In this document: positions 1 to 56,905 of the stretch, one piece after another
Position numbering within the stretch: the stretch's first letter is position 1
Layout of the letters: each line of letters opens with the position of its first letter
NCBI GenBank assembly: GCA_017416805.1
Contig: JAFQBB010000029.1
Location: 1 to 56,905, forward strand
Direction of reading: 5' to 3'
Length of the DNA stretch: 56,905 nt
Source of the DNA: Bacteroidaceae bacterium
GTDB taxonomy: Bacteria > Bacteroidota > Bacteroidia > Bacteroidales > Bacteroidaceae
Made by a program: the position numbers and the translations under genes
Notes under the pieces: generated by a model
Database searches by the model: none
The model's input: the letters and a program-made list of their open reading frames with translations, nothing else
Told to the model about the DNA's origin: nothing

Positions 1-80
1 AGGAAAAGGTTTTGGAGCTGTTTACTCTCCAACGGAGGAAGAAACTGCTCCAAACGGTTTACCGCCTGACCTTTTCTTAT
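1..80. repeat. Imperfect nested palindrome at left edge
   Basis: TTTGGAGC (12-19) is answered by GCTCCAAA (47-54). The outer AGGAAAAGG (1-9) is answered by CCTTTTCTT (71-79), and an inner CTCC/GGAG pair closes a small loop. The whole can fold as one long imperfect hairpin. It could be a bidirectional terminator for the leftward araC-type gene and a gene outside the window, or an end structure of the mobile element. A promoter-like TACCTTTG follows at 98-105 on the plus strand, but no rightward gene starts there. The remaining bases up to 185 hold nothing else I can name. Confidence 0.4.
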
Positions 81-185
81 TCTAAAAGAGGTTTGGCTAC
101 CTTTGCATCCGACAAAAGAGGGTAAACGGATGATGTTTTATTTCGCAACTCAAAGAATATAAGAATTGCACTCTCATAACAAAAT

Positions 186-1028
186 TCAATGGCGCTTACA
201 TGCTATATTTTGTTTGGCTCTAAAGTTCGAAGGTGATAATCCCGTGATGCGTTTAAAGTATCTTCCAAAAAGTGATTGATCTTCAAAATTCAGTTGTATG
301 GCAATTTCCTTGATATTAAGATCTGGGGTCACAAGCAATTTCTTTGCCTCGGTGATAATAGAGAGATTTATCCAATCCATAGGCGTCTTCCCCGAGACTT
401 CACGTATTACAGTTGAAAAATATCGAGGAGTCAAGTGTTGCAACTCCGCATAGAATTTTACTTCTCTATGTTTCTTGAAATGCATAAAACAATCCTGAAT
501 AAATCTATGAAATATCTTATCTCGTTGATTTTGATATAAGGGACTAATACTCAAACCGTCTAAATATGCATCTAAAATTTCAAAGCATACGGTTTGCACC
601 AATGCTGATAAGATTTGTGCTCTTAATGGGCGATCGATCTCAGCAATTCTATTTTTCATTACAGATATAAGTTCTTCTATGTTTCGTTGCTGATGTTGAT
701 TCAAGGTAACACAAGGTCTACTGCGGATGTATATATGTTGTTGGGTATTTGAAACCTGAATGATAGTGGATAAAACAAAGTCAAAATCCGCAATACCAAC
801 CACACCTAAAAAATCATAGCTAACCTCTTTTATAAAGGTTTGCGAGAATGGTGGGTAAATATATAAGTCACCCGCATTGATGTTAAAAGTACTATCATCA
901 AGTAATAGTTGAATACTCCCTTGTTTGCATAAGAGAAATCCATTCTTGTCGCTATGTATAACTGGATATTTGCTATCTACAAAATCTTTCGTTACATCAA
1001 TAATTTCGATACTATGAATATTATCCAT
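186..1028 (-). CDS. AraC family transcriptional regulator
   Basis: 280-residue regulator. The N-terminal ~160 residues look like a cupin-type sensing domain (glycine/proline-rich beta segments such as NINAGDLYIYPPF near residues 49-61). The C-terminal ~100 residues are a typical AraC pair of HTH motifs, with the second-helix signature KEIAIQLNFEDQSLFGRYFK followed by GLSPSNFR. It is transcribed away from an RND efflux operon that starts 182 bp off on the other strand, so by position it is the likely local regulator of that operon. The inducer cannot be read from sequence. Base composition is clearly more AT-rich than the genes to the right of 19 kb, as for its efflux neighbours, which fits joint acquisition. 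Family call is firm; the regulatory target is inferred. Confidence 0.9.
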   Translation of the reverse strand: MDNIHSIEIIDVTKDFVDSKYPVIHSDKNGFLLCKQGSIQLLLDDSTFNINAGDLYIYPPFSQTFIKEVSYDFLGVVGIADFDFVLSTIIQVSNTQQHIYIRSRPCVTLNQHQQRNIEELISVMKNRIAEIDRPLRAQILSALVQTVCFEILDAYLDGLSISPLYQNQRDKIFHRFIQDCFMHFKKHREVKFYAELQHLTPRYFSTVIREVSGKTPMDWINLSIITEAKKLLVTPDLNIKEIAIQLNFEDQSLFGRYFKRITGLSPSNFRAKQNIACKRH

Positions 1029-1122
1029 TATATTTAACTTAATTTTATTTCATTCAATATTTCGTACAAAAATACCAAAATAAGATTAAAAACAACCGTT
1101 AAAGATTGCAAAAACAAACATA

Positions 1123-1180
1123 TTGCACATATTAGTGTAAATTTTGTACATAATAGAGACATATCATAACACTAATTTTG
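1123..1180 (+). promoter_or_regulatory. Efflux operon promoter with possible operator
   Basis: TAATTTTG at 1173-1180 fits the Bacteroidota -7 box TAnnTTTG and would start transcription near 1187, just ahead of the ATG at 1210. Upstream is a palindrome TTGCAC-ATATTA-GTGTAA (1123-1140). Its half ATTAGTGT recurs inverted as ACACTAAT at 1169-1176, overlapping the -7 box. These are candidate binding sites for the divergent AraC-type regulator. No clear -33 box was found at the usual distance. Confidence 0.45.
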
Positions 1181-1209
1181 CACTAAATTACAAAATCAAT
1201 AATATTAAG

Positions 1210-2268
1210 ATGAAAAAGGTTTTATTTAAGTTGTGTATTGTGGTTGTCACTATGGGGCTAAGTAGTTGCCATAATGATCAAAAAGCCACAAATGAAGGTG
1301 GATGGGTAAAGATAGATACTATCAAAAGTTCCACTTATCAGGAAATATTACAGTTCCCTGCCAAAATAAAGGCTTCACAAGAAGTCAATATCGCATTTAA
1401 GGTAAGTGGAACACTACAACGGTTATATGTCAGGGAAGGACAATACATTAAGCAAGGAGAGTTGATAGCCCAAATGGATTCTCGCGATTATGAGTTACAG
1501 TTACAAGCCGTAGAACCAGAATACTTTGGTATAAAAGCTGAGGCTGAACGAGTCTTTGCCTTGTATGCTGATAGTGTGGCTACACCAAGTGATTATGATA
1601 AAGCCCGTTACGGATTACAGCAGATTACAGCAAAGTATGAGAATGCTAAGAATCAACTTGCGGATACTAAGATTTATGCACCGTTTAATTGCTTTGTCAA
1701 AACTTGTCTGTTTGATCCTCCTACTATTGTTAGTGCGGGTATGCCTATTATGACTGTTATATCATCTGATATGCCAGAGGTTGAGATTTATGTACCAGCA
1801 TCAACATATCAGAGATTAGCAGACGTTGAATCATTCTCTGTAAAATTCGATTTTCACGATGAGCCTATTGCCTTAACAATGGTCAGCGTAAGCCCTAATG
1901 CCAACGCTAATCAATTATACTCCGTTCGTTTGACATTGCCAGACTCTATAAAAGTAAAGCCAACCGTAGGGATGTCTGCAATGGTGAATGCTACTTTTAA
2001 AAATCAGAACTCAAGTGAAGTCACTATTCCTGCGAGTGCATTATTCAGCCATAATGACAAAAGTTATGTGTGGATTTATAAAAATGAAGTTGTAGAACCT
2101 CGTCAGGTTATCGTTTCGTCATTGCACCTTAACGGAACTGCTACAATAACAGAAGGTCTGGTATATGGAGATATTATTGTTACAGCTGGAGTAAAGAACC
2201 TAAAAAATAATCAAAAAGTAAAACCATTGCAATCAAAGAGTGCAACTAATATAGGAGGAATGTTATGA
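1210..2268 (+). CDS. RND efflux periplasmic adaptor lipoprotein
   Basis: Membrane fusion protein (HlyD/AcrA-like), 352 residues, linking an inner-membrane RND pump to an outer-membrane channel. The N-terminus MKKVLFKLCIVVVTMGLSSC is a lipoprotein signal with lipobox LSSC. A biotinyl-lipoyl-like half-motif (VSGTLQRLYVREGQYIKQGELIAQMD) follows, then a short helical hairpin, a second lipoyl half (DTKIYAPFNCFV) and beta-barrel and membrane-proximal domains. The helical hairpin is short for AcrA. The reading frame is open upstream to 1144, but the start at 1210 is preferred because the signal peptide begins there and the predicted promoter lies at 1173-1180. The stop codon overlaps the pump start (ATGA), so the two are translationally coupled. 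Confidence 0.9.
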   Translation: MKKVLFKLCIVVVTMGLSSCHNDQKATNEGGWVKIDTIKSSTYQEILQFPAKIKASQEVNIAFKVSGTLQRLYVREGQYIKQGELIAQMDSRDYELQLQAVEPEYFGIKAEAERVFALYADSVATPSDYDKARYGLQQITAKYENAKNQLADTKIYAPFNCFVKTCLFDPPTIVSAGMPIMTVISSDMPEVEIYVPASTYQRLADVESFSVKFDFHDEPIALTMVSVSPNANANQLYSVRLTLPDSIKVKPTVGMSAMVNATFKNQNSSEVTIPASALFSHNDKSYVWIYKNEVVEPRQVIVSSLHLNGTATITEGLVYGDIIVTAGVKNLKNNQKVKPLQSKSATNIGGML

Positions 2269-5200
2269 TAGATTTTGGACGGTGGGCGTTTAACAACAAA
2301 AACCTCGTATGGTTTTTAGTTGTCATACTCTTGCTCGGAGGACTCTACTCGGCATACGATATGAGCAAGTTGGAAGACCCAGAGATAAAGGTCAAAGTGG
2401 CGATGGTAGTAGCCACATACCCAGGTGCATCTGCATCTGAAATGGAACTTGAAGTCACAGACCCTTTAGAGAAGGTAATCAGAACTATTGACGATGTGAA
2501 ATATGTGCAGAGTTGGTCTCGCAATGATGTTGCAATTCTAAATGTAGAGCTATATCCTACTACTAAGGACAAAGATTTGGAGCAATGTTGGGACATGTTA
2601 AGGCGTCGTGTGAACGATGCTTCATCCACATTGCCGGATGGAGTTACAGTAAAGGTACAAGACGATTTTAACCTTGTATATGGAATGTTCTATACTCTTA
2701 CTGGTGATGGATATAGTGAGCGTGAATTGTCGGACTATGCAAATCTTATCCAACGTGAACTGACAAACATAGATGGTGTTGGACGAGTTACTGTTTATGG
2801 CGAAAAAGAAGAGGTTGTAAACATTGCATTGTTACCTGAAAAGATGGCATCACTCGGTGTATCGCCTGCAGAGGTTATCGCTACATTAAAGGGTCATAAC
2901 AATATTTTCTATGCTGGATATTATGACAATGGAGATAATCGCGTACGTGTAACTGTTGCTGATAGATTCAGAACTATTGATCAGATTGGTCAAATGATCA
3001 TTCAAGGACATGAGAATGACCAATTGCGACTGACAGATATTGCTGATATCGAATCTGGATTCTCGGAACCAATTCGCAACCAGCTTAAATACAATGGAGA
3101 AAAAGCATTGGGCATAGCTATTGCTGCTGCATCAGGAACTGATATTACGAAAGTTGGCAAGGCTGTAGAAACGAGATTGGAAGAGATATCTAAGAGCCAT
3201 CTGCCGATAGGCATTGCGTATAATAAGATCTTCTATCAACCAGAAAGAGTAACAGATGCCTTATCATCATTTTTTGTAAATTTGATTGAGTCCATTATTA
3301 TAGTCTTGGTCATATTGATGCTGACTATGGGATTCCGTAGCGGTGTAATCATCGGGGTCAGTCTTCTTACAATTGTTATAGGTTCATTCCTGTTCCTTGG
3401 TGTATTTGAAGGATCTATGCAGCGTGTATCATTAGCGACGTTCATATTGGCTATGGGAATGCTTGTAGATAATGCCATAGTCATTATCGATGGTATATTG
3501 GTGGATCTTAGTATAGGCAAGCCACGAAAAGAGGCTCTAACCACAATTGGCAAGAAAACAGCAATGCCTCTGTTAGGTGCGACTCTTATCGCCATACTTG
3601 CTTTTTTGCCAATATTCATGTCTCCTGACACGGCTGGAGTTTATATCCGAGATCTCTTTATTGTGATGGCCGTAAGCCTACTGTTAAGTTGGATTTTAGC
3701 TCTTACCCATGTTCCGTTAATGGCTAGTTTGTGGCTCAAACAACCTAAAAGTCAGGAGAGCGGACAATTATACAATGGGTGGATTTACCGTTTATTACGC
3801 TCTCTACTTGGATTTGGTCTTAGACATCGTTTGTCAATGCTTATTTGTGGGATAACCTTAATTGTTGGCAGTATTATTGGTTACGGTTATCTAAAACAAG
3901 GGTTCTTCCCAGATATGACATATGACCAACTCTACATTGAGTACAAGCTCCCTGAAAACATCAATTATACAAGGGTTGAGCGCGATTTGTCCGAAATTGA
4001 GGCTTATCTCAAAAGTCGAGATGAAGTAACTGATATTACCACCTCCCTAGGAGGAACTCCTGCTCGCTATAACCTTGTGCGTAGTATTGCTACACCTTCC
4101 TTGTCGTATGGTGAGTTGATAGTATCCTTCACTTCGGCAAAAAGCATTGACGAAAATATAGTAGATATTCAAAACTATCTCTCAACCAACTACCCTGATG
4201 CATATGTGAAGGTAAAGAAGTACAATATTATGTACAAGAAATATCCTATTGAGGTGCAGGTTCTCGGTCCAGACCCCGCTGTGTTGAATAATCTAGCCGA
4301 TCAGATTCGAGATATAATGGAACAGAGTCCAGAGGTCTGCCTTATTACCACTGATTGGGATGATAAAATACCATGCTACACTGTCGATTACAAGCAAAAT
4401 TTGGCTCGTAGAGCAGGTATCAACAGAGAGGATATATCCATGTCGTTGCTAACTGCCACAGGAGGTATACCTATTGGCAAATTTTATGAAGGACGCAACG
4501 AGAATACAATATATCTGAAATGCGAAGAAGCAGATGGCAGTCCAATTGACAATTTGGAGAATGTCCCAATCTTTTCTCTACTCCCTAATATAAGCGGTCT
4601 GCTTACTGAGGAGATGCTACTCAAAATCAAAAGTGGCGTAATTTCCAGGGAAGAGGTAGTTGAAGAGGTTATGAAAACGACACCTCTGCGCGAGCTTGGT
4701 AGTGGTGTAGAGATAGAGTGGGAATATCCTGTAATACCTCGACACAATGGTCAGAGAGCGCAGACCATTATGTGTTCACCTGTGTATGGCATTGAAACGG
4801 AAGCAGCTCAACAGATTATAGAGCGTAAAATAGAGCAGATGGAGTTTCCTGATGGATATACCATTCGCTGGGGTGGCGAAAAGGAGGCTAGTTCTCAGAC
4901 GCTACACTATCTGTTCAAGAGTTATCCGCTATGCATAGTTTTGATAATTGCAGTTCTGATACTGCTCTTTAAAGATTATCGTAAGCCGATGGTGATACTC
5001 TGTTGTATTCCTCTATTGGCCGTTGGAATTGTCGGTGCTATGTTTATCAGTGGTAAGGTTTTTAACTTCTGTGCTATTGTAGGCGCATTGGGTTTAATTG
5101 GTATGCTCATCAAGAACTGCATTGTGTTGATGGATGAGATAAGTGCCCAATTAGAGAGTGGAGTGGAAGCTCATACTGCACTTATAGAGAGTTCTTGTTC

Positions 5201-5387
5201 TCGATTAAGAGCCGTAATGATGGCATCACTAACTACCATACTTGGTATGATACCCCTTCTATCGGATGATTTGTTCGGTTCAATGGCAGTGACCATAATG
5301 GGTGGCTTGTTGTTTTCTACACTCGCAACACTCATATACTTGCCGATATTTTATGCATTGTTTTTTAAAATAAGGATTAAGAAATGA
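2265..5387 (+). CDS. RND multidrug efflux permease (AcrB/HAE1-like)
   Basis: 1,040-residue inner-membrane proton antiporter of the RND superfamily. Two halves each show one TM helix, a large periplasmic porter loop and five more TM helices. The TM4 motif reads LAMGMLVDNAIVI, so the proton-relay Asp is kept and the second position is Asn, a common variant. The TM10 lysine is in GMLIKNCIVLMDE. It shares only family-level features with the second RND pump at 25.1 kb, and the gene order differs (adaptor-pump-channel here, channel-adaptor-pump there). It overlaps both neighbours by 4 bp, an operon arranged for coupled translation. Substrate is unknown; drugs, bile salts or other amphiphiles are usual for the family. 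Confidence 0.93.
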   Translation: MIDFGRWAFNNKNLVWFLVVILLLGGLYSAYDMSKLEDPEIKVKVAMVVATYPGASASEMELEVTDPLEKVIRTIDDVKYVQSWSRNDVAILNVELYPTTKDKDLEQCWDMLRRRVNDASSTLPDGVTVKVQDDFNLVYGMFYTLTGDGYSERELSDYANLIQRELTNIDGVGRVTVYGEKEEVVNIALLPEKMASLGVSPAEVIATLKGHNNIFYAGYYDNGDNRVRVTVADRFRTIDQIGQMIIQGHENDQLRLTDIADIESGFSEPIRNQLKYNGEKALGIAIAAASGTDITKVGKAVETRLEEISKSHLPIGIAYNKIFYQPERVTDALSSFFVNLIESIIIVLVILMLTMGFRSGVIIGVSLLTIVIGSFLFLGVFEGSMQRVSLATFILAMGMLVDNAIVIIDGILVDLSIGKPRKEALTTIGKKTAMPLLGATLIAILAFLPIFMSPDTAGVYIRDLFIVMAVSLLLSWILALTHVPLMASLWLKQPKSQESGQLYNGWIYRLLRSLLGFGLRHRLSMLICGITLIVGSIIGYGYLKQGFFPDMTYDQLYIEYKLPENINYTRVERDLSEIEAYLKSRDEVTDITTSLGGTPARYNLVRSIATPSLSYGELIVSFTSAKSIDENIVDIQNYLSTNYPDAYVKVKKYNIMYKKYPIEVQVLGPDPAVLNNLADQIRDIMEQSPEVCLITTDWDDKIPCYTVDYKQNLARRAGINREDISMSLLTATGGIPIGKFYEGRNENTIYLKCEEADGSPIDNLENVPIFSLLPNISGLLTEEMLLKIKSGVISREEVVEEVMKTTPLRELGSGVEIEWEYPVIPRHNGQRAQTIMCSPVYGIETEAAQQIIERKIEQMEFPDGYTIRWGGEKEASSQTLHYLFKSYPLCIVLIIAVLILLFKDYRKPMVILCCIPLLAVGIVGAMFISGKVFNFCAIVGALGLIGMLIKNCIVLMDEISAQLESGVEAHTALIESSCSRLRAVMMASLTTILGMIPLLSDDLFGSMAVTIMGGLLFSTLATLIYLPIFYALFFKIRIKK

Positions 5388-6718
5388 AAAAACTGAATAT
5401 CATATTTATGTTACTCATAGTGCCAATATGTACTATGGCACAAGAGAGATTGACTCTTGACGAGTGTCTTGAATTGGCAAAGAGTCATAACAAACGAATT
5501 GAAGCTTCTAATTTTCAGATAGAATCGGCTAAATATGAAAAAAGAGCCACTTTATCAAACTACTTTCCGACGGTGGCATTGACCGGCGGTAGCCTCTATT
5601 CCACAGCCGAGGGTACATTAGGTATGGAAGGCGGTTTGTTGCCTGTCGTGGGAATGGATGGATTGCCTACGGGAGCAGGTGCTTTTTTCCCAGGAATCGA
5701 TATTAATTATCGTGTTGATTGGGTTTATAGTGCAGGGGTACAATTCAAACAACCTATCTTTATGGGAGGAAAGATTATAGCGGGTCATAAGATGGGTAAG
5801 TTAGGCGAGTCAATAGCTCTTCAAAGCCACAGACTGACGGAGTCTGAGGTAATTTTCGAGACAGCACAAGCCTATGCAAATGTAGTGCGAGCATCAGAGA
5901 TGTGTAAGGTTGCTACGGCCTATAATGGATTGCTTGTTGAGTTGAAACGTACAGTTGATAAGGCTTTTGAGCGAGGAATTAAATCGCATAATGATGTGTT
6001 AAAAGTAGAGGTCAAGTTAAACGAGAGTGAACTTAATCTACGACGAGCGGAGAATGCATTACGTCTTGCAACGATGAATTTATGTCATTACATTGGATAT
6101 ACATTAACTACACAAATAGAGGTTGACAATAACATATTTATCCCACACTACAACAATGCGAATGCGGATATATCTCTACGCCCTGAAGTGCAACTTCTTT
6201 CGCAAAAGAGCGAGTTTATGCGTCAAAAGGTAAATATGGCAAAGGGAGAAATATTGCCAGAGATAGGGCTTATTGGGCAGTATGGCTATATAAATGGGGC
6301 GCAACTTAATGGCAGTAAATTGTTTAATGATTGGAACTTTGCCGTGGGGGTACAACTCTCTATTCCGATATTCAACCTTAGCTCTCACGCAAAATATCGT
6401 TCAGCACAGATGCAATATAGACAATCACAAGCCGAAGAGAGTGAAAAACTTGAATTAATGACACTTGAGGTAACACAAGCCATAAACAATTTAGATGAGG
6501 CAGCCTATGAATTACACCTTGCAGAATCAGGTCGACAGTCAGCAACCGAAAATCTCCGTGTTAGCAGTAGCCAATATACTGTAGGGAAAGAGAGTTTAAC
6601 CGATTATCTGGAAGCTCAAACCCTATGGTTACAATCCGAGCAAGTATTTGTTGATGCAAAAGTTAATCAATATCTACGCTTCCTAGATTATAAGAAAAAA
6701 AGTGGCTTGTTGAATTAA
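5384..6718 (+). CDS. TolC family outer membrane efflux channel
   Basis: 444-residue outer-membrane factor with signal peptide MKKLNIIFMLLIVPICTMAQ, followed by ERLTLDECLELAKSHN, the typical first helix of the TolC fold. Two repeated halves of long alpha-helical segments and short beta strands follow, ending in the usual YLRFLDYKKKSGLLN-type tail. It forms the exit duct for the adaptor and pump encoded just upstream. The start overlaps the pump stop by 4 bp. A hairpin 25 bp downstream may end the transcript. Confidence 0.9.
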   Translation: MKKLNIIFMLLIVPICTMAQERLTLDECLELAKSHNKRIEASNFQIESAKYEKRATLSNYFPTVALTGGSLYSTAEGTLGMEGGLLPVVGMDGLPTGAGAFFPGIDINYRVDWVYSAGVQFKQPIFMGGKIIAGHKMGKLGESIALQSHRLTESEVIFETAQAYANVVRASEMCKVATAYNGLLVELKRTVDKAFERGIKSHNDVLKVEVKLNESELNLRRAENALRLATMNLCHYIGYTLTTQIEVDNNIFIPHYNNANADISLRPEVQLLSQKSEFMRQKVNMAKGEILPEIGLIGQYGYINGAQLNGSKLFNDWNFAVGVQLSIPIFNLSSHAKYRSAQMQYRQSQAEESEKLELMTLEVTQAINNLDEAAYELHLAESGRQSATENLRVSSSQYTVGKESLTDYLEAQTLWLQSEQVFVDAKVNQYLRFLDYKKKSGLLN

Positions 6719-6734
6719 ATACTCTTCTAACGTT

Positions 6735-6782
6735 AAAAGCGACCCGCCAGCAGTTCTTATGGGATGCTGACGGGTTCTGTTA
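6735..6782. repeat. Hairpin repeat, copy A (possible terminator)
   Basis: CCCGCCAGCA (6743-6752) pairs with TGCTGACGGG (6765-6774), leaving one mismatch and a 12-nt loop. The hairpin lies 25 bp after the channel gene and can act as its terminator, although the following T-run is weak. A near-identical block (copy B) is at 8789-8838 in the same orientation, so the two copies bracket the DUF3307/SatD cassette as direct repeats. Confidence 0.6.
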
Positions 6783-6819
6783 TTTATGAGTTTTCTTGTC
6801 GCTTCTGCTATTTAGAACG

Positions 6820-6906
6820 ACTTGGTTGCTTTTCACTCGGTACTTGGTTACTTTTTCTATTCGACTTAGTTACTTGGTTACCATTTTGCCTTGCACTTGG
6901 TTACTT
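6820..6906. repeat. Short degenerate ACTTGGTTAC repeats
   Basis: The ten-base word ACTTGGTTAC or a close variant occurs about four times here (for example near 6819, 6841, 6871 and 6896), separated by T-rich spacers. No gene covers it. It lies directly beyond the stop codon of the degraded winged-helix gene on the minus strand. Confidence 0.4.
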
Positions 6907-7116
6907 TTACATATTCTTTATACTCCAAATAATATTTTTTCTTGTTCCTCCTTTTTCGAGTACCCCAAGTGCAATCAGTTCATTTATTTCTCGCTGCAAG
7001 GTTCGTAGGGGAATATTGGTTAGAACTTGAAGTTTAAGGACAGACAGTGTATTGTCAATTTGAATTGCATGTAATATGCGTTGCTTGTTCGCGCCATTTA
7101 CTGGCAGACTCGCTAT
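6907..7116 (-). pseudogene. Remnant of a winged-helix regulator or Fic-type C-terminus
   Basis: On the minus strand a frame open from 7116 to a TAA at 6907-6909 encodes about 69 residues with a clear winged-helix pattern: NKQRILHAIQ, then LRTLQREINELIALGVLE, then GGTRKNIIWSI. This matches the C-terminal DNA-binding tail seen on Fic proteins and small MarR-like regulators of Bacteroidota. There is no start codon in the frame, and two stops lie just upstream (7117-7125), so only the 3' part of an older gene seems to survive. The exact parent family is uncertain. Confidence 0.45.
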
Positions 7117-7162
7117 TTACCGTCAAAGTGGTTCATTCTTCCAATTTGTCGGTATACCGATT

Positions 7163-7966
7163 TTATAATTGCATTTTTAGGACAAGTATACCTAAGCACA
7201 GAGCAATTGCCAATGAAAGCAAAGTTCCAGTCAGTACATATTCTGACTTTTCATCACCTTTAGATGCTTCGCTAAAACGAAGAATAGACTTTGCCGCAAT
7301 TAAAAAACCGATGGCCTCATATTGAGACATAATAACAAATACAAGTATAAGTCCACGCTCCAACCAGCCAATCAATTCTCCAGAATGGAAATTTCCGTGT
7401 TCATCATTTTTTGTTGGGTTTACATTGACTTTGCAAGTTTCAAGAATAAGCAATATCAAGATATTTGCAGGCTTTAATGCCAACAATAAACCTACCATAG
7501 TCTTTAATCTTAGAGGATGATTTATGATTAATTCTTGCAAGCATTCAGGAAGGCTCCAATCGTTATTCCAATGGCGGTACGCTGAAAACCAAATGTAAGC
7601 ACCCACGACTATTATAGCAATATGCACAATTTGGTCAGCGAGAAATATCCACAAATCATTTCGTTTGTTTTCCCCCGGAATAACTTCATTTTGGGCATTT
7701 GTAGTAAGAACTCCCATTTTTGATTGCACATAAGACTTTAACCAATCTGTCAAAAAGTGTATTACCATTATACTAAGGGCAAGCCACCATCCACGAAAAT
7801 CCCATATGGCTATCCACGATAAAACTCCTATAATCAAAGAATGTAGCCACAAACTTTTACCTTGAACAGAATAAAGGAATTTGTTTTCGCATGACTTCTT
7901 GGTCTGTAAGTAGAAATCTCCCAAGATATGGGCAATGATCAGATTGAAGATTAAATAGTGTATCAT
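7163..7966 (-). CDS. DUF3307 family membrane protein
   Basis: 267-residue polytopic membrane protein. The N-terminus LIIAHILGDFYLQTKK carries the histidine/aspartate pair typical of DUF3307, and a second conserved block is MVIHFLTDWLKSY near residues 72-84. About six or seven hydrophobic helices can be seen, the last near the C-terminus (SLAIALCLGILVL). Its start overlaps the stop of the SatD-like gene by 4 bp, so the two form one transcription and translation unit. DUF3307 proteins are known beside SatD-family genes in other bacteria, but their activity is not established. The metal-ligand-like His and Asp inside membrane helices suggest an enzyme or transporter; that is inference only. Confidence 0.75.
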   Translation of the reverse strand: MIHYLIFNLIIAHILGDFYLQTKKSCENKFLYSVQGKSLWLHSLIIGVLSWIAIWDFRGWWLALSIMVIHFLTDWLKSYVQSKMGVLTTNAQNEVIPGENKRNDLWIFLADQIVHIAIIVVGAYIWFSAYRHWNNDWSLPECLQELIINHPLRLKTMVGLLLALKPANILILLILETCKVNVNPTKNDEHGNFHSGELIGWLERGLILVFVIMSQYEAIGFLIAAKSILRFSEASKGDEKSEYVLTGTLLSLAIALCLGILVLKMQL

Positions 7967-8616
7967 AGTTGTTTTGCTATTTTTCGGTAATAAATAATTG
8001 CTTGTTCTATTGCACTCCAGCCAATATCCTTCAATGTTTGATTGACTCCAGAAACGGATATCCCCATTTTCTCAGCAGTCTTACTGGTATCAGAGGCAAG
8101 TATTCTTTCACATAGGGTTTCGCATTTACGTGCCGTTGCGTTATTCAATAGTTGATTAACCAAGGTTAGTATCACCTGCAATGCTTGTTCATATTCTTCA
8201 TTCTCCATTGAGATTGCAAATGAATACTTGGCTCTTCCTTTCAGTTTGCTCAATGTACGTCCTGAACGATAAATGGCATCACCATCCATCATATCTAAAT
8301 TACGGTCAATGGTCTTCATTTCACCAATGCCGATAGCTATTCGAAGCCCATATCTGTTAAATCTTTTCGAATCATTAACATCACTTGGTTCAAATGATTT
8401 GACCAGAGTCTTTAATATGAGTGCTGCTTCAAAAGCGTCCTCAGGACAATCCATAACACACTCTATAGAGTCACCTTTAACAATACGCCCCCAAAATCCT
8501 TGGTAACGTAACTCTAAAGTGCTCAGACATTTTTTCAGCCTCTCATTGAGCTCAATCATAGCATCTTTTGAGAGAGAAGTTGATGATACTACATCGGCTG
8601 ATATTGTTGCATACAT
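7963..8616 (-). CDS. SatD-like protein: cyclase-like domain plus C-terminal HTH
   Basis: 217 residues. The N-terminal ~140 residues follow the order of a class III nucleotide-cyclase fold: ISADVVSST with Asp8 in the first strand, a GRIVKGDSIECVMDCPEDAFEA segment (residues 43-64), LRIAIGIGEM (91-100) and DGDAIYRSGRTLSKL (111-125). The same order of blocks is known in the SatD family. The C-terminus (about 175-200: SKTAEKMGISVSGVNQTLKD) is a helix-turn-helix. Whether it makes a nucleotide or only binds one cannot be told; the complete metal and base-recognition set of active cyclases is not evident. It is first in an operon with a DUF3307 membrane protein, and three identical-spacing palindromes lie between its promoter and start codon, so autoregulation through the HTH is likely. 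Confidence 0.7.
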   Translation of the reverse strand: MYATISADVVSSTSLSKDAMIELNERLKKCLSTLELRYQGFWGRIVKGDSIECVMDCPEDAFEAALILKTLVKSFEPSDVNDSKRFNRYGLRIAIGIGEMKTIDRNLDMMDGDAIYRSGRTLSKLKGRAKYSFAISMENEEYEQALQVILTLVNQLLNNATARKCETLCERILASDTSKTAEKMGISVSGVNQTLKDIGWSAIEQAIIYYRKIAKQL

Positions 8617-8629
8617 ACTCTTTTCTATT

Positions 8630-8714
8630 TTACAAGTGATATTACTTGTTTTCTATTATTACAAGTCTATTAGCTTGTTTCTGTCAATTACAAGCTTTTT
8701 CGCTTGCAAATATA
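8630..8714 (-). promoter_or_regulatory. Three 29-bp-spaced operators and promoter of the SatD-like operon
   Basis: Three copies of TTACAAG-N8-CTTG begin at 8630, 8659 and 8688, exactly 29 bp apart. In each the inner CAAG-N8-CTTG is a perfect palindrome (8633-8648, 8662-8677, 8691-8706). A minus-strand -7 box TATATTTG is read from 8714 to 8707, immediately upstream of the third palindrome, so all three lie on the early transcribed leader ahead of the ATG at 8616. This is the layout of a repressor binding cooperatively. The HTH of the SatD-like protein is the obvious candidate ligand. Confidence 0.7.
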
Positions 8715-8788
8715 ACAAGAAATCTTTATTTGATGGAATAAATGACCAATAATTGTGTTATTATACTGCGTAAAGTCGGCTCTTAATA

Positions 8789-8838
8789 ATAAAAGTGACC
8801 CGCCAGCAGACACATAGGATGCTGACGGGTTTCGTTAA
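8789..8838. repeat. Hairpin repeat, copy B
   Basis: CCCGCCAGCA (8799-8808) pairs with TGCTGACGGG (8820-8829). Stem arms and much of the flanking AAAAG-GACC and GTTA sequence match copy A at 6735-6782, in direct orientation about 2.05 kb away. It could be a shared terminator sequence or the footprint of a cassette insertion. Confidence 0.6.
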
Positions 8839-8904
8839 TATTGATTTTTGAGTTCCTAGAATCGGCTCCTTTATCGGATTACCAAAATCTTATTCGGTTT
8901 ATTT

Positions 8905-8941
8905 GTTGCAAAGGTCAACAAAACACGCTTACCTTTGCAAC
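8905..8941. repeat. Perfect 11-bp inverted repeat downstream of mob
   Basis: GTTGCAAAGGT (8905-8915) and ACCTTTGCAAC (8931-8941) are exact inverted copies around a 15-nt loop, 36 bp beyond the stop of the leftward relaxase gene. It may terminate that gene, although no long T-run follows. The right arm also contains a TACCTTTG-like -7 box. Recombination or protein-binding roles are possible. Confidence 0.5.
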
Positions 8942-8976
8942 TCTTTCAATGAATTGTATCATCTAAGTGCACTTGA

Positions 8977-10443
8977 TTACAACTTCAATGAGTTTCCACG
9001 CTTCTGAGCCTGCTCATATCTACCGATAGCGACATCATCCACTTCGCGAACAGCCTTGCTGTACTCGCTATTGGATAGAGATTCTTTGTTGTCTGCCGTG
9101 AATACGAGGAAAGTTCCGATAGCTCTGTAGTCCTCCTTGTCTTTGCCAAAGGCTTCCATCACATTTTTAATGGTCTTTGCTTCCTCTCGGCTGTAGATGC
9201 TACGATAAGTATCCTTGGCAAAACTGATGATTATATCAATAGTATTCCTGAAGGTAGCGTTATTTCGTGCCAGTAGTTTTGTAAACATCCCCAGCATCTT
9301 GTTCCTCCATGATATACGTTCCTTCAAATTGCGAATCTCATCATCCTTTTTGAGTACAGCATTGCGTACGGCACCTTCCATTTGTTGTGCAACAATTTTC
9401 TTGTAGGCTTCAAGTTTGGCGGTTTCTGCCTGTGTCCGTTTACGCTCTTCGGCTATTGCTTCGTGAGCCTCTGCCAAGTCAAGTTTCAAGTCCTCAATAT
9501 CACCTTTAAGGGCTTTGGACTTTCCTGTAGCCCAATCCGCAACTGCACCGAGCAACTGGATTCCTTTCTCCTTATTCAGTTTGGAGCGTTTATCGCTGAT
9601 AGCCTTGTCAAGCATTTCACTCTGCTTCTCTTTTTGCAGAGCTTCATTACGTAGGGCTTGTGTTATACTCTCTGCTTCCTGAACCTCCTGCTCGGCTACT
9701 TTCACCTGATACTCCTTGTATCGCCTTACGGCATCCAAGTTACGGAGTTCAGATTTCTGCTTTTCAATGATGTAGTCATTGCGTTCCAAATGCTCTTTGC
9801 CTGTCTCGGCCTTGGATTGTCCTCGCTCCATTGATAGGATTTCGGAAGCCAATGTCTGCATTTCCATCATATCATCATCATTGAGCTTGCAACTTTGGCC
9901 CGTATCATGGTTCATCCAATCGAACACGATATGGGCGTGATAGTTGGGTTTGAACCAACGACCACCGATTTTGAAACTCTCCTTATCATCTGCATCAGGT
10001 TCTCCACTCAGCCAATGCCCTTCATCCTTGTGCATGAAAATCTGCATGGGCGTGATTCCCCAACGCTGTCGGCATTCATCGCCAAATTTGCGAAGATCAT
10101 ATAGAGTGGTATCTGCCTTGATAAGCAATACACCTTCACGGATGGGCGAGCATCCGGCTACTTTGACAATCTTTCCGTTCTTGCCTTTGCGTTCACGTTC
10201 CTTCTCCTGCATAGCACGTCCTGTCTTTTCCTTGACCATCCGTTTGATGTTGTCATAATGCGTCTGCAAACCGACATTGCAGAAGTGCGGATTTATCCAA
10301 TGCTCGTTATCGGCCGAGAGTTCAGGAACTATATAGATTTTGGAATCCCTGATGTTACGCATATATTCGGGAGTCCTGCGGTTATGTGCCTCGCTGGATG
10401 TGATGTTGCAAGGCTTGATATGTATACTACTTTTGGTTGCCAT
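8977..10443 (-). CDS. mob: MobV family relaxase (Mob/Pre)
   Basis: 488-residue mobilization relaxase of the MobV (Pre/MobM) family. Near the N-terminus SSEAHNRR supplies the His/Asn/Arg motif that in MobM holds the catalytic histidine. At residues 167-173 NYHAHIV gives the HxH metal-binding motif with the following FDW. The second half (about 220-370) is strongly charged and predicted coiled coil, as in related mobilization proteins. It nicks one strand at oriT and pilots it into a conjugative channel supplied by another element; no channel genes are in this window. The oriT-like region lies directly upstream (10,530-10,710). Confidence 0.92.
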   Translation of the reverse strand: MATKSSIHIKPCNITSSEAHNRRTPEYMRNIRDSKIYIVPELSADNEHWINPHFCNVGLQTHYDNIKRMVKEKTGRAMQEKERERKGKNGKIVKVAGCSPIREGVLLIKADTTLYDLRKFGDECRQRWGITPMQIFMHKDEGHWLSGEPDADDKESFKIGGRWFKPNYHAHIVFDWMNHDTGQSCKLNDDDMMEMQTLASEILSMERGQSKAETGKEHLERNDYIIEKQKSELRNLDAVRRYKEYQVKVAEQEVQEAESITQALRNEALQKEKQSEMLDKAISDKRSKLNKEKGIQLLGAVADWATGKSKALKGDIEDLKLDLAEAHEAIAEERKRTQAETAKLEAYKKIVAQQMEGAVRNAVLKKDDEIRNLKERISWRNKMLGMFTKLLARNNATFRNTIDIIISFAKDTYRSIYSREEAKTIKNVMEAFGKDKEDYRAIGTFLVFTADNKESLSNSEYSKAVREVDDVAIGRYEQAQKRGNSLKL

Positions 10444-10534
10444 AGTTATTCTTTTTATTGGTTACAATTTGGTTGTTTGGTTGCTTGGTCATTGTGTCAT
10501 TTGCTTCCGCTATCTGTCTGTCGTGACCAACAGC

Positions 10535-10712
10535 ATGGGGGTTCTTAGGGGTGCAACCCATAAGCGGAGATTGCAAAGAGAGGGTCACTCTTTGCTCTGG
10601 GTTCTCAGGGGAGAAACGCTCTGAGTGGGTTATTAGGGCAAAGCCTTAATCCCCTCGGGAGAGCCCACAACTACGAAAGCGAAGCGTGTAGTTATAGTGG
10701 GCTATATCAATG
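10535..10712. other. Probable oriT (MobV type)
   Basis: The stretch between mob and the next gene is rich in short structures. Three direct repeats of the type GGGTT(C/A)T(T/C)AGGG are at about 10,539, 10,599 and 10,627. A perfect hairpin GCAAAGAG/CTCTTTGC occupies 10,573-10,595. A stem CCCACAACTAC (10,664-10,674) faces GTAGTTATAGTGGG (10,688-10,701). The sequence TATAGTGGGCTATA (10,693-10,706) closely resembles the pMV158 nick region TATAGTGTGTTATA, which places a likely nick between 10,701 and 10,702. The pMV158 match is from memory. Confidence 0.6.
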
Positions 10713-10760
10713 GCAAGCCATTGTCCGTACACTACAACCTTCGGTTTCCGCTCTCCTCCG

Positions 10761-11873
10761 TTAAGGAGGGGTTCCGTCACCGCTGCCGATTGAGGATGCA
10801 CCGACCAGCACAAGCCCCAGATCATCTATCAGCTTTTGAAGGGCGGGGTTCTTTTCTATCATCCTTTGCAGGATTCTTTCCGCTTCCACCAGATGGTCGG
10901 CTGTACAATTTATCCTGCTTTCCCGGATCTGGAAGATTATCCAGTCGGCTATGTCGATATGTGCCGCCTTCTGCTCCGGCGTTGCGTTCTTCTCTATGAG
11001 GTCAGACACCATCACCTTGCAGAAGGTCATGTCATCGGCACGCTCTTTCCATTCGGCATAGGCATCGGCATCCGGAAAGAGAAGCACGGTCCGCCCGGTC
11101 AGCACACGGAGCTTTTCCTCCCGCAACTGGCTTTTGCCTCCTGCCGCCAGCCATACATAGCCGGGGAAGAGGGCGGAACCGATAACGGCACTCTTCTCGG
11201 ATTCCACCAGAACCGCCACCTTGTCAGGATAGACACTCAACAGGTGTTCCCCGAAAAGGCATTGGGAAAGCTGCCATCCCTCCGCCAGTACCCGTTGCCT
11301 TTTCAGTATGCTGTGTATCCAGTTCACTGCCGATGTCTGTCCGTCCTTTACACGGTGTCCGTCCCCGGGATTGTACTGCATCACCTTGCCTGTCCGTACC
11401 TTGTTCTCCCGGTCAATCTGCCAGAAGATGACCGCACCGTCACGGGTAGCTCCCAGACGGTAATCCTCCATCAACCGTTCCAGCACTTCCTTTGCCTTGC
11501 TGCCGTAATAGGAATCAAGCAGTACTGAAAGGAAACGGCAGAAGTTGCTATGCAAGCTCTGCGATTTCTCCACATAGTGTGGCGGTATGTAACCGATGGC
11601 TGTCTGTTGCAGCGGTTGCTTGGGCTTCTGCGCCATACATTGCCTGCCGGAAGAGAAATCACCGGCGGTCCGGCATTCGGGGTGGTCGTGAAAATACTGT
11701 CTGGGCGTATAATGATACCCGCAGCCGCTTTCGTGGTTGCATCTGCCGACTGACGGGTGAAGGGGCGTACCGCTTTCGTCCACGTAGTAGGCAAAGGAAC
11801 GTCTGTCCCCGCAATTCGGACAGGTATGCCGTGTTGACGTTCCTTTATATTTCTGTAATGAATAGTTGCTCAT
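10761..11873 (-). CDS. DUF6371 protein: zinc-finger, primase-like
   Basis: 370 residues from the ATG at 11,873 (MSNYSLQKYKG). The frame is open further upstream to 12,095, but that part is proline/glutamine-rich and overlaps the ATPase gene. Near the N-terminus HTCPNCGDRRSFAYY with a later GRCNHESGCGYHYTP forms a CHC2-like zinc ribbon as in primases. A later Toprim-like stretch holds KVAVLVESEKSAVIG and RTVLLFPDADAYAEW, with the glutamate and DxD expected of Toprim. This suggests a primase or priming accessory for the excised element. It follows the ATPase gene by 23 bp on the same strand. Toprim assignment is my reading; primase activity is not shown. Confidence 0.75.
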   Translation of the reverse strand: MSNYSLQKYKGTSTRHTCPNCGDRRSFAYYVDESGTPLHPSVGRCNHESGCGYHYTPRQYFHDHPECRTAGDFSSGRQCMAQKPKQPLQQTAIGYIPPHYVEKSQSLHSNFCRFLSVLLDSYYGSKAKEVLERLMEDYRLGATRDGAVIFWQIDRENKVRTGKVMQYNPGDGHRVKDGQTSAVNWIHSILKRQRVLAEGWQLSQCLFGEHLLSVYPDKVAVLVESEKSAVIGSALFPGYVWLAAGGKSQLREEKLRVLTGRTVLLFPDADAYAEWKERADDMTFCKVMVSDLIEKNATPEQKAAHIDIADWIIFQIRESRINCTADHLVEAERILQRMIEKNPALQKLIDDLGLVLVGASSIGSGDGTPP

Positions 11874-11896
11874 GACTTTTTTTGATGATTGGTTTT

Positions 11897-12979
11897 CTAC
11901 TGTTTGTCCCGCTGTCCCACCTGTCCCATTGTCCCGTTCTCCTTGGGATGGGACAGCGAGACACCCGGGACGGCCGCGTTCCTGTCCTCCTTGCTGCGCT
12001 GGATTATCCGGCTGACGGTGGACTTGCCGCAATTGACCTGCGAGGCTATCTCCCGGACTGACTTCCCTGATTGGGACAGTTGCAGGATAAGGCAATCCCT
12101 TTGTCCCGATTCGTTGTCACCCGGTTTCTTCAGGTGTTCCTTTTCGGTTGAATAGCCCCTGAACACGAATTGCAGGAAGGCGTCCGTTTTCTCAATCTCA
12201 TAGACAATCACATTGTCGGCATCGTACGAGAATGTCCCGTAACGGACCTTGAGCTGCTTCACATAGCGGAGTTCTCCGTCCAGTGCGCTTTTCCCGATGA
12301 CAAACACGCTGTCAAAGAAATTGTAGAGCCGCTTGCTTCCGGCAAGGTCGTTGGACGTGATGGGACAGTCCAGTGAACGCTTGGGTGTGTGTGCCAGGAC
12401 AAGGATGGAAAGCCCGTATCTCTTTTTGAGATTGTTGAGCTGTATCATTAGCCGTCCCGCCGCATCGCCTTTCTCCATGGCACAGCACAGGTAAGTAAGG
12501 TTGTCAACGATGAAGATCCTGCAGCGGGTCTGCTGTGCCATCTGTTCGATGCTGCCGATGATTGTCCCTTCAAAGTCGGCATCCAGAAGGGCGTCGCAGT
12601 CAAGCGATACCCGGTACAGCCTTTCGGGAAAGGTGTAAGGCTTTCCGTACTCGTCGGTATAGCGGAGCTGGAACTGCTTTTCAGAGAGTTCAAAGTCCAG
12701 ATAAAGCACGTTGTCAGTCCGAGCGATACGGTCGGCTATCTGCACGGCAAGGATGGATTTCCCCACGTTGGAATCCGCAAAGAGGCAGGACAGTTCCCCC
12801 TCGTACCAGAAACTGTCCCACAACGCACGGGGCGTGGGCAGCTGCGATGCTTCAAGTATGGTCCGGTTGGCGGTCTTTATGCTCATCACACCGATATTTT
12901 CCGGCATACCGTTCTGCATCTGGGCTGCCCTCGTCAGGTCGCCATGTATCATGCTGATATAGTTCTTGTCATCTTCCAT
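11897..12979 (-). CDS. RepA-like AAA/RecA-fold ATPase with C-terminal HTH
   Basis: 360 residues. Walker A is FADSNVGKS near residue 70, and Walker B is CRIFIVDNLTYL near 153-164. SILVLAHTPKR forms the sensor-type strand, placing it with the RecA-fold helicases that include plasmid RepA. The C-terminal 60 residues (SGKSVREIASQVNCGKSTVSRIIQRS) form a helix-turn-helix, so DNA-binding specificity is built in. It is in a leftward operon between an excisionase-type HTH gene (5 bp upstream) and the DUF6371 gene, the usual order in Bacteroidota mobilizable elements. Likely role: replication or processing of the excised circle. Confidence 0.85.
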   Translation of the reverse strand: MEDDKNYISMIHGDLTRAAQMQNGMPENIGVMSIKTANRTILEASQLPTPRALWDSFWYEGELSCLFADSNVGKSILAVQIADRIARTDNVLYLDFELSEKQFQLRYTDEYGKPYTFPERLYRVSLDCDALLDADFEGTIIGSIEQMAQQTRCRIFIVDNLTYLCCAMEKGDAAGRLMIQLNNLKKRYGLSILVLAHTPKRSLDCPITSNDLAGSKRLYNFFDSVFVIGKSALDGELRYVKQLKVRYGTFSYDADNVIVYEIEKTDAFLQFVFRGYSTEKEHLKKPGDNESGQRDCLILQLSQSGKSVREIASQVNCGKSTVSRIIQRSKEDRNAAVPGVSLSHPKENGTMGQVGQRDKQ

Positions 12980-12984
12980 GGCTC

Positions 12985-13359
12985 TTACCAGTTACGTTGA
13001 CCGGGCTTGCGACGGTGGGAGGAGGACATGGATTCGCTGAGTTCCTCATCGGACAGAGGTACGGGATTCTTGCGGGAGGATTCCAGCCATCTGTCCAGTT
13101 CGTCACGGTAAAGGCAATAGCGTTTGCCGGGCTTGGTGGCCGGAATGCTTCCGTCCGACAGTTTCATGTAGAGCGTTCCCTTGGGAATACCGAGATATTC
13201 CGCCGCTTCATCCACGGACATGGGGACATGGGTGTCCACCGCCTTTGCATTATTCACACTGCGCTGCTCGGTAAGCAGGCTTCTCAAGCTCATCACTTCG
13301 TCCCGAAGCTGGGCTACGACCTCGGGAAGGTCGTTGAATGTAATCACTGTTTTTTCCAT
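12985..13359 (-). CDS. Excisionase-type helix-turn-helix protein
   Basis: 124 residues from the ATG at 13,359 (MEKTVITFNDLPEVV); an open frame extends upstream to 13,428 but lacks a sensible start and covers the promoter region. The middle holds MSVDEAAEYLGIPKGTLYMKLSDGSIPATKPGKRYCLYRDELDRWL, cited here only by its ends (about residues 47-92). This is the MerR-like winged helix of excisionase (Xis)-family proteins. The N-terminus looks like a short coiled coil. It shares an operator-like palindrome with the integrase gene, suggesting co-regulation of excision and integration. Confidence 0.82.
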   Translation of the reverse strand: MEKTVITFNDLPEVVAQLRDEVMSLRSLLTEQRSVNNAKAVDTHVPMSVDEAAEYLGIPKGTLYMKLSDGSIPATKPGKRYCLYRDELDRWLESSRKNPVPLSDEELSESMSSSHRRKPGQRNW

Positions 13360-13387
13360 TTGCGTACTCGCCTCTTTTGTAAGGCTT

Positions 13388-13462
13388 GGCGCAAAGGACC
13401 ACAATGATATGACCGTGAATATCTTCACGAAAGGTCATTGCAAAATAATTCCCGAATAACGA
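13388..13462 (-). promoter_or_regulatory. Shared operator/promoter module, xis-type gene copy
   Basis: CGTGAATATCTTCACG (13,414-13,429) is a palindrome with perfect 6-bp arms. It is flanked by a GCAAAGGA-type -7 region on one side (minus strand TCCTTTGC near 13,391-13,398) and an AAAATAATT-CCCGAATAA block on the other. All three parts recur in the same order and spacing upstream of the integrase (15,818-15,887). Confidence 0.6.
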
Positions 13463-13569
13463 TGCCCAACCGTGAATGACGGGCAAAGTTATTCGGGAAA
13501 TAATGGAATACAGGCTGTTACGTGTTGCCTGATACTTGTCGTTATTGTTGTTATATCCCCGGAAAACGG

Positions 13570-14400
13570 TCAACTGTTCACTTCCCGTGCATAATCTTCG
13601 GGATAATGGAAGTCCAGACAGCCGTTTTCGGGTTCGTCAATGGGAATCAGCGTCTTTGACGGATCGACCTTGAAGTTCTTTATGGTCGCTATATCCGTGT
13701 CGGCAAACTCACGTGGAAAAAGGGTTTTGATAAAATTGGCACGGTTGTCCCCGTTGTAGTATTTCTTGTACATGAAACGCTCGGAGATGTTCCACACGAA
13801 ATGGCGGAGCGGAATGTTGGTAATCTCCCGGGTCAGCCGTCCTGTTATCGGCTTGGGCTTGTAGCTGTGAAGGCACATCCACTTGTTGACCTCGGCACAG
13901 ATATGGTTGACGGTCTCCTTGTCGGCAATACGGGGCATGACGAAGTGGATGTACTCCATGACCATGCGGATCCGTTCCGCCTCTTCCTGCTTCTGTCTGT
14001 CCTCATAGCTGGCACGGTTCTTTTCGTGAAGTTCCGGGGCAATGGCAATCTCTATCGGTTTTATATCCGGGGTTGCTTCCCCGCCTGTCGGTATCGATGT
14101 CGGAGCTGCAAGTTCATTCGCATCCTGTGGCTGTTCTTCCTGAGCCTTTATGATTCCGGCAGATGCCTTTTTCTTGCCGGACTTAAGTTTCCAGATCTCG
14201 TATGAGTCGAAAATGACCGTCTGGAAAGAGAGATAGAACAGCCAGCCGAGAATGTTGCTGCATACAAAGACAATCAGCCTTACAAAATTGTCCTGATTGA
14301 AACTTGCGGAGACAATCAATGTGATAAAAAAGGAAATCAGGCAGATGGCAACGCCGATGAATCCCAGAATGATGTATTTGTCCTTTATCGTTGGTTCCAT
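13570..14400 (-). CDS. Membrane-anchored protein of unknown function
   Basis: 276 residues. Two membrane helices lie near the N-terminus (YIILGFIGVAICLISFFITL, then IVFVCSNILGWLFYLSF). A charged, low-complexity linker follows (about 85-150), then a soluble domain with EKFPRE-like and LPLRHFVWN motifs (for example ITNIPLRHFVWNISERF). I do not recognise the family. Its place between the xis-type gene and the integrase is typical for backbone genes in Bacteroidota mobilizable elements, so it probably serves the element (regulation, copy control or host interaction) rather than being cargo. Confidence 0.7.
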   Translation of the reverse strand: MEPTIKDKYIILGFIGVAICLISFFITLIVSASFNQDNFVRLIVFVCSNILGWLFYLSFQTVIFDSYEIWKLKSGKKKASAGIIKAQEEQPQDANELAAPTSIPTGGEATPDIKPIEIAIAPELHEKNRASYEDRQKQEEAERIRMVMEYIHFVMPRIADKETVNHICAEVNKWMCLHSYKPKPITGRLTREITNIPLRHFVWNISERFMYKKYYNGDNRANFIKTLFPREFADTDIATIKNFKVDPSKTLIPIDEPENGCLDFHYPEDYAREVNS

Positions 14401-14642
14401 ATCGTTTTTTTCGGTTATTACTTGTAACTGTCAGGTCTTTGCAAATTTAATGGTATTCTTCCAATTATTGCTCATTAGTCTTGGTTGGCGGTTTCTTTTT
14501 CAATGTTTTTCACCAAAAGTCCGGAATCATACCAAAATATCATACGATAATGAACTTTTTAAGGAATGGTGCCATCAGAAACTGAGGGAGCGGTTAAAGC
14601 CTGCACGCAATAACCGCTCCCCCTGAATGCCCTGAAACAGGC

Positions 14643-15761
14643 CTATGCCTCCTTGCGTTTCAGGGTTATCTTGTCCACCACGTCACACATCTGCTGTGCT
14701 GCCATCTTGGAATAGATTTGTGTGGTGGTAATGTTCTTGTGTCCCAGATAGGCTTGTATGACAGCCATGTCCGTACCCATTTCCACGTGCAGGCTTCCGA
14801 ATGAATGCCGGGTGCAATGGAAGGTTATCTTCTTGGTTATGCCTGCCGCCGACAGCCAACGCTTCAGGGGGCCCTGCAGCATCTTGTCCTTGAAGCCCTC
14901 GAAGATAAGTCCTTCATGCCGTTCCCCGAGCAGTCCGTAGGCTTCATCACTGATGGGGTTGTGTACGATCTGCTTCGTCTTCTGCATACGGGTGGTCACA
15001 AACATCTTGCCGTTGGTGTACGGCTGTATCTGCTGCCAGGTAAGCTGCCTGATGTCGCTCTTCCGCAATCCCGTCAGGCAGGCGAAAAGGAAAGCTCTTT
15101 TCAGAACCTCTTCCTCGCATGGCGTTTCGGCAAGCCGTATCAGTTCCTCCTGGCTCAGATGCTCTCTCATGGTGGGAATACTCTCGATGCGGTCCAGAAA
15201 GCCGTTGGGATTCTCCTTTATCTTCCTGTCACGGTAGGCCGTGTGCAGGACGGCACGGAAAGCCGACCAGTAGCCCGCCGCAGAATTGATATGCAGCTTT
15301 TGGTTGGTATGTATGGTCTGGGGAGCGTTCAGCAGGTACTCCATGAACTTGCGGCACAAGTCCACGTCCACCTCTTCAAAGGTGCATTTGCCATTTACAA
15401 ACCGTTCAAAGTGTTTGTAGACGTGCTGCCACTTGATATTCCTTCTGTCTGCTAGTTCCTTGAAGTAGGCGAGGAAATCCCCTTTCATCCTGGCCTTGTC
15501 AAAGAAGCCGTTGTTCTCGTTGAAGATGGCTTCGTAACGCCTGTTGCGGAGTATCTCTGCCTTCTTCATCATGCGTGCGTTGAAGTCACGCTCCTGCTGG
15601 TTGGCAGGTTTAGCAAAAATGTAAATACCCAGAGCTTCACGTGTTATTACTTTCATGGTGGTGTTGTCACGGTAGCCGGGATAATAGTCCAGACACAGCG
15701 AATACTGTGTACCGTTCTTGATCTTGCGCTTGCGCAAGGTTACTGTCTTGCATTTACTCAT
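14643..15761 (-). CDS. int: Tyrosine recombinase / integrase
   Basis: 372 residues. The order is an N-terminal arm-binding domain, a SAM-like core-binding domain (about 105-200: YFKELADRRNIKWQHVYKHFERF) and a catalytic domain. The catalytic set is visible: Arg in LTGLRKSDIRQL, His-x-x-Arg in FHCTRHSFGSLH, His in YLGHKNITTTQIYSKM, and the nucleophile Tyr in the same block. The type is that of Bacteroidota integrative and mobilizable elements. It should integrate and excise the element whose right end appears to be near 17,185. Its promoter shares an operator with the xis-type gene. Confidence 0.93.
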   Translation of the reverse strand: MSKCKTVTLRKRKIKNGTQYSLCLDYYPGYRDNTTMKVITREALGIYIFAKPANQQERDFNARMMKKAEILRNRRYEAIFNENNGFFDKARMKGDFLAYFKELADRRNIKWQHVYKHFERFVNGKCTFEEVDVDLCRKFMEYLLNAPQTIHTNQKLHINSAAGYWSAFRAVLHTAYRDRKIKENPNGFLDRIESIPTMREHLSQEELIRLAETPCEEEVLKRAFLFACLTGLRKSDIRQLTWQQIQPYTNGKMFVTTRMQKTKQIVHNPISDEAYGLLGERHEGLIFEGFKDKMLQGPLKRWLSAAGITKKITFHCTRHSFGSLHVEMGTDMAVIQAYLGHKNITTTQIYSKMAAQQMCDVVDKITLKRKEA

Positions 15762-15814
15762 ATTGATGATGTTTTAACTGGTTGTACATTTCCGGAGGTG
15801 TCTCCGTGTTCACG

Positions 15815-15890
15815 GTGGCAAAGGAACAACGTGAAACAGCCGTGAATATCTCCACGACAATCATTTTGAAATAATTTTCGGGTAATGGCG
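15815..15890 (-). promoter_or_regulatory. Shared operator/promoter module, integrase copy
   Basis: CGTGAATATCTCCACG (15,841-15,856) matches the palindrome at 13,414-13,429 with one base changed. A GGCAAAGGA block (about 15,817-15,825; minus-strand TCCTTTGCC) and an AAATAATTTTCGGGTAA block flank it as in the other copy. This marks a common promoter design for int and the xis-type gene. Confidence 0.6.
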
Positions 15891-15901
15891 GTTGCTTGCG
15901 G

Positions 15902-16837
15902 TTATTTGTTCCTTTCAGCCATGACACGCTCCACGTCGGAGCGCAGAAGCAGGTTCTTCACGCCGACCTTTATCTTTTCGATGTGCTTAACCTTGACGAT
16001 ATGGCAGATGTTGGCTGAGGAAAGCCCGTAAATCTGCCGGACCTGTTCCACGGTGTAATAACGCTCGTCGTTCACAAGGTCAGTCCTGCGGAGTTCGTCC
16101 AGATGGGACTTGGAGTAATAGGTGCGGCCGTATTCTCTTTTGGTCGGTATCCTGTGCCGGTAGGCGTATGCCCGGAGTGCGGCAGGCTTCATGCCGAACT
16201 GCTCTTCCGCTTCTTCAGTCAGGAGCCAGTCGGTAATACTGTCCATATCAACTGCAACGCCGAAGAACTCGTCAACATGCTTCTTGCTGTAATAGTTCTT
16301 TCCAGCGATGCGGCAGATGGGGATGCGGTTGCGTTTGGCGGTGGTATAGAGCCATGACTGCTTGACTTTATAAAGGGACATTACCTCTTCACCGGAATAG
16401 AAGTCCAAAATCTCATCGCCTCCCTTTTCCCTTTTTTCTTTTTTGCCCGGAAAGGAAGATGAAGCGGATTTTTTCGGTGTGGAAGTGCTGCCGGGCAGGA
16501 TGCGGTGGTAGGGATTTCCCTCCAGCATCCGTTCGATGTCGGCTCTGCGGATGAATGCCATGCGGTTGCTGATGCGTGAGGCTTTCAGCTTGCCCATGGC
16601 TACAAGTTTATAGATGTACTGTCGGGAACAGCCCATGAGTATGGCTGCTTTGGAAAAGGTGAGATACTCCTGATGCTGTATCTCCATGATTGGCCGGACG
16701 GCCTTGAAGAGGTTGTTCTTCTGTGTCATTCTGGCTCGCCTGGCTTCTGCCTGACAAGCCTCGCTGCAATACCTTTGCATTCCGCTGCGGGTTACAAAGG
16801 ACTTGCCGCAAAAACTGCATTTTCGGGTTGCTTTCAT
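15902..16837 (-). CDS. Multi-HTH DNA-binding protein with N-terminal zinc ribbon
   Basis: 311 residues. The start MKATRKCSFCGKSFVTRSG with YCSEACQAEARR gives a C-x2-C...C-x3-C treble-clef zinc finger. Three excisionase-like winged-helix units follow: FSKAAILMGCSRQYIYKLVAMGKL (about 59-82), the MSLYKVKQSWLYTTAKRNRIP unit and a third near YTVEQVRQIYGLSSANICHIV. Arrays of such units suggest binding to several phased sites. A cluster of 10-bp direct repeats lies just upstream (16,891-17,009). Last gene of the element on this side, so an excision or integration accessory factor is likely. Confidence 0.75.
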   Translation of the reverse strand: MKATRKCSFCGKSFVTRSGMQRYCSEACQAEARRARMTQKNNLFKAVRPIMEIQHQEYLTFSKAAILMGCSRQYIYKLVAMGKLKASRISNRMAFIRRADIERMLEGNPYHRILPGSTSTPKKSASSSFPGKKEKREKGGDEILDFYSGEEVMSLYKVKQSWLYTTAKRNRIPICRIAGKNYYSKKHVDEFFGVAVDMDSITDWLLTEEAEEQFGMKPAALRAYAYRHRIPTKREYGRTYYSKSHLDELRRTDLVNDERYYTVEQVRQIYGLSSANICHIVKVKHIEKIKVGVKNLLLRSDVERVMAERNK

Positions 16838-16890
16838 ACTGCTTTATCGTTTACTGGTTCATTTCTTCAATCCTGTATTCCTGAAGTGGT

Positions 16891-17009
16891 GAACGGATGT
16901 AAACGGCAGTCAACGGTTGTCGCCTTTCTACACGATGTGACCGTCGCTGAATGTCGGGGCGGATATTGTCGCTTGTCGTAAACGGTTGTAAACCCTTGTC
17001 AACTGTCTG
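16891..17009. repeat. Two clusters of 10-bp phased repeats
   Basis: Cluster 1 reads GAACGGATGT, AAACGGCAGT, CAACGGTTGT without gaps (16,891-16,920). Cluster 2 reads AAACGGTTGT, AAACCCTTGT, CAACTGTCTG (16,980-17,009). A repeat each helical turn puts all copies on one DNA face, as for excisionase or arm-type integrase sites. They lie between the multi-HTH gene and the presumed right end of the element. Confidence 0.55.
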
Positions 17010-17185
17010 CACGGTGTGACAAAAAACAAGCCCCGCAAATTCTCCACGTCAGAAATACGTCTCAAAAATATGTGGAAATTTGGGAAGCATCAAAAAGCAG
17101 CCGAAAAGTGTTAATTTTTAGAATGTATTGATAATTAAATGTTTATACTTGGATATTTCTGATTGTTTTTGGTTGTTCTACGCTT

Positions 17186-17593
17186 CTAAATACAACCACT
17201 GAACGCATCATCTACAATGCTCGTCACGGAATTGGGAATGGTGATGTTCGTCAGGCTGGAGCAACCAGAGAACACATAACTTTCAATGCTCGTCACAGAA
17301 TTGGGGATGGTTACACTCGTAAGGCCGGAGCAACTATGGAACGCACAACTTTCAATGCTCGTCACGGAATAATTTTTATCATTGTAAGTGACTTTTTCAG
17401 GAATAACCACTTCTCCAGTGTATTCATTACTCACGGAATAGTAATGAAGACCTTCATACGTCACCTCCACCGTCAAATTTGTCTCTGACGTAATGTTGTA
17501 GTAAATCCCGTCCACCTCAAAATCGTGTGCACTCACCGAAACGCTGCACAACAGCACCGCTATTGTAGCCAGCCAAAACCTGATTTTTTTCAT
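17186..17593 (-). CDS. Short BspA-like leucine-rich repeat protein, probably truncated
   Basis: 135 residues with signal peptide MKKIRFWLATIAVLLCSVSVSA. After a beta segment come two BspA-type LRR units (SGLTSVTIPNSVTSIESYVF and SSLTNITIPNSVTSIVDDAF), then the frame stops at SGCI, in mid repeat. Full-length family members usually run through many more units and a C-terminal secretion or anchor domain. The break coincides with the presumed right end of the mobile element, so insertion into a longer gene is the likely cause; a naturally short protein is the alternative. It would be secreted to the cell surface. Confidence 0.7.
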   Translation of the reverse strand: MKKIRFWLATIAVLLCSVSVSAHDFEVDGIYYNITSETNLTVEVTYEGLHYYSVSNEYTGEVVIPEKVTYNDKNYSVTSIESCAFHSCSGLTSVTIPNSVTSIESYVFSGCSSLTNITIPNSVTSIVDDAFSGCI

Positions 17594-17609
17594 AATAATT
17601 GATTTTTAA

Positions 17610-17855
17610 AGGAGACAAAAAAGGCGCAAACTATCCGTTACTCGCCTTCTAACTGGTTACCGCCAAGTGACCTTACTACAAACAAGCACGAACAGTCCAC
17701 ACCCTTTGCGGTGTGAACTTCCATCTGCTTGTTCTCTGTAGTTGAATGTTTGGCGGTATTCGTTAGAAGAGAACAAGAGCTAAAAGCTCAAAATCCATAT
17801 TTCAAGTACCGGACAGAGACGCTTCTCTTGCCCCGAGTTAATACTATTTTTAAAT
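17610..17855 (-). ncRNA. Structured leader RNA / attenuator candidate
   Basis: A minus-strand -7 box TACATTTG (17,869-17,862) would start RNA near 17,855. The RNA then contains a GAGC/GCTC hairpin and a long imperfect hairpin whose closing arms are 17,749-17,769 and 17,646-17,666. It has inner arms (CTACAAACAAGCA against TGCTTGTTCTCTGTAG) and an apical CACACC/GGTGTG loop near 17,698-17,715. At the 3' end AAGGCG/CGCCTT plus six T forms an intrinsic terminator, directly before the ribosome site of the bspA-like gene. The 5' terminator arm overlaps the long hairpin by AAG. It may be a separate small RNA (a 6S-like shape is possible) or an attenuating leader. Confidence 0.45.
17615..17648 (-). 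terminator. Intrinsic terminator ahead of the bspA-like gene
   Basis: On the minus strand AAGGCG (17,648-17,643) pairs with CGCCTT (17,626-17,621) around a 16-nt loop and is followed by a run of T. It ends about 22 bp before the ATG of the bspA-like gene. Confidence 0.55.
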
Positions 17856-18501
17856 CTGTGACAAATGTACCGTTTAATTTCGGCAGGAGACCACAAAAGA
17901 GGCTTAAACAATGTTAACAGAATGAAATAGTACAGACAAACTGACCTTCAATCCTAACTTTCGGTTCACATCATTTGCATGTAGGAGGGTGTCGAAATAC
18001 AAATTTAAGGGAGAACATTTCAGGTACCGGTCTGCCGACAGGCAGGCAAAGTCACAGGGGTGTTTCCCGTAGGGGACTGTGTCATAATTCACTTTTTATC
18101 CGCAGATGAAGAATTAAATGGTGGCATTTTTGACACAGCTTCCTACGGGAAAACTTCTCTGTGTATCCGCTCTGTGTTTTATTATCGGTAATGTTGTTTT
18201 GTAAATATTTTACGATTTATAATGTAAAGAAAACAGAAAAAGAGCTCTTCCGTAACCATTCTTATACGGTTAATCCTTTCTTGCTTCTGAAATGGAGAAA
18301 GTTTTGTTATGTTGTTAATTGTCAATAACTTGCGGTATTATTGAGATTCCTTCATTTTTTCTGAGCAAAAGAAAAAGTTCGTCCATATACGCGATTCTCA
18401 CGCGGTTTGTTCTGCATAATTATACAAATCGGGTGCATGATTATGCGTTTGGGAATTGTATGAGAGGGGATGCAAACTTTGTCCGATTACGGCTTTTGGG
18501 G

Positions 18502-18629
18502 CCACCTATCCTAAACGTCCGAGGAACCGCTCCTAAACGTCTGCCGAAATTCTCCTGCGCATCTTCCGATTCTCAGGTGCGCACGGGCGGATGTTCTCCT
18601 ACGTTTCTTCGGATGTTTAGGATAGGTGG
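18502..18629. repeat. Long inverted repeat
   Basis: 21-bp arms with one mismatch enclose about 86 bp that contain a second, nested pair (TGCGCA words and CGTCTGCCG against CGGGCGGATG). If transcribed it would form a single long hairpin. No coding potential is seen. Confidence 0.6.
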
Positions 18630-18800
18630 GGTGGAAACGTCTGTCTGCTACCGGTTTTTCAATCCGTCCTCTCTTTGCTATCATGTATATTTATGCAAGG
18701 ATATGTCCGCTTTCTGGCCTTCTTTTCCAACGAAATGTGACAAGAATAGATGGTAAAAGATTTTTTACTTGTTTATGTCCGGTTATTTCTTTTTTTTGCA

Positions 18801-18964
18801 GAACACAGAGACGCAGAGGCACAGAGGATTTACATGTGCAATTTACCATTTACAAAGTACAAATTCCTTTTTAGAACACAGAGAAGCGGAGACACAGAGG
18901 GTTTTATAAGTTCCTGATTAGCTTGATGACAAATTTTCTCTGTGCCTCTGTGTCTCCGTGTTCT
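18801..18964. repeat. Inverted repeat of the CAGAGACGCAGAGG family
   Basis: The left arm (18,801-18,827) and right arm (about 18,936-18,964) are complementary purine-rich words built of CAGAG units. An internal partial copy lies near 18,874-18,900. Related copies occur at 19,015, 40,018, 44,935, 53,124, 53,345 and 55,178. Confidence 0.6.
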
Positions 18965-19109
18965 TAAAAAGAGTAGTGCCGCATGGCCCGCTATTCACTC
19001 AAAAGAAAACTCTGCGCCTCCGCGCCTCTGCGTTTTTTATCATAAAGGTCTCTGCGTTTAAAATAAAAAATAAAAGAATCGCTGAACAGTTACTTTCTTC
19101 CTGCGAAAA

Positions 19110-19140
19110 TTGAATAATTCATAATTAATATCTATCTTTG
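19110..19140 (+). promoter_or_regulatory. Promoter of the GH35 gene
   Basis: TATCTTTG (19,133-19,140) fits the Bacteroidota -7 box, and TTG at 19,110-19,112 sits 20 bp upstream as a -33 element. The expected start is near 19,147, leaving a leader of about 68 nt. Confidence 0.6.
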
Positions 19141-19214
19141 TCCTCGCTTATGCAGAGAGTGTGAACTGAGAGAGACAATAACTTGCAAATTACTTATCAT
19201 AAACTAAAAATCGT

Positions 19215-21575
19215 ATGAAAAACAAAATCCTTATGGTGCTCGTTGCCGCCCTGTTGGCTACGGGCAGTGCGTTCGGAAAGGCCAAGCAGCCCGAGACTTT
19301 TGAGGTGGGCAAGGGTACTTTCCTGCTGAACGGCAAGCCCTTTGTGGTGAAGGCTGCCGAGATTCATTATCCGCGTATCCCCCAGGCTTATTGGGAACAC
19401 CGCATCAAGATGTGCAAGGCGCTGGGGATGAATACCATCTGCCTTTACGTCTTCTGGAACATCCACGAGCAGGAGGAGGGCAAGTTTGACTTCACCGGAA
19501 ACAACGACATTGCAGCCTTCTGCCGCCTGGCCCAGAAGCATGGCATGTACATCATTGTGCGCCCCGGCCCTTATGTGTGTGCCGAGTGGGAGATGGGCGG
19601 ACTGCCCTGGTGGTTGCTGAAGAAGAAGGATATCCGTCTGAGAGAGAACGACCCCTATTTCCTTGAGCGGGTTGAAATCTTTGAGAAGGAGGTGGGCAAG
19701 CAGTTGGCCGACCTGCAGCTGGCCCGTGGCGGTAACATCATCATGGTGCAGGTGGAGAACGAGTATGGTTCGTATGGCACAGACAAGCCTTACGTGTCCA
19801 ACATCCGCGACATTGTGCGCCGTGCCGGCTTTACGGATGTCACCCTCTTCCAGTGCGACTGGGCAAGCAACTTTACCAACAACGGATTGGACGACCTGGT
19901 GTGGACCATGAACTTCGGTACGGGGTCGAACATCGACCAGCAGTTCCGCAAGCTGAAAGAACTCCGTCCGGAATCTCCCCTGATGTGTTCGGAGTTCTGG
20001 AGCGGATGGTTCGACAAGTGGGGTGGCCGTCATGAGACCCGTTCGGCCGATGCCATGGTGGCAGGTATGCGCGAAATGTTGGAGAAAGGTATTTCGTTCA
20101 GCCTCTACATGACCCACGGAGGCACCAGCTTCGGCCATTGGGCAGGAGCCAACTCGCCCGGCTTTGCCCCCGACGTGACCTCTTACGACTATGATGCCCC
20201 CATCAATGAATATGGTCATGCCACTCCCAAATTCTATGAGTTGCGCGAGATGATGGCCGGATTCTCTGACAAGAAGCTGCCTGCCGTGCCCAAGGCATCT
20301 ATGCCTCTCGTGTCGTTCCCCAAGGTGACGCTCGACCAGTTCGTCCCCATCGACCGTGGTATCCGTAACCGTGTGCAGAGCCGTGAGGTGAAGACTTTTG
20401 AAGACCTTGATATGGGATGGGGAACGGTGAAGTACTCTACCACCTTGCCCGAAATCAAGAGCCAGAGCCTCCTCACCCTGAAGGATGGGCATGACTATGC
20501 GCAGGTATATATCAATGACAAGTACATCGGCAAGCTGGACCGTGTGCTTCACGAAACTTCGCTTACGCTCCCCTCTGTGAAGCAGGGCGATGTGCTGGTT
20601 ATCCTCGTCGAAGGTATGGGACGCATCAACTTCGGCCGTGCCATCAAGGACTTCAAGGGTATCACTGACAAGGTGCTCCTCACTACCGAGGTAAATGGCC
20701 ATACTGCCACCTTCGACCTCAAGAACTGGGAAATGGCTACCATCCCCGATGACTATGAGACGGCTGTCAATGCCTTTGAGGGTCCGATGACACTGGAGAT
20801 GCGCCACGATGCCCTGACCGGCAAGATGGGTTACTACCGCGGATACTTCAACCTCAAGAAGGTGGGCGATACCTTCATCAATATGGAGGCTTGGGGCAAA
20901 GGTCAGGTATATGTCAACGGCCATGCCATAGGCCGCTTCTGGAACATAGGTCCCCAGCAGACACTCTACATGCCCGGCTGCTGGTTGAAGAAGGGAAAGA
21001 ACGAAATCATTGTGCTCGACGTGGTGGGTACTGACAACCCCGTGGTTGAGGGACTGGACAAGCCCATCATTGACAAGTTGAACAATGTGAAGCCCAAGAC
21101 TCACCGCAAGGAGGGACAGACCTTGAACCTTGCAGGCGAGACTCCCGTAGCCAAGGGCGCTTTTGCTCCCGGTAACGGATGGCAGGAGGTGAAGTTCGGT
21201 GCTCCCGTCAGTGGCCGCTACGTATGCATCGAGGCCCTCGATGCTCACGATGGTAAGGAGATTGCCTGTATGGCAGAGTGCTACCTGCTCGACCAGAACG
21301 GTGAGCGCCTGAGCCGCGAGCCGTGGACAATCGCGTATGCCGACAGCGAAGAGACCAATCGTGGCAATCGTGCCGCCGACAAGCTCTACGACCTTCAGGA
21401 GTCAACCTATTGGAGCACTGTGGGCGGTGTGAAGTTCCCTCATACGGTTGTCATTGACTTGGGTAGTGTGCAGACGCTGACTGCCTTCCAGTACCTGCCC
21501 CGCATGGAGAAGGAAGTGCCCGGCGGTATCAAGAACTATCGCATCTATGTGAAGAAAGATGGCTTCAAGTATTAA
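19215..21575 (+). CDS. Beta-galactosidase, glycoside hydrolase family 35
   Basis: 786 residues. The signal peptide MKNKILMVLVAALLATGSAFG directs it out of the cytoplasm. The GH35 barrel shows the family signature around GPYVCAEWEMGGLPWWL, the acid/base Glu in VQVENEYGSYG and the nucleophile Glu in LMCSEFWSGWFD. Beta-sandwich domains follow (about 360-630), then a C-terminal F5/8-type (discoidin-like) domain of about 140 residues with GRYVCIEALDAHDGKEIA. It releases terminal beta-galactose from glycans. It stands alone, with no SusC/SusD pair in the window. Typical length for Bacteroidota enzymes of this type. Confidence 0.93.
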   Translation: MKNKILMVLVAALLATGSAFGKAKQPETFEVGKGTFLLNGKPFVVKAAEIHYPRIPQAYWEHRIKMCKALGMNTICLYVFWNIHEQEEGKFDFTGNNDIAAFCRLAQKHGMYIIVRPGPYVCAEWEMGGLPWWLLKKKDIRLRENDPYFLERVEIFEKEVGKQLADLQLARGGNIIMVQVENEYGSYGTDKPYVSNIRDIVRRAGFTDVTLFQCDWASNFTNNGLDDLVWTMNFGTGSNIDQQFRKLKELRPESPLMCSEFWSGWFDKWGGRHETRSADAMVAGMREMLEKGISFSLYMTHGGTSFGHWAGANSPGFAPDVTSYDYDAPINEYGHATPKFYELREMMAGFSDKKLPAVPKASMPLVSFPKVTLDQFVPIDRGIRNRVQSREVKTFEDLDMGWGTVKYSTTLPEIKSQSLLTLKDGHDYAQVYINDKYIGKLDRVLHETSLTLPSVKQGDVLVILVEGMGRINFGRAIKDFKGITDKVLLTTEVNGHTATFDLKNWEMATIPDDYETAVNAFEGPMTLEMRHDALTGKMGYYRGYFNLKKVGDTFINMEAWGKGQVYVNGHAIGRFWNIGPQQTLYMPGCWLKKGKNEIIVLDVVGTDNPVVEGLDKPIIDKLNNVKPKTHRKEGQTLNLAGETPVAKGAFAPGNGWQEVKFGAPVSGRYVCIEALDAHDGKEIACMAECYLLDQNGERLSREPWTIAYADSEETNRGNRAADKLYDLQESTYWSTVGGVKFPHTVVIDLGSVQTLTAFQYLPRMEKEVPGGIKNYRIYVKKDGFKY

Positions 21576-22030
21576 GGATTAGGAGGGAGGGGGCGCTCTG
21601 AAGAGAGTGCCTTATAATCCAATCCACCTATATTTCAGGCACGGATTACGCGGATTAACACGGAAAGATTATGCCCGTTCAGGTATAAATAACCGTGTTA
21701 ATCCGCGTAATCTGTGCCTGTTTTTATATCATGCGGGTCAGTCCGAAAAGTCGGTTGCAAATTATGCCGTCTCTGTCACCCTGAGTGATAGTCGAAGGGG
21801 CTCCGGGTACTGCAAAGGAAACTATAGACCGTCAGCAATGCTCCGAGACCCTTCGACTATTGCTCAGGGTGACAAGAGACATCATATAAACAATCATATA
21901 TAACCGACTTTTCGGACTGTTCCTATAATGCCACACTCTCTTCTTGTTTGTGGGCATAGGGAGGACTGTGAACAAAAGCCTTTGAAGGGTGTTATCATTG
22001 TCAGATTTTCAAACAAGTAATAAGGACTTC
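21576..22030. repeat. Two long inverted repeats in the gap after GH35
   Basis: First, a 26-bp arm at 21,638-21,663 (GGCACGGATTACGCGG...) faces its complement at 21,693-21,718 with one mismatch; T-rich sequence follows, so it may terminate the GH35 transcript. Second, GTCCGAAAAGTCGGTT (21,741-21,756) is exactly inverted at 21,902-21,917. Inside it TCACCCTGAGTGATAGTCGAAG (22 bases in all, 21,776-21,797) faces a near-complement at 21,851-21,872. No gene is seen. Confidence 0.7.
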
Positions 22031-23419
22031 ATGGTAAATATGACAATGAGAAAGTGTGTGTTTATAGTATCCGCCATGGTCTGTGTGGCGGAGGTGAATG
22101 CCCAGATAAGTGCTTCGGACATGCCTGAGAGGTGGAGCGAAACGGATGACATATTGGTACAGGAGTTGCCGATGGAGGATGATTGGTGGCAGGCTTTTGG
22201 TGATGCCACGCTGGATTCGCTTATCAGTGTGGCCATGCAGCAGAACTTGTCGGCCGAGGCTGCCCTGAACCGTATTGAGCAGGCACGGACTAACCTCTAT
22301 ATCGAGCGGGGGAGTCTGCTGCCTGCTGTTGGTGTGAGTGGCGGCTGGACGCGCCAGCAGACGAGTGGCAATGTGGGGAGTAACCGTTCGTGGAGCGGGC
22401 AGTATGACCTGACGGCCTCGATGCAGTGGGAGTTGGACCTTTTCGGCAGCATCCGCCAGCGTGTGAAGGCCCGGCGCGAACAGTTGTGGGCCACGGAGGA
22501 GGAGTATCGCGGGGTGATGGTTTCGCTCTGTGCCCAGGTTGCTACGGCCTACTTCCAGTTGCGCCAGTACCAGCAGGAACAAGAGGTGCTGAACCACAAC
22601 TGTGAGTCGCAGCTGGCTGTGGTCGGGCTGACCGAAGCGCGTAACCGTAGCGGGTTGGCCTCAAAGCTCGATGTGGCACAGGCGCGTCAGGTCTATTATG
22701 GGACATTGGCCCAGATGCCTGCCATCAAGGCCGGCATCACTGCTACGCTTAACCAGCTGGCAGTCCTGCTGGGGGAGTTTCCCCGACAGATGGAGGTGGC
22801 TTTGTCCGAGCCTGCCCCTTTGCCCGACTATATGGAGGTGGTGGGTGTGGATGTGCCTGCTTCCTTGTTGCGGCGCAGGCCGGATGTGCGTCAGGCCGAG
22901 CGGCAAGTGGATGCCCAGGCTGCCCTGCTTGGAGCGGCCAAGAAGGAGTGGTTGCCCCGATTCTTTCTGGATGGTTCCATTGGCTATGCTTCTGCCGAGC
23001 TGGACCGCCTGCCCCGTGCCGGGAGCATGACATGGCAGATTGCCCCTTCGATGAGTTGGACACTGACGGATGGGGGTAAGCGGTTGAACACTGTGCGCCT
23101 GAACCGCGAGCAACTGGACGAGGCGGTGACAATGTATAACCAGACTGTCCTGCAGGCTGTCCAGGAGGCTTCGACTGCCATGAGTGCCTACACCCGCTCC
23201 ATCGAGCAGATTGTGGCCACGCGCCAGGCTTTCGTGCAGAGCCAGACGGCTCTTGCCCTCTCGCTCGACCTCTATAAACAGGGGCTTTCGCCCTTTCAGA
23301 ATGTGCTTGATGCCCAGCGCTCGCTCCTTGGCTACGAGGAGAGTCTGGTGCAGGCACAGGCGGCTTCACTCATCAATCTGGTACGGTTGTATCAGGCGAT
23401 GGGGGGAGGGTGGGAGTGA
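22031..23419 (+). CDS. TolC/NodT-type outer membrane efflux channel
   Basis: 462 residues from the ATG at 22,031, which has AAGGA four bases upstream; ATGs at 22,040 and 22,046 are alternatives and lead into the same signal peptide MRKCVFIVSAMVCVAEVNAQ. The mature part has the doubled outer-membrane-factor fold, with the NodT-family hallmark DVPASLLRRRPDVRQAERQ near the middle. No lipobox Cys is seen at the cleavage site. It is the first gene of an efflux set that continues with an adaptor (250 bp away) and an RND pump. The long gaps between these three genes are filled by repeats, unlike the 4-bp overlaps in the first RND operon. Confidence 0.9.
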   Translation: MVNMTMRKCVFIVSAMVCVAEVNAQISASDMPERWSETDDILVQELPMEDDWWQAFGDATLDSLISVAMQQNLSAEAALNRIEQARTNLYIERGSLLPAVGVSGGWTRQQTSGNVGSNRSWSGQYDLTASMQWELDLFGSIRQRVKARREQLWATEEEYRGVMVSLCAQVATAYFQLRQYQQEQEVLNHNCESQLAVVGLTEARNRSGLASKLDVAQARQVYYGTLAQMPAIKAGITATLNQLAVLLGEFPRQMEVALSEPAPLPDYMEVVGVDVPASLLRRRPDVRQAERQVDAQAALLGAAKKEWLPRFFLDGSIGYASAELDRLPRAGSMTWQIAPSMSWTLTDGGKRLNTVRLNREQLDEAVTMYNQTVLQAVQEASTAMSAYTRSIEQIVATRQAFVQSQTALALSLDLYKQGLSPFQNVLDAQRSLLGYEESLVQAQAASLINLVRLYQAMGGGWE

Positions 23420-23432
23420 GAGGGACTTCTCA

Positions 23433-23589
23433 GGAGTTAAAGGAGTTAGAGGAGTTACCGACCCTTTGGGTCTGGGAGTTAAAGCCAATAGTCTGGCAAG
23501 TGGATAAGCAGCGCATTTGGCTTTAACTCCTAACGAGCGAAGCGAGTGATAACTCCTAAGCCTGAAAGGCTGATAACTCCTTTAACTCC
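23433..23589. repeat. Inverted repeat built of GGAGTTA units
   Basis: The left side consists of tandem GGAGTTA(AA) words (23,433-23,457) and the right side of the complementary TAACTCC(T) words (to 23,589). A second inner pair is GGCTTTAACTCC against GGAGTTAAAGCC. It fills the gap between channel and adaptor genes. Confidence 0.65.
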
Positions 23590-23669
23590 CCCTTTCCCTC
23601 CTCTCCCCATTCGCTTTTGTAAACCATAACTACAAAGGAACCGTATAACAATCCATATCCCAATAACTT

Positions 23670-24803
23670 ATGAAACATCCCATTCCCCTGCTCCTGCTTG
23701 CACTGGTCACCGCCCTGGCAGGATGCGGAAAGCGTGGCAGTGATTCCGCTACAAGTGCCGGAGAAGTGCTGCCCATCCAGGTGGCCCATCCCATAGTGAA
23801 GGATGTCGTCCTGACCCGTCAGTATCCCGGTTACCTGTCGGCCGATGCGGCCGTGGAGGTGATGTGCCGGGTCAGCGGACAGCTCATCCAGAGCAACGTG
23901 TCGGCCGGTCAGCGTGTGCGCAAGGGCGACGTGCTCTGGCTCATCGACCCCACTCCCTACCGCGATGCCGTGCGTCAGGCCGAGGCCACGCTGAAGACCG
24001 CCGAGGCCGAGCTGGCCTATGCCCAAAGCAGCTACGAGCGTATGCAGGAGGTAATCAAGAGCGAGGCCGTGAGCGAGATACAGCTCCTCCAGGCCGAGGC
24101 CAACGTGAAGAAGTGCGAGGCGGCCCTGCACAGTGCCGAGGCCAGTCTGAACACGGCCCGCACTGATCTGGGCTACTGCCAGATAGTGGCTCCCATCGAC
24201 GGACAGATTACGAAGGGCAACTACAGCGTGGGCGCATATATCCCCGGGGGAGGAAGCCCTGTGGCCATGGCCACCATCTATAAGGACGACATCATGTATG
24301 CGAACTTCACCGTGGCCGACAACCAGTGGCTGCGCCAGCTGCTCGTCGAGGAGCTGACCAAGCACTCGGCGGACAGCACCTATTACGTCACCGTCCGTCT
24401 GGGCGAGGGGGGAGCTCTCAAGTGGCAGGCCCGGCTCGACTATCTGTCGCCCAACATATCACTGAGCACCGGCACACTGGACGTGCGTGCCGTGCTCACC
24501 GACCCGAGCCACCTGCTGAAGGCCGGCTCCTACGTCACTATCACGCTGCCCGTGGGCCGCATGTCCGATGCCCTGCTGGTGCCCGATGCCAGCATTGGTA
24601 CTGACCAATTAGGAAAATACCTCTATGTGGTCTCCGACTCGGGAGTGGTGCACTACCGCCACATCGAGACGGGCGAGCTTATCGATGACACCCTGCGCAT
24701 TGTGAAGGCGGGACTGAGGCCCACCGACCTCTATGTGACCCAAGCCCTGCTGAAGGTGCGCGAGGGGATGCACGTCAGCCCGGTACTGACTCGCCGAGAA
24801 TGA
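23670..24803 (+). CDS. RND efflux periplasmic adaptor lipoprotein
   Basis: 377 residues. MKHPIPLLLLALVTALAGCGKRG is a lipoprotein signal with lipobox LAGC. Lipoyl half-motifs VMCRVSGQLIQSNVSAGQRVRKGDVLWLIDP and CQIVAPIDGQITKG (cited in part) flank a long coiled-coil hairpin rich in Ala, Glu and Gln (about 95-165). A beta-barrel domain and a membrane-proximal domain follow (LLVPDASIGTDQLGKYLYVV). It couples the TolC-type channel upstream to the AcrB-type pump downstream. The stop codon TGA is also the first three bases of a tandem repeat array. Confidence 0.92.
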   Translation: MKHPIPLLLLALVTALAGCGKRGSDSATSAGEVLPIQVAHPIVKDVVLTRQYPGYLSADAAVEVMCRVSGQLIQSNVSAGQRVRKGDVLWLIDPTPYRDAVRQAEATLKTAEAELAYAQSSYERMQEVIKSEAVSEIQLLQAEANVKKCEAALHSAEASLNTARTDLGYCQIVAPIDGQITKGNYSVGAYIPGGGSPVAMATIYKDDIMYANFTVADNQWLRQLLVEELTKHSADSTYYVTVRLGEGGALKWQARLDYLSPNISLSTGTLDVRAVLTDPSHLLKAGSYVTITLPVGRMSDALLVPDASIGTDQLGKYLYVVSDSGVVHYRHIETGELIDDTLRIVKAGLRPTDLYVTQALLKVREGMHVSPVLTRRE

Positions 24804-25036
24804 CATCCCCGACGTCACCATCAATGACATCCCCGACGTCACTATATATGAGACCGAGGTGTCACTGTGCATGAGACTACTGGTGTCATGTGGCATGAGA
24901 CTACTGGTGTCATGTAGCATGAGACTACTGGTGTCATGTGGTATGAGACTACTGGTGTCACTATGCATGAGACCGAGGTGTCATTGTGCATGAGACCGAG
25001 GTGTCACGATACATGAGACCGAGGTGTCATTGACGG
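24801..25036. repeat. Tandem array, 10 units of 23-24 bp
   Basis: Units begin at 24,801, 24,825, 24,849, 24,872, 24,896, 24,920, 24,944, 24,968, 24,991 and 25,014. Each starts with TGA and ends in or near TGTCA or CGTCA. There are three types: TGACATCCCCGACGTCA (units 1-2), TGAGACCGAGGTGTCA (3 and 8-10) and TGAGACTACTGGTGTCA (4-7). The array starts exactly on the adaptor stop codon and ends about 43 bp before the pump ATG. There are no unique spacers, so it is not a CRISPR array. Confidence 0.85.
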
Positions 25037-25078
25037 TGATTTTTAACCCTCTTTTATAGTATTATAAATCAGTCAGTT

Positions 25079-28000
25079 ATGAACTTTTCCCGTTTCTTCA
25101 TCCGGCGGCCCATCCTGGCCACCGTGCTGGCCCTGCTTTTCGTGGTGGCCGGCCTCCTCAGCCTGGGCGTGCTGCCCGTGGCACAGTATCCCGACATCAC
25201 TCCGCCCACCGTGCAGGTGACGGCCACCTATCCGGGGGCCAATGCCAACACCGTGGCACAGACGGTGGGCATCCCCATCGAACAGCAGGTGAACGGTGTG
25301 GAGGGGATGATGTACATGGCCTCCACCTCGTCGGCCTCGGGCGAGTACCGCCTGACCGTCACCTTCGAGGTGGGCACCGATGTGGATATGGCTACCGTCA
25401 TGGTGCAGAACAGGGTGAACGCGGCACTGCCCACGCTGCCCGATGCCGTGAAGCAGCAGGGAGTGGCGGTGACGAAACAGAGCACCGACATCCTGATGTT
25501 CCTCACGCTGACGGGCGACTCGCTCTACGATGGTCTCTACCTGGCCAACTACGCCCAGCTCAACCTCAGCGACCAGCTGGCCCGTGTGCCGGGTGTGGGC
25601 AGTGTGCAGGTGATGGGTGCGGGCAACTATTCGATGCGCGTATGGCTCGACCCCGAGGCTATGCGCATCCGTGGTGTCACTCCCCAAGAGGTCTATCAGG
25701 CCGTGGCGGCCCAGAACATGCAGGTGTCTGCCGGCTATGTGGGCCAGCCCGTCGGTGCGGGCGACGACAATGCCTTCCAGTATGCCCTCGCGGTGAAGGG
25801 ACGTTTGGAGACTCCCGAGGAGTTCGGGCGCATCATCATCCGGGTGGAGCAGGGCGAGCGGCTGTTGCGCCTCAGTGACGTGGCCCGCATCGAAGTGGGC
25901 AGCCAGACCTACACCACCATCTCGCGCGTCAACGGACAGCCCACCGCGGCCATTGCCATCTATCAGTTGCCCGGGGCCAATGCTCTGGAGGTGGTGGAGG
26001 ACGTGCGCAACCGCATGGACCAACTGGCACAGGCCCTGCCCGTCGGGGTGAGGTACGAGGTGGCACTGGACACCACGGAGGTGGTCTCGGCCTCCATCCA
26101 CGAGGTGCTGAAGACCTTCATTGAAGCCACGGTGCTCGTGGTGCTGGTCATCTTCCTCTTCCTGCGCAGCTGGCGGGCGGTCATCATCCCCTGCATCACC
26201 ATCCCCGTCTCGCTGATAGGCACGCTGGCCGTCATGCATCTGCTGGGCTTCTCCCTCAATATGCTCACCCTGTTCGGACTGGTGCTGGCCATTGCCATAG
26301 TCGTAGATGACGCCATCGTCGTCACCGAGAATGCCACCCGCCTGCTCTCTACCGGGCACTACCGCTCGGCCGCCGATGCCACCACCGAAGCCATGCGCGA
26401 GATTACCGGCCCCATCATAGGAGTGGTCCTCGTCATGCTTGCCGTCTTCCTGCCCACCATCTTCATTGGGGGCATCTCCGGAGAGCTGTACAAGCAGTTT
26501 GCCCTCACCATAGCGGCCTCGACGGTCATCAGCGCCATCAATTCGCTGACCCTCTCGCCAGCCTTGTGTGCCCTGCTGCTGAAAGAGCCTGCCACCTCCA
26601 TTCAAAAGCCTTCGGAACAGTCAGAGTCTGCAAACTCCTTAGAGTCCTTAAAGTCCTTAGGGGCTTTAAACTCCCTAAAGTCTCCAGAGTCCTTGGAGTC
26701 TTCAGAAAGTTCTCAACCAGTTCAGGAGGGTCCCCTCTACCGCTCCTTCAATCGGGTAGTGGGCACCTTGTTGGTGCGCCCGGCCCTGACGGCCATCACC
26801 TTCCTCATCATGGCCGTGGCAGCCTTCACCCTCTACGACCGTTGGCCATCGACCTTCATTCCCGAGGAGGACGACGGGTACTTCATGGTGGCCGTGCAAC
26901 TGCCTGCGGCCTCGTCGCTCACACGCACCGAGGCAGTCTGCTCCGAGGTGGAACAGATGCTGTCGGCCTATCCCGAGGTGAAGACCTGTATCAGTCTGGC
27001 CGGATTCAACCTGATGGGGGGCGGTACACAGACCAATGCGGGCACCTTCTTCGTGGTGCTGAAGGACTGGAAGGAACGTAAGGGTAGGGAGCATCATGCT
27101 GCCGCCGTGGTGGAGCGCTTCAATGCCGAGGTCTATGCCCGTGTGCAGCAGGCCCAAGTGTTTGCCATGATACCGCCGGCCATCCCGGGCTTGGGAGCTA
27201 CGGGCGGCCTGCAGCTCGAGTTGGAGGACCGCCGCTCCTTAGGTGCGGCCGAGATGCAGAAAGCCGTGCAGACCCTCATGCAGGCATGGCACACCGAGCC
27301 GGCACTGGCAGGCGTGAGCAGTGTCTTCCAGGCCAATGTGCCGCAATATTTCCTTGAGATTGACCGCGACAAGGTGCAGGTCATGGGGCTGACGATGGAT
27401 GCCGTCTTTCAGGCATTGGCCTACTACATGGGGCAGGCCTACGTGAACGATTACGTGCAGTTCGGCCGCACGTATCAGGTGCTCCTCTCGGCGGGTGAGC
27501 AGTCGCAGAAGCAAGCGGCCGACGTGCTTCGCCTCAGTGTGACGAACAAGGATGGGGAAGTGGTTCCCTTCAGCGCGTTCACTTGGCTGAAGGAGCAGTT
27601 GGGGATGGACCAGATTACGCGCTACAACATGTACGACGCGGCGGCCCTGACCTGCAATGTGGCAGCGGGTTACAGTTCGGGTCAGGCCATCGAGGCCATG
27701 GAGCGCCTCGTCGGGCGCGAGTTGGGCGACAGTTTCGGCTACGAGTGGACCTCCGTCGCCTATCAGGAGCAGGAGGCTCAAGGCAGTACGGCACTGGTCT
27801 TTGCCATGGCCTTGTTGGTGGCCTTCCTGGTGTTGGCGGCCCAATATGAGAGTTGGACCAGTCCCGTGGCCGCCGTCATGGGTGTGCCCATTGCCCTGCT
27901 GGGTGCTATCCTTGGCTGTTGGCTCTTCGGTCTGCCCGTCAGCATCTACTCACAGATAGGCATCGTGCTCCTCATTGCCCTCAGTGCCAAGAACGGTATC

Positions 28001-28300
28001 CTCATCGTGGAGTTTGCCCGCGACTATCGGGCCCAGGGCTTCGGCATCCGCCAGAGTGCCTCCGAGGCGGCCAGTGTCCGCCTGCGCCCCATCCTGATGA
28101 CCTCCCTCTCGTTTGTTTTCGGAGTTATGCCTTTGCTTTTTGCCAGTGGTGCCGGTGCAGGAAGTGAACTCTCCCTTGGGGCCACCGTCGTATTCGGTAT
28201 GGCACTCAACACCGTGGTTGCTACCCTCTATATCCCCAGCTGGTACGAGTGGATGCAGACGGTGGAGGAACGCTTGAGGGGTAGAGGAAAGAAAGTTTAG
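25079..28300 (+). CDS. RND multidrug efflux permease (AcrB/HAE1-like) with low-complexity insert
   Basis: 1,073-residue proton-driven pump. It has 12 TM helices in two halves; the TM4 motif [11 protein letters not shown] has both proton-relay Asp residues and TM10 has the Lys in [13 protein letters not shown]. The start [20 protein letters not shown] is typical of the family. Between TM6 and TM7 (about residues 505-552), where the cytoplasmic linker lies, sits a Ser/Leu/Glu/Lys-rich stretch ([19 protein letters not shown]). Its DNA is made of the AGTCCTTAAAGTC-type words seen in intergenic repeats. It looks like a repeat inserted in frame and is probably tolerated as a flexible linker. Confidence 0.93.
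26605..26720. repeat. Repeat-derived in-frame insert inside the RND pump gene
   Basis: The DNA consists of repeated words such as GAGTCCTTAAAGTCCTTAG and its inverted relatives (CTCCCTAAAGTC, AGTCCTTGGAGTC). It is AT-richer than the flanking pump sequence and resembles the gap sequence at 34,012-34,062. It encodes a low-complexity linker without shifting the frame. Confidence 0.6.
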
Positions 28301-28338
28301 TGTGCTGGCAGCCTGTAGCATGTTGCCAATACAGATAT

Positions 28339-28465
28339 AGGGAGATAAAGGGAGATAGGAGAAGGTAAAAGGGAGATAAAGGCCAATAGTATTGCTATAC
28401 ATTCGGCCTTTATCTCCCTTTATCTCCCCGAGGAGCGGAGCGACTATCTTCCTTTATCTCCTCTT
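28339..28465. repeat. Inverted repeat built of GGGAGATAAA units
   Basis: GGGAGATAAAGGGAGATAGG-type sequence on the left faces CCTTTATCTCCCTTTATCTCC-type sequence on the right, with a second inner pair GGGAGATAAAGGCC/GGCCTTTATCTCCC. It lies between convergent genes and could stop transcription from both sides. Confidence 0.65.
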
Positions 28466-28470
28466 ATATA

Positions 28471-28860
28471 TCACATTATCTTCTCCAGCACCTTCTCGCA
28501 CTTCACGATGTCGTTGGGACGGATGACCACGTTGGCATTTTCCCCTTGTGCAAAGGCGTACATATACTCGATGAAGATCTCCTCCTCGGCCAGTTGGTCA
28601 AGGATACCGGCCAGTGAGCCAGCCACGTCGGGACAGGAGATACATACCACATCGGTGAGCATCACGGCGAAGTTGGCGCCGCGCAGTGCCTCCACAGCCT
28701 TCTCCACATCACTGACTATGAGTCGCAGGATGCCGAACTCGGTAGTCTCTGCCATACTGAAGGCGTGCATATTGATGCCGTTCTCGGCCAACACCTTGGT
28801 CACATTATTGATTCTTCCAGCCTTGTTCTCGAGGAACACTGATACTTGCTTGATTGTCAT
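28471..28860 (-). CDS. Tandem ACT-domain protein
   Basis: 129 residues made of two ACT domains: KQVSVFLENKAGRINNVTKVLAENGINM at the start and VVCISCPDVAGSLAGILDQLAEEEIFIEYMYA in the second half (given by their ends only). ACT domains bind amino acids and regulate enzymes. It is the last gene of a leftward operon with phenylacetate-CoA ligase 18 bp upstream, the usual partner of this protein type in Bacteroidota. It probably senses an aromatic or branched amino acid for that pathway; the ligand is not known from sequence. Confidence 0.88.
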   Translation of the reverse strand: MTIKQVSVFLENKAGRINNVTKVLAENGINMHAFSMAETTEFGILRLIVSDVEKAVEALRGANFAVMLTDVVCISCPDVAGSLAGILDQLAEEEIFIEYMYAFAQGENANVVIRPNDIVKCEKVLEKIM

Positions 28861-28878
28861 AGCTATAAATGGTTAAGG

Positions 28879-30180
28879 TTATTGCAACTTTCTATTATCT
28901 ATCACATGCTTTCCCTTGCCCTGGCTACGCTCGATGCTACCAGGTTCCATCAGCTTCACGTCGGCACTGATGGAGAGGACGCTCTTCAGTTTGTCACTCA
29001 GTCCCTTCTTCATGGCAAGCATACGGCCGATATCGTCACTGAAGTAGTCGCGGCGTACCTCCACCTGTACCTGCAGGGTATCGAGGTTGTTCACACGGTC
29101 AACGATGAGCATATATTGCGGCTCGAACTCCGGCATGGTGAGGATGACGCTCTCCACCTGTGAGGGGAATACGTTGATGCCTCGGATGATGAGCATGTCG
29201 TCGCTTCTACCTACGATGCGACCCATCTTGACGGCGGTACGTCCACAGGGGCAGGGGTCATTGTAGAGGGTGCAAAGGTCCTTCGTGCGGTAGCGGAGTA
29301 CGGGCATTCCTTCTTTAGTCAAGGTGGTGAACACCAGCTCGCCTTGCGTGCCATAGGGCAGTTGTTCCAATGTGTCGGGATTGATGATTTCTGGGTAGAA
29401 ATGATCCTCACAGATGTGTGAGCCGTTCTGCTCCTGACATTCGTAGGAGACACCAGGCCCCATGATTTCGCTCAAACCGTAGATGTTGTAGCCTTTCAAT
29501 CCGAGACGTTCTTCTATCTCCTTACGCATGTTTTCTGTCCAAGGTTCAGCCCCGAAGGCTCCGATACGTAAACCGATATCCTCTTTCGAAAGTCCCATTT
29601 TCTCCAATGTCTCAGCCAAGTAGAGGGCGTATGAGGGTGTACAAGCGATGCCTGATATTTTCAAATCGCGGATTAGTCGGATATGCTTTTCTGTATTACC
29701 CGTAGAAGTAGGGATAACAGTTGCACCGAGGTTTTCCACACCGTAGTGGGCACCCAATCCGCCAGTGAAGAGTCCGTAACCATAGGCTACAGAGAAAGTG
29801 TCATCGCGAGTCACACCGTAGGCCGTTAAGCAACGTGCCATCACCTCTGACCACACGGCCAAATCCTTACGTGTGTACCCTACGATGGTGGGATTACCTG
29901 TAGTACCACTGGAGGCATGCACACGTACAATCTCTGAAGGAGGAGCGGCCTGCAAGCCGTAGGGATAATTATCGCGCAGGTCCTGTTTTGTCGTAAAGGG
30001 CAGTTTCACAATATCATCGATGCTACGGATATCCTCAGGAGAAAGATCCATTGCCTGCATCTTGTTGCGATAGAAAGGGACGTTGTGGTAAACATACGTC
30101 ACCAGTTTCTGAAGCCGCTTGCTTTGCAATGCGTGCATTTCATTGCGGCTCATACATTCTTTGTTAGGATTCCAAATCAT
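28879..30180 (-). CDS. paaK: Phenylacetate-CoA ligase family enzyme
   Basis: 433 residues from the ATG at 30,180 (MIWNPNKECMSRNEMH); the frame extends 24 bases further but begins inside a palindrome. The AMP-binding P-loop-like motif VHASSGTTGNPTIVGYTRKD (about 92-111) and the adenylation block GLSEIMGPGVSYECQE are present, as is the PaaK-type C-terminal domain with GRSDDMLIIRGINVFPSQVE. It activates phenylacetate or related aryl acids to the CoA thioester. Together with the indolepyruvate oxidoreductase and aminotransferase genes upstream it fits interconversion of aromatic amino acids and aryl-acetates. Confidence 0.9.
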   Translation of the reverse strand: MIWNPNKECMSRNEMHALQSKRLQKLVTYVYHNVPFYRNKMQAMDLSPEDIRSIDDIVKLPFTTKQDLRDNYPYGLQAAPPSEIVRVHASSGTTGNPTIVGYTRKDLAVWSEVMARCLTAYGVTRDDTFSVAYGYGLFTGGLGAHYGVENLGATVIPTSTGNTEKHIRLIRDLKISGIACTPSYALYLAETLEKMGLSKEDIGLRIGAFGAEPWTENMRKEIEERLGLKGYNIYGLSEIMGPGVSYECQEQNGSHICEDHFYPEIINPDTLEQLPYGTQGELVFTTLTKEGMPVLRYRTKDLCTLYNDPCPCGRTAVKMGRIVGRSDDMLIIRGINVFPSQVESVILTMPEFEPQYMLIVDRVNNLDTLQVQVEVRRDYFSDDIGRMLAMKKGLSDKLKSVLSISADVKLMEPGSIERSQGKGKHVIDNRKLQ

Positions 30181-30193
30181 AGTAGTATTGCTT

Positions 30194-30235
30194 GGACCAT
30201 CCACTCCCCTCCCAAGGGAGGGGAGTGGATGGTCC
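30194..30235. repeat. Perfect 20-bp palindrome with 2-base centre
   Basis: GGACCATCCACTCCCCTCCC at 30,194-30,213 is exactly complemented at 30,216-30,235 around AA. A related shorter palindrome (CCCCTCCC-TT-GGGAGGGG, 30,311-30,328) and a GGGGGAGGG tail stand just before the aminotransferase stop. The 164-bp gap between the two genes holds nothing else but an ATTATT-rich stretch. Confidence 0.8.
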
Positions 30236-30344
30236 GTTTAGGTTGATTATTATTATATTGTTATTGTTGTTATTGTTACTTATTGTTGTCAGTTGCTGAA
30301 GCATCCTACGCCCCTCCCTTGGGAGGGGTTGGGGGAGGGTCTCT

Positions 30345-31652
30345 TTATTTATGGTCCTCATGGAAGGCTTTCATGCGCTCCTCCATGACGGAGTATAATT
30401 CGTCCTTCATGCGGGAAGTACATGCCCTCACCCCCTGTTGTTCGCTACCGGTGGTCGAAAGGTTGATACTGCTCACACCGTAGTAGAGCAATTCTTTCAA
30501 TAACTCGCCGCCAGTCATACCCGGATAGCCGATAGTGAAGAAGAAACCGTCGCCCACCACTTGTGTGGCATCATAGTCATAGACGATGTGGAAGCCATTA
30601 TCGGTGAATATCTTTTTCATTTTTTCTGCTCTTACGGCATACTCGCGGGTGTCCTCCACAAAGTTGATTTTTCCTTCGGTAGAGAGGCGGAGCATCTCGG
30701 CATAGGCATACTGGGTAGAGGCCGTACAGCCCGAGGTTATCATGTAGAGGATGGAGGCTATGAGTGTCTGACCGAACACACCGGCATCCTTGTAGCGCTC
30801 AGCCAAGGCAGGGAAGTGCCGGTCGAATAGCCTGTCACTGATACATACGAGAGCCATGCGTTGTCCGGCATAGCTGAATATCTTTGATGAAGAGAGCATC
30901 AGGATGTAGTTGTCTGTATATTTGGCCACCGTGGGTGCATAGGGAGGTTCGAAGGGATGTCCCATGTCGCGGCGGAAGTCCATACAGAAGTAAGCCAGAT
31001 CCTCCATCACAATGACGTCGTACTTTGTGGCCAGTTCGCCAATGATGGCCAGTTCCTCTTCCTCCAGACATATCCATGCCGGATTGTTCGGGTTACTATA
31101 GATGATGGCGGCAATGTCGCCTGCACCCAGCATCTCTTCCAATTTCTCTCTCAGAGCTTCACCCCGATAGGGGTAGATGTCAAACTCCACCCATTCGGCA
31201 CCAATAACCCGTAATTGTGATTTCTGAATGGGGAAACCGGGGTCGATGAAGAGCACTTTGTTTTTGCCCGGTGTACGTTGTGTACAGGCAATGAACGAGC
31301 CGAACGAGCCGGCTACACTTCCTACCGTAGGCACACACGAACGGGGTGATATATCAACATTGAGGAAAGCTTTCACAAAGCGCGATGCTTCCTCCTTCAA
31401 TTCTGGTACACCTGCCGCGGCCGGGTACTGCGAGCCCACACCACGGTCAAGGGCTGCCTTCTCGGCCTCTACACCATATTGGTTCACCGGCAAGCCTGGC
31501 GAACCTTGATCCATGCGTATGAAGGGAATACCCGTCTCTTTCTCCAAGTATTGTGCCACCAGCAGCACTTCGCCGATGGTAGCTCTCGACAGGTCGGCCA
31601 CATGACAAGCCTGGGCCGCCTTCTCCACTAATGCTTCACTGAATATTTTCAT
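30345..31652 (-). CDS. PLP-dependent class I/II aminotransferase
   Basis: 435 residues from the ATG at 31,652 (MKIFSEALVEKAAQACH); the open frame upstream to 31,721 overlaps iorB. The PLP lysine is in LMLSSSKIFSYAGQRMALV, with the S-x-x-K...G-x-R pattern of fold type I. YSNPNNPAW supplies the cofactor-ring Asn-Pro motif, and VVMEDLAYFCMDF holds the PLP-pyridine Asp. By operon position it should interconvert an aromatic amino acid and its aryl-pyruvate, the substrate of the oxidoreductase encoded upstream. Substrate choice is inferred from context. Confidence 0.9.
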   Translation of the reverse strand: MKIFSEALVEKAAQACHVADLSRATIGEVLLVAQYLEKETGIPFIRMDQGSPGLPVNQYGVEAEKAALDRGVGSQYPAAAGVPELKEEASRFVKAFLNVDISPRSCVPTVGSVAGSFGSFIACTQRTPGKNKVLFIDPGFPIQKSQLRVIGAEWVEFDIYPYRGEALREKLEEMLGAGDIAAIIYSNPNNPAWICLEEEELAIIGELATKYDVIVMEDLAYFCMDFRRDMGHPFEPPYAPTVAKYTDNYILMLSSSKIFSYAGQRMALVCISDRLFDRHFPALAERYKDAGVFGQTLIASILYMITSGCTASTQYAYAEMLRLSTEGKINFVEDTREYAVRAEKMKKIFTDNGFHIVYDYDATQVVGDGFFFTIGYPGMTGGELLKELLYYGVSSINLSTTGSEQQGVRACTSRMKDELYSVMEERMKAFHEDHK

Positions 31653-31692
31653 TCCTGTTATATTCCTTGAAAGTTTTAAGCCTTGTTGCTGA

Positions 31693-32268
31693 TTATTTTG
31701 TTGCTTCCAATCCCAAATCAAAAGCTTTCAGGTTGGCCTCCACCACTTTCTCGCCCTTGTTGGCAAAAACACGGGTAATGCTTTCGCGTAGTTGCTCGGG
31801 GGTAAGTATGTCGATGTAACGGGAAGCCATACCCAATAGGATGACATTGGCACTCTTAGGCAAGTTGTTCTCCTTGGCCACGTCTTCGATAGGTAGAGCG
31901 GCCACATGGGGCAGGTTGCCCAGTTCTTTTGTCAAAGCCTCTTCGTCGGGATAATTAGGGATATTCTTGAATGGGTGCGAAGAGGTTACCACCCATGCCT
32001 CCTTATTGAGATAGGGTATATAGCGCAACGCCTCCATGGGCTCCATAGAGATGATGAGGTCGGCCGCACCTTGTTTGATGAGGTCAGAGTGGATAAGTTC
32101 GGTCGAAAGGCGGAGGTTCGATTGTACATCTCCGCCACGCTGGCTCATACCGTGTACCTCAGCCTGCTTCAGATTGAGACCTGCGGACGTAGCCGCATCG
32201 CCTATGATGGTGGCAATAGTGAGGATTCCTTGTCCTCCCACACCAGCAAGTATGATGTCTTTTTTCAT
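31693..32268 (-). CDS. iorB: Indolepyruvate oxidoreductase subunit beta
   Basis: 191 residues of the pyruvate:ferredoxin oxidoreductase gamma-type domain. The glycine-rich GVGGQGILTIATIIGDAA motif is at the N-terminus, and VHGMSQRGGDVQSNLRLS follows near residue 39. It pairs with IorA, encoded 79 bp upstream, to oxidise aryl-pyruvates (indolepyruvate, phenylpyruvate) to aryl-acetyl-CoA using ferredoxin, or to run in reverse. The gap to iorA contains a copy of the CTACGAGTTACAAG-type host repeat. Confidence 0.92.
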   Translation of the reverse strand: MKKDIILAGVGGQGILTIATIIGDAATSAGLNLKQAEVHGMSQRGGDVQSNLRLSTELIHSDLIKQGAADLIISMEPMEALRYIPYLNKEAWVVTSSHPFKNIPNYPDEEALTKELGNLPHVAALPIEDVAKENNLPKSANVILLGMASRYIDILTPEQLRESITRVFANKGEKVVEANLKAFDLGLEATK

Positions 32269-32347
32269 GTCTATTTAGCTACGAGTTACGAGTTACAAGC
32301 TACGAGTCATTATGTCAGTTACTTGTAGCTCATGGCTCATCACAATT

Positions 32348-33988
32348 TTACTTTTTCTTATTTCTCAATTTCCGTTGTAGTGTCTGCATACATTCCCTTC
32401 GTGGGATGATGACGGAGACACCTGGGTATTCAATCTCTTCACGGATGATGCGTGTAATCTCTTCCATATTCTTGGGGAGGGGCACCACCACACGGACATG
32501 TTCAGGAGCAAGGCCAAGACCGAGACAGATAGCTTCGAACTTGTTGGTGCCGGCTGAATCCTGACCACCGGTCATGGCGGTGGTGAGATTGTCCGAGATG
32601 ATAACGGTAATGTTCGAATTGTCGTTGATGGCATCCAACAGACCGGTCATGCCCGAATGTGTGAAGGTCGAGTCGCCTATCACGGCAATAGCAGGGAAGA
32701 GACCGGCATCGGCGGCACCCTTGGCCATGGTGATGGAGGCTCCCATATCCACACAACTGTCGATAGCGCGGAAGGGTGGGAGAGCGCCTAAGGTGTAGCA
32801 ACCTATGTCGCCGAAGATGCGTGCACCTTCGTATTCAGCAGCTACCTTATTCAGGGCATCGTACACGTCGCGGTGTCCACATCCTTGGCAAAGTGCCGGC
32901 GGACGAGGCATCACGTTTTGTGCCTGTGTGTATGGTTGCTCGATGGTCACTCCGAGGGCAGCACCCACGCTATCGGGGGTGAGCTCGCCCATACGGGGAA
33001 GGTCGCCCGTCAATCGTCCCTTGATGGTGTAGTCGGCACCAAGGAGGCTTTTCACTTGCTCTTCAACCAATGGCTGGCCGTCTTCGGCAATGAGCAATGC
33101 CTCACATTCGCTTGCCAATGCCTTGATGGCCGCTTCGGGCAGAGGGTATTGCGACACTTTCAATACGGGGATACCCAATTCTTGTGGGCGGTTCTCCATG
33201 ACGTAGTTGTAGGCAATACCGCAGGCGATGACGCCCAAAGGAGCTACGTGTGACGAGCTACAAGTGACGAGTCCTTCCTCCTCATGACACTTGTCACCCG
33301 TAGCTTGTAGCTTGTAACTGTTATAGGGGGATGCTTCCGACGAGGCCAACAATTCGCCCTGTTTGCCTACAAGCGAGGCATATTGGCGACGGGCATTGGC
33401 GGGGAGGAGCACCCAATGTGTACGGTCAGTTTCCGGATGGAGGGCGTTTTGTTCCATAGGTTCACGCACCACCACACCGGCACGCGAGTGGGCCAAACGG
33501 GTGACTACGCGCATCAGCACAGGCAATTTCAGCTCCTCGGAGAGAGCATAGGCATAGGGCATCATGTCATAAGCCTCCTGTTGAGTCGATGGCTCAAGGA
33601 TGGGTATCATGGCAAACTTGCCATAGAAACGTGAATCCTGCTCGTTTTGTGACGAGTGCATCGAAGGGTCATCGGCGGCCAACACCACCAATCCGCCATT
33701 CACACCCGTAATGGCAGAGTTGACGAAAGCATCAGCAGCCACGTTCATACCCACATGTTTCATGCATACCAGTGCCCTTTTTCCGGCATACGCCATACCG
33801 AGGGCGGCCTCCATAGCCGTCTTTTCATTGGTGCACCATCGGCTACGCACTTCGGGCGCATTAGCCTGAATAAATTCGGTTATCTCTGTTGAGGGCGTGC
33901 CAGGGTAGGCATACACACCGCTTATGCCGGCATGGATGGCTCCAAGCGCTATGGCTTCATCGCCCAGTAGTAGTTTTCTTGTTATCAT
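32348..33988 (-). CDS. iorA: Indolepyruvate oxidoreductase subunit alpha with repeat-derived insert
   Basis: 546 residues. The N-terminal pyrimidine-binding domain (GDEAIALGAIHAGISGVYAYPGTPSTE) is followed by a linker domain and a C-terminal TPP-binding domain with CQGCGHRD, GDIGCYTLG, the GDSTFTHSG metal site and SDNLTTAMTGGQ. Archaeal-type IorA usually ends with a ferredoxin-like domain holding two [4Fe-4S] clusters; here the chain ends soon after IIPRREC, so that domain is absent. At about residues 220-249 the sequence SYKLQATGDK...CSSSHVAP is encoded by DNA of the host repeat family, apparently an in-frame insertion. First ior gene of the operon, 71 bp after the nitrilase gene. Confidence 0.92.
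   Translation of the reverse strand: MITRKLLLGDEAIALGAIHAGISGVYAYPGTPSTEITEFIQANAPEVRSRWCTNEKTAMEAALGMAYAGKRALVCMKHVGMNVAADAFVNSAITGVNGGLVVLAADDPSMHSSQNEQDSRFYGKFAMIPILEPSTQQEAYDMMPYAYALSEELKLPVLMRVVTRLAHSRAGVVVREPMEQNALHPETDRTHWVLLPANARRQYASLVGKQGELLASSEASPYNSYKLQATGDKCHEEEGLVTCSSSHVAPLGVIACGIAYNYVMENRPQELGIPVLKVSQYPLPEAAIKALASECEALLIAEDGQPLVEEQVKSLLGADYTIKGRLTGDLPRMGELTPDSVGAALGVTIEQPYTQAQNVMPRPPALCQGCGHRDVYDALNKVAAEYEGARIFGDIGCYTLGALPPFRAIDSCVDMGASITMAKGAADAGLFPAIAVIGDSTFTHSGMTGLLDAINDNSNITVIISDNLTTAMTGGQDSAGTNKFEAICLGLGLAPEHVRVVVPLPKNMEEITRIIREEIEYPGVSVIIPRRECMQTLQRKLRNKKK
33241..33330. repeat. Host repeat inserted in frame in iorA
   Basis: GAGCTACGTGTGACGAGCTA with following CAAGTGACGAGTCC on the left faces CACTTGTCACCCGTAGCTTG and GTAGCTTGTAACTG on the right. 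The same AGCTACAAG/CTTGTAGCT words make up intergenic repeats at 32,277, 38,535, 39,965, 40,140 and 55,345. It forms an imperfect inverted repeat and adds about 30 codons without stops. Confidence 0.7.
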
Positions 33989-34011
33989 TGGTTATTGTTT
34001 ATTTTAGGGTC

Positions 34012-34062
34012 TCTAAAAAGACTTTAAGGATATTAAGGTCTTTAATGACTTTAAAGTCTTCA
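34012..34062. repeat. Inverted AAGACTTTAA-type repeat between nitrilase and iorA
   Basis: Words AGACTTTAAGG, AAGGTCTTTAATG and ACTTTAAAGTCTT alternate in direct and inverted orientation. It resembles the DNA of the insert in the second RND pump gene (26,605-26,720). Confidence 0.5.
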
Positions 34063-34815
34063 TGAACAATATTTATCTGCATCGCTCAACACGGGAAACT
34101 TCTCCCTGAAAGCCTCCAGTTTCTCCATATCTATCGTGGCCGTGGCTTCGCACTCTTCGCCTGGGGCACAAGCGGCCATAGTCTTACCATAAGGGTCAAT
34201 GATGACGCTTCCGCCACAATATTCACACGAAGGGTCAGTGCCCACGCGGTTCACACCGGCCACGTAGCACTGGTTCTCGATGGCGCGTGCCACGAGCAGG
34301 GCACTCCATGCCTCCACACGTGGGGTAGGCCAGCTGGCCACATAGAGTATCATGTCGTAGTCCCCCCGATTGCGTGCCCAAATGGGGAAACGCAGGTCAT
34401 AGCACACCTCCAGCAGGATGCGCACACCTTTCCACTCCACGATGACACGCTCTGTGCCGGGGGTGAATCGCAGGTGCTCTCCGCCGTAGGTGAAGAGGTG
34501 TTTCTTGTCGTAGTGCGCCACCGTGCCGTCAGGTTTCACAAAGTAGAAGCGGTTGTAATATTTGCCTTCTTCCTCCGTGGCCACACTTCCTGCAATGGCG
34601 GCACCCGTCCGGGCGGCCATCTGCTTCATCCATGCAAGGGTATATCCCTCGCGCTCGGCTATGCCCTCGGGTTGGGTGCAGAAACCGGTGCTGAACATTT
34701 CGGGCAACACATAGAGGTCGGCTCCCTCATTGCTACCGATAGCCTCCTCGGCCCGTCGGCAATTTTCTGCAGGGTCAGCCCATTCAATATCGCGTTGTAA
34801 GATGACTGTTTTCAT
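34060..34815 (-). CDS. Carbon-nitrogen hydrolase (nitrilase family, omega-amidase-like)
   Basis: 251 residues from the ATG at 34,815 (MKTVILQRDIEWAD). The nitrilase-superfamily triad is visible: Glu in LYVLPEMFSTGF, Lys in HYDKKHLFTYGGE and Cys in LLEVCYDLRFPIWAR. The length and the EVCYDLRFP block match the omega-amidase/YafV-like branch, which hydrolyses amides such as alpha-ketoglutaramate left by transaminases. An aminotransferase and 2-oxoacid oxidoreductase operon follows 71 bp downstream on the same strand, consistent with clean-up of an amide by-product. Substrate is inferred. Confidence 0.88.
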   Translation of the reverse strand: MKTVILQRDIEWADPAENCRRAEEAIGSNEGADLYVLPEMFSTGFCTQPEGIAEREGYTLAWMKQMAARTGAAIAGSVATEEEGKYYNRFYFVKPDGTVAHYDKKHLFTYGGEHLRFTPGTERVIVEWKGVRILLEVCYDLRFPIWARNRGDYDMILYVASWPTPRVEAWSALLVARAIENQCYVAGVNRVGTDPSCEYCGGSVIIDPYGKTMAACAPGEECEATATIDMEKLEAFREKFPVLSDADKYCS

Positions 34816-34836
34816 GTATATTTCTTTAAAATGGCA

Positions 34837-34844
34837 CAAAGATA
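34837..34844 (-). promoter_or_regulatory. Promoter -7 box of the nitrilase/ior operon
   Basis: On the minus strand TATCTTTG (34,844-34,837) followed by TGCC fits the Bacteroidota -7 consensus, about 22 bp ahead of the ATG at 34,815. It could drive the nitrilase gene and the ior genes together. A clean -33 box is not obvious. Confidence 0.5.
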
Positions 34845-34916
34845 GCTAAAAAAGCAATACGCGCACATTATTGAAGTAAAAAAGCTCAATTAATTTAATA
34901 TTTGATAGCGAAAACG

Positions 34917-35113
34917 AGCGATGAGTGACGAGTTATGAGTTTTGAGTGCTGAGTTATGAGTGCCACATGGCCACTAGTCGCTAGTCACTCGTAGCTAGTA
35001 GCTCAAAAGAAAAACTTTGTGTCTCTGTGTTTTTTCTAAAAAGAAAGAGTGCCGAACGGTCATACAACCATTCAGCACTCAAAAACTCGTAGCTCATCAC
35101 TTGTAGCTAGTAG
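34917..35113. repeat. Mosaic of host intergenic repeats
   Basis: The gap between the GH3 and nitrilase genes contains GAGTGACGAGTTATGAG, GTGCTGAGTTATGAGTG, CACATGGCCACTAGTCGCTAG, CTCGTAGCTAGTAGCTC and a TTTGTGTCTCTGTGTTTTTTC tail, then further CTCGTAGCTCATCACTTG words. These are members of several short repeat families used throughout the right half of the window. No gene is seen. Confidence 0.75.
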
Positions 35114-35124
35114 CTAGTCACTAG

Positions 35125-37341
35125 TCACTCATAGCTAAACTTCACCTTTCCGCGGATGTCCGTTGACGAACTTCCCACGTAGGCGGTGAACTTGCCTGCT
35201 TCGGCCTTCCAACTATGGGTAGCTTCATCGAAGAATTTCAGCATGTCGGGTGTGATGATGAAGTTCACCTGCTTGGTTTCACCTGGTGCAAGGGCAATCT
35301 TCTGGAAGTTCTTCAGTTCCTTCATGGGGCGGAGTACGGTAGCCTTGTCATCGCCAATATAGAGTTGCACCACTTCCTTACCTTCGCGTTGGCCATTGTT
35401 GGTCACGTCGATAGTGAGGGTCAGTGTGCCGTCCTTGTTCATTTCCTTGGCCGAGAGGACAGGTTTGCCATAATTGAATGTGGTATAGCTCAATCCGTGG
35501 CCGAAGGGGTAGAGGGCAGGTATCTTCTTGGTGTCGTGCCAACGGTAACCCACGAGGATGTCCTCCTTATACTCCACCTTCACGCCGTCGCCCGGATATC
35601 CGATTTCGCCAAAGGCATGAGCGCCGCAATCCTCCAACCGTGCAGGGAAGGAGAAGGGCAACTTCCCGCTGGGGTTCACCTCGCCACTGAGCACATCCAC
35701 CACCGTGGGGCCCAGTTCGGAGCCTATGTACCAACTCTGTACGATGGCCGGCATACGGTCAGGGTAGGGGATACGCACGGCATTTCCACTCACCAGCACG
35801 GTCACCACGCGGGGATTCACGGCCAGCATCTCCTTGAGCAATTCGTTTTGTCCGAAGGGCAGGTCATACGTCTGACGGTCGCCATCTTCGCAATCCTGGA
35901 AGCGGTTTTTGTTGAGTCCGCCAACGAAGACAATGAGGTCGGCCTCGCGGGCAGCCTCTACGGCCTCATGACGAAGCTTGTCCATGACACTCTGCTTCAC
36001 CTCCTCCACACTACCGTACATGGTTTTTCCAGCCTGATAGCCCTTGGCATAAGTGACCTTGTCACCATATTTCGCCTTCATGGCTCTGAGCACGGAGGTC
36101 TCGTGTTGCACCTTCAGCTCACTCGAACCACCACCCATACAGAGTTTGCGTGTGGCATTATCGCCTACCACGAGTATCTTCCCGTAGCGGGTCGGGTCGA
36201 TGGGAAGGAGAGGTTGTTCGCCCTTCTTCGCGGGATTGTTTTGCAAGAGCACCATGCCCTCGCCACCGATGGTGCGGGCCACCTTTGAGTGAGCCGCATA
36301 ATCCATATTTCCGAAGGGCTTGCGCGTGTTCATGGCCGTGCGGAAGATGAGTCGCAAGATGCGGGAGGCCTTGTCATCGAGCGCCTCTTCGCTCACTTCA
36401 CCACGGCGGAGCAGTGCCAGATAGTCTTCGCCCAAGTAGCAATCCTTTGCCTTGAAGTCCTTTCCGCTGATGCCTTTGTCGGGTCGCTGGTCAGTACCCA
36501 TTTCGATATCGAGTCCGTTCATGGCCGCTTCGCGGGTGTCATGGGCTCCTGCCCAGTCGCTCACTACCACTCCGTCAAATCCCCATTCGCCTTTGAGAAT
36601 CTTGTTCAGGGTCAAGTCGTTGTGACAGGCATGTGTGCCCAATATCTTGTTGTAGGCACCCATGATGCTCCATGCGCCACCCTCCTGCACGGCGGCCTTG
36701 AAGCCCGGCAGGTAAATCTCATACATGGCCCGTTCGCTCACGATGACATCCACATTCCATCGTTGCTTCTCCTGATTGTTCAGCGCGTAGTGCTTCACAC
36801 AGGCGGCCACGCCATTCCGTTGCAACTCCTGCACGTAGGGCACTATCATCCGGCTTGTCAGGTGTGGGTCTTCGCCCATATACTCGAAGTTGCGCCCGTT
36901 GAGTGGTGTGCGGTAAATGTTTGCACCCGGGCCCAGCAGGATGTCTTTCTCGCGGAAGCGTGCCTCCTCACCCACGGCCTTGCCGTAGAGGGCAGCCATC
37001 TCGGGATTCCATGTGGCGGCCAGACAGGTCAGGGCAGGAAAGGCCGTACACGAGTCGTTCGTCCATGCCGCGTTGCTCCACGAGCCCCACTGGATCTCTT
37101 CGCGCACACCATGAGGGCCGTCGCTCATCCACAATTCAGGTATTCCCAAGCGGGGCACACCGGGGCTGCTGAACTTGCTCTGTGCATGACACATGGCCAC
37201 TTTTTCCTCCAGCGTCATACGGCCGAGGGCATCCTTCACTCGCTCCTCTATAGGTTTCGTTTCGTCCAGATAGATGGGCGTCTGTGCTACATTTGCCAAG
37301 CTCATGGCCAGGGCACATAGGGTAATGATTGTTTTTTTCAT
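35125..37341 (-). CDS. Beta-glucosidase-type glycoside hydrolase family 3
   Basis: 738 residues from the ATG at 37,341 (MKKTIITLCALAMSLANVAQ, a signal peptide); the open frame to 37,425 is rejected because the predicted transcription start is near 37,406. The GH3 N-terminal barrel has KHYALNNQEKQRWNVD and the nucleophile Asp in GFDGVVVSDWAGAHD. The second alpha/beta domain and a C-terminal fibronectin-III-like domain (EGKEVVQLYIGD...FDEATHSWKAEAGKF) complete a BglX-like layout. It acts in the periplasm on beta-linked gluco- or xylo-oligosaccharides. It is not next to a SusCD pair here. Confidence 0.92.
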   Translation of the reverse strand: MKKTIITLCALAMSLANVAQTPIYLDETKPIEERVKDALGRMTLEEKVAMCHAQSKFSSPGVPRLGIPELWMSDGPHGVREEIQWGSWSNAAWTNDSCTAFPALTCLAATWNPEMAALYGKAVGEEARFREKDILLGPGANIYRTPLNGRNFEYMGEDPHLTSRMIVPYVQELQRNGVAACVKHYALNNQEKQRWNVDVIVSERAMYEIYLPGFKAAVQEGGAWSIMGAYNKILGTHACHNDLTLNKILKGEWGFDGVVVSDWAGAHDTREAAMNGLDIEMGTDQRPDKGISGKDFKAKDCYLGEDYLALLRRGEVSEEALDDKASRILRLIFRTAMNTRKPFGNMDYAAHSKVARTIGGEGMVLLQNNPAKKGEQPLLPIDPTRYGKILVVGDNATRKLCMGGGSSELKVQHETSVLRAMKAKYGDKVTYAKGYQAGKTMYGSVEEVKQSVMDKLRHEAVEAAREADLIVFVGGLNKNRFQDCEDGDRQTYDLPFGQNELLKEMLAVNPRVVTVLVSGNAVRIPYPDRMPAIVQSWYIGSELGPTVVDVLSGEVNPSGKLPFSFPARLEDCGAHAFGEIGYPGDGVKVEYKEDILVGYRWHDTKKIPALYPFGHGLSYTTFNYGKPVLSAKEMNKDGTLTLTIDVTNNGQREGKEVVQLYIGDDKATVLRPMKELKNFQKIALAPGETKQVNFIITPDMLKFFDEATHSWKAEAGKFTAYVGSSSTDIRGKVKFSYE

Positions 37342-37412
37342 TGATACGTATAAATATGTTTTAAGTTTTTGCATGTTCAGGTCTTTTGAGAAACTTTTCC
37401 AAAAGAACCGCG

Positions 37413-37444
37413 CAAATATACACATTATTTATAATAAATGGCAA
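37413..37444 (-). promoter_or_regulatory. Promoter of the GH3 gene
   Basis: On the minus strand TATATTTG (37,420-37,413) is the -7 box, and TTG (37,444-37,442) sits 21 bp upstream as a -33 element. The expected start near 37,406 supports the ATG at 37,341. Confidence 0.6.
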
Positions 37445-37616
37445 GATATTGTCTGACATTTTTAAGAATCCCCCATTGGTTCATCCGCCCAAAAATGAAA
37501 AATCCCATCCGTTTTCTTGGTCATACGCGGTTTTATCTGTAATTTTGTCGGCAGAAAAAGGGGGCGGAGCCGCTCACAGGCTTTCCAACTCCCAATGTAT
37601 TAGAAAGATTGAGAGA

Positions 37617-38522
37617 ATGACAACAACATTATTAGTATTAGCCGCCACTATGGGCAACCGCTATGGAGGGTTGAAACACCCCGAGAGCATAGGCCCCGGT
37701 GGTGAAACAGTACTTGACTACTCCATTTACGATGCCATACAGGCAGGATTCAATAGGGTAATATTTGTCATCAGCAGATATTTCGAAGAAGAGTTCAAAG
37801 AATCAATATCCTCCAAGTATGAGAAATTCATCGATATAGACTATGTCTATCAGGATGTCGATTCGGTCAGCGAAGAGCTTCGCAATCCCAAGCGAACCCA
37901 TCTTTGGGGCTCGGCACAGGCCGTACTCATGGGAGAGCGGCTGATTGACCGCCCCTTTGGCGTCATCAATGCCGTAAACTTCTACCAGCGCCATAGTTTC
38001 GAGCTCCTCTATGCCCGGTTGCAACAGCTCGATGCCTCTGCGAGCCGCCACGCCCTCATCGGATACCGGTTGGGCAACGTGGTGCCCGAAAGCGGAGGAG
38101 CCAATCGCGGCATTTGTGAGGTGGACGAACGGGGCACCCTGCTCTCCGTCACCGACAGGCCGGGAGTGGAGCGCATCAGCGGACATCCCATGTACCTCAA
38201 CGAACTCAACAAGTGGGTACAGCTCGACGAAGAGGCCATGGTCTCCATGAACATGTGGGGATTCTCGCCCACCATCTTCTCGCACATCCGCCACGACTTC
38301 GACAATTTCATCAACCAATCCGGACAAGACCTCAAGGCCTTCTTCACCATCCCCGATTTCATCAACGGCATGATAGCCGACGGACGGGGAGAGGTGGAAA
38401 TCCACGAGACACCCGCCGTATGGATGGGAGTCGTCTCACCAGACGACAAGATACAGACCATCCTGCGCATCAACGAGATGATCCGTAAGGGCATCTACCC
38501 CCCGCGATTGTTCGCGCCATAA
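37617..38522 (+). CDS. Sugar-phosphate-type nucleotidyltransferase
   Basis: 301 residues from the ATG at 37,617; the longer open frame to 37,386 overlaps the divergent GH3 promoter. The start TTLLVLAATMGNRYGGLKHP matches the nucleotide-binding loop of NTP transferases (LAAGxGxRxGGxK), but the usual Gly after LAA is Thr. GPGGETVLDYSIYDAIQAG and HLWGSAQAVLMGERLI support the GT-A fold, with product-side motif VINAVNFY in place of the common VxNxDD. Probably transfers a nucleotide to a sugar phosphate; the partner sugar is unknown. Next gene on this strand is galE. Confidence 0.8.
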   Translation: MTTTLLVLAATMGNRYGGLKHPESIGPGGETVLDYSIYDAIQAGFNRVIFVISRYFEEEFKESISSKYEKFIDIDYVYQDVDSVSEELRNPKRTHLWGSAQAVLMGERLIDRPFGVINAVNFYQRHSFELLYARLQQLDASASRHALIGYRLGNVVPESGGANRGICEVDERGTLLSVTDRPGVERISGHPMYLNELNKWVQLDEEAMVSMNMWGFSPTIFSHIRHDFDNFINQSGQDLKAFFTIPDFINGMIADGRGEVEIHETPAVWMGVVSPDDKIQTILRINEMIRKGIYPPRLFAP

Positions 38523-38526
38523 CGTT

Positions 38527-38905
38527 GGATAAGTGACGAGTGATGAGCTACAAGCTACAAGCTACGAGTGATGAGTTACAAGCTACGAGTGGGCCATGCG
38601 GTCTCTGTCGTCCTGAGCTTGTCGACCATACCTTAATGAAAGAATCAAAAGAGGTTTTATTCACTCCGTTCATCGAAAACATCTCTCTATTTTTATCTTT
38701 AGGTATGGTCGATGAGGCAAGGCCGAATAAGGATCTCTGAGTATTGCAATATGCTAAAGACCGTCGGCAAGAATCTGAGATTCTTCGACTCCGTAAACTC
38801 CGCTCAGACGAGTTGTTGAGGAATTTGTCCGAAAAATGATAAACACACTTGAAAATCAAAAAAAAGAAATCATAAATCAAAAAAAAAAGAAATCATAAAT
38901 CATAA
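38527..38905. repeat. Repeat mosaic ahead of galE
   Basis: The gap holds AGTGACGAGTGATGAGCTAC and CTACAAGCTACGAG words (38,531-38,597), GGGCCATGCGG (a reversed-looking form of the GCCGCATGGCCC module) and GTCGACCATACCTTA (about 38,620). The last is partly inverted at TAGGTATGGTCGA (about 38,700). A tandem AAATCATAAATC/AAAAAAAGAA stretch sits at 38,857-38,907. No gene is seen. Confidence 0.7.
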
Positions 38906-38916
38906 ATCGACATCCT

Positions 38917-39951
38917 ATGAAAGAAAGAATTTTAGTGACCGGTGGTACCGGATTCATCGGTAGTCACACCGTAGTAGAGTTACAGAACAGTGGTTATGAC
39001 GTAGTCATCATCGACAACCTCTCAAACAGTTCGGCCGATGTGGTTGACGGTATCGAGAAGATTACCGGCATCCGTCCCGACTTCGAGCAGCTCGATTGCC
39101 TCGACTATGAAGGGCTGGACAAAGTATTCGCCAAGTATGGCAACATCAAGTCCATCATCCACTTTGCCGCCAGCAAAGCCGTGGGCGAGAGCGTACAGAA
39201 GCCCCTGCTTTACTATCGCAACAACCTCGTTTCCCTCATCAACCTCCTCGAGCTCATGCCCAAACACGGAGTGAAGGGAATCGTATTCTCATCCAGCTGT
39301 ACCGTCTATGGCCAGCCCGATGTATTGCCCGTGACCGAAAATGCCCCCATCAAGGTGGCCGAGTCACCCTACGGTAACACCAAGCAGATCAACGAAGAGA
39401 TTATCCGCGACACCATCAAGAGCGGCTCGCCCATCCAGGCCATCCTGCTCCGCTATTTCAACCCCATCGGTGCACACCCCACCGCCATCATCGGCGAGAT
39501 GCCCAACGGAGTACCCCAAAACCTCATTCCCTTCCTCACTCAGACGGCCATCGGTATCCGCGAGAAACTGAGCGTCTTCGGCGACGACTACAACACCCCC
39601 GACGGCTCTTGCATCCGCGACTACATCAATGTGGTTGACCTTGCCAAAGCCCACGTCGTAGCCATCGACCGCATCCTTCAGGACAAGCAGGACGAGCAAG
39701 TCGAGGTCTTCAACATCGGTACCGGCCGCGGTCTCTCCGTGCTCGAACTCATCCACGCTTTCGAAGAGTCAACCGGCGTGAAGCTCAACTACCAGATTGT
39801 AGGCCGTCGTGCCGGCGATATCGAGCAAGTATGGGCCAACCCCGATAAGGCCAACAACGTACTCGGATGGAAAGCCGAAAGCACCATCGAAGACACCCTG
39901 CGCAGCGCTTGGAAGTGGCAACAGAGACTTCGCGAAGAGGGAATACAGTGA
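38917..39951 (+). CDS. galE: UDP-glucose 4-epimerase
   Basis: 344 residues, normal length for GalE. The NAD-binding Rossmann motif is VTGGTGFIGSH (residues 6-16). The catalytic Ser/Tyr/Lys set is in FSSSCTVYG and SPYGNTKQ (YxxxK). RYFNPIGAHP and GDDYNTPDGSCIRDYINVVDLAKAH are family blocks. It interconverts UDP-glucose and UDP-galactose in the cytoplasm, linking galactose use (compare the GH35 enzyme) and glycan synthesis. The gene is flanked on both sides by repeat mosaics. Confidence 0.95.
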   Translation: MKERILVTGGTGFIGSHTVVELQNSGYDVVIIDNLSNSSADVVDGIEKITGIRPDFEQLDCLDYEGLDKVFAKYGNIKSIIHFAASKAVGESVQKPLLYYRNNLVSLINLLELMPKHGVKGIVFSSSCTVYGQPDVLPVTENAPIKVAESPYGNTKQINEEIIRDTIKSGSPIQAILLRYFNPIGAHPTAIIGEMPNGVPQNLIPFLTQTAIGIREKLSVFGDDYNTPDGSCIRDYINVVDLAKAHVVAIDRILQDKQDEQVEVFNIGTGRGLSVLELIHAFEESTGVKLNYQIVGRRAGDIEQVWANPDKANNVLGWKAESTIEDTLRSAWKWQQRLREEGIQ

Positions 39952-39952
39952 G

Positions 39953-40258
39953 ATTAGTGACTAGTGACGAGCTACAAGCTACGAGTGGACCGTTCGGCAC
40001 TCTTTTTTTTCTTCAGAACGCAGAGACGCGGAGACGCAGAGGAGTTATGAGTTATGAGTGCTGAGCACCGCATGGCCCAACTTTCAATCCGCGTCATCCG
40101 CGTCATCTGCGGATGAAAAATTTTCCGCGCCGCATGGTCCACTCGTAGCTTGTAGCTCGTCACTAGTCACTCAAGAACTCTGCGTCATCTGCGAATGAAA
40201 AATTTTCCGCGCCGCATGGCCCACTCGTAGCTTGTAGCTCGTCACTAGTCACTCAAAA
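39953..40258. repeat. Repeat mosaic after galE
   Basis: Contains AGTGACGAGCTACAAGCTAC (39,962), a CAGAGACGCGGAGACGCAGAGG copy (about 40,020), GAGTTATGAGTGCTGAG, CGCATGGCCCAACTTTC, a CCGCGTCATCCGCGTCATCT copy (about 40,090) and AAAATTTTCCGCGCCGCATGG in two copies (40,116 and 40,200). Each of the latter is followed by CACTCGTAGCTTGTAGCTCG and TCACTAGTCACTC. Thus a composite module is repeated about 80 bp apart. No gene is seen. Confidence 0.8.
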
Positions 40259-40269
40259 AAACTTGCAGA

Positions 40270-40495
40270 CACCAAACAAAAACGACCCATCTGTTGTTAT
40301 TCAGTACAGATAGGCCGATGCCCCACATGGTGTATGTGACATATGCAATGTTTTGGCGGTAGTTATGCCCCTCTTACCACAGGCATAGAGCAGGTCTGTC
40401 TCATAAAGATTGCATAGTAGTTTTGTCGTGTTTTATTTTGTGTTTGTGTTTTGGCTATCCCCCGACGCGATGTCGGGGGATAGTTTTGTTTCATG
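40270..40495 (+). ncRNA. Structured RNA candidate with terminator
   Basis: The sequence is not repeat-like and folds in an ordered way. An outer stem is AAAACGAC (40,279-40,286) with GTCGTGTTTT (40,425-40,434). A hairpin ATCTGT/ACAGAT lies near 40,290-40,312. A long-range stem TATGCAAT (about 40,347) with ATTGCATA (about 40,409) encloses TATGCC/GGCATA (about 40,365 and 40,382). A strong terminator follows. Bacteroidales-specific RNA classes exist in Rfam, but I cannot match this to one with certainty. No clear -7 box was found; the minus strand is less likely because the terminator's T-run is on the plus side. Confidence 0.45.
40455..40491 (+). terminator. Strong intrinsic terminator
   Basis: CTATCCCCCGAC (40,455-40,466) and GTCGGGGGATAG (40,472-40,483) form a perfect 12-bp stem with a 5-base loop, followed by TTTTGTTT. 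It ends the structured RNA candidate and may also stop read-through from galE. Confidence 0.75.
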
Positions 40496-40588
40496 TGTAG
40501 AGAGAGGGTAGGGACTTTAGTGCCGCATGGCCCACTAGTCACTCGTCGCTCGTCACTCGTCGCTCGTAGCTAGTCACTAGTCACTATC
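40492..40588. repeat. Repeat mosaic downstream of the S9 peptidase gene
   Basis: TGTGTAGAGAGAGGGTAGGG, then GCCGCATGGCCCACTAGTCA, then CTCGTCGCTCGTCACTCG and GTAGCTAGTCACTAGTCAC. The same order (GTGTAGAGAGGGTAGGG, GCCGCATGGCCCACTAG, CACTAG/CTCG words) follows the terminator at 54,894-54,914, so the module seems tied to terminators. Confidence 0.7.
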
Positions 40589-42850
40589 TCACTCTTTCAG
40601 CCAACGGTCGAGCCAGCGGAAGAAGGTGCGTTGCCAGAGGATACCGTTTTGCGGACGGAGCACCCAGTGGTTTTCGTCGGGGAAGACGAGGAATTGGGCG
40701 GGAAGGCCGCGATAGAGGGCGGCGTTGTAGGCCGACATGGCTTGTGAGGTGACGATGCGGTAGTCCTTCTCGCCCTGGATGCAGAGGATGGGGGAGTCCC
40801 ACTTATCGACGAACTTGTGGGGCGAATTGTCGAAGGTGCGGCGGATATGGGCATCGGTGTGCCAGGGTGCACCGCCAAGGTCCCAATTGGCAAACCACAT
40901 CTCTTCGGTCTCGAGGTATTGCTGCTCGAGGTTGAAAATGCCGTCGTGGGCAAGGAAGCATTTGAAGCGCTTGTCGTGGTTGCCGGCCAACCAATAGACG
41001 CTGTATCCGCCAAACGAGGCGCCTACGCATCCGAGGCGGTCCTTATCGACATAGGGGAGCTGGCGGACGGCATCGTCGATGGCGCTCTTGTAGTCGTCCA
41101 TGCAACGGCCGGTGTAGTTGGTGCTGATCTCTTCGAGCCACTCCATGCCGAAGCCGGGGAGGCCACGACGGTTGGGGGCGATGACGACATAGCCTTCGGA
41201 GGCCATCATCATGAAGTTCCAACGGTAGCTCCAGAACTGGCTGACGGGGCTTTGGGGACCGCCCTCACAGAAGAGCAGGGTGGGGTACTTCTTGGCGGGG
41301 TCGAAGTTGGGAGGAAGGACTACCCAGTAGTGGAGCGGCTTGCCATCGACGGCCTTGGTGTAGCGCTGATGGACGGTTCCCCAATCGATATTGTCGCGGA
41401 AGTAGCGGTTCTCGTGGGTGAGCTGGGCGACGTTCTTGGTGACGGCCTCGTTGTCGGCACTCCACTCATCGAAACCGGTAGCCGAGAGGTCGGCCTTCGC
41501 GCCTGTAGCGGTGAGGGTGGGGTCGATGAGGTAGAGCTCCAACGCCTCGCACATGGACTGGCGTCCGCAGAGGAGCTTGTCGCCACAGAGGGCAAGGCTG
41601 GTATAGTCGTACTGTCCGTCGGTGATACGGCGGATACGGCCCTCCAGGTTGGTGGCATAGACATGGGTGGTGCCGTGCCATGTGCCGATGAAATAGAGGG
41701 TATGGTTATCGGGTGCCCAAGTGAAGGCATCGACGCCGCTCTGGAAGGATTCGGTGACGTAAGATTTGTGTCCGGAGGCCAGTTCGTAGATGCAGAGGCG
41801 GGTGCGGTCGCTCTCGTATCCGTCGCGCTCCATGCTCTGCCAGGCGACGTAGCGTCCGTCGGGCGAGAACTGGGGATTCATGTCGTAGCCCACATTGTAG
41901 TCGGCCTGCTGATGGTTGACGGCCTGATGCTGGAGCGAACGTGAGTAATCGACGGCAGGAGCCACGTAGCCGGCGGGCTTGCAGAGGTTGGTGGTAGAGC
42001 CTGTGGCAAGGTCGTAGAGGAAGATGTCGGAGTCGGTGCTGACGGCATAGTCGATACCGGTCTTCTTGCGACAGGTGTAGGCTATCTTTCCCGAGCAGGG
42101 GCTCCAAGCCAGTTGCTCGATGCCTCCGAAGGGCTTCATGGGGCACTCGAAGGGCTCGTCGCCAAGGATGCGGACGGGGGCTTCGCCGGTGACGGCCTCG
42201 CCATCGTACTTATATATATAAGGTTGGGGGATGCTCTCTACCCACTCGTCCCAATGGCGGTACATGGCTTCGTCGAGCACACGGCCGGTGGTCTTCTGGA
42301 GGTCGGGGTGAAGGTCAGAGGCGCGCTGGCCGAACTTGACGGTGTGGATGATGAGCACCTTCTGTCCGTCGGGGGAGAAGGCATAGTCATCGATACCCTT
42401 GTCGAGGTGGGAAATCTGCTGGCGACCGGTGCCATCGGGGTTCATCTTCCAGAGTTGCATCACTCCGTCGGCATCGGGGGCCAGGTAAGCGATATGGCGG
42501 CCACCGTCGATGTACTTGGGTGCCACCTCGCTGGACGAGGCTTGGGTGAGGAGGGTTTCGCCCGTGCCATCGGTGCCGATGGTGTAGATGACGTTGTGGC
42601 TCTTGTTATGCTCCACGCTATAGTAGGCCACGTTGTAGGCTATCTGCCGGGCATCGGGGGAGACATCGGCTCCTCCAATGCGACCCATGGCCCACAGGGC
42701 TTCGGGGGTCAGCTGGTGGTCGGTAATCTTGAACTCGGTTTGTCGCCCGATGAAGGGGGCTGATTCGTCATTGCCTTTCGTATTGTCCGTAGCACACGAG
42801 GCAAGGAGTAGGGCGGTTGCCATAGTGAATGTTGCGATTGATGTTTTCAT
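40589..42850 (-). CDS. S9 family prolyl oligopeptidase-like lipoprotein
   Basis: 753 residues. MKTSIATFTMATALLLASCATDN is a lipoprotein signal with lipobox LASC, so the enzyme is likely envelope-anchored. The first ~450 residues form a WD40/beta-propeller-like region (repeated SPDGRYVAW, SPDGQKVLI and APDNHTLYF words). The C-terminal alpha/beta hydrolase has the nucleophile Ser in GCVGASFGGYSVYW, the Asp in GEKDYRI and the His in DENHWVL, a complete triad. It trims peptides, often after proline or dipeptide-wise. It is third in the pyrG-yidC-S9 row on the minus strand, with a 147-bp repeat-filled gap to yidC. Confidence 0.92.
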   Translation of the reverse strand: MKTSIATFTMATALLLASCATDNTKGNDESAPFIGRQTEFKITDHQLTPEALWAMGRIGGADVSPDARQIAYNVAYYSVEHNKSHNVIYTIGTDGTGETLLTQASSSEVAPKYIDGGRHIAYLAPDADGVMQLWKMNPDGTGRQQISHLDKGIDDYAFSPDGQKVLIIHTVKFGQRASDLHPDLQKTTGRVLDEAMYRHWDEWVESIPQPYIYKYDGEAVTGEAPVRILGDEPFECPMKPFGGIEQLAWSPCSGKIAYTCRKKTGIDYAVSTDSDIFLYDLATGSTTNLCKPAGYVAPAVDYSRSLQHQAVNHQQADYNVGYDMNPQFSPDGRYVAWQSMERDGYESDRTRLCIYELASGHKSYVTESFQSGVDAFTWAPDNHTLYFIGTWHGTTHVYATNLEGRIRRITDGQYDYTSLALCGDKLLCGRQSMCEALELYLIDPTLTATGAKADLSATGFDEWSADNEAVTKNVAQLTHENRYFRDNIDWGTVHQRYTKAVDGKPLHYWVVLPPNFDPAKKYPTLLFCEGGPQSPVSQFWSYRWNFMMMASEGYVVIAPNRRGLPGFGMEWLEEISTNYTGRCMDDYKSAIDDAVRQLPYVDKDRLGCVGASFGGYSVYWLAGNHDKRFKCFLAHDGIFNLEQQYLETEEMWFANWDLGGAPWHTDAHIRRTFDNSPHKFVDKWDSPILCIQGEKDYRIVTSQAMSAYNAALYRGLPAQFLVFPDENHWVLRPQNGILWQRTFFRWLDRWLKE

Positions 42851-42870
42851 GTTTTTCCTTTATAGTAATA

Positions 42871-42985
42871 AAATAGGCGCGGATTACACGGATTACACAG
42901 ATAAATTATAAATTGCGGATATTGAACAGCTTTAAAATCCGTGTTCATCCGTGTAATCCGTGCCTAAATCTTTCCGCGTAATCCG
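42871..42985. repeat. Inverted repeat GGATTACACGG family
   Basis: GGCGCGGATTACACGGATTA near 42,870 faces AATCCGTGTTCATCCGTG and TAATCCGTGCC near 42,937-42,965, and a further CGCGTAATCCGTGCC copy follows. It is related to the hairpin at 21,638-21,718 after the GH35 gene. Confidence 0.7.
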
Positions 42986-42997
42986 TGCCTAAAAAAG

Positions 42998-44890
42998 TTA
43001 TCGCTTGTTATTCCGGTTCTGTTGCTGTTGTTGCTGGAGGCGTTGTTGCTCTTCGAGCTGCTTCTGGAGGGCTTCCAACTTGGCGGCCATGCCGGTCATC
43101 TTGCGCGGTTTGTTCTTGTTGGCCTCCATGCGGGCTTCGAGTTTGGCAAGGAGCGCCTTGTCATCGGTGGTCTTGCGCAGGACAATCATGATGAGCATAC
43201 CAAGGAGACCAGAGATGAAGTAGTAATAGTTCAAACCTGCCGAATAGCTGTTGAAGAAGAAGATGAACATGATGGGCATGGCGTACATCATAATCTTCAT
43301 ACCGGGCATCTGTTGTTGTCCTGCCATGGTATCCTTCTGCTGGCGCATGGTGTACCAGGTGTTGAGGATGTTGGTGACACTGAAGAGGAGGCAGAAGAGG
43401 CTCAGGTGGTCGCCAAGCAACCAGATGTCGGTGCCCCAATTGATGACATCGTCATAGGTCGAGAGGTCCTTGGCCCAAAGGAAACTCTGTCCGCGAAGCT
43501 CGATGGCGTTAGGCACAAAGTTGAAGAGGGCGATGAAGACGGGCATCTGGATGAGCATGGGCAAGCATCCTCCCATGGGGCTCACACCGTAGCGGCTATA
43601 GAGGGCCATGGTCTCCTGTTGCTTCTTCATGGCATCCTCGGGGTTGGGGTATTTCTTGTTGATTTCCTCCACATAAGGACGGAGCACGCGCATCTTGGCC
43701 GATGACATGTAGGACTTGTAGGTGGTGGGATATACGACAATCTTCACGATGATGGTCATCAGGAGGAGTACGATACCCATGTTGAGTCCCCATCCGCTGA
43801 GCCAGTCGAAGACATTGATGGTGAACCAGCGGTTGATCCAACGGATGAGCGGCCAGCCGAGGTAAACGAGGTTTTCAAGCTCGGGATCCTTGTCATCGCC
43901 AAGCACATAGTCGTTGGTGGCTTGGAGAGTCTTGAAGTGGTTGGGGCCGAAGTAGAGCTGGAAATTGGTGCTCTCCTGACCTGTAGGGTCGAAGAAGGCT
44001 TGGGTGTCGGCATTGTACTTCTTCAGGTATCCGCTTCCCTCCTTTTGGGGGACAGACTTGAATGCGGCCTCTTCGAAATCCTGCTCGGCAATGACTACGC
44101 TGGAGAAGAACTGATTCTTGAAGGCTACCCAGTTGACGGTGCCTTCGGCCTCCTCCTTGTCCTCGCCCTGCTCGTTGAGGTGCTCGGTGTCGTCATTGTT
44201 GATGCGATAGGTGAGGGAAGAGAACTGTTGCTCGAAGCTGTATCCCTTCTCCAACTGACGGGTACGCTGGTACCAGTTGAAGTCCATCGTCTTGGTGCTG
44301 GGGGTGAAGAAGTTCTGCATCCCCTGGGCATGGATGGAGAGGTTGGCCATATAGAGGTCAGTCGGGAGGAAATAGTTGAAGTCGATGTATTGGCCTTCGC
44401 CCACATTGAGACGCATGGTGACGGTGCTGTCCGATGCATTCAGGGGTTGGAAGTAGAGGTTTTCGGTCAGGATATTCTCATTCTTTCCGCTGAAGGCAAA
44501 ATTCATGCGCATCTCCTCGTCACCATCGAAAAGCACGATGGGGTTTCCGTCCTGTCCCTTATAGTCGGCAAGGGTGGCTTTGCTCACGGTTCCTCCCTTG
44601 GTAGAGAGTTGGAGCTCGACGAGACTGTTTTTCAGTGTCACGAAAGATTCTTCGCCCTGTGTAGCAGAAAATAGGGCAGAAGTGGAGTCGGGCATATAGG
44701 CTTGAGCCTTTTGTTGCTCTTCGGCCAATCCGGCCGCTTCGAGAGCCGCCTGCTCCTGCATGACTTGTTGGATAGAATCTTGATAGTGCTGGATTCGGGC
44801 CATCTCTTCCTCAGTAGGACGGTTGTAGATGCTGAAACCAATCAGCACCAAACCGATAAGGGCGAATCCGATTAAGGTGTTTTTGTCCAT
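42998..44890 (-). CDS. yidC: Membrane protein insertase YidC
   Basis: 630 residues. The first TM helix is NTLIGFALIGLVLIGFSIYN. A large periplasmic beta domain (about 85-350) follows. The conserved insertase core has five TM helices starting at GWGLNMGIVLLLMTIIVKIVVYP; the block KMRVLRPYVEEINKKYPNPED is the cytoplasmic coiled hairpin, and GVSPMGGCLPMLIQMPVFIALF is the hallmark. The C-terminus is basic and Gln-rich (QQQQQQNRNNKR), probably ribosome-binding. It inserts and folds inner-membrane proteins with or without SecYEG. Encoded 128 bp after pyrG, a pairing common in Bacteroidales. Confidence 0.95.
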   Translation of the reverse strand: MDKNTLIGFALIGLVLIGFSIYNRPTEEEMARIQHYQDSIQQVMQEQAALEAAGLAEEQQKAQAYMPDSTSALFSATQGEESFVTLKNSLVELQLSTKGGTVSKATLADYKGQDGNPIVLFDGDEEMRMNFAFSGKNENILTENLYFQPLNASDSTVTMRLNVGEGQYIDFNYFLPTDLYMANLSIHAQGMQNFFTPSTKTMDFNWYQRTRQLEKGYSFEQQFSSLTYRINNDDTEHLNEQGEDKEEAEGTVNWVAFKNQFFSSVVIAEQDFEEAAFKSVPQKEGSGYLKKYNADTQAFFDPTGQESTNFQLYFGPNHFKTLQATNDYVLGDDKDPELENLVYLGWPLIRWINRWFTINVFDWLSGWGLNMGIVLLLMTIIVKIVVYPTTYKSYMSSAKMRVLRPYVEEINKKYPNPEDAMKKQQETMALYSRYGVSPMGGCLPMLIQMPVFIALFNFVPNAIELRGQSFLWAKDLSTYDDVINWGTDIWLLGDHLSLFCLLFSVTNILNTWYTMRQQKDTMAGQQQMPGMKIMMYAMPIMFIFFFNSYSAGLNYYYFISGLLGMLIMIVLRKTTDDKALLAKLEARMEANKNKPRKMTGMAAKLEALQKQLEEQQRLQQQQQQNRNNKR

Positions 44891-44934
44891 TAATTGATTT
44901 GTGATTTATGAATTACTATTTATGATTTGTCAGA

Positions 44935-45007
44935 ATACAGAGACACAGAGATACGGAGTTTTTTGAGCTTTTAAAAAAGAAACTCTGTGTCTCCGTGTCT
45001 CTGTGTC
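44935..45007. repeat. Inverted repeat of the CAGAGACACAGAG family
   Basis: ATACAGAGACACAGAGATAC with GGAGTTTTTT (44,935-44,964) faces AAAAAAGAAACTCTGTGTCT with CCGTGTCTCTGTGT (44,972-45,007). It fills the gap between pyrG and yidC and could form a hairpin inside the joint transcript. Confidence 0.75.
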
Positions 45008-45018
45008 CCACATTTATG

Positions 45019-46617
45019 TCATTTGCAGATAGCAGCCTTCACGAATGCCAGGAAGAGGGGGTGCGGCTTGAGCACCGTGCTTCCGTATTCGGGATGGAAC
45101 TGTACGCCCACATACCACTTGAGCGAAGGTATCTCCATGATTTCCACCAAGTCGCTTTCGGGGTTCACACCCACGCAGGTCATACCGTTCTTCTCGAACT
45201 CGGCCTTGTAGGCATTGTTGAACTCATAGCGGTGGCGATGGCGCTCCTGGATGTGCTCCTTGCCATAGGCCTCGAACACCTTGTTTCCTTGGCTGAGCAC
45301 ACACTCGTAAGAGCCGAGACGCATGTTCTCCTTCATGTCGAGGACGGACTTCTGCTCCTCCATCAGGTCGATGATGGGGTGGGTGGTCTTCTCGTCCATC
45401 TCCTTGGAATGTGCATCGGCATAGCCCAACACATTGCGTGCAAACTCTACCGCCATCATCTGGAGACCAAGACCGAGACCGAGAGTGGGTATGTTGTGTT
45501 CGCGGCAATACTTGGCAGTGATGAGCTTCCCTTCGATTCCACGGTTGCCGAATCCCGGACAGATGACTACACCATCCATGCCTTCGAGCAACTCCTGTAC
45601 GTTGTCCTCGTTGATGTTTTCTGAATAGATGAAATTCACTTTGGCCTTACGGTCGTTGTAAGTAGCGGCTTGCGAGAGTGACTCCATGATGGATTTGTAG
45701 GCATCTTGCAAGTCGTACTTGCCGACAATGGCAATGTTCACCACTTCGGTGGCATTGTAGCGGCGGTTCAAGAAATCGCGCCAAGGGCCAAGAGATGGTG
45801 TCTCTCCAACGGGCAGACCTACCTTTTCGAGGATAGTTGCATCCAATCCCTGCTCCTGCATCTTCAAAGGCACTTCGTAGATGGTAGGCACATCCATGGA
45901 TTGGACCACAGCCTTCTTGTCAACATTACAGAAAAGAGCCACCTTGTCGCGCATGTCCTGAGGAATCTCGTGCTCGGTGCGGAGTACAAGGATATCGGGT
46001 TGCACACCCAATGATTGCAACTTCTGGACACTATGCTGGGTTGGTTTGCTCTTCAATTCGCCGGCGGCAGAGAGGTAAGGCACGTAAGTAAGGTGTACGC
46101 TCACGGCATTGCGGCCCAATTCCCACTTCAACTGACGGATGCTCTCGATGTAGGGGAGAGACTCGATGTCGCCCACCGTACCACCAATCTCGGTAATCAC
46201 GAAGTCATACTTGTATTTCGTGCCCATCAGCTTCACGTTGCGTTTGATTTCATCGGTGATATGAGGAACTACCTGTACGGTCTTGCCCAAGTAGTCGCCA
46301 CGGCGCTCCTTGTCAATGACTCCTTTATATATGCGTCCGCTGGTGATGTTGTTGGCCTTGGTAGCTTCGATGCTGAGAAAACGCTCGTAGTGACCGAGGT
46401 CAAGGTCTGCCATGTGTCCATCAACCGTCACGTAGCACTCGCCATGCTCATGGGGGTTCAATGTACCCGGGTCAATATTGATGTACGGGTCGAACTTCTG
46501 GATGGTTACGTTGTAGCCACGTGCTTGCAACAACTTTCCGATAGATGCTGAAATGATTCCTTTACCCAGTGACGAGGCAACTCCTCCCGTCACAAAGATG
46601 TACTTAGTTTCTGCCAC
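45019..46617 (-). CDS. pyrG: CTP synthase lacking the glutaminase Cys
   Basis: 532 residues, normal length. The synthetase domain (1-270) is complete: KYIFVTGGVASSLGKGI P-loop, FDPYINIDPGTLNPHEHGE and ITEIGGTVGDIESLPY. The C-terminal glutamine amidotransferase domain keeps the oxyanion-side CPGFGNRG and the His/Glu pair of VQFHPEYGS. The nucleophile elbow reads LGLGLGLQ where the family has LGICLGMQ, so residue 382 (codon at 45,474-45,472, GGT) is Gly instead of Cys. If real, the enzyme cannot use glutamine and would depend on free ammonia. A single-base error (TGT read as GGT) is the main alternative. Pathway: UTP to CTP in the cytoplasm. Confidence 0.93.
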   Translation of the reverse strand: MAETKYIFVTGGVASSLGKGIISASIGKLLQARGYNVTIQKFDPYINIDPGTLNPHEHGECYVTVDGHMADLDLGHYERFLSIEATKANNITSGRIYKGVIDKERRGDYLGKTVQVVPHITDEIKRNVKLMGTKYKYDFVITEIGGTVGDIESLPYIESIRQLKWELGRNAVSVHLTYVPYLSAAGELKSKPTQHSVQKLQSLGVQPDILVLRTEHEIPQDMRDKVALFCNVDKKAVVQSMDVPTIYEVPLKMQEQGLDATILEKVGLPVGETPSLGPWRDFLNRRYNATEVVNIAIVGKYDLQDAYKSIMESLSQAATYNDRKAKVNFIYSENINEDNVQELLEGMDGVVICPGFGNRGIEGKLITAKYCREHNIPTLGLGLGLQMMAVEFARNVLGYADAHSKEMDEKTTHPIIDLMEEQKSVLDMKENMRLGSYECVLSQGNKVFEAYGKEHIQERHRHRYEFNNAYKAEFEKNGMTCVGVNPESDLVEIMEIPSLKWYVGVQFHPEYGSTVLKPHPLFLAFVKAAICK

Positions 46618-46689
46618 AGTTGTACGTATTAAAAAGTTATACCTATTGTTCGTCTAATCATCTGTTTCTAACAAAAAACAAATAACGCG

Positions 46690-46697
46690 CAAAGGTA
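46690..46697 (-). promoter_or_regulatory. Promoter -7 box of pyrG
   Basis: On the minus strand TACCTTTG (46,697-46,690) followed by CGCG fits the -7 consensus, about 73 bp ahead of the ATG at 46,617. The word TATTGTTCGT occurs twice nearby (about 46,642 and 46,714), one copy on each side of the box, and may be a binding site. Confidence 0.55.
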
Positions 46698-46823
46698 CAT
46701 AAAAAAGTCATACTATTGTTCGTTTTAAGGCAAATTTAGGCTAAAAAAAATCGAATGTATCAGAATCTGCAGATGAATTGGATTTTTGTGGACGTAAAAG
46801 TAAGAATTTTGGAATAAAAGGCG

Positions 46824-46831
46824 TACCTTTG
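46824..46831 (+). promoter_or_regulatory. Promoter -7 box of the DUF3078 gene
   Basis: TACCTTTG at 46,824-46,831, followed by TCGCC, matches the -7 consensus and would start RNA near 46,838. This supports the ATG at 46,865 over the upstream ATG at 46,847. Confidence 0.5.
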
Positions 46832-46864
46832 TCGCCCCAATAAACTATGCAAATTGATTTTGTT

Positions 46865-48214
46865 ATGAAGAAAAGTCTCATCTTGTCCATTTTTTGTGTG
46901 TATGGAGGGTTGTTTGTCGTACAGGCACAAACGGTTTCTAACCCCTCGTTGTCCGAAAGAGTGAAAAAAATGGAACAGATTGCCCTTCAATACGAAGATT
47001 CGTTGTTGGTTTTGGCTACTGAGAATCAAAAGGACACAGAGGCGTTGCCAACCGATGGGATGAATCCGCGTTATTACCGCCTTTTTGCCAAGCCTACGTT
47101 GTATGCATCGTGTGTCAGCAATGCATTGGAAATGAGTGATGAAAACCTGGAGGGGTATGCAGTATCAGAACCCGAATATCTGGAGTTGTCGCCAAATAGT
47201 GATGTAAATCATTCCGATAAGATTGAGCATGAGATTGATCGAACAATTTTGGCTACCAGTCTCAGTTCTCCTGAATTGTTTGCATATACTGAAGACCAGA
47301 TTATGGCCGAACAGGTGGTGACTACGGATGCGGTGGCTCAATTGGCTCCTACGGCTAATATCATCACAAGGCAGGAAGTTCTGGATGACGAAGTGGTGGC
47401 TATGAATATTGAGGTGAAGCGTCCGAATTTCTGGAAGACATCGGGGAGCGCCTCTTTGCAATTCACCCAAAACTATATTTCCGAGAACTGGTATAAAGGT
47501 GGTGAGAGTACAAACACTCTTGTGTCCGAACTTATCTTGAAAGCCAACTATAACGATCAGCAGCATATCCAATGGGATAACACACTTGAGGCGAAACTCG
47601 GATTTACTACGGCTCCTTCGGACACGATGCATAAATATCGTACAAATACGGATCTTCTGCGTCTTTCGTCCAAACTTGGAGTCAAGGCTTTCAAGTCGTG
47701 GTTTTACACTATTGAGGTGGAGTCGAAAACTCAGATGTTGAAGAACTATAAAGTGAATAGTGACATCTTGCAATCGGCCTTTACCGCTCCGTTAGAGACA
47801 ACGGTCGGCATAGGTATGGATTATAAGAAGGATTTGAAGAATTTCAATATCTCCGTCAACCTTGCCCCATTGGCCTACCGTTGGGTTTATGTTGGAAACG
47901 ATGAAGTTGACGAAACTAAGTTCGGAGTGGAAAAAGATGAAAAGTCTTTGCAGGAGTACGGTTCGTCCATGAAAGTGAAATCTACATGGACAATCATTAA
48001 GAATGTGACATGGACAAGCCGTCTGGAAGCCTTTACCAATTATGAAAAAGTACAGGCCGAATGGGAAAATACGTTTGATTTTGCTATCAGCAGATACCTC
48101 TCTACCAAGTTGTTCTTGCACGGAAGGTTTGACGATGGCGTGCCAAGAATGGAGGACCATTCATACTTCCAATTCAAGGAGTTCCTCAGTTTCGGACTTT
48201 CGTACAAGTGGTAA
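46865..48214 (+). CDS. DUF3078 family outer-membrane-type protein
   Basis: 449 residues from the ATG at 46,865 (MKKSLILSIFCVYGGLFVVQAQ, a signal peptide). After a variable acidic N-terminal third, the DUF3078 region begins near KRPNFWKTSGSASLQFTQNYISENWYKGGES (cited by its ends). Alternating beta strands follow (TLEAKLGF, KLGVKAFKSWFYTIEVES, SVNLAPLAYRW), ending in FLSFGLSYKW with the terminal aromatic typical of outer-membrane barrels. Function is not established; it probably is a beta-barrel of the outer membrane. It stands between pyrG (divergent) and a tRNA gene. Confidence 0.88.
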   Translation: MKKSLILSIFCVYGGLFVVQAQTVSNPSLSERVKKMEQIALQYEDSLLVLATENQKDTEALPTDGMNPRYYRLFAKPTLYASCVSNALEMSDENLEGYAVSEPEYLELSPNSDVNHSDKIEHEIDRTILATSLSSPELFAYTEDQIMAEQVVTTDAVAQLAPTANIITRQEVLDDEVVAMNIEVKRPNFWKTSGSASLQFTQNYISENWYKGGESTNTLVSELILKANYNDQQHIQWDNTLEAKLGFTTAPSDTMHKYRTNTDLLRLSSKLGVKAFKSWFYTIEVESKTQMLKNYKVNSDILQSAFTAPLETTVGIGMDYKKDLKNFNISVNLAPLAYRWVYVGNDEVDETKFGVEKDEKSLQEYGSSMKVKSTWTIIKNVTWTSRLEAFTNYEKVQAEWENTFDFAISRYLSTKLFLHGRFDDGVPRMEDHSYFQFKEFLSFGLSYKW

Positions 48215-48238
48215 TCGTAGAAAAAACATGGCAAAAAG

Positions 48239-48270
48239 TTTGGTCGTGTCGGACAAAAGCAGTACTTTTG
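48239..48270 (+). promoter_or_regulatory. Promoter of the tRNA-Arg gene
   Basis: TTTG at 48,239-48,242 (-33) and TACTTTTG at 48,263-48,270 (-7) are 20 bp apart, the preferred Bacteroidota spacing. The tRNA starts 18 bp after the -7 box. Confidence 0.7.
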
Positions 48271-48287
48271 CACCCGCAAACAAGGAT

Positions 48288-48361
<74 letters not shown>

Positions 48362-48400
48362 CTACTTTTGTCAAATATAAAATTGTATTTTAGGTTTTGT

Positions 48401-48435
48401 GGTTGTGTCATCTTTGTATGATACAACCTTTTTTT
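48401..48435 (+). terminator. Terminator downstream of tRNA-Arg
   Basis: GGTTGTGTCAT (48,401-48,411) pairs with ATGATACAACC (48,418-48,428) with one G-T pair and a 6-base loop, followed by seven T. The T-run overlaps the last codons of the convergent tamB-like gene. Confidence 0.8.
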
Positions 48436-51400
48436 ATTTCTTTTTCCGCCACCTGAAGAGGTCGGCCCAATTGGTGAAATCGCGTTTGTAGATAAGGCCC
48501 ACACCTTGGGTGTTCAGTGTCTGTTTGGCAAAGTAACGGTCGTTGGTCATGTTGTACAATTTTACACGTACTTCCCCACTTTGGTTCAGCAACCATTGCA
48601 AGTCGAAGTCTCCAACAAAGTTACTTTTTTTCAATTGGTCTTCCCTGTATCCCAAATTTCCGTTGAAAAGCAGGCGGTTGTCCAGCATTCGTCCGCTAAG
48701 TATTCCTTCTACTTCCAGGTCGCTCCATCCCTCCTGTCCGGTGGAGAAATTGCTGGAGAAGTTCCAATTGCTCATGTTCAGTGCTTGGGATAGGATGTTG
48801 TTAAGCTGTCCTGATAAGGTAGAACTGAGCAGTGAAGTCATGGTGTTGCTTGAAGTCCGGTTGTCGGTGTTTGCATAGTCAAACGTGTAGAATTTGCCGA
48901 CTCCGAGCAGGTATATGATTTGTGTACGCATCTGTTCATCGGTGGTGATGGCCGAGCGTACGAGTTGGCGTTCTTCATCGTTGACGGTTGGCAGGTCAAG
49001 GTCAAAATCAAGTACGGGTGCGGCCAGTTTTCCGGTCATGTTGATGATGCAATTGACTTTTACCGTATTGTTGTTGAATGTTGCATCGGGCACGAGGTCC
49101 AAGAGTGAAGCCGAGTTTACGGTGTGTATGGCTTTCAGGTTCAGGTCAGCATCGCCTCCTTCGCCTGTGAAGGTTACTTCAGAGCCCTCTTCCAATTGGA
49201 AATCCTTACGGATGACATCCTGCATACTCATTTTGTAAACACCTCCATCCACGATGTATGTGCCTCGCAAGTCGGTACTTTCATTTGTGTATGCCACGTT
49301 GATAGTACCGGTTCCTTGTGCCTCGACATAGTCGCCCGAGCGTGAATCCATAATGACCCGTACGGTAGCATCGGGGGTGACGTCAATGGCTGCATTGATG
49401 GCCACTTGCAGAGGTTGTCCGTCGTCCTCCTCGGCTTTTTCATTTCGGGATTGGAAAAGGCGTAATCCTTCAATTTGTAGATTGTGTCGTGGGGTTTTGT
49501 CAACGAAGGTGACAAAGCTATTATCCTTGATTGACTCTGGTGTTGACAGGTTATATACAAATACGGAGTTTCGGTTGGTTTCAATGTTGGCATTGAGGTT
49601 CAGCTGATCTCCGCCTCCCCATAGTGTCACCATGCCCGATCCGTAGAATCGTCCGTAAAATGGCATATTTCCGAAATCGTTTGTGTCGTAAAAACGGAAG
49701 TTGTCCATATTGAATCGGAAATTGTATCCGATATTCTTGAAGTACTTGTACGAGAGTTTGCCATTAGTGGCGACGGCATTTCCTTCGGGGTCTCGCACGG
49801 TTATGTTGGGGAACTCTATGCCTGTGTCGGTCAAGTGGAGTGAGTCGTTTTGTAGTATAATAGGGGTGTTCAGTATTTTCACATGCGCCTGTGCGCTGGC
49901 GCGTGCGTCTCCTTCAAGTACCAGTTCCTTGAATGGGCCGTGCAGGTGTATGGGACCACTGACTCTTCCTTCCACGTTGTCAAAGATGCTTCCTACGAAC
50001 GAGTTGAGAAACTCCAAATTGGTGTTTTGCGCACCGATTTGCAGATTTAGTCCGCCTTGTTGTGGGCTGACGTATCCCTTTACAGTTGTCCGTCCTTTGT
50101 CTCCCTCCCGGATGTCAGCATCCAACATTACCCCTATCTCGTTGTCCCACCATCCGGTTACGTCCATATCGCCCATCAGGCCATCATTGAAACGGAAAGT
50201 TTCGACGTGCAGGTCTGTATGTGCCTTGATTTCTCCGTGCGGATTGCTGACTATGGCTTTTCCGGTAGCTTTTCCTTTGAAGCTTACGGCGTCAAATTGC
50301 ACAATGTTCAAGATGTATTCGACGGCTATTCTTTTCAAGTCCACCACGAGTGAGTCATCCGGATTTTCCGATATCCGTCCGTTTATGATAAGGTGTTGCT
50401 TTTCGTGACCGATGTCCAGATTGTTTATTTCAATGCTTTCGGGGTGTATGTATATTTGTGCGGGCGATACATTCCAAATGGTGTCGTTGATGATAAGTTC
50501 CGATTTGTCAAGGTGGATGTCGGCTTTGATTTTGTCTGTATCCTTTTGTCGTGGTGCGATGTGTGCGTGTGCTATGATTGTGCCTGCGTTTGTCACCTCA
50601 GTGTCGTTTCCCCATGCGAGTTGTGTGGTGAGTGTGTCGGCTTTGGCTTGTGCGTCAAACATCAGTGTCAGGTGTTCGCCGTTTTCCTGATGTTTTGTGA
50701 TGTTGAAGTTTGTATTTATCTGTTTTTCGTCATTTCCAAGAATCAGGTTTCCCCCCTCATACTTTTCTCCATTATATATAAGGTGGGGTGTATGTATGGC
50801 CATTTCCAACCGTTTTGTCGAGTCGTTGATGTATCCCTTCATAGTGGCCGTAGGGTGAATGTTGAAGGGGATTCCGAGTATATAGGAATAGAAATTGCTT
50901 TCGTCCAGTTTCAGGTTAAAGTCGAAGCGGTTTCCGTTGTCCTTTCTCTTTTTCTGGACGTGCGACGGGATTATGGAAGGCATGTGGTGTGCGACAATGT
51001 GGCTGAAACTTGTGAGCAATGTGCTATACGAATAGTCGCCGTCCAGTTGGGCCTTCATGAAGTCGGCTTCTATCTTCAATTGCTTTTGTCCGTTTTCCAT
51101 GGTTTTTGCCACCAGAGCAATGGGTGTTGTTTCAAAGGTGTCGCCCGGTACGATGGCTCTCAGGCTATCCACGTTGACGAATCCCTCCACATTGTCAATG
51201 TTGTTTCCTCGCACGTGTGCCGTCAGTTTCAGGCCGTATTGGTGTCCGCTCCGCTCGTTGGTCAGTTTCAGGTCGTACGGACGGAAATGGTCTATTTGCA
51301 TTTCCAGGTTGAAGGTTGGTACTTTTTTCACGATACCCATCCTTCCGTTGATTACAAATGCTATGTTCGGGTCGTCCAAGGCCAGCAATCCATTGAAGCC

Positions 51401-52873
51401 CTCTTCGTTGAATGTGCCGTCCATGTTGATGTTCTGATATTCGTATCCGCTGTATTGCAAGGTGGGTATTTCTCCTTTCAGATAGAGCGAGGATGTCCCC
51501 TCTTTGGGGCTTGCGCCGTTGAACTCCAGGTTGAAGGATACGGTCCCTATTTTTTGCTCTTCGCCCAACAGCTGGTCAAGTGCCAGTCCTTCGCTACCTA
51601 CAAAGCCTTTGTATTCCCGCTTCCCGTCGGGTGTCAGGGTCATGGTGGCATTTGTCTGTATGGCTCCTATGCCGCTTTCCATCAGGCCGTGTGCATTCAG
51701 GTTGTCTGTCGTGCCCGAAATATCTCCGATGAATTGCAGGAATCCAGCATTCTGCAACTCTTCCGGTAGTGGAGCCTCTTTGCCTTTCAGGTTTTCCCAC
51801 ATCAGCCTGATGCCTTCCTTGTTGGCGCGCAATTCTTCCAGTTTTGCCTTTATGTAGGGCGGTTGGTTGTTTTGCCACTTTGCCATGAAGTCAGTAGCCC
51901 GCAGGCTGACTTCCCTCTTCAGGGAGTGTATGTCCAGTTCTGGGATTCTGACCCGTGTTGAATCTGTCCGGAAACGGGCTTTTATGTAAAAGGGCTCGTC
52001 GAAATGGGTGAAGATGGGGACAAAGGCTGCGAGGTCGGACGGCGTCAGGTACGATTGCCGGTCAATCTCTGTCCGCATGCTTCTGATGGGCATTTGCCCG
52101 TGTTCCTCCTCGTAATCAGAGAAATCCACTTGCATCGTTTCCATTTTCAAATGGCTGGCCGGAAGTTTCAGGTCAAAGCCGTCAAGCAAGATTTTTTCGT
52201 GGTTTGCTTTGAGTTGCAATTGCAATCCTTTCAGGACAAACCCGCTTTGCTCTTTGAAGTCCATTCTCCGTATGGTGGCATTGATGGAATCTTGGCTGAT
52301 GGATTTCAGATTGATGGTGGCATTGATGTTTTCCACGGCCAGGTGGGCGGGATTGAATTTTCCGTAGGTCTTTGCTTCCGATTCGACATCGTACTTGAGG
52401 CTTCCTCTGCGCACAAGCAGGCTGTTTATGCGGAGGTTCAGGGGGGAGGCCGATCGGGTGGTGTCGGTCGAGGCGAAGGCGTCGAGGAGGAACTGGTAGT
52501 TAGGTTCGTCCTTGGGTGTCTTGCGCCTCAGATGGGCATGAAATCCGAACATCTGCATGGTGTGCATGGACAGACGCCCTTCCGTCAGCAGGGGCATCCA
52601 TTCCATTTTTGCCGAAAAGCGGGCCGCTTTCAGCATTTGTTCTCCCGATTTGTCGTTTACAATCAGGTCGTCCACTATAAAGCGGTTGGGATAACCTATG
52701 GTGATGTGGCCGATTCTTACCTCTGTGCCTATAAGACTGGTCAGTTGCTCTTGTGCCACTGAGGTGAACCACCTCTGTACGGGCGGTATCTCCACCATTA
52801 TGGCGCAAACTCCGTATAGGACAATCAGCCCTATCAGGAAGTTCCGGATTATAATGAGCAGCTTTCTTTTCAT
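48434..52873 (-). CDS. TamB-like translocation and assembly module protein
   Basis: 1,479 residues. One N-terminal TM anchor (LLIIIRNFLIGLIVLYGVCAIMV) is followed by about 1,100 residues of repetitive beta strands forming an AsmA/TamB-type groove. A C-terminal DUF490 (TamB) domain begins around AAINAAIDVTPDATVRVIMD. It ends with GLIYKRDFTNWADLFRWRKKK. TamB-type proteins span the periplasm and carry phospholipid or help outer-membrane proteins to assemble. Length is usual for Bacteroidota members. No TamA gene is adjacent here. The gene is transcribed alone toward the tRNA. Confidence 0.92.
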   Translation of the reverse strand: MKRKLLIIIRNFLIGLIVLYGVCAIMVEIPPVQRWFTSVAQEQLTSLIGTEVRIGHITIGYPNRFIVDDLIVNDKSGEQMLKAARFSAKMEWMPLLTEGRLSMHTMQMFGFHAHLRRKTPKDEPNYQFLLDAFASTDTTRSASPLNLRINSLLVRRGSLKYDVESEAKTYGKFNPAHLAVENINATINLKSISQDSINATIRRMDFKEQSGFVLKGLQLQLKANHEKILLDGFDLKLPASHLKMETMQVDFSDYEEEHGQMPIRSMRTEIDRQSYLTPSDLAAFVPIFTHFDEPFYIKARFRTDSTRVRIPELDIHSLKREVSLRATDFMAKWQNNQPPYIKAKLEELRANKEGIRLMWENLKGKEAPLPEELQNAGFLQFIGDISGTTDNLNAHGLMESGIGAIQTNATMTLTPDGKREYKGFVGSEGLALDQLLGEEQKIGTVSFNLEFNGASPKEGTSSLYLKGEIPTLQYSGYEYQNINMDGTFNEEGFNGLLALDDPNIAFVINGRMGIVKKVPTFNLEMQIDHFRPYDLKLTNERSGHQYGLKLTAHVRGNNIDNVEGFVNVDSLRAIVPGDTFETTPIALVAKTMENGQKQLKIEADFMKAQLDGDYSYSTLLTSFSHIVAHHMPSIIPSHVQKKRKDNGNRFDFNLKLDESNFYSYILGIPFNIHPTATMKGYINDSTKRLEMAIHTPHLIYNGEKYEGGNLILGNDEKQINTNFNITKHQENGEHLTLMFDAQAKADTLTTQLAWGNDTEVTNAGTIIAHAHIAPRQKDTDKIKADIHLDKSELIINDTIWNVSPAQIYIHPESIEINNLDIGHEKQHLIINGRISENPDDSLVVDLKRIAVEYILNIVQFDAVSFKGKATGKAIVSNPHGEIKAHTDLHVETFRFNDGLMGDMDVTGWWDNEIGVMLDADIREGDKGRTTVKGYVSPQQGGLNLQIGAQNTNLEFLNSFVGSIFDNVEGRVSGPIHLHGPFKELVLEGDARASAQAHVKILNTPIILQNDSLHLTDTGIEFPNITVRDPEGNAVATNGKLSYKYFKNIGYNFRFNMDNFRFYDTNDFGNMPFYGRFYGSGMVTLWGGGDQLNLNANIETNRNSVFVYNLSTPESIKDNSFVTFVDKTPRHNLQIEGLRLFQSRNEKAEEDDGQPLQVAINAAIDVTPDATVRVIMDSRSGDYVEAQGTGTINVAYTNESTDLRGTYIVDGGVYKMSMQDVIRKDFQLEEGSEVTFTGEGGDADLNLKAIHTVNSASLLDLVPDATFNNNTVKVNCIINMTGKLAAPVLDFDLDLPTVNDEERQLVRSAITTDEQMRTQIIYLLGVGKFYTFDYANTDNRTSSNTMTSLLSSTLSGQLNNILSQALNMSNWNFSSNFSTGQEGWSDLEVEGILSGRMLDNRLLFNGNLGYREDQLKKSNFVGDFDLQWLLNQSGEVRVKLYNMTNDRYFAKQTLNTQGVGLIYKRDFTNWADLFRWRKKK

Positions 52874-52878
52874 TTTTG

Positions 52879-53456
52879 GTTCAAAGTTTAAAGTTCAAGG
52901 TTCAAGGAACCAAGCCTGTCACTTACAGGTCTCCGACACTCGGTGAAAAACTGTGCAAAGATAAGAAAAATCCTCATACTTTTTTGGATGTGACGGATTT
53001 TATTACGTCCTTTGCCGTAATTTTCTTTTTGTGGGGATTGAAGGAGGTTTCTTTGAAAGAATTAAAGGAACTGATGGGTAGAATTTGTGTAACTGTTCAG
53101 CGAAAGAACTTTATGATAAAAAACGCAGAGACGCAGAGTCGCAGAGGATCTTGAGTTCTGAGTTTTGAGTGCTGAGTTATGAGTGCTGAGTTTTGAGTTA
53201 TGAGTGCTGAGCCCGCATGGCCCAACTTTCAATCCGCGTTATCTGCGTCATCTGCGGATGAAAAATTTTCCGCGCCGCATGGCTCACTCGTAGCTCATCA
53301 CTCGTAGCTCGTAGCTCGTAACTCGTCACTAGTCACTCAAAAGAAAACTCTGCGCCTCCGCGCCTCTGCGTTTGAAATGAAAGAATCGCTGAATTAAATA
53401 AGTAAGAATTAAAAAAAATTGAAAGGCTTTAAAACTTTAAACAAAAATATGACAGT
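52879..53456. repeat. 580-bp gap filled with repeat mosaic
   Basis: Near the tamB start are TTCAAAGTTTAAAGTTCAAG and GGTTCAAGG words. Then come a CGCAGAGACGCAGAGTCGC copy (about 53,124), GAGTTTTGAGTGCTGAG/GAGTTATGAG words (53,157-53,205), CCCGCATGGCCCAACTTTC, CCGCGTTATCTGCGTCATC, AAAATTTTCCGCGCCGCATGG (about 53,262), CTCGTAGCTCATCACTCG words and CTCTGCGCCTCCGCGCCTC. No gene is seen. The order of modules copies that at 39,953-40,258 and 55,150-55,440. Confidence 0.8.
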
Positions 53457-54845
53457 ATGAAAAAGAACATTGCTCTGACAATCCTTTTGGCCGCTTCGCT
53501 CGGCACATCTGCCCAGCAGGGGGGCATAACTTCTGAGATGCTTGACCGGATAACTTCTGTTTATGAGGGTACGCCTACCGACCGTGCGCTGATGAATGCC
53601 ATTGCGGCCAATGATGTCCGCACCCTTGCCCTCAGCCAGGAGAATCTCCGTGGCGGGCTCGACACTCATTTCAGTCACCGCGTGGAGTCGCGTGGTATCA
53701 CCGACCAGCAGTCTTCCGGCCGTTGTTGGCTCTTCACGGGATTCAATGTGCTGCGTGCCAAGGCTATGGCCCGTCATGGGTGGCCTTCGTGCGAGTTTTC
53801 CCAAGGGTACTCTTTCTTTTGGGACCAGTTGGAGAAGTCCAACCTCTTCCTGCAAGGCATCATCGACACTCGCGAACGTCCGCTCACCGACCAGATGGTG
53901 GAGTGGCTCATGAAGCATCCCCTGAGCGATGGCGGTACCTATACCGGAGTGGCCGACCTCGTAGCCAAGTATGGTATTGTGCCTGCCGAAGTGATGCCCG
54001 AGACTTTCAATACCAACAACACCGCGCGTGTCACTTCCATCATCAAGCAGAAACTTCGCGAATTTGCTCTCCAGTTGCGCGATGCCAAGGGCGGCAAGAA
54101 GGAGCTTGAGAACCTGAAGACCGAGATGCTCGGCACCATCTACCGCATGCTTGTCCTCTCTATGGGCGAACCGGTGAAGGAGTTCGCTTGGGCTCCCAAG
54201 GATGCCAGCGGAAAGCCTCTCTCCGAGGTGAAGACATACACCCCACAAAGTTTTTACAAAGAGTGGATCGGTGAAGACCTCAATGCCGACTACGTCATGC
54301 TGATGAACGACCCCAGCCGCGACTACTGGAAGGTGTATGAAATTGACTTTGACCGCCATGTCTATGATGGGCATAACTGGCTCTATGTCAACCTTCCCAT
54401 CGAAGAAATCAAGCAGATGGCCTTGGCCAGCATCAAGGACAGCACCATGATGTATTTCTCGTGCGATGTGGCCAAACAACTCGACTCCAAACGTGGCCTC
54501 CTTGATATGAAAAATTATGACTATGAGTCGCTTTTCGGCATCACCCTCGGCATGGACAAGAAGCAGCGCATACAGACCTTCGACAGTGGCTCTTCGCATG
54601 CCATGACCCTGATGGCTGTCGATGTGGCCGAGGACGGCACGTTCAAGAAGTGGATGGTCGAAAACAGCTGGGGCGCCTCCAGCGGCTATCGTGGCCACCT
54701 TATCATGACCGATGAGTGGTTTGACGAGTACATGTTCCGCCTTGTGGTGAACAAGAAGTACGTCCCCGCCAACGTGCTTGATGTTCTCAAACAGAAGCCT
54801 GTCCGCCTGCCTGCCTGGGACCCCATGTTTGCCGAAGAGGAGTGA
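53457..54845 (+). CDS. C1-family aminopeptidase (bleomycin hydrolase type)
   Basis: 462 residues. MKKNIALTILLAASLGTSAQ is a signal peptide, so the enzyme is periplasmic or secreted, unlike the cytoplasmic PepC of lactic bacteria. The papain-fold triad is present: Cys in QQSSGRCWLFTGFNVLR (about residue 89), His in SGSSHAMTLMAV (about 381) and Asn in VENSWGASSG (about 402). WFDEYMFRLVVNKKYVP is the family C-terminal block. It removes N-terminal residues from peptides. It is followed by its own terminator. Confidence 0.93.
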   Translation: MKKNIALTILLAASLGTSAQQGGITSEMLDRITSVYEGTPTDRALMNAIAANDVRTLALSQENLRGGLDTHFSHRVESRGITDQQSSGRCWLFTGFNVLRAKAMARHGWPSCEFSQGYSFFWDQLEKSNLFLQGIIDTRERPLTDQMVEWLMKHPLSDGGTYTGVADLVAKYGIVPAEVMPETFNTNNTARVTSIIKQKLREFALQLRDAKGGKKELENLKTEMLGTIYRMLVLSMGEPVKEFAWAPKDASGKPLSEVKTYTPQSFYKEWIGEDLNADYVMLMNDPSRDYWKVYEIDFDRHVYDGHNWLYVNLPIEEIKQMALASIKDSTMMYFSCDVAKQLDSKRGLLDMKNYDYESLFGITLGMDKKQRIQTFDSGSSHAMTLMAVDVAEDGTFKKWMVENSWGASSGYRGHLIMTDEWFDEYMFRLVVNKKYVPANVLDVLKQKPVRLPAWDPMFAEEE

Positions 54846-54893
54846 TTGTCAGTTACTAGTTACTAGCTACGAGTGAATACACAAAGGGCACCC

Positions 54894-54914
54894 CGGACAT
54901 GGGATGCCCTTTTT
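54894..54914 (+). terminator. Terminator of the aminopeptidase gene
   Basis: AAGGGCA (54,894-54,900) pairs with TGCCCTT (54,905-54,911 region) through a short CCCCGGACATGGGA loop region and is followed by TTTTT. The stem can be extended by the CCC/GGG inside the loop. Confidence 0.65.
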
Positions 54915-55044
54915 CGTGTGTAGAGAGGGTAGGGGATTTCGCGCCGCATGGCCCACTAGTCACTAGTAACTCGTCACTCGTAACTCGTAACTCGTAACTC
55001 GTCACTCGTAGCTCGTAGCTCATCACTCGTAGCTAGTCACTATC
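54915..55044. repeat. Repeat mosaic before the smalltalk gene
   Basis: GTGTAGAGAGGGTAGGGGAT, GCGCCGCATGGCCCACTAG, then a run of ACTCGTAACTCGTAACTCG, CACTCGTAGCTCGTAGCTC and ATCACTCGTAGCTAGTCAC words. It is a near copy of 40,492-40,588, again directly after a terminator. Confidence 0.75.
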
Positions 55045-55140
55045 TCACACACAACTGATCACTCCCAGGCTCGTGCCGATGGCCGTCAGTACGGTGATCA
55101 GCGTCTGAATCACGATTTTCCAGATATCACGTTTTTCCAT
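55045..55140 (-). CDS. Smalltalk micro-protein (31 residues)
   Basis: A 31-residue protein, MEKRDIWKIVIQTLITVLTA then IGTSLGVISCV. A charged start with Trp, then one hydrophobic helix and a terminal Ser-Cys, match the 'smalltalk protein' family known from Bacteroidales, usually found next to an HU-like protein gene, as here. It is likely inserted in the inner membrane. Function is not known. It is preceded, on its strand, by about 310 bp of repeat mosaic and then the HU-like gene. Confidence 0.8.
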   Translation of the reverse strand: MEKRDIWKIVIQTLITVLTAIGTSLGVISCV

Positions 55141-55149
55141 AATTTCATT

Positions 55150-55448
55150 TACAATTTACAAGGTACAATTTTTTAGAACGCAGAGGCGCAGAGACACAGA
55201 GGAGTTTTGAGCAACTACATTTACAAATTACAATTTACAAGGTACAATTTATGGTTTTGAGTGCTGAGCGCCGCATGGCCCAACTTTCAATCCGCGTCAT
55301 CCGCGTCATCTGCGTCTGAAAAATTTTCCGCGCCGCATGGCCCACTCGTAGCTCGTAGCTCGTCACTAGTCACTCAAGAACTCTGCGTCATCTGCGGATG
55401 AAAAATTTTCCGCGCCGCATGGCCACTCAGCACTCAGCACTCCCCCAC
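55150..55448. repeat. Repeat mosaic between the smalltalk and HU-like genes
   Basis: Contains ATTTACAATTTACAAGGTAC in two copies (about 55,146 and 55,228), GAACGCAGAGGCGCAGAGAC, GCGCCGCATGGCCCAACTTTC, CCGCGTCATCCGCGTCATC, two copies of AAAATTTTCCGCGCCGCATGG (55,321 and 55,402) and CACTCAGCACTCAGCACTC. No gene is seen. Confidence 0.8.
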
Positions 55449-55958
55449 TTACAACGGATTATTATCCTCCCCCGTGTTGGAGCCTCCGCCACCGGTGTTG
55501 GGGTCTTCGGGGTCCTCCACGGCCGCATCGTCGTCGCTGGTCACCTGCTTGATCACCTTTCCGTCGCGGTCGTAGCAAGTGATGTTGATGGAGGTCTCCG
55601 CCAGCTCGTTCTTGATGTCGGTGGAAGGAGTGAAGATTACCCGTCGGCTGGTGATGAGCGAGCTGCTCACGTCCGCCACATCCGCCACACTCGTCGCACG
55701 CACACCGAAGCGCATCGTCCCGAGTCCCGGCACCGCTACGGAGTGGCCCTCCGTGGCCCAAGCCTTGATCACCTCGCCGATGGCCGCCCAGGCCGCGTTG
55801 ATGGTGCCCTGACTGATGCCGCTACGCATGGCCGCCTCGGCCAGCACCTTGCGCTCCGTCAGCTTGTTGTACAGTTCGGTTGTCATCACAAAGCGGTACT
55901 GCCCCGCATACTTGCCCACATACTGGAGCTGCTCTTTTGCTTTCAGTTTGATTGCCAT
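55449..55958 (-). CDS. HU-family DNA-binding protein, Bacteroidales HU-HIG type
   Basis: 169 residues. The N-terminal ~125 follow the extended HU fold of Bacteroidales: AIKLKAKEQLQYVGKYAGQY, a helical part (KVLAEAAMRSGISQGTINAAWAAIGEV) and VPGLGTMRFGVRATSV, then ITSRRVIFTPSTDIKNELAE. The C-terminal ~35 residues are an acidic and Gly-rich tail (DDDAAVEDPEDPNTGGGGS). It binds DNA or acts as a nucleoid-type accessory; such genes are commonly found next to smalltalk and near VirE/primase-type genes. Its promoter was not identified because the upstream region is repetitive. Confidence 0.88.
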   Translation of the reverse strand: MAIKLKAKEQLQYVGKYAGQYRFVMTTELYNKLTERKVLAEAAMRSGISQGTINAAWAAIGEVIKAWATEGHSVAVPGLGTMRFGVRATSVADVADVSSSLITSRRVIFTPSTDIKNELAETSINITCYDRDGKVIKQVTSDDDAAVEDPEDPNTGGGGSNTGEDNNPL

Positions 55959-56905
55959 AGTTGATTTATGATTTTTGATTTTTGATTTATGACTGCGAAG
56001 CTGATGGGAGTCACGCTCGAACTAATTTTGATTTTCCCCTTTGCCTTTGCTCCCTTTGCTTGTTGTGCCGGCTTCAACAATTGCCGGGTCAGGAGTGTCA
56101 AGTTCTGCAGCACTATCTACTCCTTCCCCCTGGGGAAGGCTGGGATGGGGTCTCCCATTGTTCGCATTGCAAATATACCATTCTGTGCCCTGGGATGTCA
56201 AGAGGGTGGGGCGGAGTGGCGGAGATTTAACATCAGCTACGAGTTGCGAGCTATCAGCTACGAGTTGATTTTCATCTGAATGTACTTGTAGCCTGTAGCT
56301 CATCACTCGTAGCTCTTTAACACTTGGTTTTTGGGGATTTGTAAGGAAAAATCATGGAGTGCAGAGTTTTTTTCAAAAGTTCAAGGTTCAAGGTTCAAAG
56401 TTCAAACCATCTCCCTTTTGAACTTTAAACTTTGAACTTTAAACCTTCTCAAAAGGAGGAGCGCCGCATGGCCACTTTTCAATCCGCGTCATCCGCGTCA
56501 TCTGCGGATGAAAAATTTTCCGCGCCGCATGGCCCACTCGTAGCTTGTAGCTCGTAGCTCGTAACTCGTAGCTAGTCACTCATCACTTTTTCCTCTCCCG
56601 TGTGCGAGAAAAATTTCTCGGGTGAGGGAGAAATTTCGGAGAGGAAAAAGGGTGGGGATTCGAGAGAAGATGGGGGAAAAGGGGCAGTCAGTTAAGTCAG
56701 ATAGTCAGTTATTTTTTTGCTCCATCGAGATGAGAAATATTATGTAATAATATTTTATTATATATATTTATATATATAATAATTTCTATTTCCACTATTT
56801 TTTTTGATTTACCCCTCCCAAAAATAACTGACTTATCTGACTTAACTGACTGCATTTTGCGGGGGGGGAGCATAAGTTCATTTTCCATTTGCAAGACGGG
56901 ATAGG
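55959..56905. other. 950-bp terminal region, repeats only
   Basis: No convincing gene is seen. From left to right: TTTTTGATTTATGA words; a TTCCCCCTGGGGAA hairpin (about 56,124); a GCTACGAGTTGCGAGCTATC group (56,235); a TTCAAGGTTCAAGG group facing TTTGAACTTTAAACTTTG (56,377-56,445); GAGCGCCGCATGGCC; CCGCGTCATCCGCGTCATC; AAAATTTTCCGCGCCGCATGG and CTCGTAGCTTGTAGCTCG words. Then come the hairpin TTTTTCCTCTCC/GGAGAGGAAAAA (about 56,588-56,650) and the CAGTCAGTTAAGTCAG inverted repeat (separate entry). Confidence 0.7.
56684..56854. repeat. 33-bp inverted repeat around an AT-rich core
   Basis: GCAGTCAGTTAAGTCAGATA with following GTCAGTTATTTTT (56,684-56,716) faces AAAATAACTGAC-TTATCTGACTTAACTGACTGC (56,821-56,853; shown broken) with a single base inserted. 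The ~100 bp between the arms are nearly pure A/T, with TATATATTTATATATATAAT-like runs. It could be a melting or protein-binding site or a large terminator. Confidence 0.7.

What the first reader, a model, noticed from the sequence alone, without database searches (positions are those of the whole stretch)
7163..8716. SatD-like/HTH protein plus DUF3307 membrane protein as a self-regulated two-gene module
The first protein joins a cyclase-like fold (Asp8 strand, KGDSIE, LRIAIGIGEM, DGDAIYRSGR) to a C-terminal HTH. The second is a multi-pass membrane protein whose start overlaps it by 4 bp. The operon sits in a mobile element between two hairpin repeats, as accessory cargo does. A soluble nucleotide-type sensor that regulates itself and a membrane effector resemble, in outline only, cyclase/effector systems used in stress or phage defence. 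The SatD and DUF3307 families are known; the combined function is not.
Basis: partly seen in the sequence, partly recalled or inferred. Interest (0 to 1): 0.8.

Follow-up and report, generated by a model that had tools for sequence, protein, structure and literature searches.

The report
Cyclase-fold regulator with membrane partner
A two-gene cassette found in several bacterial phyla pairs a DNA-binding protein built on a cyclase fold with a membrane protein of unknown fold, often behind a strictly spaced row of DNA palindromes, and among gut bacteria it appears to pass between species as one unit.

Summary
Window 7963-8616 (-) encodes a divergent SatD: a class III cyclase fold keeping both metal-binding aspartates, fused to a GerE/LuxR-like HTH. 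It overlaps by 4 bp a DUF3307 membrane protein gene (7163-7966, -) with 21 residues invariant in 73 aligned sequences and no PDB fold match. A scan with DUF3307 alone found satD beside it in 79 of the 80 loci kept, from seven phyla. Three 22-bp palindromes exactly 29 bp apart precede satD. With periods 20-45 allowed, 68 of 170 upstream regions pass a shuffle threshold and all 68 have period 28 or 29; most Firmicutes lack the array (2 of 29 pass). Operator sequence tracks the HTH recognition helix (partial r 0.37, p 0.0015). In eight hand-picked pairs of relatives only 1.5-1.6 kb (array plus both genes) is shared; in several other lineages the locus is settled. Best reading: a nucleotide- or metal-responsive autoregulator of a membrane enzyme; DNA binding, ligand and SatE activity are untested. 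A phage-defence role is not supported: no PADLOC match, neighbour test inconclusive, one Pycsar/TIR island. The families are known; I found no description of the combined system in the searches listed.

The parts
7963..8616 (-). satD: class III cyclase-like fold (residues 1-~137) plus C-terminal helical HTH domain (~140-217)
   Evidence: ORF; AlphaFold2 pLDDT 93.6; Foldseek; profile matches to Ma1120 and GerE
7163..7966 (-). satE-like gene: DUF3307 polytopic membrane protein, start overlaps satD stop by 4 bp
   Evidence: Pfam PF11750 68.4 bits; model pLDDT 90.3; six hydropathy segments
8630..8651 (-). operator unit 1 (palindrome ACAAG-N8-CTTGT)
8659..8680 (-). operator unit 2, 29 bp further upstream
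8688..8709 (-). operator unit 3 (GCAAG-N8-CTTGT), 29 bp further upstream
8707..8714 (-). candidate Bacteroides-type -7 box TATATTTG directly upstream of the array, so the array would lie in the 5' leader (consensus TAnnTTTG recalled)
6734..6794 (.). hairpin repeat, left copy (terminator-like), after the RND/OEP operon
8790..8849 (.). hairpin repeat, right copy, 80% identical over 61 bp to the left one
8977..10443 (-). neighbouring mobilisation protein of the mobile element (MobA/VirD2-type relaxase match at 19.4 bits, below the cut-off of 24.6)
   Evidence: a piece of it also sits beside the module in L047
14643..15761 (-). integrase-like ORF of the same element (named by eye from the sequence, no family scan made)

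Best explanation
SatD is a one-component autoregulator. Its N-terminal domain has the class III nucleotidyl-cyclase fold and keeps both metal-binding aspartates, but not the usual base-specifying lysine or transition-state asparagine. It therefore most likely binds a metal-nucleotide (or turns it over slowly) as a signal. Its C-terminal HTH binds, as a dimer per site, each of three palindromes spaced 29 bp apart that lie just downstream of the likely promoter, and so holds the satD-satE operon down until the ligand state changes. SatE is then made. From its invariant His/Asp/Gln/Lys set on several helices, SatE is most likely an intramembrane metal-dependent enzyme acting on an envelope substrate under stress. 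Shown here: pairing, predicted fold, motif retention, array, fixed period, covariation of operator with recognition helix, transfer as a unit between some relatives. Inferred: binding, sign of regulation, ligand, SatE activity, stress role.
For: Pair: satD beside DUF3307 in 79 of the 80 loci kept from a DUF3307 scan. In samples drawn by SatD, DUF3307 is on the same strand within 900 bp in 30 of 30 Bacteroidota, 28 of 29 Firmicutes (22 downstream, 6 upstream), 19 of 19 Proteobacteria and 20 of 20 complete genomes; a stricter first test gave 29, 22, 16 and 19 downstream. All five plasmid records read have the pair. Distances of the two proteins correlate at 0.94 over 71 loci. Fold: AlphaFold2 pLDDT 93.6; Foldseek led by class III cyclases; profile hit to cyclase Ma1120 E 1e-4 with both Asp aligned; D8 in 72 of 73, D49 in 73 of 73. 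Array: best lag 28 or 29 in 61 of 75 upstream regions; score >=30/48 at those lags in 45 of 75 against 2 of 787 control regions; all 68 regions above the shuffle threshold, of 170, have period 28 or 29. Operator against recognition helix given cyclase-domain distance: partial r 0.37, p 0.0015, 24 non-redundant loci. Promoter position. SatE: 21 invariant residues in 73 rows; the H-x3-D-x3-Q, H-x3-D and DQ-x2-H pattern recurs in a 108-aa protein of a viral contig.
Against: No DNA-binding or ligand data. In 20 of 22 other Bacteroidales loci the -7-like box lies downstream of the array, which fits activation as well as repression. Only 2 of 29 Firmicutes loci pass the array test, so the array does not define all SatD; 102 of 170 regions fall below the threshold. 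Foldseek similarity is moderate (top hit E 6e-4, TM 0.44 by query, 0.57 by target; only one hit below 0.001), and an hhalign comparison with one Pycsar cyclase sequence gave nothing. The mapping of the Lys, Asn and Arg positions beyond the profile match is by eye, and R120 is Arg in only 53 of 73. The covariation test allows for shared ancestry only through cyclase-domain distance. The genome has three further exact sites elsewhere, fewer than the reversed control pattern gives; no genome-wide scan for arrays was run. SatE has no fold match, so 'enzyme' rests on conservation alone.
Confidence: 0.5

Rival explanations
1. Toxin-antitoxin-like or addiction module: SatE is a harmful membrane protein and SatD its dedicated repressor, so that loss of SatD is lethal and the cassette is retained.
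For: First gene a likely DNA-binding autoregulator, second a membrane protein, mostly overlapping (62 of 79 by 1-16 bp), shared as a 1.5-1.6-kb unit in otherwise unrelated DNA (8 of 8 hand-picked pairs). Streptococcus pyogenes satD is reported essential across the strains tested although present in only 178 of 249 genomes (PMC11323703, passages seen), as expected of a repressor of something harmful.
Against: SatE is mostly 230-280 aa with 21 invariant residues including many polar ones, unlike a small pore toxin; PADLOC has no match; settled loci in several lineages. I have not seen whether satE is dispensable in S. pyogenes.
Confidence: 0.22
2. Phage-defence system: SatD is a cyclase that makes a nucleotide signal on infection and SatE is the membrane effector, as in Pycsar or CBASS.
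For: Cyclase fold with both metal Asp; two pyrimidine cyclases (8jsz, 7r65) are among the 50 best fold matches at E 0.015; membrane partner; mobile cargo; a SatD-DUF3307 pair beside a Pycsar system, with a TIR gene nearby, on a Sphingomonas plasmid; at least one type I restriction system among neighbours in 20 complete genomes.
Against: No nucleotide-binding domain was found in SatE; SatD carries its own HTH and operator array; the usual transition-state Asn is not kept; no PADLOC match; the neighbour comparison is inconclusive: 102 families on the case side, of which 25 are shown and most belong to restriction subunits, against 13 in controls.
Confidence: 0.12
3. Ordinary stress-tolerance operon (acid or envelope stress), as named for Streptococcus mutans satD, with SatD a plain regulator whose cyclase fold is a structural relic.
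For: SatD family membership through intermediates; S. mutans sat genes are associated with acid tolerance (stated in PMC11323703, passages; the original paper was not held); settled loci in several lineages.
Against: D8 and D49 are almost invariant over the 73 aligned rows, which a relic would not need; the title of the cited S. mutans paper names Ffh, not SatD, for acid tolerance.
Confidence: 0.16

Closest known systems
SatD family (Pfam PF16264; S. mutans sat operon)
   Same: Same family by way of intermediates that match both this profile and PF16264; paired with DUF3307 in 28 of the 29 Firmicutes loci examined
   Different: The window protein itself is not recognised by PF16264; many Bacteroidota and some Proteobacteria members have the 28/29-bp palindrome array, which most Firmicutes loci examined lack
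DUF3307 (Pfam PF11750; phage phrog_2470)
   Same: N-terminal ~125 residues are DUF3307 with the same H/D/Q/H pattern as a short protein of a viral contig
   Different: Has a further C-terminal half (G196, E203 R204, K226, R230, E242 Y243, S251 invariant) beyond the 108-131-residue viral proteins seen
Class III adenylyl/guanylyl cyclases (e.g. Ma1120, Rv1900c)
   Same: Fold and both metal-binding Asp
   Different: Base-specifying Lys and transition-state Asn positions not kept (by eye); fused to an HTH with operator-like palindromes before its own operon
Mycobacterial cyclase-LuxR fusions (recalled, e.g. Rv0386)
   Same: Cyclase domain and LuxR-type HTH in one protein
   Different: Those are large multidomain proteins (recalled); SatD is 217 aa with nothing in between and has a dedicated membrane partner
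Pycsar (cyclase plus effector)
   Same: Cyclase fold (two pyrimidine cyclases among the 50 best fold matches) plus a partner; some Pycsar effectors are membrane proteins (recalled)
   Different: No detectable sequence relation to one Pycsar cyclase in hhalign; own HTH and operator array; no recognised defence signature

Membership tests
SatD family (PF16264) | Score over Pfam's curated cut-off (29 bits) for the protein itself | tested here: not met
   No PF16264 match for the window protein at E up to 1; none in the own genome (where the control genomes were silent too)
SatD family (PF16264) | Homology through intermediates that match both the window's family and PF16264 | tested here: met
   L112, L114, L117, L121, L123 match the A1 profile and score 152-160 bits to PF16264, L089 38.3 bits; of ten scanned, six pass, two are below the cut-off, two do not match
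SatD family (PF16264) | Genomic pairing with the DUF3307 protein | tested here: met
   79 of 80 loci; 28 of the 29 Firmicutes PF16264 loci examined, out of 63 genomes with a match
DUF3307 (PF11750) | Score over the curated cut-off (23 bits) | tested here: met
   68.4 bits, residues 6-128
Class III nucleotidyl cyclases | Palm/cyclase fold | tested here: met
   Foldseek prob 1.00 to cyclases, top E 6e-4, on a predicted model; profile E 1e-4 to Ma1120
Class III nucleotidyl cyclases | Two metal-binding aspartates | tested here: met
   D8 72 of 73 (one gap), D49 73 of 73, aligned to the Ma1120 Asp motifs
Class III nucleotidyl cyclases | Transition-state Asn/Arg and base-specifying Lys (identities recalled) | tested here: not met
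   Asn position is Y116 (Tyr 48 of 73; Asn not among the four commonest residues), Lys position is I45 (Ile/Leu 57 of 73), R120 is Arg in 53 of 73; mapping by eye, past residue 96 outside the profile match
Class III nucleotidyl cyclases | Cyclase activity | not testable with these tools
   needs biochemistry
Toxin-antitoxin modules | Two adjacent, mostly overlapping genes behind operator-like palindromes | tested here: met
   overlap; array; regulation itself is inferred
Toxin-antitoxin modules | Toxicity of one gene relieved by the other | not testable with these tools
   needs expression tests
Pycsar/CBASS-type defence | Match to known defence models or enrichment in defence neighbourhoods | tested here: inconclusive
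   no PADLOC match; 20-genome case/control unclear, case list shown in part; one Pycsar/TIR island

The most novel reading that the evidence does not exclude
SatD-SatE is an undescribed, cross-phylum signalling cassette: a cyclase-fold transcription regulator that assembles as an ordered multi-dimer array on DNA at a fixed 28/29-bp pitch, reads a nucleotide with a retained metal site, and controls a membrane enzyme of a new fold; in gut Bacteroidales the whole cassette, operators included, moves between species as a 1.5-1.6-kb unit.
Probability: 0.35. Interest if true: 0.8.

Novelty: new variant of a known kind. Interest (0 to 1): 0.62.

Why it matters
SatD and DUF3307 are widespread (SatD matches at E 0.001 or better, some of them HTH-only, in 115 of 395 Bacteroidota, and in 63 of 348 Firmicutes genomes) and I found no assigned molecular function; DUF3307 is named in one paper of the library. 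The array turns 'function unknown' into a direct test: candidate operators are known base by base in dozens of loci, differ between clades, and predict which SatD binds which DNA. A fixed 28/29-bp pitch of palindromes from Bacteroidota to Gammaproteobacteria would imply a conserved higher-order DNA complex of a cyclase-fold protein. S. pyogenes satD was singled out as the single essential accessory gene (PMC11323703, passages), which a repressor-of-SatE model would explain.

Tried and rejected
Riboswitch or structured leader: no Rfam match in 6600-9000 at E up to 1. Phage origin: the window's SatD (E limit 1e-5) and DUF3307 (1e-3) match no record of the phage collection; viral contigs gave 2 weak N-terminal DUF3307 matches and no SatD (single-protein query); BFVD lists short phage proteins named DUF3307, best E 0.07. 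Wider regulon in the own genome: the exact palindrome occurs at 5 places, 2 of them the operon's, against 11 for the reversed control pattern, so no sign of other targets; arrays were not scanned for genome-wide. DUF3307 fold: no PDB fold match below E 0.2 and no PDB sequence match. SatD alone against PDB sequences gave scavenger receptors, best E 0.0019 with no single stretch passing, taken as chance. PADLOC scan of 128 neighbours (of 133 called, five long ones left out) in 34 loci gave 193 families, 25 shown, none in more than 5 members; not readable without a control, hence. There the case list (102 families, 25 shown) is inflated by restriction subunits, the control list has 13 families with one member each, and loci of related species are not independent: inconclusive. 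Firmicutes arrays: mostly absent (2 of 29). A fourth array unit suggested for the window is not palindromic (2 of 11 positions) and was dropped. A consensus fold of single arrays was noisy and replaced. Rows left out: A5 holds 73 of the 80 SatD rows at hand (near-copies and truncated ones dropped), A6 73 of 81 DUF3307 rows; five loci with too short an upstream were left out. L053 (truncated DUF3307, no SatD) is the one exception in 80. L009's DUF3307 shows a frame change and was left out of A2.
Full report
What is there. Two overlapping minus-strand ORFs lie at 7963-8616 (217 aa) and 7163-7966 (267 aa), joined by ATGA. The second is DUF3307 (PF11750, 68.4 bits). The first matches no curated family over its cut-off. 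Of ten relatives scanned, six (five Lachnospiraceae, clostridial or spirochaete proteins at 152-160 bits, and Anditalea at 38) pass PF16264, the SatD family; two score below its cut-off and two do not match. The window protein is therefore a divergent SatD by way of intermediates. Just upstream of it lie three 22-bp palindromes exactly 29 bp apart: 8630-8651, 8659-8680, 8688-8709.

The pair is a unit. A collection scan with a DUF3307 alignment found 136 relatives and kept the best 80 loci. In 79 of 80 a SatD ORF is directly beside DUF3307 on the same strand; the exception, L053, holds a truncated DUF3307. By the starts that my script chose, 62 of 79 pairs overlap by 1-16 bp (31 by exactly 4), 3 overlap more deeply and 14 have a gap, the widest 263 bp. 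In samples drawn by SatD instead, DUF3307 lies on the same strand within 900 bp in 30 of 30 Bacteroidota, 19 of 19 Proteobacteria, 20 of 20 complete genomes and 28 of 29 Firmicutes loci (22 downstream, 6 upstream); a stricter first test counted 29, 16, 19 and 22 downstream. The three phylum samples are the best-scoring loci of each search, the complete genomes were picked from genomes with a match, and three genomes are in both Bacteroidota sets. All five plasmid records read have the pair. Pairwise distances of the two proteins correlate at 0.94 over 71 loci. By submitters' titles the named loci span Bacteroidota, Bacillota, Pseudomonadota, Thermodesulfobacteriota, Ignavibacteriota, Myxococcota and Spirochaetota; a Fusobacterium record has the pair too. 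At E 0.001 or better SatD queries match 9 of 61 near relatives, 115 of 395 Bacteroidota, 63 of 348 Firmicutes and 59 of 349 Proteobacteria genomes; many of the last are HTH-only, 19 are near full length.

SatD structure. An AlphaFold2 model from 73 family sequences has mean pLDDT 93.6. Foldseek gave 694 PDB matches at E up to 10, only one of them below 0.001; of the 50 rows shown 48 are nucleotidyl cyclases (best 4wpa, E 6e-4, probability 1.00, TM 0.44 by query and 0.57 by target; two pyrimidine cyclases among them), one is a GGDEF domain and one unrelated. Independently, the sequence profile matches cyclase Ma1120 at E 1e-4 over residues 3-96, aligning D8 and D49 with its two Asp motifs, and its C-terminal part matches the GerE HTH at E 0.002. 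D8 is kept in 72 of 73 rows, D49 and G112 in 73 of 73; R120 is Arg in 53; Y116, at the place of the cyclase Asn by motif alignment, is Tyr in 48; I45, at the place of the base-specifying Lys, is Ile or Leu in 57 (residue roles recalled, mapping by eye). This is a cyclase-fold domain with a metal site but not a canonical catalytic set.

SatE. Its model has mean pLDDT 90.3, with six hydropathy segments. No PDB fold matches below E 0.2, nor any PDB sequence. Twenty-one residues are identical in all 73 rows, among them H13, D17, Q21, H70, D74, K77, D111, Q112, H115, E203, R204, K226, R230, E242, Y243 and S251. A 108-aa protein on a viral contig keeps the N-terminal H/D/Q and DQ-x2-H pattern, and three phage proteins named DUF3307 in BFVD have 119-131 residues. 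Such conservation suggests an intramembrane active or metal site; this is inference.

The array. In the last 220 bp before satD, the best self-similarity lag between 15 and 60 is 28 or 29 in 61 of 75 loci, and 58 in four more. At a score of 30 of 48 or better, 45 of 75 have lag 28 or 29, against 2 of 787 control upstream regions of other genes in the same loci (17 of 787 at any lag). Scoring symmetry and period together with only periods 28 and 29 tested, 47 of 71 loci pass the 99% level of 96 simple shuffles. With every period from 20 to 45 allowed and three or four copies demanded, 68 of 170 regions pass the 99% level of 132 shuffles (30 of 75 discovery, 18 of 28 and 14 of 20 further Bacteroidota, 4 of 18 Proteobacteria, 2 of 29 Firmicutes), and all 68 have period 28 or 29; up to three genomes may be counted twice. 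The sites share one geometry, a 22-bp palindrome, but the sequence differs by clade: ACAAG (window clade), ATAAG, TATAG, TGCAACC, GTAAC, ATTCC. Over 24 non-redundant loci, operator distance follows recognition-helix distance after allowing for cyclase-domain distance (partial r 0.37, permutation p 0.0015), more than the reverse (0.19). A Marivirga SatD, distant from the rest, has the recognition helix ...VNQ... and the same TATAAG site as Bacteroidales with ...VNQ.... This is what binding of SatD to its own promoter predicts; binding itself is not shown.

Sign of control. Of 47 loci with an array, in the nine of the window clade a Bacteroides-type -7 box (TAnnTTTG, recalled consensus) lies immediately upstream of the array, so the array is in the leader, a repressor position. 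In 22 other Bacteroidales loci the nearest box lies 27-38 bp before the start codon, downstream of the array in 20 and overlapped by its called end in two; three more (L101, L103, L116) have it at 26. The other 13 have no box or one elsewhere. Repression is the best guess for the window, but the sign may differ between clades. The own genome has the exact ACAAG-N8-CTTGT site at five places, two of them here; the reversed control pattern occurs 11 times.

Mobility. In eight pairs of relatives that I picked from the tree, most with different genus or family names, blastn finds only one shared stretch, 1.47-1.63 kb at 86-93% identity, which is the array plus both genes; the flanks held are of unequal length and L066 begins just at the shared stretch. 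The window's copy is 88-90% identical over 1.64-1.73 kb to L045, L046, L047 and L057 in other surroundings; L047 has a piece of the same mobilisation gene beside it. In the window it lies next to a relaxase-like gene, primase- and AAA-like ORFs, an excisionase-like protein and an integrase-like ORF (primase and integrase by eye). The pair occurs on a conjugative Vibrio plasmid and on Segatella, Salinivibrio and Sphingomonas plasmids. Against constant mobility: in 20 complete genomes, four loci of one genus share 9-15 of about 18 genes, and some pairs of related genera share 12, 7, 6-8 or 6; the remaining pairs share mostly the two module genes or fewer, a few up to 5. In those lineages the locus is settled.

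Defence. PADLOC has no match for either protein. Among 120 neighbours in the 20 complete genomes 102 PADLOC families match at 1e-10, of which 25 are shown: mostly type I restriction subunits (one or two members each), then RTasRmuC (probably plain RmuC, my reading), a type II methyltransferase model, PDC-M60B, mad2 and mad5; 120 control proteins match 13 families, one member each. Restriction subunits hit many models at once and related species repeat, so the test is inconclusive. One plasmid carries the pair beside a Pycsar system, with a TIR gene a few genes away. A defence role is possible but not supported.

Literature. DUF3307 occurs in one paper of the library searched and 'SatD family' in one. 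S. pyogenes satD is reported essential in the strains tested yet present in 178 of 249 genomes (PMC11323703, passages). The S. mutans sat operon paper was not held. That the combined system and its array are undescribed rests on the listings of searches only.

Verdict. The families are known; the system is not described in what I could search. Best explanation: a cyclase-fold autoregulator on an array of fixed pitch, controlling a probable membrane enzyme (0.5). Rivals: addiction-like module (0.22), plain stress operon (0.16), defence (0.12).

Noticed in passing
6940-7100 (-): Remnant resembling a winged-HTH C-terminus (NTLSVLKLQVLTNIPLRTLQREINELIALGVLEK) between satE and the left hairpin; the frame has stops and no intact gene is seen (reading by eye).
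   Followed up: partly
6741-6775 and 8797-8830; contig 25:2013-2047: The exact hairpin stem pattern matches at three places in the genome, all in one orientation; the contig 25 copy is 95% identical over 59 bp to the left one. Terminator, attachment site or small repeat: not resolved.
   Followed up: partly
Firmicutes loci (L182-L210): In 6 of 29 loci the order is reversed (DUF3307 before SatD), and most lack the 28/29-bp array.
   Followed up: no
L137 (Sphingomonas insulae plasmid, 66156-78650): SatD-DUF3307 pair with a Pycsar system on one side and ImmA/IrrE and TIR genes on the other: a possible defence island.
   Followed up: no
L101, L103, L116: Muribaculaceae/Porphyromonadaceae arrays have near-perfect ATGCAACC...GGTTGCAT palindromes, good material for a binding test.
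   Followed up: no
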